Below, one piece after another: positions 1 through 64,000 of a stretch of 64,000 bases of DNA. Source of the stretch: Lacrimispora celerecrescens. Its GTDB lineage: Bacteria > Bacillota > Clostridia > Lachnospirales > Lachnospiraceae. The DNA is taken from positions 62,001 to 126,000 of the forward strand of contig NZ_JPME01000008.1 of NCBI RefSeq assembly GCF_000732605.1, in the 5' to 3' direction. The translations under genes were made by a program, and so were the position numbers. The stretch's first letter is position 1, and each line of letters starts with the position of its first letter. The notes under the pieces are model-generated. The model saw only the letters and a list, made by a program, of their open reading frames with translations. It had not been told where the DNA came from and did no database searches.

Positions 1-749
1 TGGTTTCTCTTCCAGGTTGCATTTTCCGGATGGGCCACCGGATCATACCTTGACGGATTGTTGCTGATGCCCGCTAAGGTTGCCGCCTCCCACACGGTTA
101 AATCCTTTGCTTCCTTATCAAAATAATAGCGGCTGGCCTCCGATACGCCGTAACACCGGTTGGCAAAGAAGTTGGTGTTGCAGTAAAACTCCAGGATGTC
201 CGACTTGGAGTACTTATCCTCCATTCGGGGCGCCGCGAAAAATTCGGTCAGCTTTCTCTGGATCGTCTTCTCCTGGGTCAGATAAGTATTCTTAATCACC
301 TGCTGGGTGATGGTACTTCCTCCCTGGGTGGCTTTGCCTTTGTTTTTTAAGTATACCACACCAGCACGCATTAACCCCTTGTAGTCGATGCCATGATGCT
401 TATAAAACCTTCTGTCCTCCTGTGCAATATAGGCATTCTGAAGGTTCTTGCTGATCCCTGAAATCGGGACATATTCATAGTGACCGGAATTGATGGTTCC
501 GATCAGGGTTCCGGCAGAATCATATATTCTCGTATCCGTTGGCTGGGAAAAATCAGTCTTGACCGTATTGCTTATAATGACATCTGCTTTTTCTTTGCAG
601 GTCATAATTTCATTCTGAAATTTTAAGAATACAATGCCACCGGCAAGGCATCCCAAAACCATAACTCCCAGAAATACGAAAAGAATGACTTTAATTGGCC
701 GAAAGAATATGGACCAAAGACTTTTGGGTTTCTTTTTATGTTTCGCCAT
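1..749 (-). CDS. Class A penicillin-binding protein, N-terminal part (runs off the window)
   Basis: Peptidoglycan glycosyltransferase (GT51) of a bifunctional penicillin-binding protein, acting on lipid II at the outer face of the membrane. The start is the ATG at 749-747, preceded by a clear AAAGGAGG site. The protein opens with a Lys-rich cytoplasmic tail (MAKHKKKPKSLWS) and one transmembrane helix. It then shows the GT51 signatures EDRRFYKHHGID (with the catalytic Glu) and GGSTITQQ, followed by a typical EFYCNTNFFANRCYGV stretch. Only about 249 residues are inside the window, so the transpeptidase domain is not seen; class A is inferred from the GT51 domain with an N-terminal anchor. A monofunctional transglycosylase is the alternative. 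Confidence 0.9.
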   Translation of the reverse strand, partial: MAKHKKKPKSLWSIFFRPIKVILFVFLGVMVLGCLAGGIVFLKFQNEIMTCKEKADVIISNTVKTDFSQPTDTRIYDSAGTLIGTINSGHYEYVPISGISKNLQNAYIAQEDRRFYKHHGIDYKGLMRAGVVYLKNKGKATQGGSTITQQVIKNTYLTQEKTIQRKLTEFFAAPRMEDKYSKSDILEFYCNTNFFANRCYGVSEASRYYFDKEAKDLTVWEAATLAGISNNPSRYDPVAHPENATWKRN

Positions 750-837
750 ATCATGTGCCTCCTTTTCATCAATTTGTGTATGCTGTTTACAAGCTTAATG
801 TTGAAAGATGTCTTACTTTCAACCTCTGTATATGACA

Positions 838-871
838 AAAACGGGAAGCCTCTTTATTAAGACTTCCCGTT
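838..871 (-). terminator. Rho-independent terminator downstream of tRNA-Thr
   Basis: Inverted repeat ACGGGAAG ... CTTCCCGT with a short AT-rich loop, flanked by A runs on one side and T runs on the other, so it could work in both directions. On the minus strand it directly follows the tRNA-Thr gene and precedes the penicillin-binding protein gene. Confidence 0.8.
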
Positions 872-880
872 TGTTTTCAG

Positions 881-953
881 AGCTGATGACGGGACTCGGA
901 CCCGTGACCTCCTCACTACCAATGAGGTGCGCTACCACCTGTGCCACATCAGC
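881..953 (-). tRNA. tRNA-Thr (anticodon GGT)
   Basis: The minus strand folds as a 73-nt cloverleaf: acceptor GCTGATG/CATCAGC, anticodon stem CCTCA/TGAGG with loop TTGGTAG (anticodon GGT), and T-arm loop TCCGAGT. The 3' CCA is not encoded. It decodes ACC and ACU. Confidence 0.95.
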
Positions 954-1127
954 ATCTTTTTTCGTTCATCGCTGAACCTCGTATATCATAGCATGGAGAA
1001 ATCTGTTTGTCAACGTTTATTTTAATTTTTTACTAAAATACATAAAATAGCAAAAATTTCAGATTTTTACCATAAAATCCATTCTTATGTCAGGATCTCC
1101 GGAACCGGAAGAAAGCAGGAAACCGGC

Positions 1128-2105
1128 TTACGATTTGTTTCCTATTCTCTTCCGCCCTTCTTTATAAAACGCCTTCAAAACTTTCCCGAAGGTATCACAT
1201 GAATGTTGAAACTGCTTCATTTCATCATCCGTCAACGACAGGGAAATGATTCTCTGAATCCCGTTTTTATTGATAATACAGGGTACTCCTGCGTATACAT
1301 CGGACTGCCCGTATTCACCCTTCAGCATGGCTGATACCGTAAAAACACTGTTCTCATCTCCAAGGATAGCCCTGGTGATTCTGGTGAGAGCCATGCCGAT
1401 CCCATAATAGGTGGCCTGCTTAGCCTCAATGATCCGGTATGCTGCTCCACGGACCTCGTCTTCGATCCGTTCCAGTTCCCCCCTGCATACTACGCCCTCC
1501 TCTTCGCAAAGGGACAGGATGGGCTTTGTAGCAATCATGGCCTGGCTCCAGGGCACAAACTCGCTGTCTCCGTGCTCACCCATGACATAGGCATGGACAT
1601 TCCTTGGATCCACCCGCAGGGAATCTCCTAACAGGTACCGGAGCCTGGCCGTGTCCAGAGTCGTACCGCTTCCAATCACCCGCTTGGGATTAAAGCCTGA
1701 CAACGAATAGGTAATTCTCGTCATAATATCCACCGGATTGGTAGCTACCAGGAAAACCCCGTTAAAGCCTGATTCCGTTACTGGACGAACAATGGACTGG
1801 AATACTGCTGCATTGCGCTTTAGCAAATCAAGCCTTGTCTCCCCGGACTTTTGGGCTACTCCCGCACAAATCACGACAATATCTGCATCCGAGCAGTCTT
1901 TGTATTCTCCGGTATAAATCTTCATATGGGATGCAGAAAAAGCAAGACCATGATTTAAGTCCATTGCCTCGCCCTCCGCCCTTTTCCGGTTGATGTCGAT
2001 TAAAACCAGTTCGTCGCAGACTCCCTGGTTTAAAAGGGAATAGGCATAGCTCATTCCAACCATGCCTGTACCAACTAATACAATCTTTCTTTTATCTGTT
2101 CTCAT
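1128..2105 (-). CDS. ldh: L-lactate dehydrogenase
   Basis: NADH-dependent reduction of pyruvate to L-lactate, a cytosolic redox sink in fermentation. The 325-residue length is normal for the family. The N-terminal Rossmann motif is VGTGMVGMS (residues 11-19). The active-site loop reads QKSGETRLDLL, whose Gln marks lactate rather than malate dehydrogenases. NPVDIMT and the catalytic His in VMGEHGDSE follow. It lies 65 bases after the pilT-like gene on the same strand but is functionally unrelated to it. Read-through from that operon is possible because no terminator is obvious between them. Confidence 0.95.
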   Translation of the reverse strand: MRTDKRKIVLVGTGMVGMSYAYSLLNQGVCDELVLIDINRKRAEGEAMDLNHGLAFSASHMKIYTGEYKDCSDADIVVICAGVAQKSGETRLDLLKRNAAVFQSIVRPVTESGFNGVFLVATNPVDIMTRITYSLSGFNPKRVIGSGTTLDTARLRYLLGDSLRVDPRNVHAYVMGEHGDSEFVPWSQAMIATKPILSLCEEEGVVCRGELERIEDEVRGAAYRIIEAKQATYYGIGMALTRITRAILGDENSVFTVSAMLKGEYGQSDVYAGVPCIINKNGIQRIISLSLTDDEMKQFQHSCDTFGKVLKAFYKEGRKRIGNKS

Positions 2106-2170
2106 AATCCGGCCACACTCCTCTTATTGTTAAAGATAGTGTATCTGTATGAAATGCAAACTATGCACTC

Positions 2171-3238
2171 CTACAGTCCCCGATCTATTTTTTTTGCCAT
2201 TAATTCACTGTTGCTGCTGTAAATGACAGCGTTTTCCCTGGTGATCTTTCCTTCTTTATATAAATTCAAAAGACTGGTATCCATGGAAATCATACCTTCT
2301 CCCTGGCCGGTGGCGATCACAGAATCGATCTGATGGGTTTTGGACTCACGGATCATATTCCTGATTGCATTGTTAAAAAACATTATTTCAAATGCCGGAT
2401 AGACACTTCCATCTACAGCAGGAATCAGCTGCTGGGAGACCACGGCCTGAACGACCATGGAAAGCTGCATCCGGATCTGCTGCTGTTGGTTTGGCGGGAA
2501 GTTATCAATGATGCGGTCAATGGTATTGGCCGCTCCCACCGTATGTAAGCTTGAAATCACCAGATGACCGGTTTCCGCTGCTGTCATGGCGATCCGTATG
2601 GTTTCATAATCCCTCATCTCACCCACAAGGATCACATCCGGAGCCTGGCGCAGTGCCGCCCGAAGGCCGGTCACATAGCTGTCCGTGTCTGTGGTTACCT
2701 CTCTCTGAGTTACCACGCTCTTCTTATGGCGGTGCAGATATTCCAGAGGATCTTCCAGGGTGATCACATGGGAATTGCGAGTATTATTGATCTTGTCAAT
2801 GATGCAGGCAAGGGTGGTCGTCTTACCACTTCCTGCCGGCCCTGTGACCAGAACAAATCCTTTTGTCATCCTGGCAATATCCATGACAACCTCAGGAATA
2901 TGAAGCGTTCTGTAATCAGGCAGTTCAAAGGTCACCACCCGGATCACCGCTGCAAGGGAACCTCTCTGGCGGAATACGCTGGAGCGAAATCTGGAAACCC
3001 CGGGAAGAGCAAAGGAAAAATCGTCATCTCCGTGCTCCCGTACCTTATCCATGGTTCTGTTTCCTGCCAGCTCATACAATTCCGTGATCAATGTCTCCAT
3101 TTGAGCCGGAGATAGCTTTTCTTCATTCTGATTTATGATCCTGCTTCCTATTTTATAGGAAAACGGCATGCCTGGCACCAAAAAGATATCCGATGCCTTC
3201 TGCGACACGGCAGCACTTAACAAATCTTTTACTTTCAT
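2171..3238 (-). CDS. pilT: Type IV pilus retraction-type ATPase PilT
   Basis: Cytoplasmic hexameric secretion ATPase of the PilT/GspE superfamily, 355 residues. Visible motifs are Walker A GPAGSGKTTT (about residues 134-143), a degenerate Walker B with the acidic VILVGEMRDYETI, and the His box HLVISSLHT. The C-terminal AIRNMIRESK segment matches the AIRNLIRE signature of PilT retraction ATPases rather than PilB. It is the last gene of a six-gene pilus-like operon and overlaps the end of the preceding gene by 4 bases. It is the only pilus ATPase in the window; no PilB or prepilin peptidase is present nearby. Start ATG at 3238. Confidence 0.9.
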   Translation of the reverse strand: MKVKDLLSAAVSQKASDIFLVPGMPFSYKIGSRIINQNEEKLSPAQMETLITELYELAGNRTMDKVREHGDDDFSFALPGVSRFRSSVFRQRGSLAAVIRVVTFELPDYRTLHIPEVVMDIARMTKGFVLVTGPAGSGKTTTLACIIDKINNTRNSHVITLEDPLEYLHRHKKSVVTQREVTTDTDSYVTGLRAALRQAPDVILVGEMRDYETIRIAMTAAETGHLVISSLHTVGAANTIDRIIDNFPPNQQQQIRMQLSMVVQAVVSQQLIPAVDGSVYPAFEIMFFNNAIRNMIRESKTHQIDSVIATGQGEGMISMDTSLLNLYKEGKITRENAVIYSSNSELMAKKIDRGL

Positions 3239-3729
3239 CTCCCAGTCTCCTGATTCTTAGTTTCCCCGCCTGTCCACACCGGCATGGAATGATCAATCTC
3301 GTAATCCTCTGTCTGAATTACCTTCCACTTTGATATCTGGATATTTTCCTTTCCCTCCGGAGGGAAAACCAGTTCTATATTAAGGGCTTGGGACCGTTCC
3401 ATGGGGATATTGACTGTCACGGTTCCTTTATCCGGTTCATAGGCATCACCAAATTCCTGTGACAAAAGCCGTTTCCGCTCCTGGGGATCCTGGCTCATTT
3501 CCCGGACTTTCGCCGCACGTTTTAAAACCATCTGGTAAAAGGCCTCTCCCTCCCCGTCAGCCCGGTAGTACTCTGTCACAGCAGAAGCATTGCGTTCTGC
3601 CAGATTGTGCTCACTTTTGGCTGTGCTAAGGGAAAGCATCCCAAAGGTTATCAGGCACATGACAATGAATATGAGGATAAGGGAAGGGCTGCCTAAATTG
3701 GCCTTGTATCCATTCTCCTGTTTTGCCAT
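3235..3729 (-). CDS. Small membrane-anchored protein of the pilus-like operon
   Basis: About 164 residues if started at the ATG at 3729, which has GGAGGTG seven bases upstream; a longer frame from 3759 lacks a good ribosome-binding site and would overlap the upstream gene. The protein has a short polar N-terminus (MAKQENGYKANLGSPS), one long hydrophobic helix (about residues 15-35), then a soluble domain rich in charged residues. The order (polar tail, Gly, single helix, globular part) resembles pilin-like proteins, but there is no Glu at +5 after the Gly. No family is recognised. Its place between a pseudopilin and pilT suggests a structural or assembly role. Confidence 0.7.
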   Translation of the reverse strand: MAKQENGYKANLGSPSLILIFIVMCLITFGMLSLSTAKSEHNLAERNASAVTEYYRADGEGEAFYQMVLKRAAKVREMSQDPQERKRLLSQEFGDAYEPDKGTVTVNIPMERSQALNIELVFPPEGKENIQISKWKVIQTEDYEIDHSMPVWTGGETKNQETGR

Positions 3730-3742
3730 GGTTTCACCTCCG

Positions 3743-4156
3743 TTACTGTTGCGTTTCATGTCTGGTCACTGTAAGGGTATAGACTCTTTTCCCGTTTTTG
3801 CTTACGGTCACTTCCATATGTCCCGGCCCGGTTATGTCTGCCCTTACATCAAAAACAGTCCTCTCTTTTTCACAAGGATTGCCGGACTGATCAAAGCCCA
3901 TTGTATAGCCGTCGGATTCTTCCTCCTGCCCATAAGCCTGAAACTTTTTTTCAAGTCCCTCCGGACCCTCTGCTTTCCAGACCTCTGCTACACTTTGGGC
4001 GATCAGAACGCCCTGGTTTAAATCCGCTGCCTCCCGGCTCATAACATCCGCTTTTACAAATGTTTTTATACAGATGCCAGCGCAAAGGATAAAGAAAAAA
4101 ACAACGGCAATCATCTCCATCATAAATACGCCTGAGGGGTGTTTCCTATTCATCAT
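3743..4156 (-). CDS. Type IV pseudopilin-like protein
   Basis: 137 residues. The N-terminus MMNRKHPSG is followed by VFMMEMIAVVFFFIL, which fits a class III prepilin signal: short basic leader, Gly at -1, Glu at +5 of the mature chain, then a hydrophobic helix. Cleavage by a prepilin peptidase would fall after Gly9. The remaining domain ends in beta-rich sequence (HMEVTVSKNGKRVYTLTVT) as in minor pilins. Its start overlaps the upstream gene's stop. This is the clearest pilin-like product of the operon. Identity rests on the signal motif and context, not on overall similarity. Confidence 0.75.
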   Translation of the reverse strand: MMNRKHPSGVFMMEMIAVVFFFILCAGICIKTFVKADVMSREAADLNQGVLIAQSVAEVWKAEGPEGLEKKFQAYGQEEESDGYTMGFDQSGNPCEKERTVFDVRADITGPGHMEVTVSKNGKRVYTLTVTRHETQQ

Positions 4157-4637
4157 CCGCCCCTCCGCTTCTTAAGGAAAGCCAGAGGCTGCCTCCGCCT
4201 TCCATCTCCGTTTTTATATGCAGAAGCCTTCCCTCCATCTCCATGGAAACCGGGCTGCATTCCAGAATCTCATTTCCGTCTCCAACTCCCAGTCCGCTTT
4301 CTTCGTCTGTAAATAACTCCCACAGCCTGCCATCCTGGTAATAAATAAGGGTCATATAAACCGAATCCTGTATCTCCTGTTCCAGCTTAAGGACAGAGAT
4401 CCCGGCCATCTCTGTAAGAGAAACCCGGCCGGTTTCATCCCCTTGCCTCACCTTATTGGCTATGTAACTTAAGGCTACATCCTTTTGATAGGTATTCTCC
4501 GCTCTGGCATTGATATTCTCATAGACTTTGCCTCCGATGAGCACCGAGAATAAAGCGCAGAGCACAAATACAAGAAACAGCAGTATGGTAAACAGAGCAT
4601 TGGCCATCTGACCTCTCTGATATTCTTTTCCGCTCAC
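4146..4637 (-). CDS. DUF4860-like pilin-type membrane protein
   Basis: 163 residues from a GTG start at 4637, with GGGAGGTGG five bases upstream. The N-terminus MSGKEYQRGQMANALF leads into one strong transmembrane helix (about residues 12-36), then a periplasm-type domain with VYENINARAENTY and YIANKVRQGD segments. It resembles the DUF4860 family found beside pilus genes in clostridia; this assignment is from memory of the family. It overlaps the pseudopilin gene by 11 bases, pointing to translational coupling. Likely a minor pilin or pilus assembly component. Confidence 0.7.
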   Translation of the reverse strand: MSGKEYQRGQMANALFTILLFLVFVLCALFSVLIGGKVYENINARAENTYQKDVALSYIANKVRQGDETGRVSLTEMAGISVLKLEQEIQDSVYMTLIYYQDGRLWELFTDEESGLGVGDGNEILECSPVSMEMEGRLLHIKTEMEGGGSLWLSLRSGGADDE

Positions 4638-4652
4638 TTGCCCACCTCCCGG

Positions 4653-4976
4653 TTATCGTTCATGGGGATTGACCGTAATATCCGGCATAAAGTTTGAAGC
4701 AAAGCCGCTGTAAAAAACATCATACCGGTTTCTGTCAATCTGAATCCCATAATTTTCTTCCAGATATTCCACGTTTGGCGGATATCTTCCCTCAATGGCA
4801 TAGCACTGCACCGAAGTCCTGCGTATGGCATCCCGAAGGGTATCAGCTCCCTTTGCATCGGCTTGTCTCGAAAAGAAGAGAGTCCCTGAAACAAAAAGAG
4901 CAACCGCACATGCAAAAGCCAGCAAAGAGAACAGCTGACCAAAGACCTCCCCGGGAGATTGTTTCCTTTTCATCAT
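4653..4976 (-). CDS. Small single-span protein of the pilus-like operon
   Basis: About 107 residues. The ATG at 4976 is preferred; one codon upstream is a TTG. The sequence has a basic leader (MMKRKQSPGE), one hydrophobic helix (about residues 12-32), and a short soluble part with CYAIEGRYPPNVEYLEENYG. That last motif is reminiscent of type II secretion and type IV pseudopilins, where a Tyr/Pro-rich loop follows the helix. The gene lies 12 bases after pilC and 16 bases before the DUF4860-like gene. Probably a minor pilin. Confidence 0.65.
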   Translation of the reverse strand: MMKRKQSPGEVFGQLFSLLAFACAVALFVSGTLFFSRQADAKGADTLRDAIRRTSVQCYAIEGRYPPNVEYLEENYGIQIDRNRYDVFYSGFASNFMPDITVNPHER

Positions 4977-4987
4977 CAAGCCGCCCC

Positions 4988-6040
4988 CTATCCGATCGCC
5001 GATAAGACACTGACAAGGGGAAGCATGACGGAAAGAAGCACCAGCCCCACTGCAACGGCAAGCACTGCCACCACCGTAGGTTCAAACCGGCTGACCATAT
5101 GTTCCATGGCCGTGTCCGCTTCGTCTTCATAGCTTTTGGATATTTCATCCATAACCCGATCCAGTTGTCCGCTTCTGGTACCTACCTTTATCATCTGCGC
5201 ATAGAAGCCGTTAAACAACCCGGTATTCTTCATAGCGGTATAATAATCGGTTCCATCCTCAAGCTCTTTTGCGCACTGCCTGATCTTTTCTTCCACTGCC
5301 TGATTCTCAACCAGCTGCCCAGCCAGCTCCATCCCCTTTTCCAGCTCCAGTCCGCTGTGAAGAGTCAGTGCAAGGACCGCGGTAAAGCGCCGCTTGGATA
5401 TTGCAAGAGCCATGCGGCTCCTTTTTTTTATCCAGTGGATCAGCCGTTCCGCAACCAGAAGCTTTTTCCCCTTCCTGCCAAGAAGCCACACCAGGACAGC
5501 AGCGAGGGTCAAAAGAATCCCAAGTACCAGGGCAACTGCACAGAATACGCCTCCAAGCCTTGTTGCAGCAAGAGAAACCGGCGACATCTCTGCCCCCAGC
5601 TGTTGGTATACCTGTTCAAATATGGGCATAACTTTGGCAAACAAAACCAGAAGAACCACCAGAAGCATGAAAATCATGATGATGGGGTATGTAACTGCAT
5701 TCCTGATATTTTTCATGAGGATATGCTCTTTTTCATAATATCCGGCCAATGACTCCATGATCTGATCCAGGGTACCAGTCTCTTCCCCCAGCTTTGCCAT
5801 CCGAATCACATAGGCTGGATAAAAGCCTGTATTCTCCAGTACTTTTGAGAAAGGAACCCCAAGCTCAGCCTCTTCTGCCATCTGCTTAAGAATTTGTTTC
5901 TCTTCCTCCCATACAGAATCCTCCGCCATAACAGACAATCCCTCATCAAGAGGGATCGCCGAATGGAGAAGAATTGATATTTGAAGGCAGAAAGCGGAAA
6001 GTTCCCTTGCGGAATATCGCTTTTTCGCTTTCATTTTCAT
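4988..6040 (-). CDS. pilC: Type IV pilus / type II secretion inner-membrane platform protein (PilC/GspF family)
   Basis: 350 residues with the duplicated T2SSF architecture. The first domain (about residues 10-130) carries LHSAIPLDEGL and GEETGTLDQIMESLAGYYEKE and ends in a transmembrane hairpin (about 110-175). The second repeats the pattern as LHSGLELEKGMELAG and GTRSGQLDRVMDEISKSYEDE, with a last helix near the C-terminus. Platform proteins of this family couple the cytoplasmic ATPase to pilin insertion. It is the first gene of the operon, with AAGGAG nine bases before the ATG at 6040. The length is shorter than Gram-negative PilC (about 400), as is common in Firmicutes. Confidence 0.9.
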   Translation of the reverse strand: MKMKAKKRYSARELSAFCLQISILLHSAIPLDEGLSVMAEDSVWEEEKQILKQMAEEAELGVPFSKVLENTGFYPAYVIRMAKLGEETGTLDQIMESLAGYYEKEHILMKNIRNAVTYPIIMIFMLLVVLLVLFAKVMPIFEQVYQQLGAEMSPVSLAATRLGGVFCAVALVLGILLTLAAVLVWLLGRKGKKLLVAERLIHWIKKRSRMALAISKRRFTAVLALTLHSGLELEKGMELAGQLVENQAVEEKIRQCAKELEDGTDYYTAMKNTGLFNGFYAQMIKVGTRSGQLDRVMDEISKSYEDEADTAMEHMVSRFEPTVVAVLAVAVGLVLLSVMLPLVSVLSAIG

Positions 6041-6068
6041 CTGTCGTATCTCCTTTTAATGAAGTTCT

Positions 6069-7058
6069 TTAGTATGTATATTTCGCCTTATAATTGGAAC
6101 TGTTTGTGATATATTGCTGTATGGACGGATCACTGCCTCCGGAGGATGCAAACGTCGGGTCCATAAGCTTCCAGTCATATCCGTCAAAATAGATGATATT
6201 ATCCACCCAGCCCTGGCCTTCAATATAAACATTGACCCATGCATGATAAAGGCTGCCTGTATAGCCCACCACAAGCTTTGTGGGGATATTCTGGGAACGC
6301 AGCATGGCAGTCATAACTGCCGCATAATCAAAACAGATTCCCTTTTTCTGAGACAGCACCTGATCCACATCAGGCAGATAGCCGGACTGGACAGAGCTTG
6401 CCAGTGCCGTATCATAGGTAAAATTCTTTACAACAAAGTTATAAACATTGGTGACTACACCAATGGCATCAGGTGCGGAAGCCGCAAGCTCCTCCCCCTT
6501 TTTTACCACCGCACTTCCGGAAGTAAAATTCACATACTGATTGGGGTATAGAAACGGCTCAAACTGATCTGCTAGTGTTACCTTGATATCGCTGCTGGAT
6601 TTTATGGCGTACTGGTTCCCCTGTACCTGTTCTAAAACCCGGACCGTATAGTTTCCGTTTCCTTCTGTAAGAGGAAATACCTCATAGGAAGATCTGGCAT
6701 TTAAATCATAGGAATAAGTCTCGCCTCCGTTTTTTATGACCTGTACTTTTATCTTGGATGAATTACCGCTATACTGGACCATCACATAGCCATGACTGGC
6801 GTTTGATGCATCCACCAGTGCCGTACCGTTTCCATAGGTAACCGTTCCCGGAGCCTGAGGGGTTCTCACATTGCTCCCGGAAGGTTTTGAATAAAGAGGA
6901 ACTGCTTCATCCTCAATGCTCACTACGGTCTTCCACTCAATACTTTCCTCTGTACTGTCTGCCGCAGCAATATTACTGCCAGAAACAAATCCGCCAAAAG
7001 AAAACAGGATCGCTGCGCAAGCAGCCGCCATAACCGTACCATTCTTATTTATGATCAT
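6069..7058 (-). CDS. Secreted transglutaminase-like cysteine peptidase-fold protein
   Basis: About 329 residues with an N-terminal signal peptide (INKNGTVMAAACAAILFSFGG). The C-terminal half holds a transglutaminase-like core with Cys in KKGICFDYAAVMTAML, His in SLYHAWVNVYIEG and Asp in WKLMDPTF, which is the Cys-His-Asp triad of the family. The N-terminal half (about 40-190) is beta-rich and may be a cell-surface domain. These proteins are usually peptidases or crosslinkers acting on the cell wall; the substrate cannot be told. It sits between rlmB and pilC on the same strand. An overlapping GTG at 7061 is an alternative start. Confidence 0.85.
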   Translation of the reverse strand: MIINKNGTVMAAACAAILFSFGGFVSGSNIAAADSTEESIEWKTVVSIEDEAVPLYSKPSGSNVRTPQAPGTVTYGNGTALVDASNASHGYVMVQYSGNSSKIKVQVIKNGGETYSYDLNARSSYEVFPLTEGNGNYTVRVLEQVQGNQYAIKSSSDIKVTLADQFEPFLYPNQYVNFTSGSAVVKKGEELAASAPDAIGVVTNVYNFVVKNFTYDTALASSVQSGYLPDVDQVLSQKKGICFDYAAVMTAMLRSQNIPTKLVVGYTGSLYHAWVNVYIEGQGWVDNIIYFDGYDWKLMDPTFASSGGSDPSIQQYITNSSNYKAKYTY

Positions 7059-7071
7059 CACTCCTCATCTA

Positions 7072-7809
7072 TTATCCCAAACGTTGTCTTACAATCTCAT
7101 AAGCCAGCACACCTGCCGCTACAGAAGCATTCAGAGAATCAATATCCCCCTTCATGGGTATGGATGCCACCATGTCACAGGTTTCTTTGATCAATTTTCC
7201 TACGCCGCTTCCTTCGCTGCCGATTACAAGGCCGATCGGCCCTTTTAAGTTAACCCGGTACATCACATCTCCATCCATATCGGCACAGACAAACCACATT
7301 CCCTTTTTCTTTAATTCTTCCATGGTCGCTGTGAGATTGGTAACTTTAGCAACAGGTGTATAATTAAGCGCCCCTGCCGATGTCTTTGCAACGGTTGCAG
7401 TAAGACCAACAGCCCGGCGCTTAGGGATGATAACCCCGTGGGCTCCTGCTAAATTTGCCGTACGGATGATCGCTCCCAGATTGTGAGGGTCTTCAATTCC
7501 GTCTAACAGAAAGAGGAAAGGAGGTTCTCCCTTTTCTTCCGCCGCCTTTAGCATATCTTCCACCTCTGCATATTCATAAGCTGCAGCATGGGCAATCACG
7601 CCCTGGTGATGCCCTTCTTCAGACATCTGGTCCAGGCGCTCTCGTTCTACAAAATTAATGATGGTGTCTTTCTTTTTTGCTTCCCTGATAATGGACTGGA
7701 TGGGGCCATCCTGGACTCCCTTTTGCACATACAGCTTATCAATGGTTTTTCCGGAACGGAATGCCTCCAACACGGCATTCCTTCCCTCTATGGTAAATTC
7801 CTCTATCAT
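7072..7809 (-). CDS. rlmB: 23S rRNA (guanosine-2'-O)-methyltransferase RlmB / TrmH family
   Basis: 245 residues of the SpoU (SPOUT) methyltransferase family that 2'-O-methylates a guanosine of 23S rRNA using S-adenosylmethionine. The N-terminal substrate-binding part starts EGRNAVLEAFRSGKTIDKLYV. The catalytic part has the three SpoU motifs: DPHNLGAIIRTANLAGAHGV, LVIGSEGSGV, and IPMKGDIDSLNASVAAGV. It overlaps the mini-RNase III gene by 4 bases (ATGA), which matches the conserved cysS-mrnC-rlmB order of Firmicutes. Confidence 0.93.
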   Translation of the reverse strand: MIEEFTIEGRNAVLEAFRSGKTIDKLYVQKGVQDGPIQSIIREAKKKDTIINFVERERLDQMSEEGHHQGVIAHAAAYEYAEVEDMLKAAEEKGEPPFLFLLDGIEDPHNLGAIIRTANLAGAHGVIIPKRRAVGLTATVAKTSAGALNYTPVAKVTNLTATMEELKKKGMWFVCADMDGDVMYRVNLKGPIGLVIGSEGSGVGKLIKETCDMVASIPMKGDIDSLNASVAAGVLAYEIVRQRLG

Positions 7810-8264
7810 TCCAGTTCTCCTATTCGTTCAAGTCCTCTGCCTACCAGGGTGACCAGACGGTCTAAATTGCCATTTAAATACAGGTATCCGCACAGGGCTT
7901 CAAATCCGGTAGCAGTCCTGTAATCGGCAACAGTTGCGTGTTTTGCGGTTGTCACAGATTTCGCATTGCGTCCCCGCTTGTATGTTGCCACCTCTTCCGG
8001 AGTTAAGTCCTCGTCTTCAAGAAGCCGGCGGATAATCTCCGCCTGCGCTCCTGCGTTCACCAGCCTTGCACTCTTCTTATGCATATTATTCACCTGAGTG
8101 CTTCCATGGTTCATCACCTTTGTCCGCACGATCAGTTCATAAACCGCATCGCCGATATAGGCGAGTGCCAGCGGGGAATAGGTTTTCACATCCACTTCTT
8201 TTAGTTTTAACGTATCCTTAAAAAAATCAGAAAACGCTTCCACTGATGTTATATTCTCTTCCAT
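7806..8264 (-). CDS. mrnC: Mini-ribonuclease III
   Basis: 152 residues, an RNase III catalytic domain without a double-stranded RNA-binding domain. It matures the ends of 23S rRNA in Firmicutes. The core SPLALAYIGDAVYELIVR contains the conserved acidic residues, followed by the HKKSARLVNAGAQA segment and a C-terminal EALCGYLYLNGNLDRL stretch. It overlaps the 3' end of cysS by 16 bases and the start of rlmB by 4, so these genes are one transcription unit. Confidence 0.93.
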   Translation of the reverse strand: MEENITSVEAFSDFFKDTLKLKEVDVKTYSPLALAYIGDAVYELIVRTKVMNHGSTQVNNMHKKSARLVNAGAQAEIIRRLLEDEDLTPEEVATYKRGRNAKSVTTAKHATVADYRTATGFEALCGYLYLNGNLDRLVTLVGRGLERIGELE

Positions 8265-9651
8265 TTTACACCTTCCCTGGTGTCCTCCAGAACAATGCCC
8301 TTTTCTAAAAGTTTTCCGCGGATTTCATCGGCAAGGGCAAAATTCTTGTCTTTTCTGGCCTGCTGCCTGCCTGCGATCATGGTTTCAATTTCGTCATCCA
8401 GGATCTCTTCTTCCTTTTCCGTAATGATTCCAAGAACATCACACAGCCTTTCGATGCTTTCCTTTAAATAAGTTACATATTCTTTGGAGCTGTCTTCATT
8501 TGTGGTGGAATTGCTTAATTTTACCAGCTCAAAAACAGCGGAAATGGCATCTGCCGTATTAAAGTCGTCATCCATGGCAGCCTCATATTTAGAAACCAGC
8601 TCCTGTACGGCATTTTTATCTTCATGATCAAGAAGTTTTTCTGTCTTTGCAGAAGCTTCCAGATCCTTTAATTTATCAATTGCAGTTAAAATTCTTTCTA
8701 ATCCGTTCTTTGATGACTCCATCAATTCGGCGCTGAAATTAATAGGGCTTCTATAATGAGCACTCAGCATAAAGAAACGCAGAACTTGTAAGTCATATTT
8801 TTCACTGATTTCTCTGACAGTGAAAAATTGCCCAGAGACTTGGACATCTTTTTATTGTCAATGTTTAAGAAACCATTGTGCATCCAGTATTTTGCGAATT
8901 CTTTTCCATTGGCAGCCTCACTCTGGGCGATCTCGTTCTCATGATGAGGAAAGATTAAGTCTTCTCCTCCTGCATGGATATCGATCTGATCTCCAAGATA
9001 TTTCCTGGACATTACGGAACACTCAATATGCCAGCCAGGCCGTCCTTCGCACCATGGAGATTCCCAGAAAGGCTCTCCTTCCTTTTTCGGCTTCCAAAGC
9101 ACGAAATCGGTGGGATCCTCTTTTCCGTCTTCACCGGTCACCTTAATCTCACGGAAACCAGACTGAAGATCATCCAGATTCTTATGGGAGAGCTTTCCAT
9201 ATTCCTCAAAGGAACTGGTACGGAAATAAACCGTTCCATCTTTCGCCGCATAGGCATGACCGGAAGCAACAAGCTTTTGGATCATTTCCAGCATACCGCA
9301 TATTTCCTCTGTTGCTAACGGGCTTTTGGTTGCCGGCTTTACATTCAGCCCTTCCATATCCTTTTTGCATTCATCAATATAGCGCTTAGAAATGGTGTCC
9401 GCATCCACGCCCTCTTCAATGGCCTTTTTAATGATCTTATCATCAATATCGGTAAAGTTTGAAACAAAGTTTACCTCATAGCCCTTATATTCAAAATATC
9501 TCCGAACCGTATCAAATACGATGATGGGTCTTGCGTTTCCAATGTGAATATAATTGTAAACCGTTGGCCCACAAACATACATCCGAACCTTTCCAGGCTC
9601 CAGGGAAACGAATTCCTCTTTTTGTCTGGATAATGTATTATAAATTTTCAT
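8249..9651 (-). CDS. cysS: Cysteinyl-tRNA synthetase, reading frame broken by a one-base shift
   Basis: Class I aminoacyl-tRNA synthetase charging tRNA-Cys. The start is the ATG at 9651 ([13 protein letters not shown]), with AGGAAG upstream. The signature [16 protein letters not shown], zinc ligands around SVMSRK and [11 protein letters not shown], and KMSKSLGNF are all visible. Just after KMSKSLGNF the frame goes wrong: the next 18 codons are nonsense and end in a stop. Reading with one more T in the T run (plus-strand A run at 8823-8827) restores [20 protein letters not shown] and continues through the anticodon-binding domain to 8249, giving about 467 residues, the usual length. As the gene is normally essential, a sequencing error is the first explanation. 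Confidence 0.9.
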
Positions 9652-9671
9652 AGTCTCTTCCTTTCCTCTTC

Positions 9672-10214
9672 TTATTTCCCGCAGCCTCCGCAGCAGCCTT
9701 TGCAATCAGCGGCCATGATCCTGTCGTCATAACAGTAATCGTTCATGGAGGTTAACAGAACTATGGCCTGAGAGGATATCCCCTCTCCCATTCCGGTAAA
9801 GCCAAGTCCCTCTTCTGTAGTAGCTTTTACATTGACCTTTCCTTCGGTCAGTTTCAAGGCCTCCTCAATGTTTTGTGCCATAGACCGCCGATAGGGAAGA
9901 AGCTTTGGTTTTTGAGCGATGACCGTAGCATCGATGTTCTCGATCACATATCCCTGTTCTTCCAAAAGTCCGCCTACGTGCTTTAAAAGTTCAATGCTTG
10001 ACACTCCTTTATACTTGGGATCCGTATCCGGGAAATGTTCTCCGATATCTCCCAGAGCTGCCGCACCTAAAAGAGCATCTATCACTGCATGGACCAGCAC
10101 ATCTGCGTCAGAATGGCCCAGAAGTCCCTTTTCATAAGGAACCTTTACGCCGCCAAGAATCAAATCTCTTCCTTCTGCTAATTTATGCACATCATATCCC
10201 TGTCCAATCCTCAT
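9672..10214 (-). CDS. ispF: 2-C-methyl-D-erythritol 2,4-cyclodiphosphate synthase with Cys-rich tail
   Basis: Fifth committed step of the MEP isoprenoid pathway, a homotrimeric zinc enzyme. The N-terminus [17 protein letters not shown] has the zinc ligands Asp and His, and [30 protein letters not shown] and [14 protein letters not shown] are family hallmarks. The protein is 180 residues, about 20 longer than usual; the extra C-terminus ends in [23 protein letters not shown] with six cysteines. The gene lies 20 bases upstream of the cysS ATG. Start ATG at 10214 after AAAGGGAG. Confidence 0.92.
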
Positions 10215-10235
10215 AATTCTCCCTTTCCTCTTTCC

Positions 10236-10254
10236 TGCCCATGGTTTTTGGGCA
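10236..10254. repeat. Short palindrome TGCCCATG-N-TTTTTGGGCA, copy 1
   Basis: A 19-base imperfect palindrome (stem TGCCCA/TGGGCA, seven-base loop) lies between the lipid kinase stop and the ispF ribosome-binding site. The same 19 bases with one difference in the loop occur at 53422-53440, again between a stop and the next start and in the same orientation. No T run follows on the minus strand, so it is not an ordinary terminator. Confidence 0.55.
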
Positions 10255-10298
10255 TAATGGTATACCCGCAGGGTGTTTCTTCTATAATATATACATTT

Positions 10299-11225
10299 CT
10301 ATACAATCATACGCAACTTTTTGCCAATACAACGAAGCTGTACATCGTTTTGACAAAAACAGCTTTCTCCATCTACATGAACTGCCATTGGACGATCCAT
10401 ATGAATCATAATCTCCTCGCAGGTATAAAACCTGACGCCTCTGTGTAAGGACTTTCTTCCCATAAGGGCACGAATCAGCACAGGGATCAGCTTCCTTTTA
10501 TTCCCGCTGTTCATGACACAAACAGATAACTGTCCATCTTCAAAGTTTGCTTCCGGCGCAAATTTAAAACCGCCGCCCTCGTAGGGGTGGATGTGAACGG
10601 ATATAAAATAAGCGTGCCCAAACTCAATCTTCTGGACCCCGTTAAGGAGAATATAACCTTTTGAGGGCTTGGCAAGAATCAGCTGTTTGATTCCTATGAG
10701 AAGATAGGTGAGCTTCCCAATGCAAAGCTTACGGAACAGTCCCTTTGACTTTGAATATAAGATGTTATGACAAACGGCCGCATCCATTCCAATCCCTGCG
10801 CTAACCATAAAACGGCGGTGGGCTATTTCCCCATCACCATAAGATAAAACTCCGTAATCCATGAGTTTATAATATTTTGGTTGCAATATTTTCTTTAAGC
10901 AACGGACCGGATTCTTAGGAAGTTTTAAGCTTCTTGCCAGATCATTACCGGATCCGGCAGGAATATACCCAAATGTAATAGAACCGCAAAAGCAAAGCCC
11001 ATCCAGGATTTCATTTACAGTTCCGTCTCCACCTACTCCTATGATAACGCTTGATTCTCTGCAGCCTTCTGTCAGTTCCCTGGCAAACCGATTGGCATCC
11101 CCAGGCTTTTCCGTAAGAAATGCCTGATATTCCACATGACTGGCTTTTAACACTTGTTCTAATCTTTTCCAAACGTTTCTTCCCCGTCCGCCGCGTGAGT
11201 TCGGGTTTACAATAAAATAGTACAT
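10299..11225 (-). CDS. Diacylglycerol kinase family lipid kinase (YegS/DgkB type)
   Basis: About 308 residues from the ATG at 11225, which has GGAGGG upstream; the frame is open 28 codons further but without a ribosome-binding site. The kinase core starts YYFIVNPNSRGGRGRNVW and has the nucleotide-binding GVGGDGTVNEILDGL and the substrate-loop segment GYIPAGSGNDLARSL. These cytosolic enzymes phosphorylate diacylglycerol or related lipids to recycle phospholipid precursors. The exact lipid cannot be assigned. It is followed by ispF on the same strand after 84 bases. Confidence 0.88.
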   Translation of the reverse strand: MYYFIVNPNSRGGRGRNVWKRLEQVLKASHVEYQAFLTEKPGDANRFARELTEGCRESSVIIGVGGDGTVNEILDGLCFCGSITFGYIPAGSGNDLARSLKLPKNPVRCLKKILQPKYYKLMDYGVLSYGDGEIAHRRFMVSAGIGMDAAVCHNILYSKSKGLFRKLCIGKLTYLLIGIKQLILAKPSKGYILLNGVQKIEFGHAYFISVHIHPYEGGGFKFAPEANFEDGQLSVCVMNSGNKRKLIPVLIRALMGRKSLHRGVRFYTCEEIMIHMDRPMAVHVDGESCFCQNDVQLRCIGKKLRMIV

Positions 11226-11360
11226 GGAATCCCTCCACCTTTTACTATTTGTAAGTATATCATAAAACAGAAAAAATGAATATAAGAAAATAGAAAAAGG
11301 AATCCGCATCTGTCGAAATATGAAAAACCCTGTAATTTTTCAATTACAGGGTTTTAATCG

Positions 11361-11434
11361 TAGCGGAAGGGAGATTCGAACTCTCGACACCACGGGTATG
11401 AACCGTGTGCTCTGGCCAACTGAGCTATTCCGCC
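11361..11434 (-). tRNA. tRNA-Met (anticodon CAT, elongator type)
   Basis: 74-nt cloverleaf on the minus strand beginning GGCGGAATAGCTCAGTTGGC, with anticodon stem CACGG/CCGTG and loop TTCATAC. The G1-U72 pair (ends CGCTA) is typical of Firmicute elongator tRNA-Met. It lacks the initiator-type CGCGGGG start and the CTCATAA loop of tRNA-Ile2. CCA is not encoded. Confidence 0.93.
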
Positions 11435-11471
11435 ATATTCAATTCTATAGATAAGTGTTTTTACTTATCAA

Positions 11472-11544
11472 TGGGACCTACAGGGCTCGAACCTGTGACC
11501 CTCTGCTTGTAAGGCAGATGCTCTCCCAGCTGAGCTAAGATCCC
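11472..11544 (-). tRNA. tRNA-Val (anticodon TAC)
   Basis: 73-nt cloverleaf on the minus strand: acceptor GGGATCT, D-arm TAGCTCAGCTGGGAGAGCA, anticodon stem TCTGC/GCAGA with loop CTTACAA (anticodon TAC), and T-loop TTCGAGC. It is 37 bases upstream of tRNA-Met in the same direction, so the two are probably cotranscribed. CCA is not encoded. Confidence 0.95.
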
Positions 11545-11716
11545 AGTACTTTTCTCGGTCAGGAGCTTGTTTTTTTCTTTCGTTCCCGACTGCTTCATTA
11601 GTATAATATTAATTGTATTAATTGTCAACACTTTTTTGTCAATTTTTTTCATTTTTTCCTGTCTCTTTTAAAAACCTTGATTTTCCGGGAATTTCCACCT
11701 TATTTCACCCCTGCCT

Positions 11717-12598
11717 TTATTCTCCATGGAGGATATCAAACAGCTCCTGATAATAGGATTTATAAATACTTCCCTTTCTCCATATGAATGTAAAATCATG
11801 GGTCAGCTGAAAATCTTCCAATTCAATCCTTTTTAAAACACCCCTGTCTAACTCTTCCTTAACAGCAGCTTCATATAAAAAAGTAACACCCTGCCCTTTT
11901 GCCACCATTTTCTTCATGGCGCCAATGTTGCTGATTTCCATTATATTTGGAAAGTCATGGAGCAATAAATTCTTCCCTTCCAGGTAACGTTCAAAGACAT
12001 ACCTGGTTCCGGAGCCAGGTTCCCGGATAAAGAGTCTTTCCCCAAGTAGATCCTCCACTTTTATAATCTCCCTGCAAAACTTATAATCAGGTGCACAAAC
12101 AGCCGCAAACGGCTCTGTAGCAAAAACCAGAAAGTCGTATTCCTTTTTCTGGAAAAATCCCTCCACCAGAGCAAATTCAATCTCGCCGTCATTCAATTTT
12201 CCAAGCAGCTCTCTGGTATCCCCAACTACCATCTGAACCTTTGTCCCAGGATAAACATGAAGATATCTCGTCAGTGCTTCCGGCATCACATACTCTCCTA
12301 TAGTCATGGTAGCACCAAACACCAGCCTTCCGACTATTCCTGTTTGCTGCTCCATGATCTTCTTTAAATGCAGTTCATCGTCCTTCATGGTTATGGCAGC
12401 GGATAAAAAGACTTTTCCCGCCTCCGTCAGATTCACTTTTTTTCCATTGTATTCAAACAATCTGACTCCATATCGGTTCTCTAAATAATGGATATGATGG
12501 GATACCGCAGGTTGGGTGATATGAAGTTCACTAGCTGCCTTTGTAAAGTTCATATAACGGCACACCGCTAAAAAAGTATCGATCCGAAAGTCCAGCAT
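11717..12598 (-). CDS. LysR family transcriptional regulator
   Basis: About 293 residues from the ATG at 12598 (LDFRIDTFLAVCRYMNFTKA). The N-terminal winged helix-turn-helix AASELHITQPAVSHHIHYLE is classic LysR, followed by a linker helix and a periplasmic-binding-protein-like effector domain. It is divergent from a YeiH-family exporter gene with 129 bases between the starts; LysR-YeiH divergent pairs are common, so it most likely controls that gene and itself. The shared region is AT-rich, but no single T-N11-A site stands out. The effector is unknown. Confidence 0.9.
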   Translation of the reverse strand: MLDFRIDTFLAVCRYMNFTKAASELHITQPAVSHHIHYLENRYGVRLFEYNGKKVNLTEAGKVFLSAAITMKDDELHLKKIMEQQTGIVGRLVFGATMTIGEYVMPEALTRYLHVYPGTKVQMVVGDTRELLGKLNDGEIEFALVEGFFQKKEYDFLVFATEPFAAVCAPDYKFCREIIKVEDLLGERLFIREPGSGTRYVFERYLEGKNLLLHDFPNIMEISNIGAMKKMVAKGQGVTFLYEAAVKEELDRGVLKRIELEDFQLTHDFTFIWRKGSIYKSYYQELFDILHGE

Positions 12599-12727
12599 GA
12601 GATATATTCCCCCTTTCATTGCTTCAATAACCATAACATACTTTTATGATATTATAAATATAAATAATTTTATTTTATTATTGTTTTCAAATATAATAAA
12701 GCCAAATCAAAAAGGAGGATTTTACTC

Positions 12728-13726
12728 ATGAAAAAATACGCCTCAGGCGTTCTACTCTGCCTTATTATATCCGCTCCCGCATGGTTTTTAGGAAAAGCCT
12801 TTCCAGTCATCGGCGGCCCTGTGTTTGCGATCCTTATCGGCATGGCAATGGCCCCCTTTGTAAAAGGGAAGGATTTTTTACGTCCAGGAGTGACTTTTAC
12901 TTCAAAAAAAATCCTGCAATATGCTGTGATTGTCCTTGGATTCTCCATGAACCTTGCCACAGTTGTTCAAAAGGGAAGGGAAGCCCTACCGATCATCCTG
13001 GCAACCATCACCACGTCTCTGGTGATTGCATTCATTCTGTCCCGGGCATTGAAGCTTCCCGGCAAAACTTCTATCTTAATCGGCGTGGGCTCGTCCATCT
13101 GCGGAGGTTCCGCCATTGCCGCAACTGCTCCGGTTATTGACGCCGATGACAGTGAGATCGCCCAGTCCATTTCCGTCATCTTTTTCTTCAATATCATAGC
13201 CGCTCTGCTTTTCCCGGCTTTGGGATCTGCTTTGGGACTTTCCAATGAAGGCTTTGGACTGTTTGCGGGAACCGCCATTAACGATACCTCTTCCGTAACG
13301 GCAGCCGCTTCCGCTTGGGATGGCATGCACGGCAGCAACACCCTGGAAGCAGCAACCATAGTAAAACTGACCAGAACCCTGGCCATCATTCCTATCACCC
13401 TGTTTTTAGCATGCTACCGGACTGGAAAAGAGAAGAAAGCTTCCGAACGCTCCATCTCCATTCAGAAAGTTTTTCCTACCTTTGTACTCTTTTTCTTGCT
13501 GGCTTCCATAATCACTACTGTTTTTCCTATACCTGTAAGTATTGTCAGTTCATTAAAAGACTTAAGCAAGCTGTTTATTATCATGGCTATGGGAGCCATT
13601 GGAACCAATACGGATTTAATCAAGCTGATACGGACAGGCAAAAAACCTCTTTTATTAGGTTTTTGCTGCTGGCTTGGAATCTCTGTGGTAAGTCTGGTCC
13701 TTCAAGTAATCCTTGGAATCTGGTAA
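12728..13726 (+). CDS. YeiH family putative sulfate/anion exporter (UPF0324)
   Basis: 332 residues with about ten hydrophobic spans, integral to the membrane. Family landmarks are GKAFPVIGGPVFAILIGM near the N-terminus, LIGVGSSICGGSAIAATAPVI in the centre and AGTAINDTSSVTAAA. The start has AAAGGAGG nine bases upstream. It is divergent from the LysR gene that probably regulates it. Members of the family are often labelled sulfate exporters on thin evidence, so the substrate should be taken as unknown. Confidence 0.9.
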   Translation: MKKYASGVLLCLIISAPAWFLGKAFPVIGGPVFAILIGMAMAPFVKGKDFLRPGVTFTSKKILQYAVIVLGFSMNLATVVQKGREALPIILATITTSLVIAFILSRALKLPGKTSILIGVGSSICGGSAIAATAPVIDADDSEIAQSISVIFFFNIIAALLFPALGSALGLSNEGFGLFAGTAINDTSSVTAAASAWDGMHGSNTLEAATIVKLTRTLAIIPITLFLACYRTGKEKKASERSISIQKVFPTFVLFFLLASIITTVFPIPVSIVSSLKDLSKLFIIMAMGAIGTNTDLIKLIRTGKKPLLLGFCCWLGISVVSLVLQVILGIW

Positions 13727-13756
13727 AAACAGGTTCATATCTTATAGAATTAAGAC

Positions 13757-13788
13757 GGCCAGGAAACATAGATCTTGTTTTCCTGGCC
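13757..13788. terminator. Hairpin between convergent genes
   Basis: Stem GGCCAGGAAA / TTTTCCTGGCC around a short loop lies between the ends of the yeiH-like and NYN genes. The T-rich tract after it is weak, so termination strength is uncertain; position suggests a bidirectional terminator. Confidence 0.6.
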
Positions 13789-13796
13789 AACCTTAT

Positions 13797-14723
13797 TTAT
13801 TCATCTTTTTTCAAATATACGGTCTTATTATTATTTTTATTTTCCCGGACCTCCAGCTGTCCAATGCTGTGGACAAATTTTGAGAAGGTGGAATACCCGT
13901 AATCTTTTACCTTGAAATCAGCAAACTTCCGATGTATGCCATTTCCCAGAGCCGCCAGCTCCATACCGTTCTTTCCGCTGCCCTTTACCAGACCAACTGC
14001 AAAATCATCTAACTCCTGCTTTTTGGTACGGTTATCCTTCATTCGAACAGTTACCACATTGTTGGATTTTTTAAGCTCAAAACCGCCCATTTCCTCCAAA
14101 AATTTGGAAAGGGAGCTGTAGCCGTAATTTCTCACGTCAAAATCAGAGTATTTTTTCACAAGGCGGTTGCCGATCTCTCCCAGGCCTGTCGCCTTATTTT
14201 TGTCTTCATTTTCTAAAAGAATTGAAGTGATATCCTGCTCGATCACCTCTTTTCCTATGGCGCCTCCTCCAGTACCATCCTCTTCCTGATCAAGGAGGAC
14301 CTCAAGATTAGTAAAAACCGTACAGGCCGCCCGGAACGATTTGGGAGTCTTATCCTCCCCCATTCCGATGACTTCCTTGCCGGACTCCCGAAGTCTGCTG
14401 GCTAAGCGGGTGAAATCGCTGTCACTGGATACGATGCAGAATCCATCTACATTGTCTGTGTAAAGCAAGTCCATAGCGTCAATAATAAGGGCGGAATCGG
14501 TTGCATTCTTTCCTACGGTATTGGAGAATTGCTGGATTGGGGTGATCGAATTCTCCAAAAGCTCCATTTTCCATTTTCCCATCTGGGAGCTCGTCCAATC
14601 CCCGTAGATCCTTTTGTAAGTAATAACACCGTAGCGGGTCATTTCATCCAGAATACTTGTAATATACTTTGCGGAGATATTATCCGAATCAATCAATACT
14701 GCAAATTTCTTGTCACTCAACAC
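13797..14723 (-). CDS. NYN/LabA-like nuclease-fold protein with two OST-HTH (LOTUS) domains
   Basis: About 308 residues. The N-terminal PIN-like NYN domain (roughly 1-150) has FAVLIDSDNISAKY, NATDSALIIDAMDLLYT and GFCIVSSDSDFTRLASRLR, with the acidic residues expected for metal-dependent RNA cleavage. Two LOTUS repeats follow, recognisable from the parallel phrases VKKYSDFDVRNYGYSSLSKF and HRKFADFKVKDYGYSTFSKF. NYN-LOTUS proteins are thought to bind and process RNA, but bacterial substrates are largely unknown. The start is uncertain: GTG at 14723 or TTG at 14720 follow GGGAG, while the longer frame from 14780 has no ribosome-binding site. Confidence 0.85.
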   Translation of the reverse strand: MLSDKKFAVLIDSDNISAKYITSILDEMTRYGVITYKRIYGDWTSSQMGKWKMELLENSITPIQQFSNTVGKNATDSALIIDAMDLLYTDNVDGFCIVSSDSDFTRLASRLRESGKEVIGMGEDKTPKSFRAACTVFTNLEVLLDQEEDGTGGGAIGKEVIEQDITSILLENEDKNKATGLGEIGNRLVKKYSDFDVRNYGYSSLSKFLEEMGGFELKKSNNVVTVRMKDNRTKKQELDDFAVGLVKGSGKNGMELAALGNGIHRKFADFKVKDYGYSTFSKFVHSIGQLEVRENKNNNKTVYLKKDE

Positions 14724-14845
14724 TCTGCTCTCCCGTCTTTTTAATTTTCTTTTTATGTCAATTCGATTCTGCATTTCCATTATATTTCATTTTTCTAATT
14801 ATTACAATATCATTACAGTGGTTAAAATGGGAGAATTTTTGTAAC

Positions 14846-14873
14846 GTATTTTCCTCTATTTCAACCATAATAA
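14846..14873 (+). promoter_or_regulatory. Possible sigma-E-type sporulation promoter for cotJABC
   Basis: GTATTTT, 13 bases, then CATAATAA resembles the mother-cell sigma-E pattern (K-M-ATATT, 13-15 bases, CATACANT). It lies about 75 bases upstream of cotJA, a gene under sigma-E control in Bacillus. The match is partial. Confidence 0.35.
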
Positions 14874-14948
14874 GAAAGAAAGCTCAATGAATCAATGAAA
14901 CACCTTTGCTCTGAAAGAATGGGCAGAAAAGTAGAAAGGAGTGTTAGT

Positions 14949-15137
14949 ATGAATTCATGTGAATGCGGCACAACAAAGGCCAATCTTGCTACGCCAACAA
15001 AAACAGTTCAACTGGGTATTGCTACGATTCCCATGCAGCCCTGGGAACAACCTTATGATCCTCAGACAGCTTTAAAACATGGGACTATTTTCCCATCTCT
15101 CAATCTTCCTTTTTATGTAACGGGAGGTGAACAGTAA
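14949..15137 (+). CDS. cotJA: Spore coat-associated protein CotJA
   Basis: 62 residues. The ATG at 14949 has AAAGGAG eight bases upstream and gives MNSCECGTTKANLATP; the frame is open further upstream, but without a ribosome-binding site. The core VQLGIATIPMQPWEQPYDPQ and ALKHGTIFPSLNLPFY match the CotJA pattern of a conserved Pro-rich motif and a terminal short LxxPF. In Bacillus it helps assemble CotJC into the inner coat. It overlaps cotJB by one base. Confidence 0.9.
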   Translation: MNSCECGTTKANLATPTKTVQLGIATIPMQPWEQPYDPQTALKHGTIFPSLNLPFYVTGGEQ

Positions 15138-15433
15138 TGGCAGATCAAAAAGCTCTTTTAAAGCAGATCACAGAAGTAAGTTTTACTGTTAATGATTTAA
15201 CATTGTATTTGGATACTCATCCAGTAGATGAGAATGCATTAACAGCCTTTAAACAGGCCATGGAACAAAGAAAACAGCTTTTAAAAACCTATGCAGAAAA
15301 CTTTGAACCTCTTACCATCAACTGTGTCTGCCCTGATACCAACAACAAATCAGAAACTAATACAAAATATGCGGGTCAAAAGCATTTTACCTGGGTAGAC
15401 GGCCCATTGCCTTGGGAAGGAGGTAACTTATAA
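15137..15433 (+). CDS. cotJB: Spore coat protein CotJB
   Basis: 98 residues. The first half is helical (LLKQITEVSFTVNDLTLYLDTHP) and matches the CotJB family, where the segment D-x-x-LYLDTHP is strongly conserved. The C-terminal FTWVDGPLPWEGGNL is also typical. The preceding gene ends in GGAGGTGAACAG, providing the ribosome-binding site. The stop and next start share a base (TAATG), so cotJA, cotJB and cotJC are translationally coupled. Confidence 0.92.
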   Translation: MADQKALLKQITEVSFTVNDLTLYLDTHPVDENALTAFKQAMEQRKQLLKTYAENFEPLTINCVCPDTNNKSETNTKYAGQKHFTWVDGPLPWEGGNL

Positions 15434-16053
15434 TGTGGAATTACGAAAAAAGATTGCAGTTCCCTGTAAACATCAAAGAAACATGCCCGAAAACAGCCTC
15501 TCTCATTATCAGCCAGTTTGGCGGACCTGATGGAGAGTTGGCAGCTTCCATGCGTTATCTTTCCCAAAGATATTCCATGCCATGCAAGGAAGTTGGGGGA
15601 CTTTTAACAGATATTGGTACGGAAGAGCTTGGGCATCTGGAGATGATCTGCGCTATCATTTATCAGCTGACGAAAAATTTAACTGTGGAACAGGCAAAGA
15701 CTGCAGGGTTTGATGCCTACTATATTGACCATACAACAGCCCTCTGGCCCACTGCTGCGGCCGGAGTTCCTTTTAATGCTTGTGAATTTCAATCCAAAGG
15801 TGATGCCATTACCGACTTGATTGAAGATCTGGCAGCCGAGCAAAAGGCAAGGACAACCTATGACAACTTAATCCGGATCATACCAAATCCTGATGTGAGA
15901 GAACCGTTAAAATTCCTTCGGGAAAGGGAAGTCGTGCATTTCCAGAGGTTTGGTGAAGCTCTTGAAAATATCAAATCCACTTTGAATCCTAAAAACTTTT
16001 ATTATTATAATCCGGAATTTGACAAGCAATTTGTCAAAACCCCGATGCAATAA
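15433..16053 (+). CDS. cotJC: Manganese catalase family spore coat protein CotJC
   Basis: 206 residues of the di-manganese catalase fold. Metal-binding glutamate and histidine residues are seen in GTEELGHLEMICAIIYQL and REREVVHFQRFGEAL, and DGELAASMRYLSQRY holds the first Glu. It belongs to the inner spore coat and may remove hydrogen peroxide. Last gene of cotJABC, followed by a strong hairpin. Confidence 0.95.
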   Translation: MWNYEKRLQFPVNIKETCPKTASLIISQFGGPDGELAASMRYLSQRYSMPCKEVGGLLTDIGTEELGHLEMICAIIYQLTKNLTVEQAKTAGFDAYYIDHTTALWPTAAAGVPFNACEFQSKGDAITDLIEDLAAEQKARTTYDNLIRIIPNPDVREPLKFLREREVVHFQRFGEALENIKSTLNPKNFYYYNPEFDKQFVKTPMQ

Positions 16054-16060
16054 GAAAAAA

Positions 16061-16097
16061 GCTGGAACAGGTTATCCTCCTGTCCCAGCATTTTTTT
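16061..16097. terminator. Bidirectional terminator between cotJC and carB
   Basis: Stem GCTGGAACAGG / CCTGTCCCAGC followed by T7 on the plus strand and preceded by A6, which becomes T6 on the minus strand. It serves the convergent cotJC and carB genes. Confidence 0.9.
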
Positions 16098-19000
16098 ACT
16101 TATTGTTAATTTTGGCGATATCAATCAGAGTCAGTTCTTTGGCTTTGTTTTCCATACTGGTCACTAAGGCTGCTGCCGTATCTAAAGAAGTTAAAACCGT
16201 TACACCGGTCTCAATGGCATTTCTTCGGATTACAAATCCATCCCTGCTTCTGTCCGCCCCCTGAGTCGGCGTATCAATGACCAGATCGATCTCATGGCCC
16301 AGGATTAAGTCCAGCAGGTTTGGCGATTCCTGTTCCAGCTTACGCACCATAAAAGCTTTTATTCCGTGACTGTTAAGCACCCTTGCCGTTCCTGATGTGG
16401 AAAATATCTTGTATCCCTGAGCCTGGAATCTTCTGGCGATGTCAATGACCTCCTCCTTATCGGAATCCCTTACGGTTATGATCATGTTTTTATGCCTTGG
16501 AAGCTTGATTCCTGCTCCTGCAAACGCCTTGTAAAGAGCCTCATTAAAGGTCTTTGCTATCCCTAAGCACTCTCCGGTGGACTTCATCTCCGGACCCAGG
16601 CTAACATCGGCGCCCCGAATCTTTTCAAAGGAGAATACCGGCATTTTTACAGCGATATAATCTGCTTCCGGCGAAAGTCCGGGTTCATATCCCAGCTCCC
16701 TGATGGAATGTCCGCAGATGACCTGAGTTGCTAAGGGAACGATGGGAATACCGGTCACCTTGCTGATATAAGGCACGGTACGGGAAGACCGGGGATTTAC
16801 CTCTATGACATATACATCTTCTCCGCTTACAATAAACTGAATGTTGATCATTCCCTTAACGTGCAGGGCTCTGGCAAGCCTTCTTGTATACTCCACCAGC
16901 TTTTCCTTTACTGATTCACTTATGCTCTGAGCCGGATATATGGAAATGCTGTCACCGGAATGAACGCCGGCTCTTTCTATATGCTCCATAATCCCGGGAA
17001 TCAGAATATCGTCACCGTCGCAAACCGCATCCACTTCGATTTCCTTACCTGGGATATATTTGTCTACCAAAATGGGGTGATCCTGTGCGATCTGGTTGAT
17101 GATCCCAATAAATTCGTCAATATCCTGGTCAGAGATGGCAATCTGCATGCCCTGGCCGCCCAACACATAGGAAGGCCTTACTAGCACCGGATATCCAAGC
17201 ACTCCTGCTGCCCTCTTGGCTTCTTCCGCCGTAAATACCGTCTGGCCCGCAGGTCTTGGGATCCCGCAATCCTCCAGGATCTTATCAAACAGCTCCCGGT
17301 CCTCTGCCGCATCTACATCAGACCCAGCTGTTCCCAGAATGGGTACTCCCATCTTGCTCAAAGCCTCCGTCAGCTTAATGGCTGTCTGGCCGCCGAACTG
17401 GACCACCGCCCCATCAGGCTTTTCCATGTCAACGATGCTCTCCACATCCTCCGGGGTAAGGGGTTCAAAGTACAGCTTATCTGCAATATCAAAGTCCGTA
17501 CTAACGGTCTCCGGATTGTTATTGACTATAATCGTTTCATAACCTTCCCTTCGGAAGCTCCATGTACTGTGAACCGAACAGAAGTCAAATTCAATTCCCT
17601 GTCCAATGCGGATGGGGCCGGAGCCAAGAACCAGCACCTTCTTTTTTCCTGTTGTTTTTATGGCTTCATTCTCACTTCCAAAGCAGGAATAATAATAAGG
17701 AGTTTCAGCAGCAAATTCGGCGGCACAGGTATCCACCATTTTAAATGCGGCTGTAATGCCGTTATCTTTTCTCATGCGGCTGATTTCTTCCAAAGGAATT
17801 TTAGTCAGCCTGGAAATGACTGTGTCCGGAAATTCAATCCGCTTTGCTTCTTTTAAGAGATCTAAAGTAAGAGGCCCATTTCTAAGGGCTTCTTCCATTT
17901 CCACAAGAATTGCCAGCTTATCAATAAACCACACATCTACTTTTGTAATGTCATGGATCTGTTCATAGGAAAAGCCTCTTCTTAATGCTTCGGCAATGAC
18001 CCAGATCCTTCGGTCATCAACAAGATGAAGGGTCTCGGTCAGTTCTTCGTCCGTAAGTCCTGTAAAGTCATAGGACATCAGACTGTCTACATGCTGTTCC
18101 AGTGAACGAATGGCCTTCATAAGACCGCCCTCAAAATTGGTGCAAATGCTCATGACCTCACCGGTGGCTTTCATCTGGGTCCCTAAGTTTCTCTTGGCAC
18201 TTAGGAATTTATCAAACGGAAGGCGGGGCATCTTAACGACACAGTAATCTAACATCGGCTCAAAGCTGGCGTAGGTCTTCTTTGTCACCGCATTCTTTAT
18301 CTCATCCAGGGTATAGCCCATTGCGATCTTTGCCGCAACTTTTGCAATGGGATAACCGGTTGCCTTGGAGGCCAGAGCCGAGGAACGGCTGACCCTGGGA
18401 TTTACCTCGATCACGCAATACTCAAAGCTTTCCGGGTGAAGGGCATACTGAACGTTGCAGCCTCCTGTGATTCCCAGTTCGCTGATGATCCTTAAGGCAG
18501 AAGTACGGAGCATCTGGTATTCCTTATCCCCCAAGGTCTGGGAAGGAGCCACCACAATGCTGTCACCGGTATGAACGCCTACCGGGTCGATGTTTTCCAT
18601 ATTACATACGGTGATCACGTTTCCCGCGCCGTCACGCATCACCTCGTATTCGATCTCCTTCCAGCCTGCAATGCAGCGTTCCACAAGAACCTGTCCTACG
18701 CGGGATAAACGAAGTCCATTTTCCAGGATCTCCCGGCACTGCTCCGGATTATCAGCAATTCCTCCCCCGGAACCTCCTAAAGTATAGGCGGGACGAAGCA
18801 CCACAGGATATCCGATCTTTTCAGCCACCTTTAGGCCGTCCTCCACATGTTCTACGATATCAGAGGGTGCCACCGGTTCGCCGATCTTTTCCATGGTCTC
18901 TTTAAACATCTCCCGGTCTTCCGCCTTTTTAATGGTAAGAGCCGTGGTTCCAATCAGGCGTACATGATGCTCTTTTAAAAATCCCTTATCGTCCAGTTCC

Positions 19001-19300
19001 ATGGCGAGGTTTAAGCCTGCCTGCCCGCCAAGAGTTGGTAGGACGCTGTCCGGTTTTTCTTTTAAGATGAGCTGTTCCACCACCTCTACGGTCAAGGGTT
19101 CAATGTAAACCTTATCTGCAATATCCTTATCCGTCATGATGGTCGCCGGGTTGGAGTTTAACAGGACCACTTCGATCCCCTCTTCTTTCAGGGAACGGCA
19201 GGCCTGGGTTCCGGCGTAATCAAATTCTGCTGCCTGGCCGATGATAATAGGGCCGGAGCCAAGAACGAGCACTTTTTTTAATATCCTGATTCTTCGGCAT
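16096..19300 (-). CDS. carB: Carbamoyl-phosphate synthase large subunit, frame broken near the start
   Basis: Synthesises carbamoyl phosphate from bicarbonate, ammonia and 2 ATP for arginine and pyrimidine synthesis. Both ATP-grasp halves are present: VLVLGSGPIIIGQAAEFDYA and, repeated, VLVLGSGPIRIGQGIEFDFC. The MGS-like allosteric domain is at the C-terminus. The natural start is the ATG at 19300 (MPKNQDIKK), sharing one base with the carA stop. After nine codons a run of seven A (plus-strand T at 19273-19279) shifts the frame; six A would join MPKNQDIKK to VLVLGSGP. As given, only a GTG at 19272 without its own ribosome-binding site could start the main frame. The corrected length is about 1067 residues. 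Confidence 0.93.
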
Positions 19301-20373
19301 TATTTTCCCACCTCCATCATTTTTATAAACCGGTCAAATAAGTAGCTGGAATCCTGGGGACCCGGACAGGCCTCCGGGTGGTACTGCACGGTAAATATGT
19401 TTTTGTTCGTATATTTTAGTCCCTCATTGGTCCCGTCATTGACATTGATAAAGGCCGGTACCGCCACTGCCGGATTGATGGTATCCACATCAACCACGTA
19501 TCCGTGATTCTGAGAGGAGATATAAACCCGTCCGGTTTCTAAATCCTTTACTGGGTGATTGCCGCCCCTATGGCCGTATTTTAGCTTATGGGTATCCGCT
19601 CCTGTTGCAAGGGCCATGAGCTGGTGTCCCAGACAGATGGCAAAAATCGGCACATCGGATTGGTATAGTTTCTTTATCTCTTCAATGATTTCCACACATT
19701 CTTTGGGATCACCAGGCCCATTGGACAGCATGATTCCGTCAGGACAGTCAGAGAGGATTTCCTCTGCTTTTGTCGATGCAGGGTAAACCGTCACCTCACA
19801 ACCTCTCTCCTGTAAGGAGCGGGCAATATTCTTCTTAGCTCCAAGGTCTAAAAGAGCCACCTTTTTCCCGCCGCCGGGAAGAACATATTTCTCCCTGCAG
19901 GTAGCCTTCTCCACCACACCAGTCACAGAGTATGTTTTCATACGCAAAATGACTTCGTCAAGATCAAAACTATCATTTGTAGTGATCATGCCGTTCATGG
20001 TTCCTTTTTCTCTTAGAATTTTTGTTAGGGCTCTTGTATCGATACCACTGATACCTGGAATGTTGTGTTCATTTAAGAAATGCTGAAGGGTATCCCCGCT
20101 TCTAAAATTGCTGGGAATTCTAGATAATTCTCTGACAATGTAGCCATCCGGCCAAGGTTTTAATGATTCCATATCTTCATGACAAATACCGTAATTACCA
20201 ATCAGGGGGTAAGTCATCACAACCGCTTGCCCCGCATAGGAGGGGTCGGTTAGGACTTCCAAATAACCTGTCATGGAAGTATTGAAAACGATCTCACTGA
20301 TCACTTCCCGGGTTGAACCAATGCTCGATCCTGTAAACACAGTACCGTCTTCCAGTATTAAAAAAGCTTTCAT
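19300..20373 (-). CDS. carA: Carbamoyl-phosphate synthase small subunit (glutaminase)
   Basis: About 357 residues. It hydrolyses glutamine and channels ammonia to CarB. The N-terminal domain starts MKAFLILEDGTVFTGSSIG. The class I amidotransferase domain has the nucleophile in FAICLGHQLMALATG and the His-Glu pair in VQYHPEACPGP. The ATG at 20373 is preferred over a TTG two codons upstream; GGACAGGAC is the likely ribosome-binding site. carA and carB overlap by one base and form one operon. Confidence 0.95.
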   Translation of the reverse strand: MKAFLILEDGTVFTGSSIGSTREVISEIVFNTSMTGYLEVLTDPSYAGQAVVMTYPLIGNYGICHEDMESLKPWPDGYIVRELSRIPSNFRSGDTLQHFLNEHNIPGISGIDTRALTKILREKGTMNGMITTNDSFDLDEVILRMKTYSVTGVVEKATCREKYVLPGGGKKVALLDLGAKKNIARSLQERGCEVTVYPASTKAEEILSDCPDGIMLSNGPGDPKECVEIIEEIKKLYQSDVPIFAICLGHQLMALATGADTHKLKYGHRGGNHPVKDLETGRVYISSQNHGYVVDVDTINPAVAVPAFINVNDGTNEGLKYTNKNIFTVQYHPEACPGPQDSSYLFDRFIKMMEVGK

Positions 20374-20630
20374 ACGCAAGTCCTGTCCTTTCTTTGATAT
20401 TGCTCATTGCATGTCTGAGCATGAATGCCCAAATTGAATAGATTATACATGATGCCGCGACATTTTTCAACTGTTTTCTTCTTATAAATTATACTTACTT
20501 TTTCTTATAAATACTGCATAATATAATATTTCATCAAATTATCATGCATAATAATGCAAATCCCCTTGTTATTCTTTCAAAAGTATAGTTTCGGTACAAT
20601 TCGCACAGACTAAGGCTGAGGTGATAAAAT

Positions 20631-20828
20631 ATGATTGATAACAGCGAACTGCCCATTGGCTTTACCATGGAGTTAGCGCAGCACTCGGATATTCTGACGC
20701 GGTTTGCCGGCCTCTCAGAAAAAGAGAGAGACAGGATCGTTGACGGAGCCAGAAACGTGGATAGCCGGGATGAAATGCGAAACTATGTGGAGTCCATGTT
20801 TCAAGAAACAAAATCATCCTTTTTTTAA
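20631..20828 (+). CDS. Small conserved-type protein of unknown function
   Basis: 65 residues: IDNSELPIGFTMELAQ, then LTRFAGLSEKERDRIVDGAR and NYVESMFQE. It is charged, helical, soluble and without cysteines or signal peptide. The start has GAGGTGA seven bases upstream and a strong terminator follows, so it appears to be a real single-gene unit. The middle part looks like a small helix-turn-helix-free bundle. I do not recognise a family. It is divergent from carA. Confidence 0.7.
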   Translation: MIDNSELPIGFTMELAQHSDILTRFAGLSEKERDRIVDGARNVDSRDEMRNYVESMFQETKSSFF

Positions 20829-20829
20829 A

Positions 20830-20876
20830 AGCTTCCCGCAGGATTAAAATTTATCTTTAACCTGCGGGAGCTTTTG
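20830..20876 (+). terminator. Rho-independent terminator
   Basis: Stem GCTTCCCGCAGG / CCTGCGGGAGC with one bulged base and a loop of about 18 bases, followed by TTTT. It closes the small gene that ends at 20828. Confidence 0.85.
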
Positions 20877-20891
20877 TAATTATTCCTTTTA

Positions 20892-20930
20892 CCCCTTAAT
20901 ATATTTAATAATAATCAATCCATTAAGGGG
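20892..20930 (+). promoter_or_regulatory. Inverted repeat that includes the Shine-Dalgarno of the SleC-like gene
   Basis: CCCCTTAAT at 20892-20900 is a perfect complement of ATTAAGGGG at 20922-20930. The second arm contains the AAGGGG ribosome-binding site, six bases before the ATG. Pairing would hide it, suggesting possible control of translation. Nine base pairs around a 21-base loop is modest stability. Confidence 0.4.
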
Positions 20931-20936
20931 CATTCT

Positions 20937-22226
20937 ATGAAAAAATACATAACTGCCGTGGCCCAGGAAACAAATGCTTCCGGCGAACAGGAAGCCGCAT
21001 ATACCGGTATTCTTCAGGTAAACGTCGTTTCCCAGGAAAACAACTTTCCCGTCCGGGATGCAGAGGTTTCCATTGCCTACAAAGGAGATCCTGAAAGTAC
21101 CGTGGAACAGCTTACCACCGATTCTTCCGGCCAGACGGAACAGGTCAGTCTAGCTGCTCCTCCCCTTGACTTAAGCTTATCACCTGGCCTTATACAACCT
21201 TACTCGGAATACACCGTTAACATCCGGGCCCAGGGATTTGAGCCCGTCGTCATCTCCGGCACGGAAATCCTTCCGGACACCACAGCCATACAGCCGGTAC
21301 GCATGGTTCCGATCCAGCAAGAAATATCTCCGGACGTCCCCATTGTTATTCCGGACCACACCCTATATGGGGAGTATCCCCCAAAAATTGCGGAAGATGA
21401 AGTAAAAACAGTGGCAGAAACCGGAGAAATCGTTTTAAGCCGGGTGGTAATCCCCCAGACTATCGTAGTCCACGACGGAGTCCCTACCGATCCAACGGCT
21501 ACCAATTATTACGTTCCATACCTTGATTATATTAAAAACGTAGCATCCAGCGAAATTTACGCCACATGGCCCAAGGCCACTATAACCGCTAATGTCCTTG
21601 CTATCATGAGTTTTACTTTAAACCGGGTTTATACAGAATGGTATAGAAACAAAGGATATGATTTCACCATTACATCTTCCACAGCCTTTGACCATAAATG
21701 GATCTATGGACGAAACATTTATGAAAGCATTTCCCAGGTCGTCGATGAAATCTTTAATAGTTACTTATCACGCCCCGGCATCAGGCAGCCCATACTTACT
21801 CAGTACTGTGACGGCAACAGGGTCCAATGTCCTAACTGGATGACTCAGTGGGGAAGTTTAACCCTTGGAGAACAAGGCTACTCCGCTATTGAAATACTGC
21901 GGCACTTTTATGGAAGCAATATGTATATCAACACCGCCGAGCAGGTATCCGGAATCCCCTCCTCATTCCCCGGTTACAACTTAACCATCGGTGCCAGCGG
22001 AGATAAGGTTCGCCAGGTCCAGGAGCAGCTTGATACAATCGCTGGCGTCTATACTGCGATTCCACGTATCACGGCCGACGGAATCTATGGTCAGGCAACC
22101 GCAAACGCCGTCCGGCAGTTCCAGTCCATCTTCGGCCTCCCGGTAACCGGTATCATTGATTTTGCCACATGGTACAGGATTTCCCACATTTATGTAGGGA
22201 TTACTCGAATCGCAGAATACTCTTAA
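20937..22226 (+). CDS. sleC: SleC-like spore cortex-lytic enzyme with peptidoglycan-binding domain
   Basis: 429 residues. The overall layout matches clostridial SleC, the zymogen lytic transglycosylase that degrades spore cortex during germination. It has a beta-sandwich N-terminal pro-region (TGILQVNVVSQENNFPVRDAE), a central region with PYLDYIKNVASSEIYATWP, ANVLAIMSFTLNRVYTEWYR and TQYCDGNRVQCPNWMTQWGS, and a C-terminal peptidoglycan-binding repeat (about 350-420: GASGDKVRQVQEQL, ADGIYGQATANAVRQFQ). There is no standard signal peptide, as in SleC. Related paralogues without a germination role exist in Lachnospiraceae. The Csp proteases that activate SleC are not in the window. Confidence 0.75.
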   Translation: MKKYITAVAQETNASGEQEAAYTGILQVNVVSQENNFPVRDAEVSIAYKGDPESTVEQLTTDSSGQTEQVSLAAPPLDLSLSPGLIQPYSEYTVNIRAQGFEPVVISGTEILPDTTAIQPVRMVPIQQEISPDVPIVIPDHTLYGEYPPKIAEDEVKTVAETGEIVLSRVVIPQTIVVHDGVPTDPTATNYYVPYLDYIKNVASSEIYATWPKATITANVLAIMSFTLNRVYTEWYRNKGYDFTITSSTAFDHKWIYGRNIYESISQVVDEIFNSYLSRPGIRQPILTQYCDGNRVQCPNWMTQWGSLTLGEQGYSAIEILRHFYGSNMYINTAEQVSGIPSSFPGYNLTIGASGDKVRQVQEQLDTIAGVYTAIPRITADGIYGQATANAVRQFQSIFGLPVTGIIDFATWYRISHIYVGITRIAEYS

Positions 22227-22282
22227 AAAACCAGTTCATAAAGCCCTAAGATATATTCGCATTTTTATCAGGCAAGCATATA

Positions 22283-22310
22283 AAAAAGGAGGAACCCATT
22301 CCTCCTTTTT
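22283..22310. terminator. Bidirectional terminator
   Basis: AAAAAGGAGGAA / TTCCTCCTTTTT hairpin with A and T runs on both sides, between the convergent SleC-like and DUF368 genes. Confidence 0.85.
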
Positions 22311-22319
22311 CTATGTTCT

Positions 22320-23222
22320 CTATCCTTCTCCCCCAAGCAGCTCAGCTGCCACATATCCCAGCAAAGCAAGTGCAATTCCTCCAAGCAGCTCATATAGCTT
22401 CACCATTTCCCACGGCATATCCCATAAGATGACAAAAGGAGAGGAAAACACCAGGCCTATGATAACCCGGTACATCTGTCGTTTATGGCGGGTCAGAAGA
22501 CGTTCCACCACTTTTGCAAACAGAAAAACGCCTATCAAAAGACCTGCCGCATAAGGCACCAGCACCGTTCCATTGAACAAAAGGCTTTGGAAATCAAAGG
22601 AAGAGAGAGCTCTTATGCAAGCATTGTTTGTTTGCAATATGGGTTCATAAAAACCCAGCATCATCATAATCATGGACCCGCTCACTCCAGGAACCACCAT
22701 GGTGGCCGCAGCTACCAGGCCCACCAGAAACAGCGTAAATACCCAGAACTTTTCGGAAGAAAGATACGCCGCGCCGGAAGCCATATTCATTCCCTCTCCG
22801 CTGCTGCCGGAAGTAATATTTGTTTCAGCAATAAAGGTAATGAGAATTACCACGCCGCAGGTAAGGGCAGCCGTTAGAATTCCCTTCTTTCTGTCTTCCC
22901 GGTCTTTTGAAAATGACTTTTGAAACAAGGCAGGGAGCCCGCCTCCAATCAATCCTAAAAATGCCATTTTGGTCTGGAGCGGATATGTATGGAAAAGATA
23001 TTCAAATGCGAGAGACAGAAAAACAATACCGGCCATTGCCCCCACCCCATAGGGAAGGAGTATCCGCAGGCTTTTTAAAGGCTCCCGAAACAGCTGCGTT
23101 ACCGCATGAATAATCTTATCATACACTCCCATGGTAATGGCTAACATTCCCCCGCTGATGCCGGGAAGTATGTTCGCCACACCAATGATAACACCCTTTA
23201 GAAGTTCACTGATATACTCCAA
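22320..23222 (-). CDS. DUF368 family membrane protein
   Basis: 300 residues, about eight or nine transmembrane spans. The DUF368 hallmark is the N-terminal GVIIGVANILPGISGGMLAITMGVYD, repeated inside as AATMVVPGVSGSMIMMMLGFYE; two such GxSG half-repeats suggest an internal duplication as in transporters. Translation starts at a TTG (23222), six bases after AGGAGG. Members of this family have been linked to undecaprenyl-phosphate or polyprenyl-phosphate flipping, so a cell-envelope role is plausible but inferred. Confidence 0.85.
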   Translation of the reverse strand: MEYISELLKGVIIGVANILPGISGGMLAITMGVYDKIIHAVTQLFREPLKSLRILLPYGVGAMAGIVFLSLAFEYLFHTYPLQTKMAFLGLIGGGLPALFQKSFSKDREDRKKGILTAALTCGVVILITFIAETNITSGSSGEGMNMASGAAYLSSEKFWVFTLFLVGLVAAATMVVPGVSGSMIMMMLGFYEPILQTNNACIRALSSFDFQSLLFNGTVLVPYAAGLLIGVFLFAKVVERLLTRHKRQMYRVIIGLVFSSPFVILWDMPWEMVKLYELLGGIALALLGYVAAELLGGEG

Positions 23223-23301
23223 GCAATTCCTCCTGAATTTTATATATATGGTATATCCTATGCCTTTTTAACTGCTTCTAATACATTTTTCCCTTGTCAA
23301 A

Positions 23302-23325
23302 AGCCGCTGGGGCGCGGCTCTTTTT
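23302..23325. terminator. Terminator after the amidase gene
   Basis: Stem AGCCGC / GCGGCT with a six-base loop, T5 on the plus side and TTTT on the minus side. It lies just downstream of the minus-strand amidase stop. Confidence 0.75.
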
Positions 23326-23351
23326 AAAAGCCTGCGTCCCGGCGGCCAATT

Positions 23352-24134
23352 TCAAAATACAGCCGGTCTCTTGACCATGAACGTATTATACCCGCTGCGC
23401 CTGAGAGCATGCTCCATGCGTACCGCATTGTCAATATTGCGGAATGCTCCCACACGAACCTTATAAAGTCCATCTTCATAAACAACAAATGCCGGGAACC
23501 CCTGGGCCTTTAAACTATTCACTTGATCTTCGGCCAGGGTGTGAACCCGGAATGCTCCTGTCTGCACCTGATAATATTCGGCGGGTGTGGATACCTGTTC
23601 TTTTATAGAATTCAGAGTGCCCTCTGCAATCCCCTGGGCAATCAACTGAAAATTCTGATCAAACAGATTATTATCTTCTTCGTTATCAATAAATCCTGCT
23701 TCCACCAGAACCGATGGCAGCTTTGTCCGCCTGAGAACTACTAACCCCGGACGTTCCACTGTACCTAAGTTGGCTAATCCCGTCTTATTTAAGGATTCAC
23801 CTATGTTTTTGGCCAGCGCGCCCGTCACCCCTTTATCTTCAAATACAAGAACCTCTATTCCGGAACCGGTACCTGGAACCGGCATGGCATTTCGGTGAAT
23901 GGAAACAAGAAAATCTGCTTCCGCATCGTTGGCCATCACGGCCTTCTCAAGGGGCGTATTGTAGGTATCGTCAGTTCTCGTATACCTGACATCCATTCCG
24001 TTGTCTGCAAGAATTCTTCCTACAGCCATCGCAAGCCTTAAGTTATCATCCTTTTCCTGCCGTCCGTCATAGGTCGCACCTGGGTCTGTGCCGCCGTGAC
24101 CGGCATCTATTACTACGATCATTCTCTCAGCCAA
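23352..24134 (-). CDS. N-acetylmuramoyl-L-alanine amidase with SPOR domain (CwlC-like)
   Basis: About 260 residues. An Amidase_3 zinc domain comes first (MIVVIDAGHGGTDPGA, with later zinc/active-site residues in FLVSIHRNAMP and VLVEAGFIDNEED). A SPOR peptidoglycan-binding domain ends the protein (YYQVQTGAFRVHTLAEDQ, GLYKVRVGAFRNIDNAV). No signal peptide is visible. This layout equals Bacillus CwlC, which lyses the mother-cell wall late in sporulation; that role is inferred. The TTG at 24134 lies eight bases after GGGAG and is the likeliest start; an ATG at 24122 and a GTG at 24152 are alternatives. Confidence 0.88.
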   Translation of the reverse strand: MAERMIVVIDAGHGGTDPGATYDGRQEKDDNLRLAMAVGRILADNGMDVRYTRTDDTYNTPLEKAVMANDAEADFLVSIHRNAMPVPGTGSGIEVLVFEDKGVTGALAKNIGESLNKTGLANLGTVERPGLVVLRRTKLPSVLVEAGFIDNEEDNNLFDQNFQLIAQGIAEGTLNSIKEQVSTPAEYYQVQTGAFRVHTLAEDQVNSLKAQGFPAFVVYEDGLYKVRVGAFRNIDNAVRMEHALRRSGYNTFMVKRPAVF

Positions 24135-24213
24135 AAGAAAAACTCCCTTCACTACTTCTATTATATAAAGTATGTAAGGGCAGCCTTCTGGGTACCATTT
24201 TTTCGTACCACAT

Positions 24214-24669
24214 TTATTCTTTTTCTCCTATTTCCGCCATTACATCCATATCTCTTGGACCTACCGGAGTAGAGAATACAATCTGAGTGCTGGTCTTTCC
24301 ATATTTTTGAAGCTGCCCGATAAAAAGATCCAGCTCCATGGTGCTTGGAAAGGCTACTTTAACAAGCATGGAGTATTCTCCTGTGACGCAGTTGCACTCC
24401 AGCACATTGGGAATGGACTCCATGTCTTCATAAAACCGGATTTTATCCGCCGAGGAAACATCAAGACTTACAAATGCGGTGATGTGATATCCCAGCTTCC
24501 TTGAATCCACCGCCGCATGATATCCGGTGATGATTTTTTCCCGTTCCAGCTTTTCAATTCTGGCGGAAACTGCTGGAGAAGACAGATAGGCGGTTTCCGC
24601 TATATTCTTTAGGGATGCCCGGGCATTGTTCTGCAGTTCTTTCACTATTTTTTTATCGATGTCGTCCAT
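24214..24669 (-). CDS. Lrp/AsnC family transcriptional regulator
   Basis: 151 residues. The N-terminal helix-turn-helix reads MDDIDKKIVKELQNNARASLKNIAETAYLSSPAVSARIEKLE, followed by a RAM/AsnC-D ligand-binding domain (ITGYHAAVDSRKLGYHITAFV and LECNCVTGEYSMLVKVAF). It lies 94 bases downstream of dapL on the same strand, so control of lysine/diaminopimelate genes is plausible, though Lrp proteins often act globally. Good AGGAGG ribosome-binding site. Confidence 0.9.
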   Translation of the reverse strand: MDDIDKKIVKELQNNARASLKNIAETAYLSSPAVSARIEKLEREKIITGYHAAVDSRKLGYHITAFVSLDVSSADKIRFYEDMESIPNVLECNCVTGEYSMLVKVAFPSTMELDLFIGQLQKYGKTSTQIVFSTPVGPRDMDVMAEIGEKE

Positions 24670-24762
24670 TATTTCCTCCTAAAAAGAAGAAAAGCGCCAG
24701 CACCACCAGGGTACTGAACGCTCTTGTTCTTAAAATTATCATAATCAATCATTAAAAACTTG

Positions 24763-25998
24763 TCAATGTTTATTTTTAAGGGATGGCATTTCTTTCATCC
24801 GCTCAATGGCTTCTATGGTATTCTCATAGGTTCCAAATGCGGTCAGACGGAAATATCCTTCGCCGCTTGGTCCGAACCCGCTTCCAGGAGTTCCCACCAC
24901 ACCGGCTTCCTCTAGAAGCCGGTCAAAAAATTCCCAGGAGGTCATTCCCGCCGGTACCTTTAACCAGATGTACGGGGCATTGACACCACCATAAACTTCA
25001 CATCCGGCTTCCGTTAATCCCGTGTAAATGACTTTCGCATTTCTCATGTAATAAGCCACCTGTTCCTTTAACTGGGCTTTTCCTTCGGCTGAATAGACCG
25101 CTGCCCCCGCCTTCTGAACGATGTAAGGGGCTCCATTAAATTTTGTTCCATGGCGTCTGGCCCACAGAGAATGAAGGGAGACCCCTCCCCGTTTTAAAGC
25201 TTTGGGAATGACGGTAAATCCCAGGCGGATTCCGGTAAAGCCGGCATTTTTGGAAAAGGAACGGAATTCAATGGCACAGGTTTTTGCGCCTTCAATCTCA
25301 TAGATGGAATGTGGTACATCATCTTGAGCGATATAGGCTTCATAGGCTGCATCATAAAGGATCACCGCACCGCATTCATTGGCATAATCCACCCAGACCT
25401 TTAACTGGTCTCTTGTCAGGGTCGTACCGGTAGGATTGCCCGGAACGCATAAGTAAATGAGATCCGGTATCTCTTTAGGCAGCTCAGGTACAAAATGATT
25501 TTCAGCCGTACAGGGCATATAAATCACATTGCTCCACTTTCCGGCCTCTTCCTCATATTCCCCGGTTCTTCCCGCCATGGCATTGGAATCCACATAAACC
25601 GGATATACCGGGTCACAGACTGCGATTTTACAGCTTTCATCAAAGATTTCCTGGATATTTCCACAATCGCTCTTAGCTCCGTCCGAGACAAAGATCTCAT
25701 CAGGGGATATCTCACAGCCTCTGGCCATGTAATCTTCCTTTGCAATGGTTTCCCTTAAAAATCCATACCCCAGATCCGGCGCATAACCGTGAAAAGTTTC
25801 CTTATGTCCCATCTCATCCACTGCTTCATGAAGAGCTTTAATAATAGCAGGCGCAATGGGTTGCGTCACATCTCCGATCCCCAGCCGGATGATCTTCTTA
25901 CCCGGATTTTCCTCGGTAAAAGCATTTACCTTTTTTGCAATGGTGGAAAAAAGATAGCTTCCCGGTAACTTCAAGTAATTTTCATTAATTTTTACCAT
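24763..25998 (-). CDS. dapL: LL-diaminopimelate aminotransferase
   Basis: 411 residues, PLP-dependent class I/II aminotransferase that converts tetrahydrodipicolinate directly to LL-diaminopimelate. The N-terminus [22 protein letters not shown] is typical of Dap[15 protein letters not shown], the PLP lysine in [20 protein letters not shown], and [11 protein letters not shown] are visible. It lies 17 bases downstream of dapF, giving a compact dapF-dapL unit that supplies meso-diaminopimelate for peptidoglycan and lysine. AGGAGG precedes the ATG at 25998. Confidence 0.95.
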
Positions 25999-26015
25999 TG
26001 GTTCCTCCTGTTAGC

Positions 26016-26831
26016 CTAAAGATTTGTTATGTCAAATTCTCCCTCAAACACTTCTACCGCCGGACCGGTCATGAACACATGGCCGCTTCCGTCCCGGTCC
26101 CAGTGGATGGTTAAATTGCCACCCTTTAATTCTACCTCCACCGTATGGGAAGTACGGCCGCTTAAGGCTGAAGCAACTGCGCTGGCAGCCGCTCCCGTTC
26201 CGCAGGCATAAGTTTCCCCGCTGCCTCGCTCCCATACCCGCATGCGGATGTAGTCACGGTTCACCACCTCAATAAATTCGGTATTTGTACGCTCTGGGAA
26301 ACGCTTATGGTTTTCAAAGGAAGGTCCCATCGCCAGAAGATCCAGACTGTCAATGTCAGACATGTAGTAAACGGCATGAGGATTTCCCATGGAAATGCCA
26401 ATGAACTCATAGTCTTTTCCTTCCACACAAATCAACTCCGGTACCTGGCTGGTGATCTCCGGCACTCCCAGATCTACCGTAACTTCAACAGCCCTGCCGT
26501 GTTCCGGCTTTATCTTTAAGTGTTTTATCCCTGCTTCGGTTTCCACATCAAATTCCGTTTTTTCCACAAGATAATGATCGTAAGCATATTTTCCTACACA
26601 GCGGATCCCATTGCCGCACATCTGACTCTCCGAACCGTCGGCATTAAACATCCGCATGCGGCAGTCCGCTGTTTCTGACGGACAAATGAGAATCAGTCCA
26701 TCCGATCCGATACCAAAATGGCGGTCGCTGACTTTTCTTGCAAGCTCCGCCGGATCTTCCACGGATTCTTCAAAACAATTGATATAAACATAATCATTGC
26801 CTATTCCCTGCATCTTAGTAAATTTCATCAT
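26016..26831 (-). CDS. dapF: Diaminopimelate epimerase
   Basis: 271 residues, PLP-independent epimerase making meso-diaminopimelate from the LL form. Both catalytic cysteines are present: Cys72 in QMCGNGIRCVGKYAYD and Cys210 in ERGSGETYACGTGAAAS. GIGSDGLILI and GNPHAVYYM are also conserved. It is coupled to dapL downstream. This is the canonical DapF of the window; a second paralogue at 43778-44638 lacks both catalytic cysteines. Confidence 0.96.
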   Translation of the reverse strand: MMKFTKMQGIGNDYVYINCFEESVEDPAELARKVSDRHFGIGSDGLILICPSETADCRMRMFNADGSESQMCGNGIRCVGKYAYDHYLVEKTEFDVETEAGIKHLKIKPEHGRAVEVTVDLGVPEITSQVPELICVEGKDYEFIGISMGNPHAVYYMSDIDSLDLLAMGPSFENHKRFPERTNTEFIEVVNRDYIRMRVWERGSGETYACGTGAAASAVASALSGRTSHTVEVELKGGNLTIHWDRDGSGHVFMTGPAVEVFEGEFDITNL

Positions 26832-26843
26832 TCTCTCCCATAG

Positions 26844-27392
26844 CTATCGGTTAATCAGGCTCACGATCATCTGAGCGGTTTCCACCATATTGGTTCCGCT
26901 GTCCATGCTGCATTTCTGGATATACCGGTGCGCTTCCGTTTCGGACATATGGTTTCGTTCCATCAAAAGTTCCTTTGCCTGTCTGATTAATTCTTTTTCT
27001 TCCATGCTTCGCTCTTTTGGCTGGCTTTTTAATTTTTTCCGCCTTCTGGAAAGGGACTCCACCATCATTTCTAAAGAGCTTACCAGGTCCTGAACTTTTA
27101 AGGGCTGACCCAGACAGACCACGCCCTCAGGTACCCTGCCGCTCCACTGGCTCGGCGACATGAGAAGAAGCATCTCCATGCCTCCCGGAAGGCATTCGTA
27201 AATATCGTTAAATACCATATCTGCAAACCTGCAGCCGCATACTACGATTCCGCTGCCCAGCTCATCAGCACTGTTTACTGCCTGGGCGCCGGAGGTGCAG
27301 ACCGCCGCTACCATAAAGCCATTTCTCACAAGAATATTTTTAATATTTTTTGCATCCTCTTCTCTGGAAAATGCCACTATCACATTGGTCAA
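26844..27392 (-). CDS. ANTAR domain response regulator beside glnA
   Basis: 182 residues. A receiver-like domain (about 1-115) has lost the usual phosphorylation pattern: the central strand reads GIVVCGCRFADMVF with no clear Asp in the normal phosphoacceptor site. A coiled linker (SLSRRRKKLKSQPKERS) leads to a C-terminal ANTAR domain (EKELIRQAKELLMERNHMSETEAHRYIQKCSMDSG). ANTAR domains bind paired hexaloop RNA hairpins and prevent transcription termination. Its position just after glnA fits a nitrogen-control role seen in Clostridia, which is inferred. Confidence 0.87.
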   Translation of the reverse strand: MTNVIVAFSREEDAKNIKNILVRNGFMVAAVCTSGAQAVNSADELGSGIVVCGCRFADMVFNDIYECLPGGMEMLLLMSPSQWSGRVPEGVVCLGQPLKVQDLVSSLEMMVESLSRRRKKLKSQPKERSMEEKELIRQAKELLMERNHMSETEAHRYIQKCSMDSGTNMVETAQMIVSLINR

Positions 27393-27434
27393 ACACTCTC
27401 ACCTCCAGATAACCGTATCAGAAAACAGGAACCA

Positions 27435-28772
27435 TCAGTACTTATACAGGTATTCTTCCACTTCCCAATCCGTCACCTGCACCCGGAACATATGCCATTC
27501 GCTTTCCTTGGCCTCCAGGTATTTGGTGTAGATATGTTCGCCCAACACTTCTTTCATAAAATCGTCTTTGCGGAAAGCCTCAATGGCCTCTCCCAGTGTC
27601 TCCGGCAGATGTTCAATGCCTTTTTCCAAAATTTCCTCCGGATGCATGGTAAAAATATTCCTGTCAACGCTCTCCGGCGGAGTCATCTCTTTTTCAATTC
27701 CGTCAAGGCCGGCAGCCAGACAGGCAGCCAGAGCCAGGTACGGATTAACGGCAGTATCCGGGCAGCGGAGCTCAATCCTGGTACCTGCCCCTCTGGTAGA
27801 AGGAATCCGGATCAGGGGACTTCTGTTTGCCTTGGCTGACCATGCAATATAAACCGGAGCATCGTATCCGGGAACCAGACGCTTGTAGGAGTTGACCAGA
27901 GGATTGGTAAGTATGGTCATTCCCTTTATATGATAAAGGAGTCCGGCTATAAACTGGTAGGCAGCCTTGCTTAAGCCCAGCTCATCTTCCTCATTCTCAA
28001 ACATGTTTCTGCCCATTAAATCAGACAGCGACATATTGATATGCATTCCGGAACCATTGACCCCTGCCTTTGGCTTTGGCATAAAAGTAGCGTGAAGTCC
28101 ATGGCGCTTGGCAATGGTCTTTACCGCCATCTTAAAGGTCATGATATTATCCGCCGTCACCATCCCTTCCGCATATTGAAAATCAATCTCATGCTGTCCC
28201 GGTGCAATTTCATGGTGGGAAGCTTCGATCATAAATCCCATTTCCTCTAAAGTCAGCACCATATCCCGGCGGACATTTTCAGCTAAGTCAATGGGAGCCA
28301 CGTCAAAGTAACTTGCCGTTTCATGGGTTTCCGTTGTTGGTCGTCCTTCCTCATCCATATGGAAAAGAAAGAATTCACATTCCGGCCCCGCGTGGAATTC
28401 AAATCCCATGTCCCTGGCTTTTTTTAATACCTTTTTCAGAACGAATCTGGGATCTCCTTCAAAAGGCGTTCTGTCCGGGCAATACACATCACACATCAGG
28501 CGGGCAACCTTTCCCTGCTGGGGACGCCATGGCAGGATTTCAAAGGTATCAAGATCCGGATAAAGATACATATCAGATTCTTCCATTCTTACAAAGCCTT
28601 CAATGGAAGAGCCATCGAACATGCAGCGGTTATCCAAAGCCTTCCCAAGCATGCTTCTGGTAATTGCAACGTTCTTCAGCATACCGAAAATATCAGTGAA
28701 CTGAAGCCGGATAAATTCCACATCCTCTTCCTCTACGATCCGGAATATATCTTCTTTGCTGTACTTGTTCAT
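27435..28772 (-). CDS. glnA: Glutamine synthetase, type I-alpha
   Basis: 445 residues, the length of the GSI-alpha type of Firmicutes, which lacks the adenylylation loop. It makes glutamine from glutamate, ammonia and ATP. Visible are [36 protein letters not shown], the catalytic [10 protein letters not shown] and [23 protein letters not shown] and the [19 protein letters not shown]-type latch ([13 protein letters not shown]). It has its own promoter and a leader of about 100 bases. The ANTAR regulator follows after 42 bases. Confidence 0.96.
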
Positions 28773-28890
28773 AATGCTTTCTCCCTTCTAAAAAACCATA
28801 AGAAACACGTTTTCCTGTATAGGAAAAAGGGTAGGCAAATACAGTCTCACATCAATGGACCATCTTTGCACCACCCCGTCATATGTGTAA

Positions 28891-28920
28891 AATATAACAG
28901 CTAGAAAAAAAATTTGTCAA
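28891..28920 (-). promoter_or_regulatory. Sigma-A promoter of glnA
   Basis: On the minus strand TTGACA (28920-28915), an 18-base spacer and TATATT (28896-28891). The leader from about 28885 to the glnA start carries a TTTTCC-TATACA-GGAAAA hairpin with a six-base loop. Its loop lacks the A1/G4 pattern expected for ANTAR targets. Confidence 0.7.
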
Positions 28921-28926
28921 TATTTT

Positions 28927-30795
28927 TTATTCATTACTTTGATATGCTAACGCCCGGATGGCATTTAAAATGGCAAGCACTGAGACACCTACGTCTCCAA
29001 ATACGGCTGCCCACATCGTTGCTATTCCGGCCGCCGATAATATCAGAATGAGTACTTTCACTCCAATGGCGAAAATAATATTCTGCTTTACAATTCTTGC
29101 GGTTTTTCTTGAAATTGCAATGGCGTCTATAAGCTTTGAAGGTTCATCTGTCATAATCACCACATCCGCAGCTTCCACTGCCGCATCGGAGCCGATTCCT
29201 CCCATGGCGATTCCAACATCGGCACGGGCAAGGACCGGAGCATCATTGATGCCGTCACCCACAAAGGCCAGATTATGTCCTTCCTGTTTTCTTGACAAAA
29301 GCTCCTCTACCTTTCCCACCTTGTCACCGGGAAGCAGTCCGCCGTGAACTTCATCAAGCCCAAGCTTTTCGCCAACCGCCTGACCAACTTCCGGTTTATC
29401 ACCGGTCAGCATTACCAATTTCCTGACTCCGGCTGCCTTTAGTCCTTTTAAGGCCATAGGCACATCTTCCCGAATGGTGTCGGAAATGGTGATGGAACCA
29501 AGATAGCGGCTTCCATCTGCCACATAAAGGGATGTTCCTGTCACTGATCCCTGATCAGTGATCTCAATTCCCTTCTGCTTCATAAGCCTTGCATTGCCGA
29601 TGTAAAGTCCTTGTTGTCTTTCCCCATCTTTAATCTCTGCCTTGATGCCATAACCTGCAATCTCTTCCACACAGCCGATCAATGTCTCGTCAACAGATTT
29701 TCCATAAGCTTCCTTAACCGATAAAGCAATGGGGTGGTTGGAATGAAACTCTCCATAAGCAGCCAGTCTTAATAGCTCTTCTTTTGTTCCTTCCACCGGA
29801 TCCACATCTGTGACCTGGAACTTCCCTGTTGTCAGGGTTCCTGTTTTGTCAAAGACAACCGTATCCAAAGAAGCCATGGCTTCCAGGTAGTTGCTTCCCT
29901 TCATAAGAATTCCATGTCTGGAGGCAGCACCCAGTCCTCCAAAAAAGCTTAAAGGCACGGATATCACCAGGGCACACGGACAGGATACAACCAAAAAGCT
30001 GCAGGCACGGTAAATCCAGGTTCCCCATTCACCGCCAAACAGCAGAGGCGGAATCACTGCCAGAATAAGAGCCAGACTCACCACAACCGGTGTATAGATT
30101 TTTGCGAATCTGGTAATAAAGTTCTCAGCTTTTGCTTTTCTAAAACTGGCATTTTCCACCAGCTCCATGATCTTTGCCACCGTAGAGTCATCAAACAGCT
30201 TCGTTACTTCAACTTCCAGCACACCGTTTAAATTGATGGAACCGCTTAATATCGCATCGTTTTCCTTCACTTCCACCGGCATGGATTCTCCGGTCAGGGC
30301 CTTGGTATCCAGACCTCCGGTTCCTTTTACGACGATACCGTCAAGCGGTACCTTTTCTCCCGGCTTTATAACGATCCTGTCTCCAATGGAAACTTCATAA
30401 GGGTCTACCTTCTCTTCCTTCCCATCTTTAATAAGATTCGCATATTCCGGATTTATATCCATAAGATCGGTGATGGACTTTCTGGACTTATCTACTGCGT
30501 AATCGTTAAACAGCTCACCTACCTGGTAAAACAGCATAACCCCTACCGCTTCTTCTAAAGCCCCGATGCCGATGGCGCCGAAGGTCGCCACTGTCATAAG
30601 AAAGTTTTCATCGAAAAATTGTCCGTTTATAATATTCCGTACTGCTCTTAAAGGTATATCATATCCTGCTGCCAGATAGGAGATCAAAAAGAAGATCCAG
30701 TACCAGGCAGCCTTTCCTTCTACAATCATCCCTGCTGCAAAAAACAGGGCGCTGGCCGCTAGCCTTATTGTCATCCGTTTCTGTTTCTTTGTCAT
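28927..30795 (-). CDS. Cd2+/Zn2+/Pb2+-exporting P1B-type ATPase without N-terminal metal domain
   Basis: 622 residues. It exports soft divalent metals across the membrane using ATP. Motifs in order: the metal site CPCALVISVPLSF in a transmembrane helix, the phosphorylation loop VFDKTGTLTTGKF, the TGD in MLTGDKPEVG, and FVGDGINDAPVLARADVG. The actuator TGES is seen as LTGESMPVE. CPC with this context points to the Zn/Cd/Pb group rather than copper. There is no N-terminal HMA domain: that domain is encoded by the separate small gene just upstream. Organised as repressor, HMA protein, ATPase. The specific metal is not certain. Confidence 0.92.
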   Translation of the reverse strand: MTKKQKRMTIRLAASALFFAAGMIVEGKAAWYWIFFLISYLAAGYDIPLRAVRNIINGQFFDENFLMTVATFGAIGIGALEEAVGVMLFYQVGELFNDYAVDKSRKSITDLMDINPEYANLIKDGKEEKVDPYEVSIGDRIVIKPGEKVPLDGIVVKGTGGLDTKALTGESMPVEVKENDAILSGSINLNGVLEVEVTKLFDDSTVAKIMELVENASFRKAKAENFITRFAKIYTPVVVSLALILAVIPPLLFGGEWGTWIYRACSFLVVSCPCALVISVPLSFFGGLGAASRHGILMKGSNYLEAMASLDTVVFDKTGTLTTGKFQVTDVDPVEGTKEELLRLAAYGEFHSNHPIALSVKEAYGKSVDETLIGCVEEIAGYGIKAEIKDGERQQGLYIGNARLMKQKGIEITDQGSVTGTSLYVADGSRYLGSITISDTIREDVPMALKGLKAAGVRKLVMLTGDKPEVGQAVGEKLGLDEVHGGLLPGDKVGKVEELLSRKQEGHNLAFVGDGINDAPVLARADVGIAMGGIGSDAAVEAADVVIMTDEPSKLIDAIAISRKTARIVKQNIIFAIGVKVLILILSAAGIATMWAAVFGDVGVSVLAILNAIRALAYQSNE

Positions 30796-30811
30796 AGCTG
30801 CTCCTTTGTTC

Positions 30812-31036
30812 TTACCGAATCACCTTAAATTCTGCTTCCGGCTCAATTTTGTTTGATATCTTTCTGGCTGCCTCTATGATTTCATCCGACTTACTTTCTT
30901 CGATTTCCATGGTCATCCGTTGAGTCATAAAGCTTAAGGCTGCACTTTCCACACCAGCTAACTTTTTTACCTCTTCTTCAATCTTAGCCGCACAGTTGGC
31001 GCAGCATAAGCCTTCCAGTTTAATAATCTTTTTCAT
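30812..31036 (-). CDS. Free-standing heavy-metal-associated (HMA) domain protein
   Basis: About 74 residues with a ferredoxin-like HMA fold. The metal motif is GLCCANCAAKIEEEV, a CxxC with an extra Cys before it, giving CCANC. The ATG at 31036 is preferred by spacing from AAAGGAG; an ATG at 31042 is nearer than usual. It lies 16 bases before the ATPase gene. It is likely a metallochaperone handing metal to the ATPase that lacks its own HMA, in effect a domain encoded apart. Confidence 0.88.
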   Translation of the reverse strand: MKKIIKLEGLCCANCAAKIEEEVKKLAGVESAALSFMTQRMTMEIEESKSDEIIEAARKISNKIEPEAEFKVIR

Positions 31037-31074
31037 AACCATTCTCTCCTTTTATAATTTTTTATCAGACTTCA

Positions 31075-31458
31075 TTACTCATTGATATGCTCCATCCCCT
31101 GAGCCAGAATTGACTCGATGTGGCCGTCGGCCAGAGAATAAAATACAGTCTTTCCTTCTCTGCGGAACTTCACCAGACGCATCTGCTTCAACACCCGAAG
31201 CTGATGGGAAATAGCTGACTGGCCCATCTTTAAAAGATTTGCGATATCACATACACACATCTCTGACTGGCTGAGTACATAGAGTATTTTTATTCTGGTA
31301 GCATCACCAAATACTTTGAAGAAATCTGCCAGATCAAGAAGCTCCTGATCCTGGGGCATGACCTTTAGCACCTGGCTCACAACGTTTTCGTGAACGCAGA
31401 TAAAATCGCATTGGTCGATTTCATAATCCTGAATGTTCTTTTTGCTGTCCTGCTCCAT
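31075..31458 (-). CDS. ArsR/SmtB-family metal-sensing repressor (CadC-like)
   Basis: 127 residues. A winged helix-turn-helix core is seen (VFGDATRIKILYVLSQSEMCVCDIANLLKMGQSAISHQLRVLKQ). The metal-site pattern fits CadC: an N-terminal CDFICVHENVV and the alpha-3 pair CVC in EMCVCDIA. The C-terminal GHIESILAQGMEH may add an alpha-5 His site as in CzrA and SmtB. Binding of Cd, Pb or Zn should release it from the operator in front of the operon. First gene of the repressor-HMA-ATPase unit. Confidence 0.92.
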   Translation of the reverse strand: MEQDSKKNIQDYEIDQCDFICVHENVVSQVLKVMPQDQELLDLADFFKVFGDATRIKILYVLSQSEMCVCDIANLLKMGQSAISHQLRVLKQMRLVKFRREGKTVFYSLADGHIESILAQGMEHINE

Positions 31459-31486
31459 TTGGTACCTCCTTAACCCTTATATTATT

Positions 31487-31541
31487 ATATGAATAAGTGT
31501 TCATATGTTTATATTATCACTTTTTCAAAATTTGTCAAGAG
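31487..31541 (-). promoter_or_regulatory. Promoter and palindromic operator of the metal-efflux operon
   Basis: On the minus strand a TTGACA box is followed after 16 bases by TAATAT, and just downstream by the inverted repeat ATATGAA-CACTTA-TTCATAT type site (plus strand 31487-31506). The palindrome matches the SmtB/CadC style of operator and lies at the expected transcription start, so the repressor would block polymerase. Confidence 0.7.
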
Positions 31542-31549
31542 TTTTTTCC

Positions 31550-31838
31550 GGCTTACTTGACAGCCTTAATCGGCAGTGATAGACTTAAGGTCCTTTTCCA
31601 ATCTAATTTCACATCTGACATTCAGGAAAAGAGAATATTGATACCACGGTAGAGTCCCCGGAAAAAGATATTTACTGATTCCGGAGAGCAGCGTAACCAT
31701 TGGGGCAACCAATGACGCTCACCGCTTGGCAAGATATTAGGATCCTCTGGCTGGTCATGACAAGTTTCTTTTTTAATAAAGAACTGCCCGCTGCCGGAAA
31801 GAACGGATTCTCAAATATTACTACCAGGAGGAACTAAT
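31550..31838 (+). promoter_or_regulatory. Structured leader of the ABC exporter operon, class unassigned
   Basis: A region of about 290 bases without a recognised gene. CCGGAG (31681-31686) can pair with CTCTGG (31745-31750), enclosing a nested hairpin AGCGT...CATTGG-GGCAA-CCAATG-ACGCT (31690-31719). An upstream hairpin CCGGAA...TTCCGG overlaps the outer stem, offering exclusive alternatives. A 41-codon frame (31712-31837) starts inside the nested hairpin and stops one base before the ABC ATG. It does not match any riboswitch class I know. The frame may be chance. Confidence 0.4.
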
Positions 31839-32639
31839 ATGATTCAAGTGGAACACATGAACAAGACCTTTAAGGTCACAAGAAGAAGTGCCGGCTTTTC
31901 AGAAGCAGTGAAGGCCCTTTTTCACCGGGAGGTGGAACTCATCCACGCTCTTAACGATATTTCCTTTACCATAGGTGACGGAGAAATGGTAGGCTATATC
32001 GGACCGAATGGAGCAGGGAAAAGCTCCACCATCAAAATTCTAAGCGGAATACTGACACCGGATAACGGCACCTGTATGATCAATGGCCGGATCCCATGGA
32101 AGGAACGTAAGGAACATGTAAAGGACATTGGCGTTGTCTTCGGCCAGCGCAGCCAGCTTTGGTGGGATGTCCCCATCCTTGATTCCTTTGAACTGCTCCG
32201 CGACATCTACGAAATTCCCACACACCAATACCAGGAAACCCTTGACGAGCTGACCGGGCTTTTATCCTTAGGCGAACTTTTACGCACTCCGGCCAGGCAA
32301 CTGTCATTAGGCCAGCGGATGCGCTGTGAAATTGCAGCCTCTCTTCTCCACAGGCCTAAAATCCTATTTCTGGATGAACCCACCATTGGTCTGGATGCAG
32401 TATCCAAACTTGCGGTTCGGGACTTCATCCGAAAGCAGAATAAGGAGCACAAGACAACGGTCCTCCTTACGACCCATGATATGCAGGACATTGATGCCCT
32501 GGCAGACAGGGTCCTCTTAATTGGAAGAGGCCGGCTGTTACTAGATGGCACCCTCTCCGATTTAAAGTCCCACCGTCCCAAAGAAGAGGCCACACTAGAT
32601 GAGATCATTGCCGCCCTTTACCGGGATTACCGGATATAG
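31839..32639 (+). CDS. ABC transporter ATP-binding protein (ABC-2 exporter)
   Basis: 266 residues. Walker A is GYIGPNGAGKSSTIK, the signature is LSLGQRMRCEIAASLL, Walker B is KILFLDEPTIGLD, and the switch His is in LLTTHDMQD. The segment VVFGQRSQLWWDVP is typical of the subgroup that works with paired ABC-2 permeases of the DUF990 type. It heads a three-gene exporter operon; the stop is 12 bases before the next start. Substrate unknown. AGGAGG is present eight bases before the ATG. Confidence 0.92.
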   Translation: MIQVEHMNKTFKVTRRSAGFSEAVKALFHREVELIHALNDISFTIGDGEMVGYIGPNGAGKSSTIKILSGILTPDNGTCMINGRIPWKERKEHVKDIGVVFGQRSQLWWDVPILDSFELLRDIYEIPTHQYQETLDELTGLLSLGELLRTPARQLSLGQRMRCEIAASLLHRPKILFLDEPTIGLDAVSKLAVRDFIRKQNKEHKTTVLLTTHDMQDIDALADRVLLIGRGRLLLDGTLSDLKSHRPKEEATLDEIIAALYRDYRI

Positions 32640-32651
32640 GAGGAAGAAAGC

Positions 32652-33455
32652 ATGAAAAAATACTGGTCCTTTTTCCGCATCCGCTTTATCCACGGCCTTC
32701 AATACCGGGCGGCGGCTCTTTCCGGCATGGTTACCCAGTTCGTATGGGGAACTATGGAGATTCTTTTATTCCGGGCCTTTTATGAGTCTGCTCCGCAAAG
32801 CTTCCCCATGGAATTCCAGGCTCTTTCCACCTACATATGGCTCCAGCAGGCTTTTCTGGCCCTTTACATGACCTGGTTCTGGGAGTCTGAGCTGTTTCAT
32901 TCCATTACTACCGGAAACGTAGCCTACGAATTATGCCGTCCCGTCCGTCTTTACCATATGTGGTTTGTCAGGGGTCTTACTGTCCGCCTTTCCAAAGCAG
33001 TCCTGCGGTGCATGCCCATTCTGGTGTTTGCCTGGCTGCTGCCGGCTCCTTACGGGCTCACACTTCCAGGAAGCTTCCATACCTGGTTTTTTACCCTTTT
33101 GTCTATGACCCTGGGACTTCTTTTTGTAGTAGCCTTTGGCATGGTGGTATATATCTCCGTTTTTTACACCATTTCCTCTCAGGGAATCAAACTGATCGTC
33201 ACCTCCCTCTCCGAATTCTTAAGCGGTGCGATCATCCCCCTTCCATTCCTGCCGGACGGAATCAGGGAATTTGTGAACTTTTTGCCTTTTGCATCGGCCC
33301 AGAATGTCCCTTTCCGGATTTTCGGCGGTGATTTAAAAGGACATGATATGTACACGAGCCTGCTGGGACAGGTATTCTGGCTGGCGGTGTTCCTTGTTAT
33401 CGGGCAGATCATGGAGCGCAATGCCTTAAAACGTGTTGTGATCCAGGGCGGTTGA
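32652..33455 (+). CDS. ABC-2 family exporter permease 1
   Basis: 267 residues with about six transmembrane helices. The N-terminal FFRIRFIHGLQYRAAALSG and WGTMEILLFRAFY match ABC-2 permeases. The C-terminal part has SGAIIPLPFLPDGIREFVNFLPFA, a typical re-entrant segment, before the last helix. It forms a heteromeric channel with the next gene product. Start ATG after AGGAGG. Confidence 0.88.
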   Translation: MKKYWSFFRIRFIHGLQYRAAALSGMVTQFVWGTMEILLFRAFYESAPQSFPMEFQALSTYIWLQQAFLALYMTWFWESELFHSITTGNVAYELCRPVRLYHMWFVRGLTVRLSKAVLRCMPILVFAWLLPAPYGLTLPGSFHTWFFTLLSMTLGLLFVVAFGMVVYISVFYTISSQGIKLIVTSLSEFLSGAIIPLPFLPDGIREFVNFLPFASAQNVPFRIFGGDLKGHDMYTSLLGQVFWLAVFLVIGQIMERNALKRVVIQGG

Positions 33456-33468
33456 AAGGAGGGATACG

Positions 33469-34254
33469 ATGAATTCAACCCGGTTATACGAAAAATATCT
33501 TCTCATACACTTAAAAAGCATGATGCAGCATAAGGTTTCTTTCCTTTTAACCACCATAGGACAGTTTTTAGTATCCTTTAACATATTTCTTGGAGTCCGC
33601 TTTATGATGGACCGTTTTAAAGAAGTAAAGGGCTTTTCCTACGGAGAGGTTCTGCTCTGTTTTTCCATTACATTGATGGCTTTTACGATTGCTGAGACCA
33701 TCTTCCGAAGCCTGGACACCTTTGAAACCATCATCGGTAACGGAGAATTTGACCGCATTCTACTCCGGCCGAGGGGCAGCCTGTTTCTTGTCCTTTGCAG
33801 CAAAATAGAGCTGACCAGAATCGGCCGGCTTTTACAGGCTGTGGTTATGCTTATCTATGGCATTTATTCCAGCTCCATCATCTGGACCCCTGTCCGCATT
33901 ATGACCGTTGTCCTCATGATCATCGGCGGGGTGGCGGTGTTTGCAGCCATTTTTCTGATTTTTGCCTCCATATGTTTTTTTACCCTGGAGGGCCTGGAAT
34001 TTATGAACATATTCACGGACGGAGCCAGGGAATATGGAAAATATCCCATCGGCATCTATGGGAAAACCCTTTTAACCATCTGTACTTACCTGGTTCCCTT
34101 TGCTCTGTTTCAGTATTATCCCTTTTTATATTTAACAGGAAAGACCTCTGATTCATGGTACAGCCTGCTTCCTCTGGCCGCATGCCTCTTCTTGATACCG
34201 GCCGGCCTTTTATGGAATTTCGGACTGTCCCGTTACCAGTCGACCGGTTCTTAA
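33469..34254 (+). CDS. ABC-2 family exporter permease 2 (DUF990-like)
   Basis: 261 residues, about six transmembrane helices, with QHKVSFLLTTIGQFLVSFNIF and FGEFDRILLRPRGSLF-like features (GEFDRILLRPRGSL at about residues 97-110). These resemble the ABC2_membrane_6/DUF990 family. The gene lies 13 bases after permease 1 and closes the exporter operon, which is followed by a strong terminator. Confidence 0.88.
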   Translation: MNSTRLYEKYLLIHLKSMMQHKVSFLLTTIGQFLVSFNIFLGVRFMMDRFKEVKGFSYGEVLLCFSITLMAFTIAETIFRSLDTFETIIGNGEFDRILLRPRGSLFLVLCSKIELTRIGRLLQAVVMLIYGIYSSSIIWTPVRIMTVVLMIIGGVAVFAAIFLIFASICFFTLEGLEFMNIFTDGAREYGKYPIGIYGKTLLTICTYLVPFALFQYYPFLYLTGKTSDSWYSLLPLAACLFLIPAGLLWNFGLSRYQSTGS

Positions 34255-34268
34255 GCAGGAATGAAAAA

Positions 34269-34318
34269 ACGCGGAGCAAGCGGGATCTTCTGATTCCGTT
34301 TGCTCCGCGTTCTTTCTT
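34269..34318 (+). terminator. Strong terminator after the ABC exporter operon
   Basis: Long GC-rich stem ACGCGGAGCAAGCGG / CCGTTTGCTCCGCGT followed by TTCTTTCTTT. It also precedes the end of the convergent NifX-like gene. Confidence 0.88.
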
Positions 34319-34324
34319 TGCGGT

Positions 34325-34675
34325 TTAATGACTGTCTTTTCCATGATGGCTGCAGCACGTTTCCAGGTTATAAACTAAACTTTCGTCCAATAATGCTTCC
34401 ACCGCAGAATCAGCAGCACCGGTTACTCCTGGATATAACCGGATCCCAGCCTCGCTTAAAGAGGTTCTGGCGCCCTCTCCGATTCCTCCGCAAATTACTG
34501 CATCAGCGCCCAATCCTTTTAAGACTTCTGCCAAAGCGCCATGTCCGCTTCCTTGCGTATTAACCACTTCTGTGGATGCTATGTTTTTCTCTTCTATCTG
34601 GTAAATCTTAAACTGTTCTGTCTTTCCAAAATGCTGGAATATTTCTCCGTTGTCATAAGTTACTGCAATCTTCAT
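34325..34675 (-). CDS. NifX/NifB-associated dinitrogenase iron-molybdenum cofactor family protein
   Basis: About 116 residues from the ATG at 34675, with GGAGG upstream. The domain starts MKIAVTYDNGEIFQHFGKTE and contains VNTQGSGHGALAEVLKGLGADAVICGGIGEGA, the conserved Gly-rich core of the family. The C-terminus CCSHHGKDSH has vicinal Cys and His residues that could bind metal. Such small proteins often occur away from nif genes and may carry Fe-S or metal clusters. No nif genes are nearby, so nitrogen fixation should not be assumed. Confidence 0.85.
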   Translation of the reverse strand: MKIAVTYDNGEIFQHFGKTEQFKIYQIEEKNIASTEVVNTQGSGHGALAEVLKGLGADAVICGGIGEGARTSLSEAGIRLYPGVTGAADSAVEALLDESLVYNLETCCSHHGKDSH

Positions 34676-34692
34676 CAATACGACCTCCATTC

Positions 34693-36063
34693 TTAAGAAC
34701 CTTTGTTTTCCGCCCCGCTCTTACCAATGACCCGGTCAAATACCAAAAATGTCACGGTCACCGACACGGCTACGCTGATGAAATCTGAAACAGGCTCCGT
34801 ATAAAATATCTTATCGATTCCAAACCAGATCGGTATCAAGGCGGCACCGCCTAAAAATATCACCTTCCGGAACATGGAAAGGGTAATTGCGACTTTAGCG
34901 ACTCCCATCCCCACAAATCCGTCTACAACCGCATACTGAAGTGCCAACGGTATAATGCCCATGGTATAGATCTTAATTGCCCATACCGTCAGTTCCACGT
35001 AAGCCTCATTCTTCGTAAAGATTAGTACAAAATACTTAGGAACCGTATGAGCAAGGATAAACATTATGGTAGTAAAACCAAGTGCCAGACCAGAAATATG
35101 AAGGCTTGCCTTTTTAATCCTGTCAGGCCTTCCTGCTCCGTAATTATAGCCTAAGATGGTCTGGGTTCCGCCGGTAATTCCCCCTAGAGGCATGGTAACC
35201 ATTAACATAAAGCTCTGTACAATGGTCATGCAGGTAAGAAGCATGTCACCCTGGCCCTCTCCGCCAAAACGCTGGATCATCATATTTAAGGATATGATCA
35301 AAATATTATCAAATGCGATAATAAGAAAAGGGCTAAGACCCAGAACCAAAACCCGTTTCATAACCTGCCAGTCGTAATTTCCAAAGGTGATCCGGATCGG
35401 GGGCTTGTTTCCAAACAGAAACCGGAGTACATAGGTGCAGGATGCCATCTGAGACAAAACCGTAGCGATCGCTGCTCCCCGTACCCCCAGACCAAACACA
35501 AACATAAACACCGGGTCCAGAATAATATTGCATATGGCTCCCAAAAGAACCGACTTCATCCCGACCTTTGCAAAGCCCTGACAAATAATGAACTGGTTCA
35601 TGCCCGTAGACAATAGAGCAAAAATAGTGCCAAGTAAGATTATGGTAATGTAATCATTGGCATAGGTGAAAGTGGCCTCGCTTGCCCCAAACCACATCAA
35701 AAGCTTCCCCTTTGCCATAAAGGAAAGAACGGTAATCACCACCGATAAAATCGTTAAAAGTAAAAAACAGTTCGCAAGAATCTGGCTGGCTGCCCGATGG
35801 TTTTTCTCCCCCATGCGAATACTCATTAAAGGAGAGCCGCCAACTCCAACTAAAAAAGCAACAGAAGAGATCATGGTCACAATTGGACCGCAGATTCCTA
35901 CTCCTGCCAATGCGATCTCGCCAATTCCGGCGATATTTCCAATGTACATTCGGTCTACAATGCTGTAAAAAACGCTTACAAACTGTGCCAGCATGGAGGG
36001 AATCGCCAGTCTCCATACCAGTCCTTTTATTTGATCCGTATCTAAATTATTTTCTGTCTTCAC
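34693..36063 (-). CDS. MATE family efflux transporter
   Basis: 456 residues with twelve transmembrane helices in two six-helix halves. The N-terminal IKGLVWRLAIPSMLAQFVSVFYSIVDRMYIG is the MATE pattern, and the second half repeats it with MVTMPLGGITGGTQTILGYNYGAG. It exports cationic drugs or metabolites using Na+ or H+. It starts at a GTG (36063) with GGAG upstream, 22 bases after the GH25 stop. Confidence 0.92.
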   Translation of the reverse strand: MKTENNLDTDQIKGLVWRLAIPSMLAQFVSVFYSIVDRMYIGNIAGIGEIALAGVGICGPIVTMISSVAFLVGVGGSPLMSIRMGEKNHRAASQILANCFLLLTILSVVITVLSFMAKGKLLMWFGASEATFTYANDYITIILLGTIFALLSTGMNQFIICQGFAKVGMKSVLLGAICNIILDPVFMFVFGLGVRGAAIATVLSQMASCTYVLRFLFGNKPPIRITFGNYDWQVMKRVLVLGLSPFLIIAFDNILIISLNMMIQRFGGEGQGDMLLTCMTIVQSFMLMVTMPLGGITGGTQTILGYNYGAGRPDRIKKASLHISGLALGFTTIMFILAHTVPKYFVLIFTKNEAYVELTVWAIKIYTMGIIPLALQYAVVDGFVGMGVAKVAITLSMFRKVIFLGGAALIPIWFGIDKIFYTEPVSDFISVAVSVTVTFLVFDRVIGKSGAENKGS

Positions 36064-36084
36064 GTCAAAACTCCATTAATCCGG

Positions 36085-37035
36085 TCACTGAACCATGGCT
36101 CCGTCAGAGCCAAAGGTATAGGTAACTCCGTCTATATCCATGGTCGTATCATGAATCATGATGCCATTGGAATCAAGGAAATACCAGGTGCTTCCCACCT
36201 GGATCCAACCAGTCTGCTTTGTATAATTTTTTGTATAATACCGGTTTCCGTCAATGCTCTTCCAGCCTTCAGAAGGAATCAGGGTATTGTAATCCGCAAA
36301 GGAAAACTCAAGGGTCACATCTCCATCAATTCCATCCACTCTTCCCTGGTCCGTGCACTGCCAAATGGTACGGTTCTTGTAGTTGTTTATGGAGCCGTAT
36401 CTGGCATACCAGACATCATATGGGATCCGGTTCATATCAATGTGATTGGTCAGCCATTTGTTATTGGCATAAACCACCGGCCGGTATCCTGCATCTGAAA
36501 TGGTTTTGCAGAATGCATTGATGTTATCTGTAATTTGCTGCTTTGACAAATGATTGTCAAGAAGGTACTGGGATTCCACATCATATGCAATCGGATAAGA
36601 AATCTGGTAATCCTTCACCATCCGGAGCACATACTTAGCTTCCTCTACCGCAGTCTGCGTATCAAGAGCCTGCGTGTAGAAAAACACGCCGGTCTTAAGC
36701 CCGCCTGACGCTGCGCCTGCCATATTGATAGAATAATAAGGATCCATGTCATTAAGATAACCGATCCGCACCATGGCAAAAGAAATACCATCCTGAGCCA
36801 CTTTCTTCCAGTCGATCCCGCCGGTTAATCCATTCTGACGGTTCTGGTACTTTGATACGGTAATTCCTTTTTCCAGCGCGCCTGCGATGGGAATGCCTGA
36901 GGCATCCACATATTGTCCGTTTTCCAACTTCCACGCCTCAGCAGAAAATCCATCCTTTGGCACAGCCGTGGCTTTTAAAGTCATAAGGCCGGCTGCTAGA
37001 CATAAGGCTATTCTTAGTTTTGTATTCTTATTCAT
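36085..37035 (-). CDS. GH25 lysozyme-like protein with C-terminal wall-binding repeat
   Basis: About 316 residues: signal peptide, linker, a glycoside hydrolase 25 domain (about 60-255), and a C-terminal choline/cell-wall-binding type repeat (GWIQVGSTWYFLDSNGIMI). GH25 landmarks are GISFAMVRIGY, YPIAYDVESQYL with the DxE catalytic pair, and PVVYANNKWL. The first core motif reads GITVSKYQ where GIDVSxxQ is usual, so a conserved Asp is replaced by Thr, and activity may be altered. Start ATG at 37035, or the adjacent ATG at 37038. Confidence 0.88.
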   Translation of the reverse strand: MNKNTKLRIALCLAAGLMTLKATAVPKDGFSAEAWKLENGQYVDASGIPIAGALEKGITVSKYQNRQNGLTGGIDWKKVAQDGISFAMVRIGYLNDMDPYYSINMAGAASGGLKTGVFFYTQALDTQTAVEEAKYVLRMVKDYQISYPIAYDVESQYLLDNHLSKQQITDNINAFCKTISDAGYRPVVYANNKWLTNHIDMNRIPYDVWYARYGSINNYKNRTIWQCTDQGRVDGIDGDVTLEFSFADYNTLIPSEGWKSIDGNRYYTKNYTKQTGWIQVGSTWYFLDSNGIMIHDTTMDIDGVTYTFGSDGAMVQ

Positions 37036-37090
37036 CATTTCCTCTTTCCTATCCATGCTTTCCAGGTATACGAAATACCGCCAGGGAGAT

Positions 37091-38218
37091 TTAATCCGAT
37101 CCCCTTCGGAACGCTTTTATATCATGGATCAAAGTTTTCACGCTGTTAATAAAAGAGTCAAAGGCTCCGAATTCATATAGATTTAAAAACAGCATGCCAA
37201 TGGGCACCGCCAAAATCATACCGGCAATCCCGCTGATCTTAAATCCCAAATATAAAAACAGCAGTGTCATGAGGGGGTCAAGCCCCATGGTATCCCCTAC
37301 GATCTTTGGCTGAATGACCTGCCTTAGTACCAGGGTCAGAACATAGATGATCAGCAGACCGACACCAAAGGCATACTCACCGGCAACAAGGCGGATCAAT
37401 GCCCATGGAATCAGAATGGTACCGGTTCCTAAAATCGGCAGAAAGTCAAGAATCGCTATGATAACTGCAAGAAGCAGCGCATAATTTATTCCCAATACCA
37501 GAAATCCTGCCGCCAGTACCACGGCAATAACAAACATGATTTTAAACTGGGCAAGAAAATAACCGCTGACCAAACGCTTTGCATCTTCTTTAAGATACTG
37601 GTAATATTTGGTTCCTCCTTCCGGTATATACCGGCGAAGTATTTCCATAATCCTATCCCGATCCACAATAAACAGATAGGAGGAAAAAATCGTAACAATG
37701 GTATAAACCAGGGCGCCAGGAATGCTCTTTACTACATTTCCCGCCACCGTCACCGTAGGAGAAGCGATCTTTTGAACCATCACATTTAAATATTCTCCCA
37801 TATGGGTAAAAAACTGATTTACGGAATCCTGAATGTTCTGAGGCAAAAACTGCAAAAGCCTTTCCACCTGCAAAAGCAGTTTCTGGGTCTCAATCCAGGC
37901 AGATTCATAATACTTGGGAATATCTCTTGCAAATCCGGCCGCCTCAGAAACCAGCTTAGAGATCAGGAAATAAAGCACAGTGATAATAAGGGCCAGCACT
38001 GCAACCACAATGAGCACAGAACTATGTTTCCTGACGATCTTTAGGCGTTTCTCCAGGAAGCGCACCAGAGGATTTGCAATGACAGCAATAATCCAGCCAA
38101 TGACAAAGGGAAGGAAGAAATTTAAAATCCTCGGTCCCCACACACAAATTAAGTATATAAACAAAATTGGTATAACAATATTGAGAATCAGTCTGCAATA
38201 CTTTCTAACTTTTTCCAT
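37091..38218 (-). CDS. AI-2E family transporter (PerM/YtvI type)
   Basis: About 375 residues with seven or eight membrane helices. It shows the family pattern FLPFVIGWIIAVIANPLVRFLEKRLK, IPGALVYTIVTIFSSYLF and GLDPLMTLLFLYLGFKISGIAGMILAVPIG. The Firmicute group includes the sporulation membrane protein YtvI; autoinducer export is not implied by the name. The ATG at 38218 is favoured because GGGTGA lies just before it; a GTG at 38227 is possible. Confidence 0.87.
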   Translation of the reverse strand: MEKVRKYCRLILNIVIPILFIYLICVWGPRILNFFLPFVIGWIIAVIANPLVRFLEKRLKIVRKHSSVLIVVAVLALIITVLYFLISKLVSEAAGFARDIPKYYESAWIETQKLLLQVERLLQFLPQNIQDSVNQFFTHMGEYLNVMVQKIASPTVTVAGNVVKSIPGALVYTIVTIFSSYLFIVDRDRIMEILRRYIPEGGTKYYQYLKEDAKRLVSGYFLAQFKIMFVIAVVLAAGFLVLGINYALLLAVIIAILDFLPILGTGTILIPWALIRLVAGEYAFGVGLLIIYVLTLVLRQVIQPKIVGDTMGLDPLMTLLFLYLGFKISGIAGMILAVPIGMLFLNLYEFGAFDSFINSVKTLIHDIKAFRRGSD

Positions 38219-38275
38219 TTTAATCACCCATTTATATGATACTCTTTAAATGTCCTTCTGGCAAACGAAAAAAAT

Positions 38276-39328
38276 CTAAAGAAATTCTTTTAAAAAGATG
38301 TATAACGCCTCCATCTCTTCATCCGTTCCTATGGAAATACGCAAGTGATTGTCAAGCCTTGGCTGTTTAAAATACCGGACATAAATATTATTATCCCGGA
38401 GAGCTTTGTATATCTCTTCTGCCCTGCGTTCTTTATGAGAGGCAAAGATGAAGTTTGCCATAGAATCCGGGAACGAAAATCCCAGCTCCCCAAGCCTTAT
38501 TTTCGCCTGTTCCCTTGTGTATATGATTTTATCCAGGGTTTCCTTAAAATATTTATCATCTTCAAGTGCTTTTGCTCCCAAAACCAGGGAAGGAATATTC
38601 ATGGTATAGGAATTATAAGAATATTTCACATCATTTAACGCACGGATCAGATCCGGATGCCCGTAAGCACATCCGATTCTCATTCCAGCCATGGAACGGG
38701 ATTTGCTGAAGGTCTGCACAACCAGGAGATTATCATATTTTTCAGTCAGTTTTATTCCGCTTTCTCCGCCGAAATCAATATAGGCTTCATCAAGAATCAC
38801 CACTGACTCCTGGTTATGGGCTATGATATCCTCTACTTCGGAAAGAGGCATAAGAAGACCGGTGGGGGCATTGGGGTTCGGGAATATGATTCCCCCATTT
38901 TCCCTGTAATAATCTTCCTTCCGGATACAAAAGTTATCGTCAAGAGCAGGTGTTTCATACGGAATCCGGAATAAATCCGCCCAGACCTTGTAAAAGGAAT
39001 AGCTCACATCAGGAAACAAAATTGGTTTCCTGGAATTGAAAAAGGTCATAAAAGCTACGGCAATCACATCATCAGATCCTACCCCTACGAAAATCCGGTC
39101 CTCTTCTACCCCATAAGTTTTTGAAAGGGCCTTAATAAGAACTGTTGCAGCCGGATCCGGATATTTGCGAAACCAGTCGCAATCCATCTGGGCCAAAGCC
39201 TGCTTTACACCAGGAGACGGCGGATAGGGGTTTTCATTGGTATTTAACTTAATTAACTTCTCTCCCTTTGGCTGCTCTCCAGGTACATAAGGAGCAACCC
39301 TTCGGATGTTGGCTTCCCATGGCTTCAT
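38276..39328 (-). CDS. hisC: Histidinol-phosphate aminotransferase family protein
   Basis: 350 residues, PLP-dependent aminotransferase of the HisC branch. It has KLNTNENPYPPSPGV near the N-terminus, PNAPTG, DEAYIDFGGES, the PLP lysine in VVQTFSKSRSMAGMRIG, and a C-terminal LRISIGTDEEM. Normally it acts in histidine synthesis. No other his gene is nearby; it is coupled to a second aminotransferase gene by a one-base overlap (TAATG). Therefore its true amino-acid substrate is somewhat open. Confidence 0.85.
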   Translation of the reverse strand: MKPWEANIRRVAPYVPGEQPKGEKLIKLNTNENPYPPSPGVKQALAQMDCDWFRKYPDPAATVLIKALSKTYGVEEDRIFVGVGSDDVIAVAFMTFFNSRKPILFPDVSYSFYKVWADLFRIPYETPALDDNFCIRKEDYYRENGGIIFPNPNAPTGLLMPLSEVEDIIAHNQESVVILDEAYIDFGGESGIKLTEKYDNLLVVQTFSKSRSMAGMRIGCAYGHPDLIRALNDVKYSYNSYTMNIPSLVLGAKALEDDKYFKETLDKIIYTREQAKIRLGELGFSFPDSMANFIFASHKERRAEEIYKALRDNNIYVRYFKQPRLDNHLRISIGTDEEMEALYIFLKEFL

Positions 39329-40533
39329 TATACTTCCTCCCTTTTTTCTGTAAGGCCATACTCTTCTGCTATCTTCTTAAATGCAGGAAGAGAACGTTCA
39401 ATCTGCTCATAGGAAACACAATATGCGATCCTTACATAGCCCGGACACGCAAAGGAAGATCCAGGCACCAAAAGCACCCGATGCTCTTTGCAGGACTGAC
39501 AAAATGCCTTATCATCAACAGGAGATTTTACAAATAAGTAAAAAGCTCCTTCCGGCTTAATGCAGTCAAACCCATATTCCTTTAAACGGTTGTAGAGAAG
39601 CTCCCTGTTCCTGTCATAGGCTTTTAAATTTACTTGGCTCTCCACGCAGCGGACGATCACCCGCTGCATAAGGGAAGGCGCATTGACACAGCCCAGCACC
39701 CGGTTGGCAACAGCTGCTGCTGCTATGACCTTTGAGGAATCTTCCATTTCATCGGGAATTACCAGATATCCGATCCGTTCCCCAGGCAGGGATAAAGACT
39801 TGCTATAAGAATAGCAGACGATGGTATTATGATAAAACGGTGTGACATAGGGAACCTCCACCCCATCATAAGCCAGCTCCCGGTAAGGTTCATCAGAAAT
39901 CAGCACAATCTGGGTACCAAGCTCTGCTTCCTTTTTCTTAAGGATTCCTGCAATCTCCCGGAGAGTCTCCGCAGAATAAACCACGCCCGTTGGATTATTA
40001 GGGGTATTGATGATCACTGCCTTTGTCTTGGGAGTGATACGCTTTTCAAATTCTTTTAAATCAGGCTGAAAACTGGATGTATCCGGGGGCACTGCCACAA
40101 GCACGCCGTCATAATTCCGGACATAAGAACCATATTCCATAAAATACGGTGCAAACACCAGCACTTCATCGCCGGGATCCAATATGGTTTTAAATATTAC
40201 ATTCATGCCGCTGGCCGCACCAACGGTCATAAGAATATTCTCCAGACGAAAATGAGTTCCAAACCGCCTGTTTAAGGACTGGGCTACTGCATCTCTCGTA
40301 TCCTCAAATCCTGCATTGCTCATGTATCCATGGACGAAAGTGGTTTCTTCTTCCCTGATAATGTCAAGAATGGCCTGATTTACTGCCGGGGGCGCCGGCA
40401 CATTGGGATTTCCCAGGCTGAAATCATAGACATTCTCTCTGCCGTATACGGCAGCCATCTTCTTTCCTTCTTCAAACATGGCACGGATGGCGGAATTGTT
40501 TTCTACAAGGGGTCTCATCTTGTCTGCTATCAT
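39328..40533 (-). CDS. Pyridoxal-phosphate-dependent aminotransferase, class I
   Basis: 401 residues of the aspartate aminotransferase fold type I. Conserved segments are DFSLGNPNVPAPP, TVGAASGMNVIFKTILDPGDEVLV, INTPNNPTGVVYS, ISDEPYRELAYDG and the PLP lysine in CYSYSKSLSLPGERIGY, with PGYVRIAYCVSYE at the end. The substrate cannot be assigned; aspartate or aromatic amino acids are likely. Translationally coupled to the hisC-like gene. Confidence 0.9.
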   Translation of the reverse strand: MIADKMRPLVENNSAIRAMFEEGKKMAAVYGRENVYDFSLGNPNVPAPPAVNQAILDIIREEETTFVHGYMSNAGFEDTRDAVAQSLNRRFGTHFRLENILMTVGAASGMNVIFKTILDPGDEVLVFAPYFMEYGSYVRNYDGVLVAVPPDTSSFQPDLKEFEKRITPKTKAVIINTPNNPTGVVYSAETLREIAGILKKKEAELGTQIVLISDEPYRELAYDGVEVPYVTPFYHNTIVCYSYSKSLSLPGERIGYLVIPDEMEDSSKVIAAAAVANRVLGCVNAPSLMQRVIVRCVESQVNLKAYDRNRELLYNRLKEYGFDCIKPEGAFYLFVKSPVDDKAFCQSCKEHRVLLVPGSSFACPGYVRIAYCVSYEQIERSLPAFKKIAEEYGLTEKREEV

Positions 40534-40597
40534 AATCTTATTCCTTTCCCTGAAATGATTTTATGTTCCTCATTGTATCACAAGTGCCGGAGGCGGT

Positions 40598-43576
40598 CTA
40601 TTCTAATCTCATACTTTCTCTATCTGAACGCTTACCGGATTGTACCAGAGCCGATCTTGCCTTATCACAGCAATCTTCAAAATCTTTGTCCTGCGCCTCG
40701 ATCATGGCAAAAGCGGCGTTAATCCAAAATAGAGGCTCCTTCTCATTTCCCATAAGTTCCTGGGTTAAAACTTTTGTAATCCGCTTTAGCTTTTGTTCCA
40801 TATCGATGCTCCGGATATTTTTGCACAGTACCATTGCTTCATGTACACCGTTTAAACAGATGATATCATCTTCCCTGAAAAAACGCTTTAAGCATTCCAC
40901 ATAAGGAGCAAAAAACGGTTTCTCTGTCTTAAAGCCTTTTTTGCTTTTCCCTTCCGGCCCCTGGATCTCAAATAAAACCAGGGCAGAAGGCTGGAAGCGG
41001 CGCCGCATCACATAAGCCTCCATCATGGAAACGGCGGCATGGCGGTCGGGCAGCTTCTCAAATGAAAGATCTCTTCCGGAAAGCCTCAGCACATCTCCCA
41101 GCATTTTCTGAGAGTCTTCAAGCTGCTGGCGCTGCTCCATCTGCTCCGTAGCATCCCTTACCGCTCCATAGTACAAACGGTGCTCGTCCTGCTCCCTTAA
41201 AAAGAATACGCGAATATGTACCCACATCAGTTCCCCGCTTAGACGGTACTGCCGGAAAATACCTTCCCCTCCCCGGATCGGGTTGCTGTATGCGTTCTCA
41301 AATATATTCAAAACCCAGTCTCTGTCATCTTTATAGATTCGGTTTAAGAGAAACCACCTTCGTTCCTCCATATCCGACGGATTATCCCCTGTTATGCGGT
41401 AATATTCCTGATTTACTCTGAGAACCTCGCACCGGTCCTCATACACTTCATACAGGGCGATTGCCCCAAGCATGTTATTTAACATCGCCTCACTGGTGAT
41501 GTTCTCATTAAATAAATCCTCCAGTTTCAGCTGCCCCAGCTGGCGGGCCTGAATCCCACCGTAATCTACGCAATCCTCCCGTATCAGGAGCTGCTCCGCC
41601 TCTTCTACCGGAAGCGGTTTATAATAATAATATCCCTGCCCGTAAATACAGCCGATATTTCTTAAAAAATCTACCTGATCCTTTGTCTCGACCCCTTCTG
41701 CAATGATCTTCATCTGCATGACCCTTGCCATCCTCACAATGGTCTCCAAAATCCCCATTCCCCGGCTCTGGCTGTTCTCATTCATATCCAGGAATTTGGT
41801 GTCGATCTTAATGACATCAACATTGACATCCTTAAGCATGTTAAGAGAGGAGTACCCGCTTCCAAAGTCATCCATAAACACCGGAAAGCCTGCCCTGCGC
41901 AGATCCTCCAGTACCCTTTGCATCTTATCATCATCCTCTGCATAGGCGCTTTCCGTTATCTCGATTTCTAAGAATCTTGGATCGATCTCATATCGGTCCA
42001 CCAGTTCCTTGAATTTCTCCACAACATCAATGGCATAGATATCCATGCGGGACATATTAACAGAAATGGGGATCAGTTTTTTCCCGGCCTTGCCCCATCT
42101 GTTTAACTGCCTGCATACCATCTCCCAGATATAAATATCCAAATAAGTAATAAACCCATTCTGTTCTAAAAGCGGTATGAACTCTCCTGGGGAAATCAGT
42201 CCGCGTAAGGGATGCTTCCATCTAACCAGGGATTCCAGACCGATGATCTTGCCTGTAAGCATATTGCACTGGGGCTGAACGTAAAAAATAAACTCTTTCT
42301 TTTCCAGGGCGCTTTGTATTTCTGAGAGAAGGATCTGATCATTTTCCATCTTCTGTTTCATGCCAGGATCATACCAGCCTATTCTCTTGGCATAATTGCC
42401 TTTTACGGAGTTAAGTGCGATCGCTGCTCTGTCATACATCATACTGACCGAAAGGCGGCGGTCCTCGATCCGGTAGACCCCAAATGCCGGAAGAAATCCT
42501 GCATTTCCGCCATATTGTCTGGCATAGTAATTGATCTCGCCTTCCAGGCTTTTCAATATGGATATGTCTTCCGGAAGGATGACAACAAAATCATCACCAC
42601 CCATATACCCTGCTATGGAACCATGCAGCAGTTCCAAGGACTTCAAATATTTTCCAATCTTTATCAGGAAGCGGTCCCCTTCCTCTTCTCCATACCATTC
42701 ATTGAAAAGCTTAAAATGCTCAATGTCAATGGCCACCATAAAATATCTTGTGCCGGGTTGGTTTTTCAAAAGCTGCTCCGCTTTCTCAAAAAAAGGACCG
42801 TAACGGAAAAGCCCTGTCATGGAATCTGTTTCTTCCCGCTTTTCCTTAAGCTTTTTCTTTTCTTCCTCTTCCTGTTTCCTTCTGCTGTCGATATCCTGGA
42901 TATAACACATAATAATAGGGTCCGCACAATCCCCGCACCGGAACAAAACGGCAATCACTCTGATCCAGCAATAATTCCCGTCCACCATCAGCCTGCGGAA
43001 TTCTCCCCTGATGATCCTTCCGCTTGCATGAAGACGCTCAAGTAAGGTAGGCCCATCCCAGAATTCCAAAAACTTCTCTCTGTCTTCCGGGTGGATCATG
43101 AAATTCGCCACCTCAAGACACATGGAATCCAACTGTCCTTCTATCTTTGGAATCCTGAATTTATCTTTCTGGTGAAACAGGATCCTATAAAAATTTGCTG
43201 CAATGTTCACTTCAAAAAGTTCATCATAAACGGTGTTGTCCGTCAGATGATAAAAAAGATTCTTATTCTTCTCATCCACCGGCCGGAACATAATAAGCTT
43301 GCATCCGTCGTGGCCGGGCCAGTCAATTGTGGCTGAGGATACATCCATCCAAAGCTCTGAGGCAGAATTATATAATATCACATGCCCTGACTTTCCCCTT
43401 GTACCAGGACAGTCTTTACAGGGGTCCAGTCCTTTTCCGATCCCCTGAAAACAATACATTCCTTCTCTTAAATCCGGATAATATGATTTAGCCGCATTAT
43501 TGAGATAAATGATTCTGTAATCCTGGTTAACTATGTAAATACCGGCTTCTTCATTTTCAGCCGACATAAGATTCAT
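40598..43576 (-). CDS. PAS-GGDEF-EAL-PAS signalling protein with C-terminal degenerate cyclase domain
   Basis: About 992 residues, cytosolic. It metabolises or senses cyclic di-GMP. Order: PAS domain (near 5-95), second PAS (about 120-240), short coiled coil, GGDEF domain with the signature GYMGGDDFVVI (about 260-415), EAL domain (about 425-675) with LESLVRW in place of EAL, then ISVNMSRMDIY, EIEITESAY, MDDFGSGYSSLNML, and EGVETKDQ. A third PAS (about 705-830) and a GGDEF-like fold without its signature close the protein. The frame extends to 43660, but a promoter overlaps that part, so the ATG at 43576 is preferred; it is an approximate choice. Confidence 0.85.
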   Translation of the reverse strand: MNLMSAENEEAGIYIVNQDYRIIYLNNAAKSYYPDLREGMYCFQGIGKGLDPCKDCPGTRGKSGHVILYNSASELWMDVSSATIDWPGHDGCKLIMFRPVDEKNKNLFYHLTDNTVYDELFEVNIAANFYRILFHQKDKFRIPKIEGQLDSMCLEVANFMIHPEDREKFLEFWDGPTLLERLHASGRIIRGEFRRLMVDGNYCWIRVIAVLFRCGDCADPIIMCYIQDIDSRRKQEEEEKKKLKEKREETDSMTGLFRYGPFFEKAEQLLKNQPGTRYFMVAIDIEHFKLFNEWYGEEEGDRFLIKIGKYLKSLELLHGSIAGYMGGDDFVVILPEDISILKSLEGEINYYARQYGGNAGFLPAFGVYRIEDRRLSVSMMYDRAAIALNSVKGNYAKRIGWYDPGMKQKMENDQILLSEIQSALEKKEFIFYVQPQCNMLTGKIIGLESLVRWKHPLRGLISPGEFIPLLEQNGFITYLDIYIWEMVCRQLNRWGKAGKKLIPISVNMSRMDIYAIDVVEKFKELVDRYEIDPRFLEIEITESAYAEDDDKMQRVLEDLRRAGFPVFMDDFGSGYSSLNMLKDVNVDVIKIDTKFLDMNENSQSRGMGILETIVRMARVMQMKIIAEGVETKDQVDFLRNIGCIYGQGYYYYKPLPVEEAEQLLIREDCVDYGGIQARQLGQLKLEDLFNENITSEAMLNNMLGAIALYEVYEDRCEVLRVNQEYYRITGDNPSDMEERRWFLLNRIYKDDRDWVLNIFENAYSNPIRGGEGIFRQYRLSGELMWVHIRVFFLREQDEHRLYYGAVRDATEQMEQRQQLEDSQKMLGDVLRLSGRDLSFEKLPDRHAAVSMMEAYVMRRRFQPSALVLFEIQGPEGKSKKGFKTEKPFFAPYVECLKRFFREDDIICLNGVHEAMVLCKNIRSIDMEQKLKRITKVLTQELMGNEKEPLFWINAAFAMIEAQDKDFEDCCDKARSALVQSGKRSDRESMRLE

Positions 43577-43630
43577 AAGCCCCCGCCTCTCCTGTATCAC
43601 ATTATCTGCGACCATATAAATTATTGTAAT

Positions 43631-43660
43631 ATTATAGTATGAAAAGTCTATTTCCGTCAA
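43631..43660 (-). promoter_or_regulatory. Sigma-A promoter of the GGDEF/EAL gene
   Basis: TTGACG (43660-43655), an 18-base spacer and TATAAT (43636-43631) on the minus strand. Transcription would begin near 43624, which excludes the most upstream start of the GGDEF/EAL frame. Confidence 0.65.
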
Positions 43661-43684
43661 CCAATTCAGTCACACATCGTGAAA

Positions 43685-43757
43685 ACAGGAACGGCACTTC
43701 AATCCTCCGTTAGAGCAGTTCCCTCATGCTCTGTATTTACGGTGATTGCCGTGCCGT
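43685..43757 (-). terminator. Large nested hairpin after the DapF-like gene
   Basis: AACGGCAC...CAATC (43691 side) pairs with GATTG...GTGCCGTT (43757 side), enclosing an inner AGAGCA/TGCTCT hairpin. On the minus strand it follows the DapF-like stop and is followed by CTGTTTTC, so it may be a terminator. The size of about 70 bases is more than needed for termination. Confidence 0.5.
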
Positions 43758-43777
43758 TTTGCCAATCTTTATATTTA

Positions 43778-44638
43778 TTACCGGAGAGCGCGCAGCTCCT
43801 CTGTCATCTCATGAGAAAGGGTGAATCTTCCTACGTAACCGACTTCCCCTGTCATCAGCACGCCGCCATCCGGTTCAATCTCCACTTCAAGCACGCCTCC
43901 CGGCATGTGCACGTACATCTTAGGATCTGTAAGCCCCATGCGGTATGCCGCACCGGCGGCCGCGCAGCCGCTGGTTCCTGATGCAAGGGTATATCCCGCT
44001 CCCCGCTCATAAATTTCAATTTCAATATTGGTCCTGTCCACAACCTTTAAAAGCTCTGTATTGATCTTTTCAGGAAAATAATCGGCTGTTTCCGAATGCT
44101 TTCCGATTCGGCAGGCCAATTCCTTTGATATGTCGTTCAGCCAGATGACGCAGTGAGGATTGCCAATGGTCACACAGGTGACCCGGTAAGGAATGCTTCC
44201 AAACATCATGGTTTCATTGAGTACCTCTCTCCTTGGCCCGGTAACAGGAATCTCATCGCTGTAAAAGCTTAATTTTCCCATGGAAACCTTTATTCTGGTC
44301 CCGGTCTCATTCAAGTACTGGATGGTCTGCTGCCCGCTTAGTGTATTGACAATAAAACGGTTTTTCTGCACGTATCCGGCATCCTTTAAGTATTTCCCAA
44401 AGATCCGGACCCCGTTGCCGCTTAATTCCGCTTCACTTCCATCGGGATTTAAAATCTTAAGTTCCAGCTTATCCTGCCCCAGAATCGGACCTACTAAAAG
44501 TCCGTCAGAACCTACTCCAAAATTCCGGTTGCAGATCAGCCGGACACTCTCCTCTGTCAGCTCCAGTTCATTTTTATTGGGATCAAAAATCAGATAGTCA
44601 TTGCCCAGTCCATGGTATTTCTCCAGCGTGATATTCAT
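43778..44638 (-). CDS. Diaminopimelate epimerase-like protein lacking both catalytic cysteines
   Basis: 286 residues with the complete DapF fold: YHGLGNDYLIFDPN, FGVGSDGLLVGP, GNPHCVIWL and EIYERGAGYTLASGTSG are aligned family motifs. The two catalytic cysteines are both serine: Ser73 in ELSGNGVRIFGKY (codon AGC) and Ser220 in TLASGTSGC (codon TCA). A canonical DapF is present at 26016-26831, so this copy is free to differ. It overlaps the Ddl-like gene upstream by four bases (ATGA), so both are made together. A racemase, a lyase or an inactive binding protein are possible; function is unknown. Confidence 0.85.
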   Translation of the reverse strand: MNITLEKYHGLGNDYLIFDPNKNELELTEESVRLICNRNFGVGSDGLLVGPILGQDKLELKILNPDGSEAELSGNGVRIFGKYLKDAGYVQKNRFIVNTLSGQQTIQYLNETGTRIKVSMGKLSFYSDEIPVTGPRREVLNETMMFGSIPYRVTCVTIGNPHCVIWLNDISKELACRIGKHSETADYFPEKINTELLKVVDRTNIEIEIYERGAGYTLASGTSGCAAAGAAYRMGLTDPKMYVHMPGGVLEVEIEPDGGVLMTGEVGYVGRFTLSHEMTEELRALR

Positions 44639-45657
44639 GATAAAACTCCTTTCCCGTGTCTCGCAATATCCTCACATAATTCATAATATGAAATTCCGGC
44701 AGCCTTAGCCTCTTGTGGAAGAAGACTATAAGGTGTCATTCCCGGCAGCGTATTAGCCTCCAGACAGTAAAGACTGCCATCTTCCTCCATAAGGAAGTCC
44801 ACCCTGGAGTAATGGCCAAGTCCCAAAGCGTGATGGACCTTTAAAGCCATAACGCCCATGGCTTCCTCTTCTTTTTCTGTGAGCCTAGCCGGACAGATTT
44901 CCTCTGTCATGCCTGCCTGATACTTATTTTCATAGTCATAAAACCCTGCCTTTGGTATGATCTCAATTGGAGGAAGTGCCCTTTCTCCCAGGATTCCAAC
45001 AGAAAATTCCCTGCCAATAATTTTCACTTCCGCCAGTATCCGGTTTTCATAAGCAAAGGCAGAATCAAGGGCCTGTTCCCATTGTTCCTCTTTATCCACC
45101 ATGGTAATACCTACGCTGGATCCACAGCCGCATGGCTTTACCACACAGGGAAAAGTAAATGGCTCCAAAGGCTCCCCTTTCGTATAAAGACGCCAATCCG
45201 GTGTTGGTATGCCTGAAGCTTTCATCAGGAGTTTTGCCATAGGCTTATCCATGGCTTTTAGGCACCCCTCATAACTGGTTCCAGTATAAGAAATGCCATA
45301 GGCATCAAAAACAGCCTGTATCTGCCCATTTTCCCCCGCTCCGCCGTGCAATGCCAAAAATACAACATCTGCCTTACTGCAGATTTCAATTACCCGGTTT
45401 CCTATAAATCCTTCTCCCTTTCGCCCTTCGCTTAAGCGGTCAAGCTCCGGAACCTTTTTTCCGATTTCCCAGGAAAGGTCTGTACCATCTTTAAGGCTTT
45501 TAAAGCAGACAGTTTCTCCGTCGGCAACTCCAAGATAAGAATCCAGTAAGTAAACCTCATGCCCATTTTTTATGAATGCGTTTGTGATCATCGCCCCTGA
45601 AGATAATGAGACTTCTCTTTCCGGGCTGTAACCGCCCGCCAACACGACTATTTTCAT
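44635..45657 (-). CDS. D-alanine--D-alanine ligase family protein (ATP-grasp)
   Basis: About 340 residues. Motifs are VVLAGGYSPEREVSLSSG, VFLALHGGAGENGQIQ, DKPMAKLLMKASGIPTP, PCVVKPCGCGSSVGI, EFSVGILG, and SRVDFLMEEDGSLYCLEANTLPGMTPYSLLPQEA. All fit D-Ala-D-Ala ligases, which join two D-amino acids for peptidoglycan. Start ATG at 45657 after AAGGAAG. It is coupled to a DapF-like gene, an unusual partner; a specialised D-amino-acid ligase is therefore possible beside ordinary Ddl function. Divergent from an AraC-type regulator. Confidence 0.9.
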   Translation of the reverse strand: MKIVVLAGGYSPEREVSLSSGAMITNAFIKNGHEVYLLDSYLGVADGETVCFKSLKDGTDLSWEIGKKVPELDRLSEGRKGEGFIGNRVIEICSKADVVFLALHGGAGENGQIQAVFDAYGISYTGTSYEGCLKAMDKPMAKLLMKASGIPTPDWRLYTKGEPLEPFTFPCVVKPCGCGSSVGITMVDKEEQWEQALDSAFAYENRILAEVKIIGREFSVGILGERALPPIEIIPKAGFYDYENKYQAGMTEEICPARLTEKEEEAMGVMALKVHHALGLGHYSRVDFLMEEDGSLYCLEANTLPGMTPYSLLPQEAKAAGISYYELCEDIARHGKGVLS

Positions 45658-45801
45658 TCTTGTCTTCCTTCTGTTCATGCATATTTATTTTATATATTCA
45701 TTATATACAGCACTATTTATCATTTCCATCAATATAATGCTTTTTTTATTGCAAATTATGTTGTATTATAAAAGGCAGTACATAGGAAGGATACGATTGA
45801 C

Positions 45802-46653
45802 ATGGATAACTATGAAAAGCGGGGATATTTAAACAGTGATTTCCGGCTGTTTCATCTGACTGATACAAAAAAACAGGATTTTGAATACCATTATCATGAT
45901 TTTGATAAAATCATCATATTCATCCGGGGATCCGTAACTTACCGGATCGAAGGTTGTGCTTATAAACTGAAGCCTTATGACATCATACTGGTCCGCCATA
46001 ACGATATTCATAAGCCTGACATCGACCCGTCGGTGCCTTATGAAAGGATCATCGTCTATCTTTCCCCCGGTTTCTTACTGGCTTACCGATCCGACAGCTA
46101 TGATTTGAGCACCTGCTTTCAGAAATCAAAAGAGCTTCACTCCCACGTCCTGCGGATTCATTCCATGGAAAAGAGCGGCATATATCGAACATTGGCGAAC
46201 CTGGAATATGCCTGTACCCATGACGGATATGCCAGGGATTTATACTGCCAGGTGGTTTTTCTGGAATTCATGATCCAGTTAAACAGGGCATCTCTGGCCA
46301 ATCGGGTCCAATACCTGCCCCCTTCCACCGGTGACCGGCGCATTTTAGGTATTATGGAATATATAAACAATCACTTGACGGAGGAGATAAGCGTAGAGAC
46401 GATTGCAGAGTCCTGTTATATCAGCCGTTATCACCTGATGCACTTATTCAAAGGGGAAACCGGCTACACTCTGTTTGATTATATCACGGAAAAACGTCTG
46501 GCATTGGCAAGAGATCTTTTAAAAACAGGAATGCCAGTTACCGAAGCATGTTTTGCCAGCGGCTTTAAAAACTACTCAACGTTTTTCAGGGCCTATAAAA
46601 AACATTTTCACTCTTCACCTTCAGAAGCCGTAAAAGAACATGGAAATTTATAA
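45802..46653 (+). CDS. AraC family transcriptional regulator with N-terminal cupin
   Basis: 283 residues. The N-terminal cupin sensor has FEYHYHDFDKIIIFIRGSVTYRIEG and LKPYDIILVRHNDIHKP. The C-terminal AraC DNA-binding pair is ISVETIAESCYISRYHLMHLFKGETG and PVTEACFASGFKNYSTFFRAYKKHF. It is divergent from the Ddl/DapF-like pair with 144 bases between starts, so it may control them. The ligand is unknown. Confidence 0.9.
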   Translation: MDNYEKRGYLNSDFRLFHLTDTKKQDFEYHYHDFDKIIIFIRGSVTYRIEGCAYKLKPYDIILVRHNDIHKPDIDPSVPYERIIVYLSPGFLLAYRSDSYDLSTCFQKSKELHSHVLRIHSMEKSGIYRTLANLEYACTHDGYARDLYCQVVFLEFMIQLNRASLANRVQYLPPSTGDRRILGIMEYINNHLTEEISVETIAESCYISRYHLMHLFKGETGYTLFDYITEKRLALARDLLKTGMPVTEACFASGFKNYSTFFRAYKKHFHSSPSEAVKEHGNL

Positions 46654-46757
46654 GTTTTTCTTAAGTTCCCCTGCCTTTGTTGAAATGGTCCAGGTGTCAT
46701 GCTATTCTAAGGATATCACATGATTTTTAGAAATATGCTGATAAAAGGAGGGGTTCT

Positions 46758-47735
46758 ATGAGATTAAGAAAATGGGGATTCATTCCGTCTCTTCTGTTCG
46801 TTCTCTGCTTAAGCGCATGCTCAGGCAAGTCCGCAACAACGGCCCAGTACGCTGCACCGGATTATGGGGTTGCCATGCCTGCAGAGATGAATGATTCGGT
46901 TAGCGCAGACAGCCAATATGAAAATGGAGCGGGAGAAAAGTCGGTGACATCACTGGCAAGTGAAACTGGGGGCAGCCCGATGCTTCCGGCCGGAAGAAAG
47001 CTTATACGGAACATATCCATGAACGTGGAAACAAATGAGTTTGAAACACTGCTTTCAAACCTGCAGTCAAAAGTCACACAGCTTGGCGGATATGTAGAAC
47101 AATCCGACATATCAGGCAGCCGAAAGGACAGCATTGGAAATCCGGATCCCAGATTTGCCAATATGACCGTCCGGATTCCTGTAAATCAAATTGACAGCTT
47201 TGTTGAAACAGTAGAAAAAAACGGAAATGTCACGAATAAATCCGAATCCACCCAGGATGTTACGCTGCAGTACAGTGATTTGGAAAGCAGAAAGAAGTCT
47301 CTGGAAATAGAGCAGGAAAAGCTATGGGAATTCCTTGAAAAAGCCGAATCAATTGATACGGTCATCACCCTTCAGCAGCGTCTTTCCGAGATACGGTATC
47401 AGCTGGAGTCCATGGAATCCCAGCTTAAGCTTTACGACAATCAGGTGGATTACAGCACGGTTTCCCTCAACATCAGGGAAGTCACCATATTTACTCCCAC
47501 TGCCCCGGAAACAGCCGGAACCCGCATAAGTAATGGATTTACAAGCAATCTTAAGCTTTTTAAGGACGTCGTATTAAACCTTACGATCGCTATCCTTGCT
47601 ACTATCCCATTCTGGTTCCCAATTGCAGCCATTGCGTCTGCCATTATCTTCTTCCGCCGGCGTAAAAAGAAAAAACTCCCTGCCGTCGCTCTTACCAAGG
47701 AGGAGAAAGAACCTTCCGACACACCCAAAGTTTGA
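46758..47735 (+). CDS. DUF4349 domain lipoprotein
   Basis: 325 residues. A lipoprotein signal peptide with lipobox LSAC (Cys21 or so) is followed by a low-complexity linker and a DUF4349 domain containing KLIRNISMNVETNEFETLL, long coiled-coil (residues about 180-230: SDLESRKKSLEIEQEKLWEFLEKAE), and a C-terminal transmembrane helix near 280-300 followed by a basic tail (FRRRKKKKLP). Anchored at both ends, it likely spans the space between membrane and wall. The function of DUF4349 is unknown. AAAGGAGG precedes the ATG; a terminator follows. Confidence 0.87.
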   Translation: MRLRKWGFIPSLLFVLCLSACSGKSATTAQYAAPDYGVAMPAEMNDSVSADSQYENGAGEKSVTSLASETGGSPMLPAGRKLIRNISMNVETNEFETLLSNLQSKVTQLGGYVEQSDISGSRKDSIGNPDPRFANMTVRIPVNQIDSFVETVEKNGNVTNKSESTQDVTLQYSDLESRKKSLEIEQEKLWEFLEKAESIDTVITLQQRLSEIRYQLESMESQLKLYDNQVDYSTVSLNIREVTIFTPTAPETAGTRISNGFTSNLKLFKDVVLNLTIAILATIPFWFPIAAIASAIIFFRRRKKKKLPAVALTKEEKEPSDTPKV

Positions 47736-47753
47736 CTTTAAATCTTACCATAT

Positions 47754-47788
47754 AAAAAAGCTCCCGGATTTTTTCCAGGAGCTTTTTT
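47754..47788. terminator. Bidirectional terminator
   Basis: AAAAAAGCTCC / GGAGCTTTTTT hairpin with A and T runs on both sides, between the convergent DUF4349 and polymerase genes. Confidence 0.88.
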
Positions 47789-47794
47789 CAGTTG

Positions 47795-49087
47795 TCAACC
47801 ATGTCTTCCATTGTTCTTCCACGAACAGAATACAAATAAAATCCCTGTCATTCCAAAATAAAACCAGGTGGAGGGATTGCTGAACCAAGTTGTAAAAAAA
47901 GAAAGGATCATATACATGGCAAATTGGGCATAGAACAAATAGCCGATGGGATTGCGGATACGCTTTGCCATCCGCATCAGGAAAAACGCAACTCCGCCAA
48001 GAATACAGCCAAAAATCAGGACGCCCACAATGCCGAAATCATAAAAAGAATCATAAAACAAGGTAACTGTAGTCAATTCCTCTTTCGTCACATAGATGGG
48101 AAAATCCACAAGGGCCGGGACCAGGAATTTAAGCCCTGTAAGCGCCCATAATGGAAAGAGCATCCGAAGTCCAAAGGTATGGGATGGAAGCCACTCTACC
48201 AGGCAGTTAAAATTGTCGTAGTTGTTTGCAATGTACATATAAGGCTGAGTGATAAATATGGGCATCTGGCTGTTTTTCATCTGAAATATGCCGTTTAAGT
48301 AGGAGACATCATGGCCTCTTGCAATGGTGAGGATCACATAAATGGGGATCATTCCGATCATCAGGCCTGCCCCATACACGATCTTCAGTCTATGTTCCAT
48401 AGCTATATAGGTGAGAACCGCTAATCCCACAGAAAGGATCAGCTGGAACCGGGATACACATAAAATCGGAATCAAACATGCAATGACATCCATAAGTATG
48501 ACCAGAATCAGCCTTAAACCATTTCTCCCCTGTTCTATGCAAAAATAAAGAACCGACAACGCAGGCACCAGTACACAGGATACGGTGAAATAGTGAATTC
48601 CTGTTATGTGAAACGTAGAGTAAGCATGGGGCACTCCTTTCACAAAAACGGGGATAAACCCAAGCACTGCCGCCTCAACAATAAAACCGGCAAGGGAAAC
48701 AAAGGTGACAAAAAACATGGATAAAAACAGAGGCCTTTCATAGCCTTTAAAACTGAACCAGCTGGAACGCTGCCCTCCTGATTCTCCCTGCAGCTTTGCA
48801 AAAAACTCAAAGGTGACCCAAAATCCCAGGAATGCTACCAGAAAGCAGAGCCACGTAATAATATTCCAGTCAAAAGAAAGCTCTGAAAGTTTTAAACAGG
48901 CGATGCCTTCCCCTCCTACCCAGAACAGGGAAAACAATCCCCTTAAATGAATGATATTCTCGGTCCGGCGGTAATCCCGCCAATACAGGAAAAGAGCTGC
49001 CAGCATTAAAATAATACCGGACAGCCAGTAAAAACCTGCTCTTGCAAATAAATAAGACGCTCCATAGCTGATCAGATAAACACTCAT
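47795..49087 (-). CDS. Oligosaccharide repeat-unit polymerase-like membrane protein (Wzy/EpsG-like)
   Basis: About 430 residues with eleven or more transmembrane helices and a large extracellular loop (roughly 260-330: IARGHDVSYLNGIFQMKNSQMP). This is typical of O-antigen/capsule polymerases, which join lipid-linked sugar repeats outside the membrane. Such proteins diverge fast, so the call rests on topology and a few patterns. No glycosyltransferases or flippase flank it; it is an orphan polymerase. Start ATG at 49087 or the preceding GTG at 49090, after AAGGGG. Confidence 0.72.
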   Translation of the reverse strand: MSVYLISYGASYLFARAGFYWLSGIILMLAALFLYWRDYRRTENIIHLRGLFSLFWVGGEGIACLKLSELSFDWNIITWLCFLVAFLGFWVTFEFFAKLQGESGGQRSSWFSFKGYERPLFLSMFFVTFVSLAGFIVEAAVLGFIPVFVKGVPHAYSTFHITGIHYFTVSCVLVPALSVLYFCIEQGRNGLRLILVILMDVIACLIPILCVSRFQLILSVGLAVLTYIAMEHRLKIVYGAGLMIGMIPIYVILTIARGHDVSYLNGIFQMKNSQMPIFITQPYMYIANNYDNFNCLVEWLPSHTFGLRMLFPLWALTGLKFLVPALVDFPIYVTKEELTTVTLFYDSFYDFGIVGVLIFGCILGGVAFFLMRMAKRIRNPIGYLFYAQFAMYMILSFFTTWFSNPSTWFYFGMTGILFVFCSWKNNGRHG

Positions 49088-49187
49088 CACAAAATATCCC
49101 CTTTTGCAAATAATAGAAACGCCGTCTTATATGGAAAAAGGCAGCCGCCGCCCTGGCGACAGCCGCACTTCCCCCTTTTGTCGTCCA

Positions 49188-50903
49188 TTAGCTATGGCTA
49201 ATGAACTCTCTCATATAATCTTCTACCTCTTTAACGGTGGAATAGGACATTGCCTTTTCCGCCACGGCCTGCAGCTCTTTTGTGCTGTAGCCAGTGATCA
49301 GCTTTCTGGCGTTTAAGATCGCCGACGCACTCATGCTGAACTCATTTAAGCCAAATGCCAGAAGTAAGGGGATGATCATGGGATCGCTGGCAGCCTCCCC
49401 ACACATTCCGACCATAATCCCTTCTTTGCGCCCGCATTCAATGACATGGCGGATGCTTCTTAAAACTGCTGGATTCAATGGAGAATATAAGTATGATACC
49501 TTATCATTTCCCCTGTCCACAGACATGGTGTACTGAGTCAGATCATTGGTTCCGATGCTGAAGAAATCAACTTCTTTTGCAAACACATCCGCCATCAAAG
49601 AAGCCGCAGCCGTCTCAACCATGATTCCCACTTGAATATCCTTTTTATAGGCAATTCCCTTTTCATCTAATTCTTTCTTAAGCTCTTCAACAAGTGCCTT
49701 TGCTTCTCTGAATTCTTCCAGGCAGGTCACCATGGGAACCATGATGCGGATGTTGCCGAAGGCGCTGGCTCTTAAAAGGGCCCGCAGCTGAGGTTTGTAT
49801 ACATCTTCCTTCCGGTCCAGACAAAAACGGATCGCTCTGTATCCCAAAAATGGATTTTCATCCTTTTCAAGACCCATATACGGGATTTCCTTATCTCCTC
49901 CAATATCCAGAGTCCGAATAATCACAGGCTTGCCGTTCATTGCTACCGCAACCTTCCGGTAAGCTTCAAACTGCTCATCTTCTGTAGGCATTGACGTACG
50001 GTCCATAAACAAAAATTCCGTACGGAACAATCCGATCCCTTCCCCGTCATAATGAAGAACCTTTTCCACATCCTCCGGCTTTCCGATATTGGCTACCAAT
50101 TCAATGGCCGTGCCATCCTTTGTCACGGTAGGCTTTCCGATGTATTGCTCCAGTTCCTTCTTTTCCTTTAGAAAGGCTTCTCTTTTTTCAGCGTACTCCG
50201 CTTTTAACGAATCTTCCGGATTTATGATGACAACACCCTGAGAGCCATCCAGGATCACATCATCCCCATCAGATACCTGACTTAAAAATCCCTCAATGGC
50301 AACCACTGCAGGAATTTCTAAGGCTCTGGCAAGAATCGCGCTGTGAGATGTCTTTCCTCCCAGTTCTGTGACAATACCAACTACCTTATTCGGATCGATT
50401 CCAGCTGTCATGGATGGTGTAAGATCTCTGGCAACGATCACACTTCCTTCCGGCAGAGCGGAAATATCCACGGAGCTTACCCCCATAAGTATCTTCTGCA
50501 CGCGGGTTTTGATGTCGTGCATATCCGTTGCTCTCTGCTGCATGAGCTCGTCTCCCATAGATGCAAACATATCGGCGTAAGTATTGCATACTTTTTCAAC
50601 CGCATATTCGCTGTTAACATTCTCCCCTGTTATGGAATTCTCGATCTCACCAGTCAGCATTGGATCGGAAAGGAGCAATAAATGACCATTTAAAATCTCC
50701 GCTTCCTTTTCTCCTACTTTTGTTGCCAGATCCTGGGCCAGAATGCCGGTCTCTTCCATGGCCTGCTTTACCGCCCCCTGAAAGCGGGCCTTTTCAGCTT
50801 CCGGATCCGTTATTGCCTCTCTCTTGATCTTAAGCTCTGCTTCTTCTACGTTAACGGCCTTCCCAATACCGATTCCCGCAGATGCACTTGTTCCTTTAAA
50901 CAT
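49188..50903 (-). CDS. ptsI: Phosphoenolpyruvate-protein phosphotransferase (PTS enzyme I)
   Basis: 571 residues. It takes phosphate from PEP and passes it to HPr. The active His lies in ELGGKTSHSAILARALEIPAV. The C-terminal PEP-binding barrel has GEGIGLFRTEFLFMDR, DIGGDKEIPYMGLEKDENPFLGYRAIR, FFSIGTNDLTQYTMSVDR and GMCGEAASDP, with the Cys of the PEP site. It follows ptsH by 33 bases. AAGGAGG precedes the ATG. Confidence 0.96.
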   Translation of the reverse strand: MFKGTSASAGIGIGKAVNVEEAELKIKREAITDPEAEKARFQGAVKQAMEETGILAQDLATKVGEKEAEILNGHLLLLSDPMLTGEIENSITGENVNSEYAVEKVCNTYADMFASMGDELMQQRATDMHDIKTRVQKILMGVSSVDISALPEGSVIVARDLTPSMTAGIDPNKVVGIVTELGGKTSHSAILARALEIPAVVAIEGFLSQVSDGDDVILDGSQGVVIINPEDSLKAEYAEKREAFLKEKKELEQYIGKPTVTKDGTAIELVANIGKPEDVEKVLHYDGEGIGLFRTEFLFMDRTSMPTEDEQFEAYRKVAVAMNGKPVIIRTLDIGGDKEIPYMGLEKDENPFLGYRAIRFCLDRKEDVYKPQLRALLRASAFGNIRIMVPMVTCLEEFREAKALVEELKKELDEKGIAYKKDIQVGIMVETAAASLMADVFAKEVDFFSIGTNDLTQYTMSVDRGNDKVSYLYSPLNPAVLRSIRHVIECGRKEGIMVGMCGEAASDPMIIPLLLAFGLNEFSMSASAILNARKLITGYSTKELQAVAEKAMSYSTVKEVEDYMREFISHS

Positions 50904-50936
50904 AATTAGCCTCCTTATTAATTACTGAATCTTAAT

Positions 50937-51200
50937 CTATTCGCCAAGACCCTCTTCAACGGCCTTGACCATGGTCGCCAGAGCTTCCTCCTCATCTGCT
51001 CCCTCACAGACAAAAGTTATCTCATCCCCGCTTTTTACACAGGCACCCAATACGCTAAGCACGCTTTTCGCATTGGCGGTGGTGTTCTTAAATTTAAAAC
51101 TCACCGAAGAATTAAAGTTCATGGCTTCCTTACAAAGAATCCCTGCCGGCCTTAGGTGCAGGCCGGTAGGATTCTTTATAACAACTTTAGCACTAACCAT
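50937..51200 (-). CDS. ptsH: Phosphocarrier protein HPr
   Basis: 87 residues. The active-site His15 is in NPTGLHLRPAGILCKEA and the regulatory Ser46 region reads NAKSVLSVLGACVKSGDEI. So both sites of Firmicute HPr are preserved: PEP-dependent phosphorylation for sugar uptake and HPr kinase-dependent phosphorylation for carbon catabolite repression. It is 35 bases downstream of cdaR on the same strand, making a likely cdaA-cdaR-ptsH-ptsI unit. Confidence 0.95.
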   Translation of the reverse strand: MVSAKVVIKNPTGLHLRPAGILCKEAMNFNSSVSFKFKNTTANAKSVLSVLGACVKSGDEITFVCEGADEEEALATMVKAVEEGLGE

Positions 51201-51235
51201 ACTGAATTACTCCCTCCATTCCATCATCAAACTTC

Positions 51236-52540
51236 CTATTGCGACTCAGGCACTTCTGTAGAAGTGGCTGTGGTGCTTTCATCCGTTCCGGGGCCAGGAT
51301 TTTTATGGGCTACCGTCACATTGAAAGGCGTATAACCAACCACTTCAAATCCTCCTGAAACCTCAAATGTTACCATTCCCGGATGAGGGCCAGCCTCCTG
51401 GTCCGTTACATCAAGAACTGCATTCAAGTTCGCTTCTGTCAAGGCATCTAAATCTGCCTTGAGCCCTTTTACCGTAACATCAGAAGTTTCTTTATCAAAA
51501 CTGTAATCGTAATCAGCTACTGCACCCTTCTTATCCAGATTCTTCAGTTTCAAAGTGAATACTCTGGTAGTCAATGGCTCTACCTTCAGCTTCACGGTTA
51601 CATTCTTATATTCATCCCCTGCAATAGAGGTGCTTGGCGGCAGATACTGGCTCAAATCCAGTTTAACCTCCTTATCAGAGGTAGCGCCGTCAATATTTAA
51701 CTTATCCGAAGAAACAGATAAACTGGTCAAAGAGGCAAGAACGGAATTCGTACCTACCACCGGCACGGATTTGATACTGGATTCCAATCCCGTATACCGG
51801 TATCCCTTTGCCACATCTCCTGAAACCTCGAAGTTGATTGTAAGATTCTTTGCTTTTAGCACGGATACCGTATATTCGATCTCGTGCCTGTTAACCGTCA
51901 CCTTATTTTCCAGTTCCGGCATCTTGTTGCCGTTTGCATCGTAAAAGACCGGAGTAGCTACTCCATTTAAATCCGCATTGGCATTATCCACATCGATCTC
52001 GATACCCATATGGTTGATCTGGCCAATCTGAGATTCAGGGCCTTCCACTGTCACATAATCCGGTGACAGGGTGATCATTCCCAGGGCATACCCATCTTCC
52101 TGGATTCCTTTGGTCTGAATCTGAAGATCAAACTTCTTGCGCTGAAGCTCTTCTGTTCTGATCCGGATCACCATCGGCTTAGCCGTAATGGTGTCGCTCC
52201 TGACCAGATTTTCCTTATCTTTATTAATCTCCACCGTGATCGGAATGGCCCCGGTCACGTTATAATCTTTTAAATCCGCATAGGCATGAAAGTCCTGAGC
52301 CCTCACCAGGGAACGGTCTCTTGTTCTCACCTGATAGCTGACTGTTATCGAATCCTTACCCACAATTTCATAGGTTAAATTGGCAGCATCCAGCACGTCC
52401 TCATTGCGCATCTCGACTCCAACAACCTGGGAATCGTCAATAATGGGATTGGAAATGTTGACAACAGCCATCCATACTGCAAAGGCAAGGACCAGAGACG
52501 CAACTTTCAGTCCAAGATTATTTAACAGCTTTTCCTTCAT
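51236..52540 (-). CDS. cdaR: CdaR family protein (YbbR repeats), regulator of diadenylate cyclase
   Basis: 434 residues. One N-terminal transmembrane helix (KVASLVLAFAVWMAVVNISNP) anchors at least four YbbR-type beta domains outside the membrane, seen as recurring phrases such as KKFDLQIQTKG and PDYVTVEGPESQI. CdaR modulates the membrane-bound CdaA. The gene overlaps the cdaA stop by 23 bases, so they are translated together. C-terminal low-complexity tail rich in Thr, Ser and Glu. Confidence 0.92.
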   Translation of the reverse strand: MKEKLLNNLGLKVASLVLAFAVWMAVVNISNPIIDDSQVVGVEMRNEDVLDAANLTYEIVGKDSITVSYQVRTRDRSLVRAQDFHAYADLKDYNVTGAIPITVEINKDKENLVRSDTITAKPMVIRIRTEELQRKKFDLQIQTKGIQEDGYALGMITLSPDYVTVEGPESQIGQINHMGIEIDVDNANADLNGVATPVFYDANGNKMPELENKVTVNRHEIEYTVSVLKAKNLTINFEVSGDVAKGYRYTGLESSIKSVPVVGTNSVLASLTSLSVSSDKLNIDGATSDKEVKLDLSQYLPPSTSIAGDEYKNVTVKLKVEPLTTRVFTLKLKNLDKKGAVADYDYSFDKETSDVTVKGLKADLDALTEANLNAVLDVTDQEAGPHPGMVTFEVSGGFEVVGYTPFNVTVAHKNPGPGTDESTTATSTEVPESQ

Positions 52541-53399
52541 TCTTACGCCTTCCCTTCAAAATCCTGAATCTGCTTCCTTCCTCTTCCGCCTGCTTCACGC
52601 CTGCAAGGACCGACCGGAGCATATCTGCATCCGTAATCTTCCTAAGGCCGCCCTCCAGGGCCACCGTCACACGTCCGGTTTCTTCCGATACCACAATGGT
52701 AATGCTGTCGCTTACTTCACTGACGCCGACTGCGGCTCTGTGTCTTGTACCCAGATCCTTGCTGATGCTCATATTATCGGACAGGGGCAGGTAGCAGGTA
52801 GCTGCCGCCACACGGTTTCCCCGAATCACCACCGCTCCGTCGTGAAGCGGTGTATTATGCTCGAAGATATTGATAATAAGCTGGCTGCTTACAACTCCTC
52901 CCACTTCTATTCCAGTACGTTCGATCTCTTTTAAAGAATCTCCTCTTTCGATTACCATGAGCGCTCCGGTCTTGACCTTTGCCATCTCAAAAGTAGCCTT
53001 TACCACCTCGTTGATGGTTTTATCCGTAAAGCCGGAAGTATCCCTTCCGTCATCAAAGGTGAGAATTCCCGTAAAGGGATTCTTACTTCCCAACTGCTCC
53101 AGAGCCTTCCGAAGTTCAGGCTGAAAGATCACGATCGCCATGGTAACTGCCGGAGTAGCAATTTTATTAAGGATCCAAAAAATATTATCCAGCCGGAATA
53201 CATATGCAAAGAGATAGAAAAGAAGGATCACAATAATTCCCTTTAATAATGTCCATGCTCTTGTATTCATGATCCATGTCAGCAGCTCATACAGCAGAAC
53301 GGCTATAATAATAATTTCAACTAAGTTTGTTTTCGATATTCTGGGAAGGAACGATACCCAGGAGTACATTCCGTCTAAAAAATCTGTTATTGTCTCCAC
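52518..53399 (-). CDS. cdaA: Diadenylate cyclase CdaA (cyclic di-AMP synthase)
   Basis: 293 residues. Three N-terminal helices (IIIAVLLYELLTWIM onwards) are followed by a DAC domain with the two catalytic motifs DGA (LHDGAVVIRGNRVAAA) and RHR (LGTRHRAAVGVSE). Cyclic di-AMP controls potassium and osmotic balance. The GTG at 53399 is the recorded start, but a strong GGGAGG lies directly at it rather than upstream, so the exact start is uncertain; the ATG at 53369 is another option. Confidence 0.95.
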   Translation of the reverse strand: METITDFLDGMYSWVSFLPRISKTNLVEIIIIAVLLYELLTWIMNTRAWTLLKGIIVILLFYLFAYVFRLDNIFWILNKIATPAVTMAIVIFQPELRKALEQLGSKNPFTGILTFDDGRDTSGFTDKTINEVVKATFEMAKVKTGALMVIERGDSLKEIERTGIEVGGVVSSQLIINIFEHNTPLHDGAVVIRGNRVAAATCYLPLSDNMSISKDLGTRHRAAVGVSEVSDSITIVVSEETGRVTVALEGGLRKITDADMLRSVLAGVKQAEEEGSRFRILKGRRKNEGKAVK

Positions 53400-53421
53400 C
53401 TCCCTTTACTTTCCTAATTAC

Positions 53422-53440
53422 TGCCCATGCTTTTTGGGCA
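53422..53440. repeat. Short palindrome TGCCCATG-N-TTTTTGGGCA, copy 2
   Basis: Nineteen bases identical to copy 1 at 10236-10254 except one loop base. It lies between the stop of the upstream membrane-protein gene and the cdaA start. Confidence 0.55.
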
Positions 53441-53488
53441 GAGCCCACCCGCTTTACCGGTTGTAAAGGTATGCCCGTATGGCACTTC

Positions 53489-54436
53489 CTATCTCTGCGG
53501 TCTTTGGAGCTTTCTGGCATTAATTTTCTGAACTTTCACATCAGGCGCGCTGACTGTCAGCTTTGGAACTGCCTTGACGTAGTAATAATAATCATCATCT
53601 TCAAATTGTACGTATTCTGTCCTGGAATAATCCACTGCAAAGACAAAAAATGTATAAATTCCTGCAATTACGATGGAAAAAAGGATACCTACCAGGAGCC
53701 GGATTACCGATACTGATACATCTGCAACAATATCTCCGACAAAAATCACGCTCAGCTGTGCAATGGAACCTGCTACAATGGCAATGATCCAGGAATAATC
53801 CATGGATAAGCTCCGGGTAACCGCCACCACTACAAGAGAAAGGGCAAATGCTGTTACCATCACAAGCATCAGTTTATTAGACAGCAGGACCTTCATGAGC
53901 TGCATGAATTTAACTACCTGATCCACCGACATATCGTTGGTCAGCACTCCTGCATTTTGCTTTACATATAAAAGCGTATAATAAATAAATACACCGCAGC
54001 TTACCGGTATCACAGATATAACACTCCCGGAAAGCCCTACGATCAAAGGGATCGCATAAGGGATCTTTAAAAGGAAAAATACAGGGGTCAGCACCAGCAG
54101 ATAACTGTCACCCGGCTGGAATCCATAATAAAGAAGTCCTACCACCACAATAAAAACAGCCATGACCAGTGTGATCTCAAGGGAAATTCCCGACAGATGG
54201 GCAAGCATAAAGCCTGCCGCCAGAAAGGAAATGGCTCCATAGGGCAAAAAAGAGCATACCAGAGCCAGTACCAGCGGAATGTATGGTTCCGTCAGCTTTG
54301 TCATAAAGCCAATATTCTTATTCATCAGAGAAAATGCCAGGAGACTGAATAGAAACTTGATCACAGGTGTTATATAAATCTCAAACCTGGCATAAAACTC
54401 TTTCAATCGTTCTTTAAATACAAGAAGGCCCATCAT
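53489..54436 (-). CDS. Multi-span membrane protein of unknown function upstream of cdaA
   Basis: 315 residues with about eight or nine transmembrane helices and a charged C-terminal tail (EYVQFEDDDYYYYVKAVPKL), probably cytoplasmic. The region FLPYGAISFLAAGFMLAHLSG and PGDSYLLVLTPVFFLLKIPYAIPLIVGL is unusual and Gly/Pro-rich in helices, suggesting a channel or carrier. I do not recognise a family. It is coupled by a four-base overlap to the gene before it and precedes cdaA, so a link to c-di-AMP or osmotic control is an inference from position. Confidence 0.75.
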   Translation of the reverse strand: MMGLLVFKERLKEFYARFEIYITPVIKFLFSLLAFSLMNKNIGFMTKLTEPYIPLVLALVCSFLPYGAISFLAAGFMLAHLSGISLEITLVMAVFIVVVGLLYYGFQPGDSYLLVLTPVFFLLKIPYAIPLIVGLSGSVISVIPVSCGVFIYYTLLYVKQNAGVLTNDMSVDQVVKFMQLMKVLLSNKLMLVMVTAFALSLVVVAVTRSLSMDYSWIIAIVAGSIAQLSVIFVGDIVADVSVSVIRLLVGILFSIVIAGIYTFFVFAVDYSRTEYVQFEDDDYYYYVKAVPKLTVSAPDVKVQKINARKLQRPQR

Positions 54437-54861
54437 GATGTCCGTCCTCCCTTTGGTCTTTTTAAAGGTCTGGTATTTCCCTCATATCGCTTGTCCAGCC
54501 TTTTTAATTTCGCCAAATATACCTTTGTACCACGGCTGGCATATTCATATCGCTTCATATATACAACAACACTGATTCCCAAATAAATGATCAGTCCTAT
54601 GAGATAAATCAGTCCAATTCGCATCCCGGCTGCCGTAAGGCCCTTTAGTTCCATGGTATTGAGCCACTGTCCCATATCATATAATTCCCATAAAACCAGA
54701 CATAAAACAAAACTCAGGGTATAGCTGAAAAAAGAACGGAACAACTTACTGCTGATGTAATCACTTTTAAAGTACCGGTTGATGGGAAATATCCTTTTTC
54801 CTTCGTGTTTTTCAAACATTGCAAGGCTAGTCATGATCTTTATTTTCTCTTCACTAAGCAT
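54433..54861 (-). CDS. Small two-span membrane protein of unknown function
   Basis: 142 residues. A soluble N-terminus (MLSEEKIKIMTSLAMFEKHEGKRIF) precedes two transmembrane helices (about 42-60 and 78-100) and a strongly basic C-terminus (RRYEGNTRPLKRPKGG type). The family is not recognised. It has a good ribosome-binding site and starts the operon with the multi-span gene, cdaA and cdaR. Confidence 0.72.
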   Translation of the reverse strand: MLSEEKIKIMTSLAMFEKHEGKRIFPINRYFKSDYISSKLFRSFFSYTLSFVLCLVLWELYDMGQWLNTMELKGLTAAGMRIGLIYLIGLIIYLGISVVVYMKRYEYASRGTKVYLAKLKRLDKRYEGNTRPLKRPKGGRTS

Positions 54862-55050
54862 ATAGTTCCCTCACTAAACCATAAGATATCACCCTATTAT
54901 ATCATAGAACCTTTTACTTTGCGAGCCGTTTACGGAATTTTTATTTTTTTATATCATCCCTGTTATTTCATGGATTATTCCGGCAGAGCCGGAAATATGC
55001 AGGGCACAGCTGCTATGAATGAAAGAGCGCAGCTGATCTGCTGCGCTCTT

Positions 55051-56262
55051 TCATTCATACCTCAGGGCGTCAATAGGATCTGCCTTTGCCGCCTTGGAAG
55101 CAGGATAAATACCAAAAAACAAGCCTACCAAAGCCGAAAATCCCACTGCTACCAGTATGACCGACGGCTTTATGACCACCTTCATGTGAAACAGCGTTCC
55201 TCCTAAAAGCACAAGCCCGCCGCCGACCGCTACACCCAGGATCCCTCCCAGAGCGGACAGGATGGCGGATTCCGTCAAAAACTGGATCAGGACATCCCTT
55301 GTTTTAGCACCTAAAGCCTTACGGATTCCTATTTCACGGGTCCGTTCCGTGACGGATACCAGCATGATGTTCATGATTCCGATCCCTCCTACCAAAAGGG
55401 AAATAGCCGCGATTCCACCCACAGCAGCAGATAAGCCGCCCATTATGGTGTCCGCACTTCCCATTTCACTGGACACAGAATAGAAGGTAACATCTTCCTT
55501 GTTCCGGTTCTTCGTCTTTGCCAAATAAGAAGTAAACGTATCAGAAAATGCATTCATATCCGTTCCCTCTTTTGCATAGAGGCGCAGACCGTAAATGTTA
55601 TCATTGGGCCAGGTTAATAAGGAATCCGGTACATATCCGGACCTGGTAGCGTTGGTCCCCGCCATCATAGCCTCAAAAGGATTTAAGTCCTCCTTGTAGA
55701 TTCCAACTACATTGTAATCGTCTGTAGTGCCATAAATGGTGGTACGGAATGTCTTTCCTACTGCGTTTTCCGTGCCAAAGAGCTCCTTTGCCCCTTTTGC
55801 CTCCAGTACAACGTTGTTCTTTCTTCCTTTTATATCGGCTTCGTTTAAATTACGGCCATAGATAATATTGATCTTCTGGACTTCAGGATAATTGGAAAAA
55901 ATCCCTTCAAACTGATACTTGACCTTATTGCGGCCAAAAACGGCTTCTGCATTCGTACTGGCATTGCTGTCAATGTAACTGATCTCGTCTCCGAACACTT
56001 CTTTCAGACGATCCATTTCATCAAGAGTAAAATAGTCGCTTTCCCTCATATCCCCGCCGTCCTTTGGCCAGACGTAGACATAGGCCAGGGTTACTCCCGC
56101 ATTCTTATAGATATCAGATACCATAAACCGCATGGTATCACCAATGGACACGATGGCAATGACAGACCCGATGCCTATAATGATTCCAAGCATGGTCAGA
56201 AAGGACCGCATCTTGTTAGCCTTAATGGCATGAATTGCCATACTCATATTTTCCAGCAGCAT
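55051..56262 (-). CDS. MacB-like ABC transporter permease, copy 1
   Basis: 403 residues: one N-terminal helix, a long extracytoplasmic MacB_PCD domain (about 45-280), then the three-helix FtsX domain with [32 protein letters not shown]. Next to another permease of the same layout and near-identical ends (both begin ML-ENMSMA-HAI). Such permeases work by mechanotransmission to export antimicrobial peptides or lipids. It lies 14 bases downstream of the second permease gene. Confidence 0.92.
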   Translation of the reverse strand: MLLENMSMAIHAIKANKMRSFLTMLGIIIGIGSVIAIVSIGDTMRFMVSDIYKNAGVTLAYVYVWPKDGGDMRESDYFTLDEMDRLKEVFGDEISYIDSNASTNAEAVFGRNKVKYQFEGIFSNYPEVQKINIIYGRNLNEADIKGRKNNVVLEAKGAKELFGTENAVGKTFRTTIYGTTDDYNVVGIYKEDLNPFEAMMAGTNATRSGYVPDSLLTWPNDNIYGLRLYAKEGTDMNAFSDTFTSYLAKTKNRNKEDVTFYSVSSEMGSADTIMGGLSAAVGGIAAISLLVGGIGIMNIMLVSVTERTREIGIRKALGAKTRDVLIQFLTESAILSALGGILGVAVGGGLVLLGGTLFHMKVVIKPSVILVAVGFSALVGLFFGIYPASKAAKADPIDALRYE

Positions 56263-56276
56263 GATGTTCTCCCCTC

Positions 56277-57485
56277 CTATTCATATCTTAACGCTTCAAT
56301 GGGATCTTTTTTAGCTGCCTTAGAGGCCGGATAAAGACCAAAGAAAATACCCACAAGAGCCGAGAAGCCAACTGCCATAACCACCACCGAGGGCCTGACG
56401 ACCACGGTCATCTGAAAAGCGGCACCTCCTGCTTTAACGAGGCCGACTCCAAGAATGATGCCGATAATCCCTCCACAGGCAGACATAAAAGCAGATTCCG
56501 TTAAAAACTGAATCATGATGTCTCTTGTCCTGGCGCCCAGGGCCTTTCGGATTCCGATCTCCCTCGTCCGCTCTGTGACCGAAACCATCATAATATTCAT
56601 GATTCCGATTCCGCCTACCAGCAAAGAGATGGCAGCAATTCCACCTACGGCTGCCGCCATGGCGGAAAGGCTGGTATCCACGCTTCCCATTTGTTCTACC
56701 ACGGATATGGTCCGGATCTCGGATTCCGGGCGGCCCTTTAATTTTGCCACGTACCGGGTGAGTTCTGCAAGGAATGCGTTCACATCCACTCCCTCCCGGA
56801 CGTAAAAGTTTAAGTCTTGAAAATAATCATTGGATTTTGTGAGAACCGTATATGGCAGAAATCCTGCCTGAGTCTGCCCGTTCCCCATAAGCATAGCCAT
56901 CATGGGGGAAATATCCTTATGATAAACTCCCACAACCATATATTCCTGTGTATCCTTATTAATGGTCATGCGGAAGGTTCTTCCTACGCAGTCAGCCGTA
57001 CCGAAGAGCTGCACTGCTCCCTTATCCTCCAGTACCACATGATTTGCCGCCCCTTTTACGTCTGCCGTATTGAGAGCTCTGCCGTAAATAATATCCAAAG
57101 GCTGAACATCGGTATAATTGGAGTCAATTCCCTGGAACTGATACTTTACCTTTCTGCGTCCGTTGACTGCCTCTGCCTCGGTGTTAGCATCACTGTCAAT
57201 ATACTGAATTTTATCCTGGTATACATCCCTGACCCGATCCATCTCATCCCTGGTAAAATAATCCGTCATGCGGAAATCTGTTACATCCCAGGATACCATG
57301 ATGACTGCCCGGTTAAAGCCCACATCCTTATAGGCATCGGTAAACAAGTTTCTCATACTGTCGCCCACAGATACAATGGCAATCACCGCTCCAATACCAA
57401 TGATAATACCCAGCATGGTCAGAAAGGACCTCATTTTATTGGACCGTATGGCGTGAAGCGCCATACTCATATTTTCTATCAGCAT
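56277..57485 (-). CDS. MacB-like ABC transporter permease, copy 2
   Basis: 402 residues, same domain order as its neighbour: N-terminal helix ([28 protein letters not shown]), extracytoplasmic domain, FtsX domain ([30 protein letters not shown]). The ends match strongly while the outer domains differ more, as expected after a tandem duplication. Overlaps the ATPase gene by seven bases. The pair probably forms a heterodimer. Confidence 0.92.
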
Positions 57486-58270
57486 GGCGCCCCCTCTTTC
57501 TCCGTTTTTGCTGTCTCCTCCTGTCCCTGACTTTGGGGGACATTGGGCAAATCGCTGACCAGCTGCCCATCCCGGAACCGTATGATCCTCCCTGCAAATG
57601 CAGCTATGTTCTCTTCATGGGTTACCAGCACCACAGTGGCGCCTTCCCGGTGTAGCTGGGAGAACAGCTCCATAATCTCCACGGAGGAAGCGGTATCTAA
57701 GTTACCCGTAGGCTCATCAGCCATAATGAGGGGCGGCTCATTGGCCAGTGCCCTGGCAATGGCTACTCTCTGCCGCTGTCCGCCGGATAGCTCATTGGGC
57801 ATATGTTCATACCTTTTCCCAAGGCCCACCCGTTCTAAAAGCATTAAGGCACGTTCTTCCCTTGTTTTTTTGGAAATGTGGGCATAGGTCATGGGAAGCT
57901 CCACATTCTTTAACGCGGAAGTTCTTGCAATTAAGTTAAAGGACTGGAATACAAATCCTATTTTGCGGTTTCTGATTGCCGATAATTCATCAGCAGAAAG
58001 TTCTGCCGTATCAATCCCATCAAGATAAAAATGCCCCATCGTGGGCCGGTCCAGGCACCCTAAAATATTCATAAGCGTTGATTTACCCGAGCCGGACTGT
58101 CCCATAATAGCTACAAATTCCCCTCGTTTTATGGTTAAGTTCACCCGTTTTAAACCCAGCACCTTAATGGATCCGGTGTCGTAAACCTTCACCACATCCA
58201 CCAGCTTTATCAAATCTTCCCGGACATTCTCTGTTACGCAAGCGGGAAGCTTATCTTTCTTTTTCCACAT
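57479..58270 (-). CDS. MacB/LolD-like ABC transporter ATP-binding protein
   Basis: 263 residues. Walker [17 protein letters not shown]-loop [22 protein letters not shown], signature [16 protein letters not shown], Walker [14 protein letters not shown] and switch [12 protein letters not shown]. It powers the two downstream permeases. It follows the HlyD adaptor by 12 bases, so the operon is adaptor, ATPase, permease, permease. The N-terminal 20 residues extend beyond the usual start. Confidence 0.94.
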
Positions 58271-58282
58271 ACTGCCTCCCCC

Positions 58283-59664
58283 TTACTGAACCGGCGGAAT
58301 CACGGTTACTGTCATTCCTTCTGTAAGCATGGAGGACGGAGTATCGATTACCTGCAGCCCTTCTGTTAAGGCCCCTTCTTCTTTTGGAATAATTTCCGCC
58401 TGAATATCACTCTCCACACCGGTTGTCACTGGAATGAATGAAACGGTATTGTCTTTTACACAAGCGATTGCCATGCTGCCATCTGGCTGCTGGATAATAG
58501 CGGAAATCGGGACAACCCATACATTCTCTGCCTTTTGAAGCTCTATCTTCGCCTTTGCAGTTATGCCCGCAATCAGCTGGGTGTTTTGATCTATAATCCG
58601 TATGGTGGTAGGGATAACTCTCTCCGTAGAACCATTTCCCTTCTCCTCACCGGTTGGAGAAATGGCGGTCACCTCACCTCTTGCAGTTTCACCGTTTAAA
58701 ATATCGGCGCTGATCTCCACCGGCTGTCCGATGGCTACCTTTCCGATGGAATACTCGCTGACATTGATCTTCATCTCAAGTACATCTAAGTTGTTAATAA
58801 TAAACATGGGTTTGTCATCGTCGGTTTTATCCGCAAAACGGCCCACCTTGCAGTTGACCCTTACTACGGTTCCTGCAATAGGCTGGTAACTTTGGTATTC
58901 GTAAGCGCTTCCTTCTTCTGTTCCAGTTCAAAAGCCTCTTTCTCGATCTGCAGGGCATAGGACTCATTTGCCACAGGTCTTCCGTTCTTTAAGGTATATG
59001 TACTTATTTCCCTCTGTGCGTCATTCATGGTATTAGACGCAGCTTCAAGTTCCACCTGGGAAGCACTTCCGCCCTGGTAAAGAGCCAGTGTCCGGTTATA
59101 ATTGGCTTTGGCCGTATCAAAATCCTGCTTTGCTTTTGCATATCCGTTCTCTGCTTCCAGCTGCTTATCCTGATAGGTGCTGACAGCCAGATCATAGGCG
59201 TTCTGGGCAATGTCTACTTCCTTTTTTGCATCCTTGTCATCAAGCACTGCCAAAACTTGCCCTTTTTCTACCCTGTCCCCTTCCTTTACCGGAAGCTCCA
59301 GGATCTCCGCATGAAGATTCGATACTACTTCCACGCTGTCTGTTCCCTGGACAGGGCCGCTGACTGAAAGCATATCGACCACCTCTCCCTTGGCAAGAGG
59401 TGAAACAGTTACCGGTAAGGCACCGCTGCCGCCCCCTGCCATAACTTTAAAGGCAATAAAAAAGGCCCCAATGGCCGCTGCTCCAATGGTTATGATCTTT
59501 CTCTTTTTGCTCCATTTTTTTCTAGAGCCTTTCTTTTTCTTCTTTTTACCGCTATTTTCCTCTTCCATCAGGTTTTGTAACTCTTTATCAAAGGCTTCAT
59601 CAGACATTTGCTCCATTTCCGCTGATCCGCCTGTTTCTTCCACATCGTTCTTAAATCTTTCCAT
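58283..59664 (-). CDS. HlyD/MacA-type efflux adaptor, frame broken by a one-base loss
   Basis: Adaptor of the MacB-like exporter. It has a charged cytoplasmic N-terminus with a Lys-rich stretch, one membrane helix (about 50-68), a lipoyl domain (VVSNLHAEILELPVKEGDRVEKGQVLAVLDD) and a coiled-coil hairpin (about 130-255). At plus-strand 58881-58882 the frame shifts: after KVTS the next codons give LLQEP and a stop. One extra C (CCC for CC) would read KVTSPIAGTVVRVNCKVGRFADKTDDD, the expected second lipoyl half, and continue to 58283. The merged length of about 460 residues is normal. Sequencing error or a true frame mutation both fit. Confidence 0.85.
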
Positions 59665-59967
59665 GCCCGCTTCCCTCCTGTGCTAGACGCTACTTCTTTT
59701 TTCTCTATTATAGCGGGCTGATATAACTTTTTTAGGTATAAAATTCTTATTATTTTCTAAACTTTTCCATTTACTGGAACTTCTTTATTCATAACGCTTC
59801 CTGACAAGGGCTTTAATCATCGGTATATCCCAGGCATATATGCCTTTAAATTATCCATTAATTTAAGACAAACAGTAAAATAAAAAAACAACAAAAAAAG
59901 TTTTACCCTCACATGCCCATATTTACTGAATATAATTATACAAATGACAGAAATAGGAAAATAGCGA

Positions 59968-60621
59968 ATGAACGATCATTATCCATTTGTAAATCCTCCC
60001 CTTCCATATGCTTACGATGCACTGGAGCCGTGCATCGACGCACTAACCATGTGTCTTCATCATGACAGGCACTTACAAACCTATGTGAACAACCTTAATG
60101 ATACCCTCAAAGACTGTCCGGACCTGCATAGCTGGCCACTGGAAAAGCTGCTCTGCAATGTAGATTGTCTGAAAAAAAACATTCGGCAGTCCATCCGAAA
60201 TAATGGAGGCGGCGTTTTCAATCATATCTTTTATTTTAGCGGCATGTCAAATTCTGAAACACGCTGTCAGGCCGGAAAGCTCTATGATGCAATTGCGGCT
60301 GAATTCGGGTGTGTAGAGGCTTTTTTTTATGAGTTTAAGGAAAAGGCACTGTCTGTTTTTGGTTCCGGATATGCATGGCTGGTTGTAGACCAAAACTGCA
60401 AGCTGCAAATCATAACCACAGCGAATCAGGATACTCCTATTGTCCTAAATTTTTGCCCTGTACTTACCATAGACGTTTGGGAACATGCTTATTATTTATT
60501 GCATTACAATGACCGGGCAGCTTACATTCAAAACTGGTTCAATGTGGTAGACTGGGAATGTGCCAATATGCGTTACATGGATTGCTTGGACTGCTTTGAT
60601 TGCAGGAAATGCCGGAATTAA
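59968..60621 (+). CDS. Iron/manganese superoxide dismutase with cysteine-rich C-terminus
   Basis: 217 residues of the Fe/Mn SOD fold. All four metal ligands can be placed: His31 in CLHHDRHLQTYV, His in GGGVFNHIFYF, and Asp and His in TIDVWEHAYYL. Compared with the family, GGGHxNHxxFW is changed to GGGVFNHIFYF. The last 20 residues (MRYMDCLDCFDCRKCRN) add four cysteines, not usual for SOD; related versions are associated with spores in some clostridia. RBS AGGAAA upstream. Alone in its transcription unit, followed by a hairpin. Confidence 0.88.
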   Translation: MNDHYPFVNPPLPYAYDALEPCIDALTMCLHHDRHLQTYVNNLNDTLKDCPDLHSWPLEKLLCNVDCLKKNIRQSIRNNGGGVFNHIFYFSGMSNSETRCQAGKLYDAIAAEFGCVEAFFYEFKEKALSVFGSGYAWLVVDQNCKLQIITTANQDTPIVLNFCPVLTIDVWEHAYYLLHYNDRAAYIQNWFNVVDWECANMRYMDCLDCFDCRKCRN

Positions 60622-60637
60622 AGTCCCATAAAACGAT

Positions 60638-60670
60638 TGCATGCCTGGTCAAATAAAAGCCAGGCATGCA
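60638..60670. repeat. Related hairpin A (TGCATGCCTGG / CCAGGCATGCA)
   Basis: Perfect 11-bp stem with loop TCAAATAAAAG. It follows the sod gene. Its loop and inner stem match hairpin B at 61814-61869. Confidence 0.6.
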
Positions 60671-60700
60671 CAATTTAATTTGCATTTCTCTGTCCGACGA

Positions 60701-60729
60701 TTGACATATTCTCACGCTTGTAGTAAAAT
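60701..60729 (+). promoter_or_regulatory. Sigma-A promoter of larE
   Basis: TTGACA (60701-60706), 17-base spacer, TAAAAT (60724-60729). The larE start is about 190 bases downstream of the likely transcription start. Confidence 0.7.
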
Positions 60730-60781
60730 AATGGAAATGCATACCAAGAAGGTATGTTTATAATTCTTTCACTAAAATCAA

Positions 60782-60848
60782 ACGGATGCCATGAACGGAT
60801 CTTGCGTAGCAGCAGCGCGTAACGCAAGTGTCTTTTGGCATCGTTTTT
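60782..60848 (+). promoter_or_regulatory. Attenuator-like hairpin in the larE leader
   Basis: ACGGATGCCA (60782-60791) pairs with TGGCATCGT (60836-60844) with one bulge, followed by TTTTT, which has the form of a terminator placed before larE. A smaller stem CTTGCGT/ACGCAAG (60801-60828) lies inside. A 38-codon frame starts at 60791 and ends at 60907, 18 bases before larE, running across the hairpin. A further small hairpin CATACC/GGTATG lies at the 5' end of the leader. The ligand or signal is unknown. Confidence 0.45.
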
Positions 60849-60925
60849 ATTTAATGGAGAATAAAAACTTTAAGTGGCCGGTTCCAATACTGCCTAACAC
60901 TCAATAATCAGGAGGATAAAGAATC

Positions 60926-61762
60926 ATGGAGGCAAAACAAAAATACGAAAAACTAAAAGGTTATTTACAGGATTTAGGAAGTGTGGCAATCGCGTTTTCC
61001 AGCGGTGTTGATTCTACGTTCTTATTAAAATGCGCTCATGATGTTTTGGGCAATAAGGTCATAGCCGTTACTGCCCGTTCATGCTCTTTCCCAAAGAGAG
61101 AACTTGACGAAGCAGCCGCTTTTTGCAAAAAAGAAGGGATTGCTCATATCATATGCGATTCTGAAGAACTTGAGATCGACGGGTTTTCGAAAAATCCCCC
61201 AAACCGCTGCTATCTTTGCAAACAGGAATTGTTCACAAAAATCTGGAAGGTCGCAAAAGAACACGGGATCGATCATGTCGCCGAAGGCTCTAATATGGAT
61301 GATAACGGTGATTATCGTCCCGGTTTGATTGCAGTTGCGGAGCTGGACGTAAAAAGCCCTTTGCGCTATGCAGAATTGAGCAAACAAGAAATCCGGCAGC
61401 TTTCTAAAGAAATGGAATTGCCGACATGGAATAAGCAATCATTTGCCTGCCTTTCCTCCCGTTTCCCCTATGGCGAGGAAATTAACATCCCGCGTTTAAC
61501 AATGATCGATAAAGCAGAGCAGTTTCTCTTAGATATGGGCTTTGGCCAGGTGCGGGTACGCTATCACGGCAAGCTTGCACGAATCGAAACCGACGCAGAT
61601 GGATTCTCTATCATGCTTTCCCTTAATAACCGCGAAAAAATTCATTGCGCGTTTAAAGAACTTGGATTTACATATATTACTCTGGATTTATTGGGCTACC
61701 GTACCGGGAGTATGAACGAAATGCTTAAAGACGATATCATCGAAGCCGGTAAGCATATGTGA
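60926..61762 (+). CDS. larE: LarE-type ATP-dependent sulfur transferase
   Basis: 278 residues. LarE adenylates and transfers sulfur to the nickel-pincer nucleotide precursor of lactate racemase. The PP-loop ATP motif is FSSGVDSTFLLK. The second half has ACLSSRFPYGEEI, whose Cys is the sulfur donor in LarE, and CYLCKQELFTKIWK. LarA, LarB and LarC are not in the window. TCAGGAGGATAAAG provides a strong ribosome-binding site. The family includes proteins used for other sulfur chemistry, so LarE function is probable rather than sure. Confidence 0.87.
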   Translation: MEAKQKYEKLKGYLQDLGSVAIAFSSGVDSTFLLKCAHDVLGNKVIAVTARSCSFPKRELDEAAAFCKKEGIAHIICDSEELEIDGFSKNPPNRCYLCKQELFTKIWKVAKEHGIDHVAEGSNMDDNGDYRPGLIAVAELDVKSPLRYAELSKQEIRQLSKEMELPTWNKQSFACLSSRFPYGEEINIPRLTMIDKAEQFLLDMGFGQVRVRYHGKLARIETDADGFSIMLSLNNREKIHCAFKELGFTYITLDLLGYRTGSMNEMLKDDIIEAGKHM

Positions 61763-61813
61763 TAAAAAAATGGTGTCAGCCTCCAGCCTTCCCTTAAATT
61801 ACAGAAGCAACAA

Positions 61814-61869
61814 AACACCGCCTTTCCCACGCCTGGTCAAATAGCAGCCAGGCACGGGAAAGGCGGTGT
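61814..61869. repeat. Related hairpin B (ACACCGCCTTTCCC ... GGGAAAGGCGGTGT)
   Basis: A 22-bp stem with two mismatches and loop TCAAATAGCAG. Inner part GCCTGG/CCAGGC and loop match hairpin A; outer CACCGCCTT/AAGGCGGTG matches hairpin C. Confidence 0.6.
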
Positions 61870-61945
61870 CTTGTTGGATACTGTGTGAAACCCATTGGTC
61901 GGTTTCATTAACCATGAGCCACGGCAATGCAGGCAGATAGTTTCG

Positions 61946-62338
61946 TTAGAATCGAATGACCTTGGGCTTATCCCTAAGCGATGCGATCGTTGCGGTGGCT
62001 TCTTTTAAATAAAAGACTTCGGTATTACCATCATCAGCCGCGTACATCCCTTTTAACATAGGATAAGTATCCAGCATATGCTGCCTTGCTTCATTCCGGT
62101 CATCCTCAGCAGCCACAGCTTCGATACGAATCCACTGATCACCAGCCATGCCGCAGATTTCAATTTTCGGATTCGCATGTATCTGTTTTGAAACATTTTT
62201 GATCTTTCCTGTTTGAATATAAAGTCTGTCTTCAAAAATGTCCACTGTACCAAATGGGCGGACCCTTGGCTGATCGCCATCCATGGTTGCAATATAATAT
62301 GTTTCAGACTTTTTTAAAAATTCGTAAACTTCATTCAC
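61946..62338 (-). CDS. Pyridoxamine 5'-phosphate oxidase family flavoprotein
   Basis: About 130 residues from a GTG at 62338, which has GGAGG eight bases upstream; an ATG at 62353 lies inside the ribosome-binding site and is less likely. The split-barrel FMN-binding fold is indicated by VYEFLKKSETYYIATMDGD, PRVRPFGTVDIFEDRLYIQTG, KNVSKQIHANPKIEICGM and WIRIEAVA. Family members bind FMN or F420 and serve varied redox roles; the substrate is unknown. Divergent from an HxlR regulator that probably controls it. Confidence 0.87.
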   Translation of the reverse strand: MNEVYEFLKKSETYYIATMDGDQPRVRPFGTVDIFEDRLYIQTGKIKNVSKQIHANPKIEICGMAGDQWIRIEAVAAEDDRNEARQHMLDTYPMLKGMYAADDGNTEVFYLKEATATIASLRDKPKVIRF

Positions 62339-62433
62339 TCGCTTATCCTCCATGTTCGCAGGGATTGACTGCTGTTTTTCTTTGCTATATAATAGTACGA
62401 CAATAAGATATGCTTTACAAGTAGGCATATGAT

Positions 62434-62448
62434 TATGACATAGTCATA
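62434..62448. promoter_or_regulatory. Palindrome TATGACATAGTCATA, likely HxlR operator
   Basis: Perfect inverted repeat TATGAC-ATA-GTCATA between the divergent flavoprotein and HxlR genes, with a second half-site TATGACTA ten bases on. Position and symmetry fit an autoregulated HxlR-type operator. Confidence 0.55.
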
Positions 62449-62482
62449 AAAATATGACTATTGGAAAAGGAGCGGATGTTTG

Positions 62483-62905
62483 ATGACTGATAAATTTGAT
62501 GCAAACAAATTATGTCCTGTAAATGTAACGCAGAATTTATTGATGGGAAAATGGAAATTAACGATTTTATGGATTGTCAGCCGCAAAACAAGACGGTTTG
62601 GTGAACTGCAAAGGCTTATCCCCGATGTGTCCCGCGGGGTCCTGGTACAGCAGCTGAAAGAATTGGAACGGGATAACCTTATTTATAGAGAAGTATATAA
62701 GGAAGTTCCACCAAAAGTAGAGTATTCCATAACGAGCATTGGGGAGAGCTTTATTCCCATAATGACTCAAATTATGGAATGGGGTGCATCATATATAAAT
62801 AAAACGACCACCTGCAATGTTGATGTTTGCATCGCCAATAACTTCCCCTGTTCTAAATGCCATGAAATGTTAAATCTAGAGAAGGAAGCCATTGAGGATT
62901 TATAA
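62483..62905 (+). CDS. HxlR family transcriptional regulator
   Basis: About 140 residues, winged helix. CPVNVTQNLLMGKWKLTILWIVSRKTRRFGELQRLIPDVSRGVLVQQLKELERDNLIYRE is a full HxlR pattern, and the CPV near the start can act as a redox switch in relatives such as HypR. Additional cysteines in the C-terminal CNVDVCIANNFPCSKC tail may bind metal. The ATG at 62483 follows GGAG by ten bases. Confidence 0.9.
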   Translation: MTDKFDANKLCPVNVTQNLLMGKWKLTILWIVSRKTRRFGELQRLIPDVSRGVLVQQLKELERDNLIYREVYKEVPPKVEYSITSIGESFIPIMTQIMEWGASYINKTTTCNVDVCIANNFPCSKCHEMLNLEKEAIEDL

Positions 62906-62919
62906 TGTCTATAAACCAA

Positions 62920-62969
62920 CACCGCCTTGTACATGCCTGCTTAACTGTCCAGGCATATACAAGGCGGTG
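62920..62969 (+). terminator. Related hairpin C, terminator after hxlR gene
   Basis: Stem CACCGCCTTGTACATGCCTG / CAGGCATATACAAGGCGGTG with one mismatch, followed by CTTTTATT. The outer arm matches hairpin B and the inner part resembles hairpin A. Confidence 0.75.
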
Positions 62970-63000
62970 CTTTTATTATGTTCTTTTACCTGATTCAAAC

Positions 63001-64000
63001 TTACTTTACAGTCAGCACATGAACCTTTTTGCCGTCTTCCAGCGTACTGCTGCTCTGCATTACCACTTCATCCCCTTCAGATAATCCCTGGGACACCTCA
63101 TAATAAGCGTTCTTTTTCTTCCCCTCTGTAACCGCCGTCTTAACCACGGATCCATTGGTAACCTTATAAACGAAAGACCCGGAATCATCGGACTGGATGC
63201 ACTTTGCCGGAATGTATACAGAAGTGTTTTCCGTATTATCGGATACCCTTAGATCCGCCGTCATGCCAATATAGCTGGCCTTGCTTGCCTCTTCCAGCTG
63301 TACAGTCACCGTAAACATCCCTGTGGAAGCATTGCTGACCGCAGATATCTCGGAGATAGTTCCTTGACAGCTCTCACCCAGTGACTGAAGGCTGACATTC
63401 ATAGGCATTCCTGTTTTCAACTGGTCAATGTCCATATCAGCCACCTGGATCTTCACCTTCTTGCCGCTGTCGTCAATCACCGACATTGCCTTAACCTGTG
63501 GGGAAACCATTTGACCAACTTCCACATAAACATTGGTTATCATTCCGGATATGGGTGATGTAACCGTGCAGTCATCGTATTTTTTCTGTACAATATCCAG
63601 TGCAGCCTTGGCGCTGTCCATCTGGGCCTTTGTGACCTCATAATTGCCTGTCTGCCCGTTTCTTGCCGCCTGAAGCTGTACGGATGCCGAATCCATCTGG
63701 GCCTTGGCTCCTTCATATTCTGCCTGGGAGATAGCTCCGCCGGAATATAAGGCTTCCATACGGCTAAAATTATCTCTGGCTGTATTGAAAGCAATTTCCG
63801 CCGGCTTTACGCTTGTATTTTGTTTGCTTGCCTTCTCTGCATTTTTAAAAGCGGCTTCTGCTGCCTGAAAACCTGCCTTTGCCTGTTCCAGCTGAAGTTT
63901 TGCATCCTGATTATCTACCTGGAACAAAACATCTCCTGCATTTATATGATCCCCTTGATTTACCGGGATCTCTAAAATCTTCCCATTGCTGTTTGGCATC
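63001..64000 (-). CDS. Second HlyD/RND-type efflux adaptor (partial, 5' end outside)
   Basis: About 333 residues inside the window; the true start lies beyond 64000, because the sequence enters in the middle of the first lipoyl half (GKILEIPVNQGDHINAGDVLFQVDN). A coiled-coil hairpin (LQLEQAKAGFQAAEAAFKNAEKA, QMDSASVQLQAARNGQ) is followed by the second lipoyl half (CTVTSPISGMITNVYVEVGQMV) and a beta-barrel part. It is a second adaptor near the first MacA-like gene but not coupled to the same operon; the partner transporter must lie to the right. Confidence 0.9.
   Translation of the reverse strand, partial: MPNSNGKILEIPVNQGDHINAGDVLFQVDNQDAKLQLEQAKAGFQAAEAAFKNAEKASKQNTSVKPAEIAFNTARDNFSRMEALYSGGAISQAEYEGAKAQMDSASVQLQAARNGQTGNYEVTKAQMDSAKAALDIVQKKYDDCTVTSPISGMITNVYVEVGQMVSPQVKAMSVIDDSGKKVKIQVADMDIDQLKTGMPMNVSLQSLGESCQGTISEISAVSNASTGMFTVTVQLEEASKASYIGMTADLRVSDNTENTSVYIPAKCIQSDDSGSFVYKVTNGSVVKTAVTEGKKKNAYYEVSQGLSEGDEVVMQSSSTLEDGKKVHVLTVK

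Follow-up and report, generated by a model that had tools for sequence, protein, structure and literature searches.

The 64,000-nucleotide stretch of DNA analysed here (the window) encodes a paralogue of diaminopimelate (DAP) epimerase, P0001, with serines in place of both catalytic cysteines. We tentatively favour the reading that it is a cysteine-free DAP epimerase isozyme over that of a non-catalytic DAP-binding protein. P0001 belongs to a widely spread DapF subfamily in which both catalytic cysteines have become serine and the DAP-binding pocket is retained. In the window its gene comes second, after ddl, in a ddl-dapF(S/S) operon that shares its control region with a facing AraC regulator, and relatives of this regulator stand before DAP and peptidoglycan-precursor genes. 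We infer that the Ser/Ser protein binds DAP and still epimerises it, acting as an auxiliary, thiol-independent isozyme beside the canonical DapF and a meso-DAP dehydrogenase (Ddh), and in some other lineages it may be the only DapF. More speculatively, Tyr8 and Tyr216 may aid Ser73 and Ser220 in proton transfer, and the advantage may be resistance to oxidation; the Cys/Cys DapF of C. glutamicum is oxidation-sensitive according to the accessible text of PMC5296763.

The gene of P0001 (43778..44638, minus strand) encodes 286 residues. Its codon 73 is AGC and its codon 220 TCA, both specifying Ser, as the sequence-only reading had it without naming the strand; translated from the plus strand, the same interval runs into stops in that frame. 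With Ser73 and Ser220, P0001 lacks the two catalytic cysteines of DapF. The canonical Cys/Cys dapF of the same genome (26016..26831, minus strand), our comparison, keeps both (Cys72 and Cys210), again in line with that reading, and has no operator in front of it. By profiles and Foldseek, P0001 has the DapF fold over the full length of the family: it matches PF01678 at 174.2 bits and TIGR00652 at 224.7 bits (cut-off 114.65), and its AlphaFold model (pLDDT 93.5) finds the DAP epimerase 9mro as top PDB match (TM 0.89). P0001 is not matched by the CntK model NF033599 (E up to 0.001), which speaks against a histidine racemase, and PADLOC matches neither P0001 nor the adjoining ligase P0002, so a defence system is rejected. 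A scan of six sources for RNA families gave only three tRNAs, which lie in the window. The genome (5.0 Mb, 99% complete) holds two DapF homologues, both inside the window, and one Ddh above cut-off; an extra epimerase is not needed there, because canonical DapF and Ddh are present, and this counts against the epimerase reading. After the operon, the window encodes a large GGDEF/EAL-type protein (40598-43660, named by eye), and a gene of this type likewise follows the operon in most loci read in the window genus, as well as in g34 and g47.

The pocket counts in favour of catalysis. In C. glutamicum DapF, alanine mutants at eight DAP-contact positions (N15, N74, N85, N159, N194, E212, R213, and T223) lose activity almost completely, as the accessible part of PMC5296763 reports. 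P0001 retains all eight contact residues (N13, N64, N75, N160, N193, E211, R212, and T222). Across 148 distinct sequences of the family, N13, N64, N193, and R212 are invariant, position 222 is always Thr or Ser, and E211 (147 sequences), N160 (143), and N75 (142) are nearly so. Y8, C36, and Y216 are family-specific at 1.00, which argues against decay; G50-P51, I79-F80, Y89, and E208 further set the family apart from canonical DapF. The near-invariant DAP contacts and these family-specific residues, found in one clade, favour a working epimerase. TIGR00652 accepts Ser/Ser and C/S proteins alike far above its cut-off (P0001, L169, L238, L043, and L163), so such proteins are likely to bear the name diaminopimelate epimerase in databases with no evidence that they are active.

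The Ser/Ser DapF occurs in 25/25 genomes searched in the window genus. Among the Lachnospiraceae, 69 of 397 genomes match at E <= 1e-55 and 67 hold clade members, G371 and G430 having been dropped as on reading they had a Cys/Cys match only; the count of 67 includes seven genomes with residues unread (G160, G273, G419, G420, G421, G451, and G457) and some that hold variants of Ser/Ser. A class-wide draw gave five matches in 393 genomes at E <= 1e-62, two of them outside the Lachnospiraceae, while 15 of 116 genomes searched have no match to P0001 whatever. A pattern scan of named genomes yielded at least 566 confirmed relatives. The best 80 of these, which we analysed, include Desulfosporosinus and MAGs assigned, by their record labels, to Spirochaetes, Planctomycetes, Poribacteria, Halanaerobiales, and Deltaproteobacteria; the motifs of these relatives outside the Lachnospiraceae are close to SEAEKSGNG and GYTLASGSSS. 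In a tree of 78 rows (our trees are quick ones), the 61 non-Cys/Cys sequences make up one side of a single branch (SH-aLRT 92), with the C/S protein of genome G090 near the base of the group. Ser/Ser homologues are thus not "rare and scattered", the outcome on which the sequence-only reading would have given up its idea, since they form a single clade and occur throughout the genus. A sequencing error at the Ser codons is excluded as well, because Ser/Ser recurs in all 25 genomes of the genus and in 128 of the 148 distinct family sequences.

Site 73 is Ser in 139 of the 148, Gly in five, Ala in three, and Cys in one; site 220 is Ser in 137, Thr in seven, Asn in two, and Gly in two. Besides the 128 Ser/Ser sequences there are 19 with one Ser replaced and one C/S (G090), the only exception to the absence of Cys from both sites (147/148). 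All 19 single-Ser variants lie within the 126 sequences grouped as Lachnospiraceae and other, and Ser/Ser is kept in 21/21 sequences outside the Lachnospiraceae (a hand grouping from record labels). On a FastTree of the 148 sequences, site 73 takes at least five changes, which include the Cys of G090, and site 220 takes at least four. The codon of Ser73 is AGY in 136/148, one base from Cys, and the sole TGT is that of G090.

That Gly or Ala at 73, or Thr, Asn, or Gly at 220, occurs in 19 of 126 sequences, many with an intact pocket, disfavours an epimerase, because an acid or base role is not to be expected of Gly, Ala, or Asn. The same observations speak for a non-catalytic DAP-binding pseudoenzyme that would sense or buffer DAP, or partner canonical DapF or the AraC regulator, and so tune peptidoglycan-precursor supply: the serines were repeatedly lost in Lachnospiraceae with the pocket often intact, and Cys stayed away although one base would restore it. 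We take this option, which the sequence-only reading had raised as a non-catalytic sensor, to be a serious contender, without calling it probable. There is precedent for a role without catalysis: an E. coli DapF in which Ala replaces both cysteines is still able to bind RppH and to stimulate it (PMC4227774, as far as its accessible text goes). Engineered serines also count against catalysis: Cys-to-Ser activity of HisR was "greatly reduced" (PMC11602996), and Cys-to-Ser mutants of related enzymes are in general strongly impaired (PMC12039745), each as given in the accessible part of the source. On the other hand, the 21/21 Ser/Ser sequences outside the Lachnospiraceae weigh against a protein without catalysis and favour the epimerase, as do genomes in which the Ser/Ser protein is the only DapF and that apparently need an epimerase.

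To gauge such sole-copy status, 24 genomes were checked for a further DapF (a set of 22 plus G673 and G692). Within the reach of our searches, ten of the 22 hold Ser/Ser only and ten also Cys/Cys, G090 has C/S and A/S only, and G480 yielded fragments with residues unread. G673 and G692 likewise have Ser/Ser only, giving 12/24 sole-copy genomes, a count for which absence in MAGs is weak evidence and completeness figures are at hand for G673 (99%), G075 (97%), and G692 (98%) only. Among the 12, DapB is above cut-off in nine, MurE carries DNPR in ten, and Ddh is above cut-off in one (G692); G478 and G481 have EDAG instead of DNPR in MurE and no DapB above cut-off. Of ten sole-copy genomes scanned for LysA, four have it above cut-off (G465, G467, G471, and G476). 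The DNPR criterion overlooks the window genome's own MurE (L272 in G000), which has DNSR where DNPR is usual. Eight of the 12 (G673, G075, G465, G466, G469, G471, G475, and G476) combine DapB and a DNPR MurE with no Ddh over cut-off; they seem to make L,L-DAP and to build DAP into the wall, no second way to meso-DAP was found in them, and these apparently DAP-making genomes favour the epimerase.

Outside or at the edge of the Lachnospiraceae, no shared neighbour was seen by eye among the 14 loci listed, as for a self-sufficient enzyme; a binding protein is the less expected there. Single neighbourhoods are worth recording. In Desulfosporosinus the Ser/Ser gene is preceded by a dapA-like gene (PF00701; L163:1500-2375), and in four other loci outside the Lachnospiraceae (L172, L179, L182, and L191) GNAT-like genes (by eye) occupy the upstream position. 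Elsewhere, a Ser/Ser gene stands beside cbiMQO-like transporter genes (L040:6911-9647) and a G/S gene beside CobW-type GTPases (L042:3093-5201), both by eye, perhaps hinting at a metal link, though as single cases.

Other genomes pull away from DAP epimerisation. All 13 Lachnospiraceae genomes checked have a second, higher-scoring DapF, and the eight of these that were read (G290 and G361 among them) are all Cys/Cys, which disfavours the epimerase. So does the retention of the Ser/Ser gene in G692, where Ddh makes meso-DAP, and in G478 and G481, where DapB is missing, MurE has EDAG, and DAP synthesis seems absent. These three genomes could instead point to another substrate or chemistry, such as a DAP-like diamino diacid (e.g. 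lanthionine or cystathionine) or a one-base reaction such as elimination. The fold superfamily of the P0001 structure matches also takes in dehydratases (Foldseek), and in G090 a PLP-enzyme domain (PF00291, cysteine-synthase-like by eye) is fused to an A/S DapF domain (L053:3692-5302), both of which fit this idea. No Cys/Cys DapF was matched in G090, whose C/S DapF (L043) lies near lysA. Nevertheless, we consider other chemistry unlikely, given that the DAP recognition residues are retained and that DAP and wall genes are prominent among the operator-linked neighbours described below.

P0002, a Ddl-type D-Ala-D-Ala ligase paralogue (NF002378), is encoded at 44635..45657 on the minus strand and overlaps P0001 by four bases; this overlap and the divergent AraC gene, both pointed out beforehand, are indeed there. 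Its ORF has an alternative start at 45678, but the start at 45657 is better placed, with GAAGGAAG before it. P0002 is a member of the family by NF002378 (297.4 bits, cut-off 243) and TIGR01205 (274.8 bits, cut-off 245.65). An alignment read by eye shows the Glu of EREVS, the Lys of VKP, the GSS loop, the KY motif, Arg-x-Asp, EANT, and the Ser of YSLLP, all of which we take to be catalytic residues. The window genome has five PF07478 matches, two of them strong (226 and 169 bits), and P0002 is one of these two. It shares 31% identity with the genome's other Ddl and 52% with the Ddl of L254, which sits in an AraC-divergent dapA-ddl pair of a genome without a Ser/Ser match in the Lachnospiraceae search.

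A P0002 homologue adjoins the Ser/Ser gene in 24/85 loci, many with flanks of just 1.5 kb, and in five of the 80 best of at least 566 relatives, in both cases always in the window genus or genus g47; inside the window genus the figure is 22/25 genomes. Ddl as an obligate partner of the Ser/Ser DapF is rejected on the 24/85 count. Of the coregulated couple that the sequence-only reading had proposed, the conserved Ser/Ser clade thus stands, but the Ddl partner is local. Co-regulation of ddl through the divergent AraC regulator and its conserved operator is likely; the pair as such is unsupported as a functional unit, because Ddl is local and the AraC operator is found at a broader range of genes for DAP and peptidoglycan precursors. 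The further proposal, that the two proteins together produce and ligate an unusual D-amino acid, can draw on the adjacency of their genes in the 22 genus genomes and on a P0002 that is distinct from the other Ddl and nearer to that of L254. We nonetheless judge it very improbable: the DAP-contact residues make the DapF pocket DAP-like, P0002 keeps the features of a D-Ala-D-Ala ligase, adjacency fails in most Ser/Ser loci, and an AraC-linked Ddl without an adjoining Ser/Ser gene exists in L254.

The proposed regulator of the module lies at 45802..46653 on the plus strand, divergent from the operon, and has the AraC_binding and HTH_18 domains of AraC/XylS proteins. Operators of the AraC type are direct repeats within the target promoter, spaced by roughly two helical turns, and the predicted main operator TAATGCTTTTTTTATTGCAAATTATGTTGTATTATAA (45735..45771, plus strand, score 32.4), which stands before araC, has TGC in three copies, the outer two of which are 21 bases apart. 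On the minus strand, an inverted half-site AAATAGTGCT (45709..45718, by eye) precedes TATAAT (45700..45705), which, compared by eye with the family consensus, is likely to be the operon's -10 box. A mirrored half-site to the left of the main operator, at a distance of 25 or 26 bases, gives 42 matches in 90 anchored regions. The main operator is the only site in the 64-kb window scoring above 8, and no site above 4 turned up in 103 kb of the window genome around dapB, ddh, ddl, murE, the window flanks, and two other ATP-grasp or Mur-type matches.

A divergent AraC gene adjoins 40 of the 59 Ser/Ser genes with larger flanks and so is a broader partner than Ddl. The consensus operator TaaTGCTttntATATTGCAAATAaTGCTnTaT stands before araC in 71/74 Ser/Ser loci of a set thinned at 90% AraC identity, a count that is descriptive because the matrix was trained on those loci. 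The other locus groups are independent of training. AraC homologues found by sequence alone occur in 90/397 genomes at E <= 1e-60, and 38 loci away from Ser/Ser genes were read (18 of 20 regions of one set plus 20 of another, omitting G124, G200, G448, and G461, which by coordinates also lie away from a Ser/Ser gene or have none). Neighbours were named by eye; profile scans then covered ten of them, together with the short ORFs, the DapA of L163, and one SDF symporter. Divergently from araC, the first gene is a canonical dapF in five loci, dapA in three (once followed by ddl), a cystathionine-lyase-like gene in five, AGCS in four, an SDF symporter in three, uppP in one (L289; 213.0 against a cut-off of 217.5), and a short ORF in three; the remaining 14 have another gene or nothing divergent. 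At the score passed by 0.1% of 3,000 shuffles, the operator precedes araC in 4/5 dapF, 3/3 dapA, 5/5 lyase-headed, 4/4 AGCS, 3/3 SDF, 3/3 short-ORF, and 1/1 uppP loci and in 4/14 of the others, the weakest passes being L293 (7.6), L302 (11.9), and L291 (16.7). It is absent before araC in the dapF-linked L304 and in ten of the 14 other loci; among those ten, L242 and L248 have a strong site elsewhere and L255 a lyase-dapF2 row on the same strand.

In this way the operator marks a broader group of genes for DAP and peptidoglycan precursors. There is good support for this theme, as there is for the ligand pocket, and the AraC protein probably regulates the module. The DAP-themed operator at dapF, dapA, lyase-headed, and uppP loci favours the epimerase reading. 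Regulation in trans is not general, because without AraC in the locus an upstream operator was found for only 1/53 Ser/Ser genes (L061, near a contig end) and 1/38 canonical dapF genes (L230 in G190). In the AraC tree the label changes 12 times, against 32 in shuffles, and Ser/Ser-linked loci are not one clade, so the divergent neighbour was swapped several times.

Two kinds of operator-linked locus bear on the alternatives. In the lyase-headed group, dapF2 and murE follow in L237, L244, and L253 and are absent in L294 and L301; the operator before such a row lends some weight to other chemistry. In the row itself (L237:4658-8268, L244:286-4280, L253:176-4098, and L255:5375-8891), a cystathionine-lyase-like gene is joined by a divergent Cys/Cys dapF with the motif IGCGTG and then by a third gene, which is murE in L237 and, by eye, in L244 and L253; the row is possibly a route to another wall diamino acid. 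The short ORFs take the Ser/Ser gene's place beside AraC: L247:5165-5485 (107 residues) and L291:3305-3736 (144) are weakly similar to the N-terminal half of DapF, and L292:3526-3936 (137 residues between stops, no Pfam match) is doubtful. Short DapF-like ORFs beside an AraC gene with operator suit a binding role, but they may simply be decaying genes.

Weighing these lines together, we return to the cysteine-free epimerase. In a fuller account, which we hold possible rather than probable, a natural Ser/Ser cofactor-independent epimerase, perhaps helped by the invariant Tyr8 and Tyr216, would have replaced canonical DapF in several lineages, while the Lachnospiraceae would keep it under a dedicated DAP regulator and some of them would have made it a protein that only binds. 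Catalysis and a binding role may each be true in different lineages. Known enzymes of the DapF kind work with an active-site cysteine thiolate (PMC12039745, accessible text), and DapF has been called an antibacterial target (PMC5296763, accessible text). A conserved clade without either cysteine would either widen the known chemistry or mean that several genomes have a key step of their DAP pathway mis-annotated. The database label of an ordinary epimerase is unproven for Ser/Ser DapF. Moreover, the operator offers a starting point for work on a regulator that serves DAP and cell-wall precursor genes in Lachnospiraceae. Searches of one open-access library, with subscription papers mostly outside its scope, found no description of the Ser/Ser clade or of the operator and its regulator.

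The closest known systems include canonical DapF (TIGR00652, EC 5.1.1.7): P0001 shares its fold, full length, DAP-contact residues, and a score above the equivalog cut-off, and differs from it in the serines at both catalytic sites, the family-specific residues, and a separate tree group. P0002 likewise matches the Ddl family above cut-off, but is a second, AraC-linked copy with 31% identity to the other Ddl. The DapF-like fold is also that of CntK and O-ureidoserine racemase (Foldseek), the latter using two cysteines. HisR has this fold too, and HisR and CntK use two cysteines, unlike P0001 (both points from the accessible part of PMC11602996). E. coli DapF as RppH activator (PMC4227774, likewise in part) offers a DapF that works without catalysis, although there it is the canonical enzyme moonlighting. 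Finally, the H. influenzae DapF variants C73S and C217S (2q9h and 2q9j, by their PDB titles) carry the same substitution at one site each; these are engineered single mutants, whereas in the P0001 family serine at both sites is natural and conserved.
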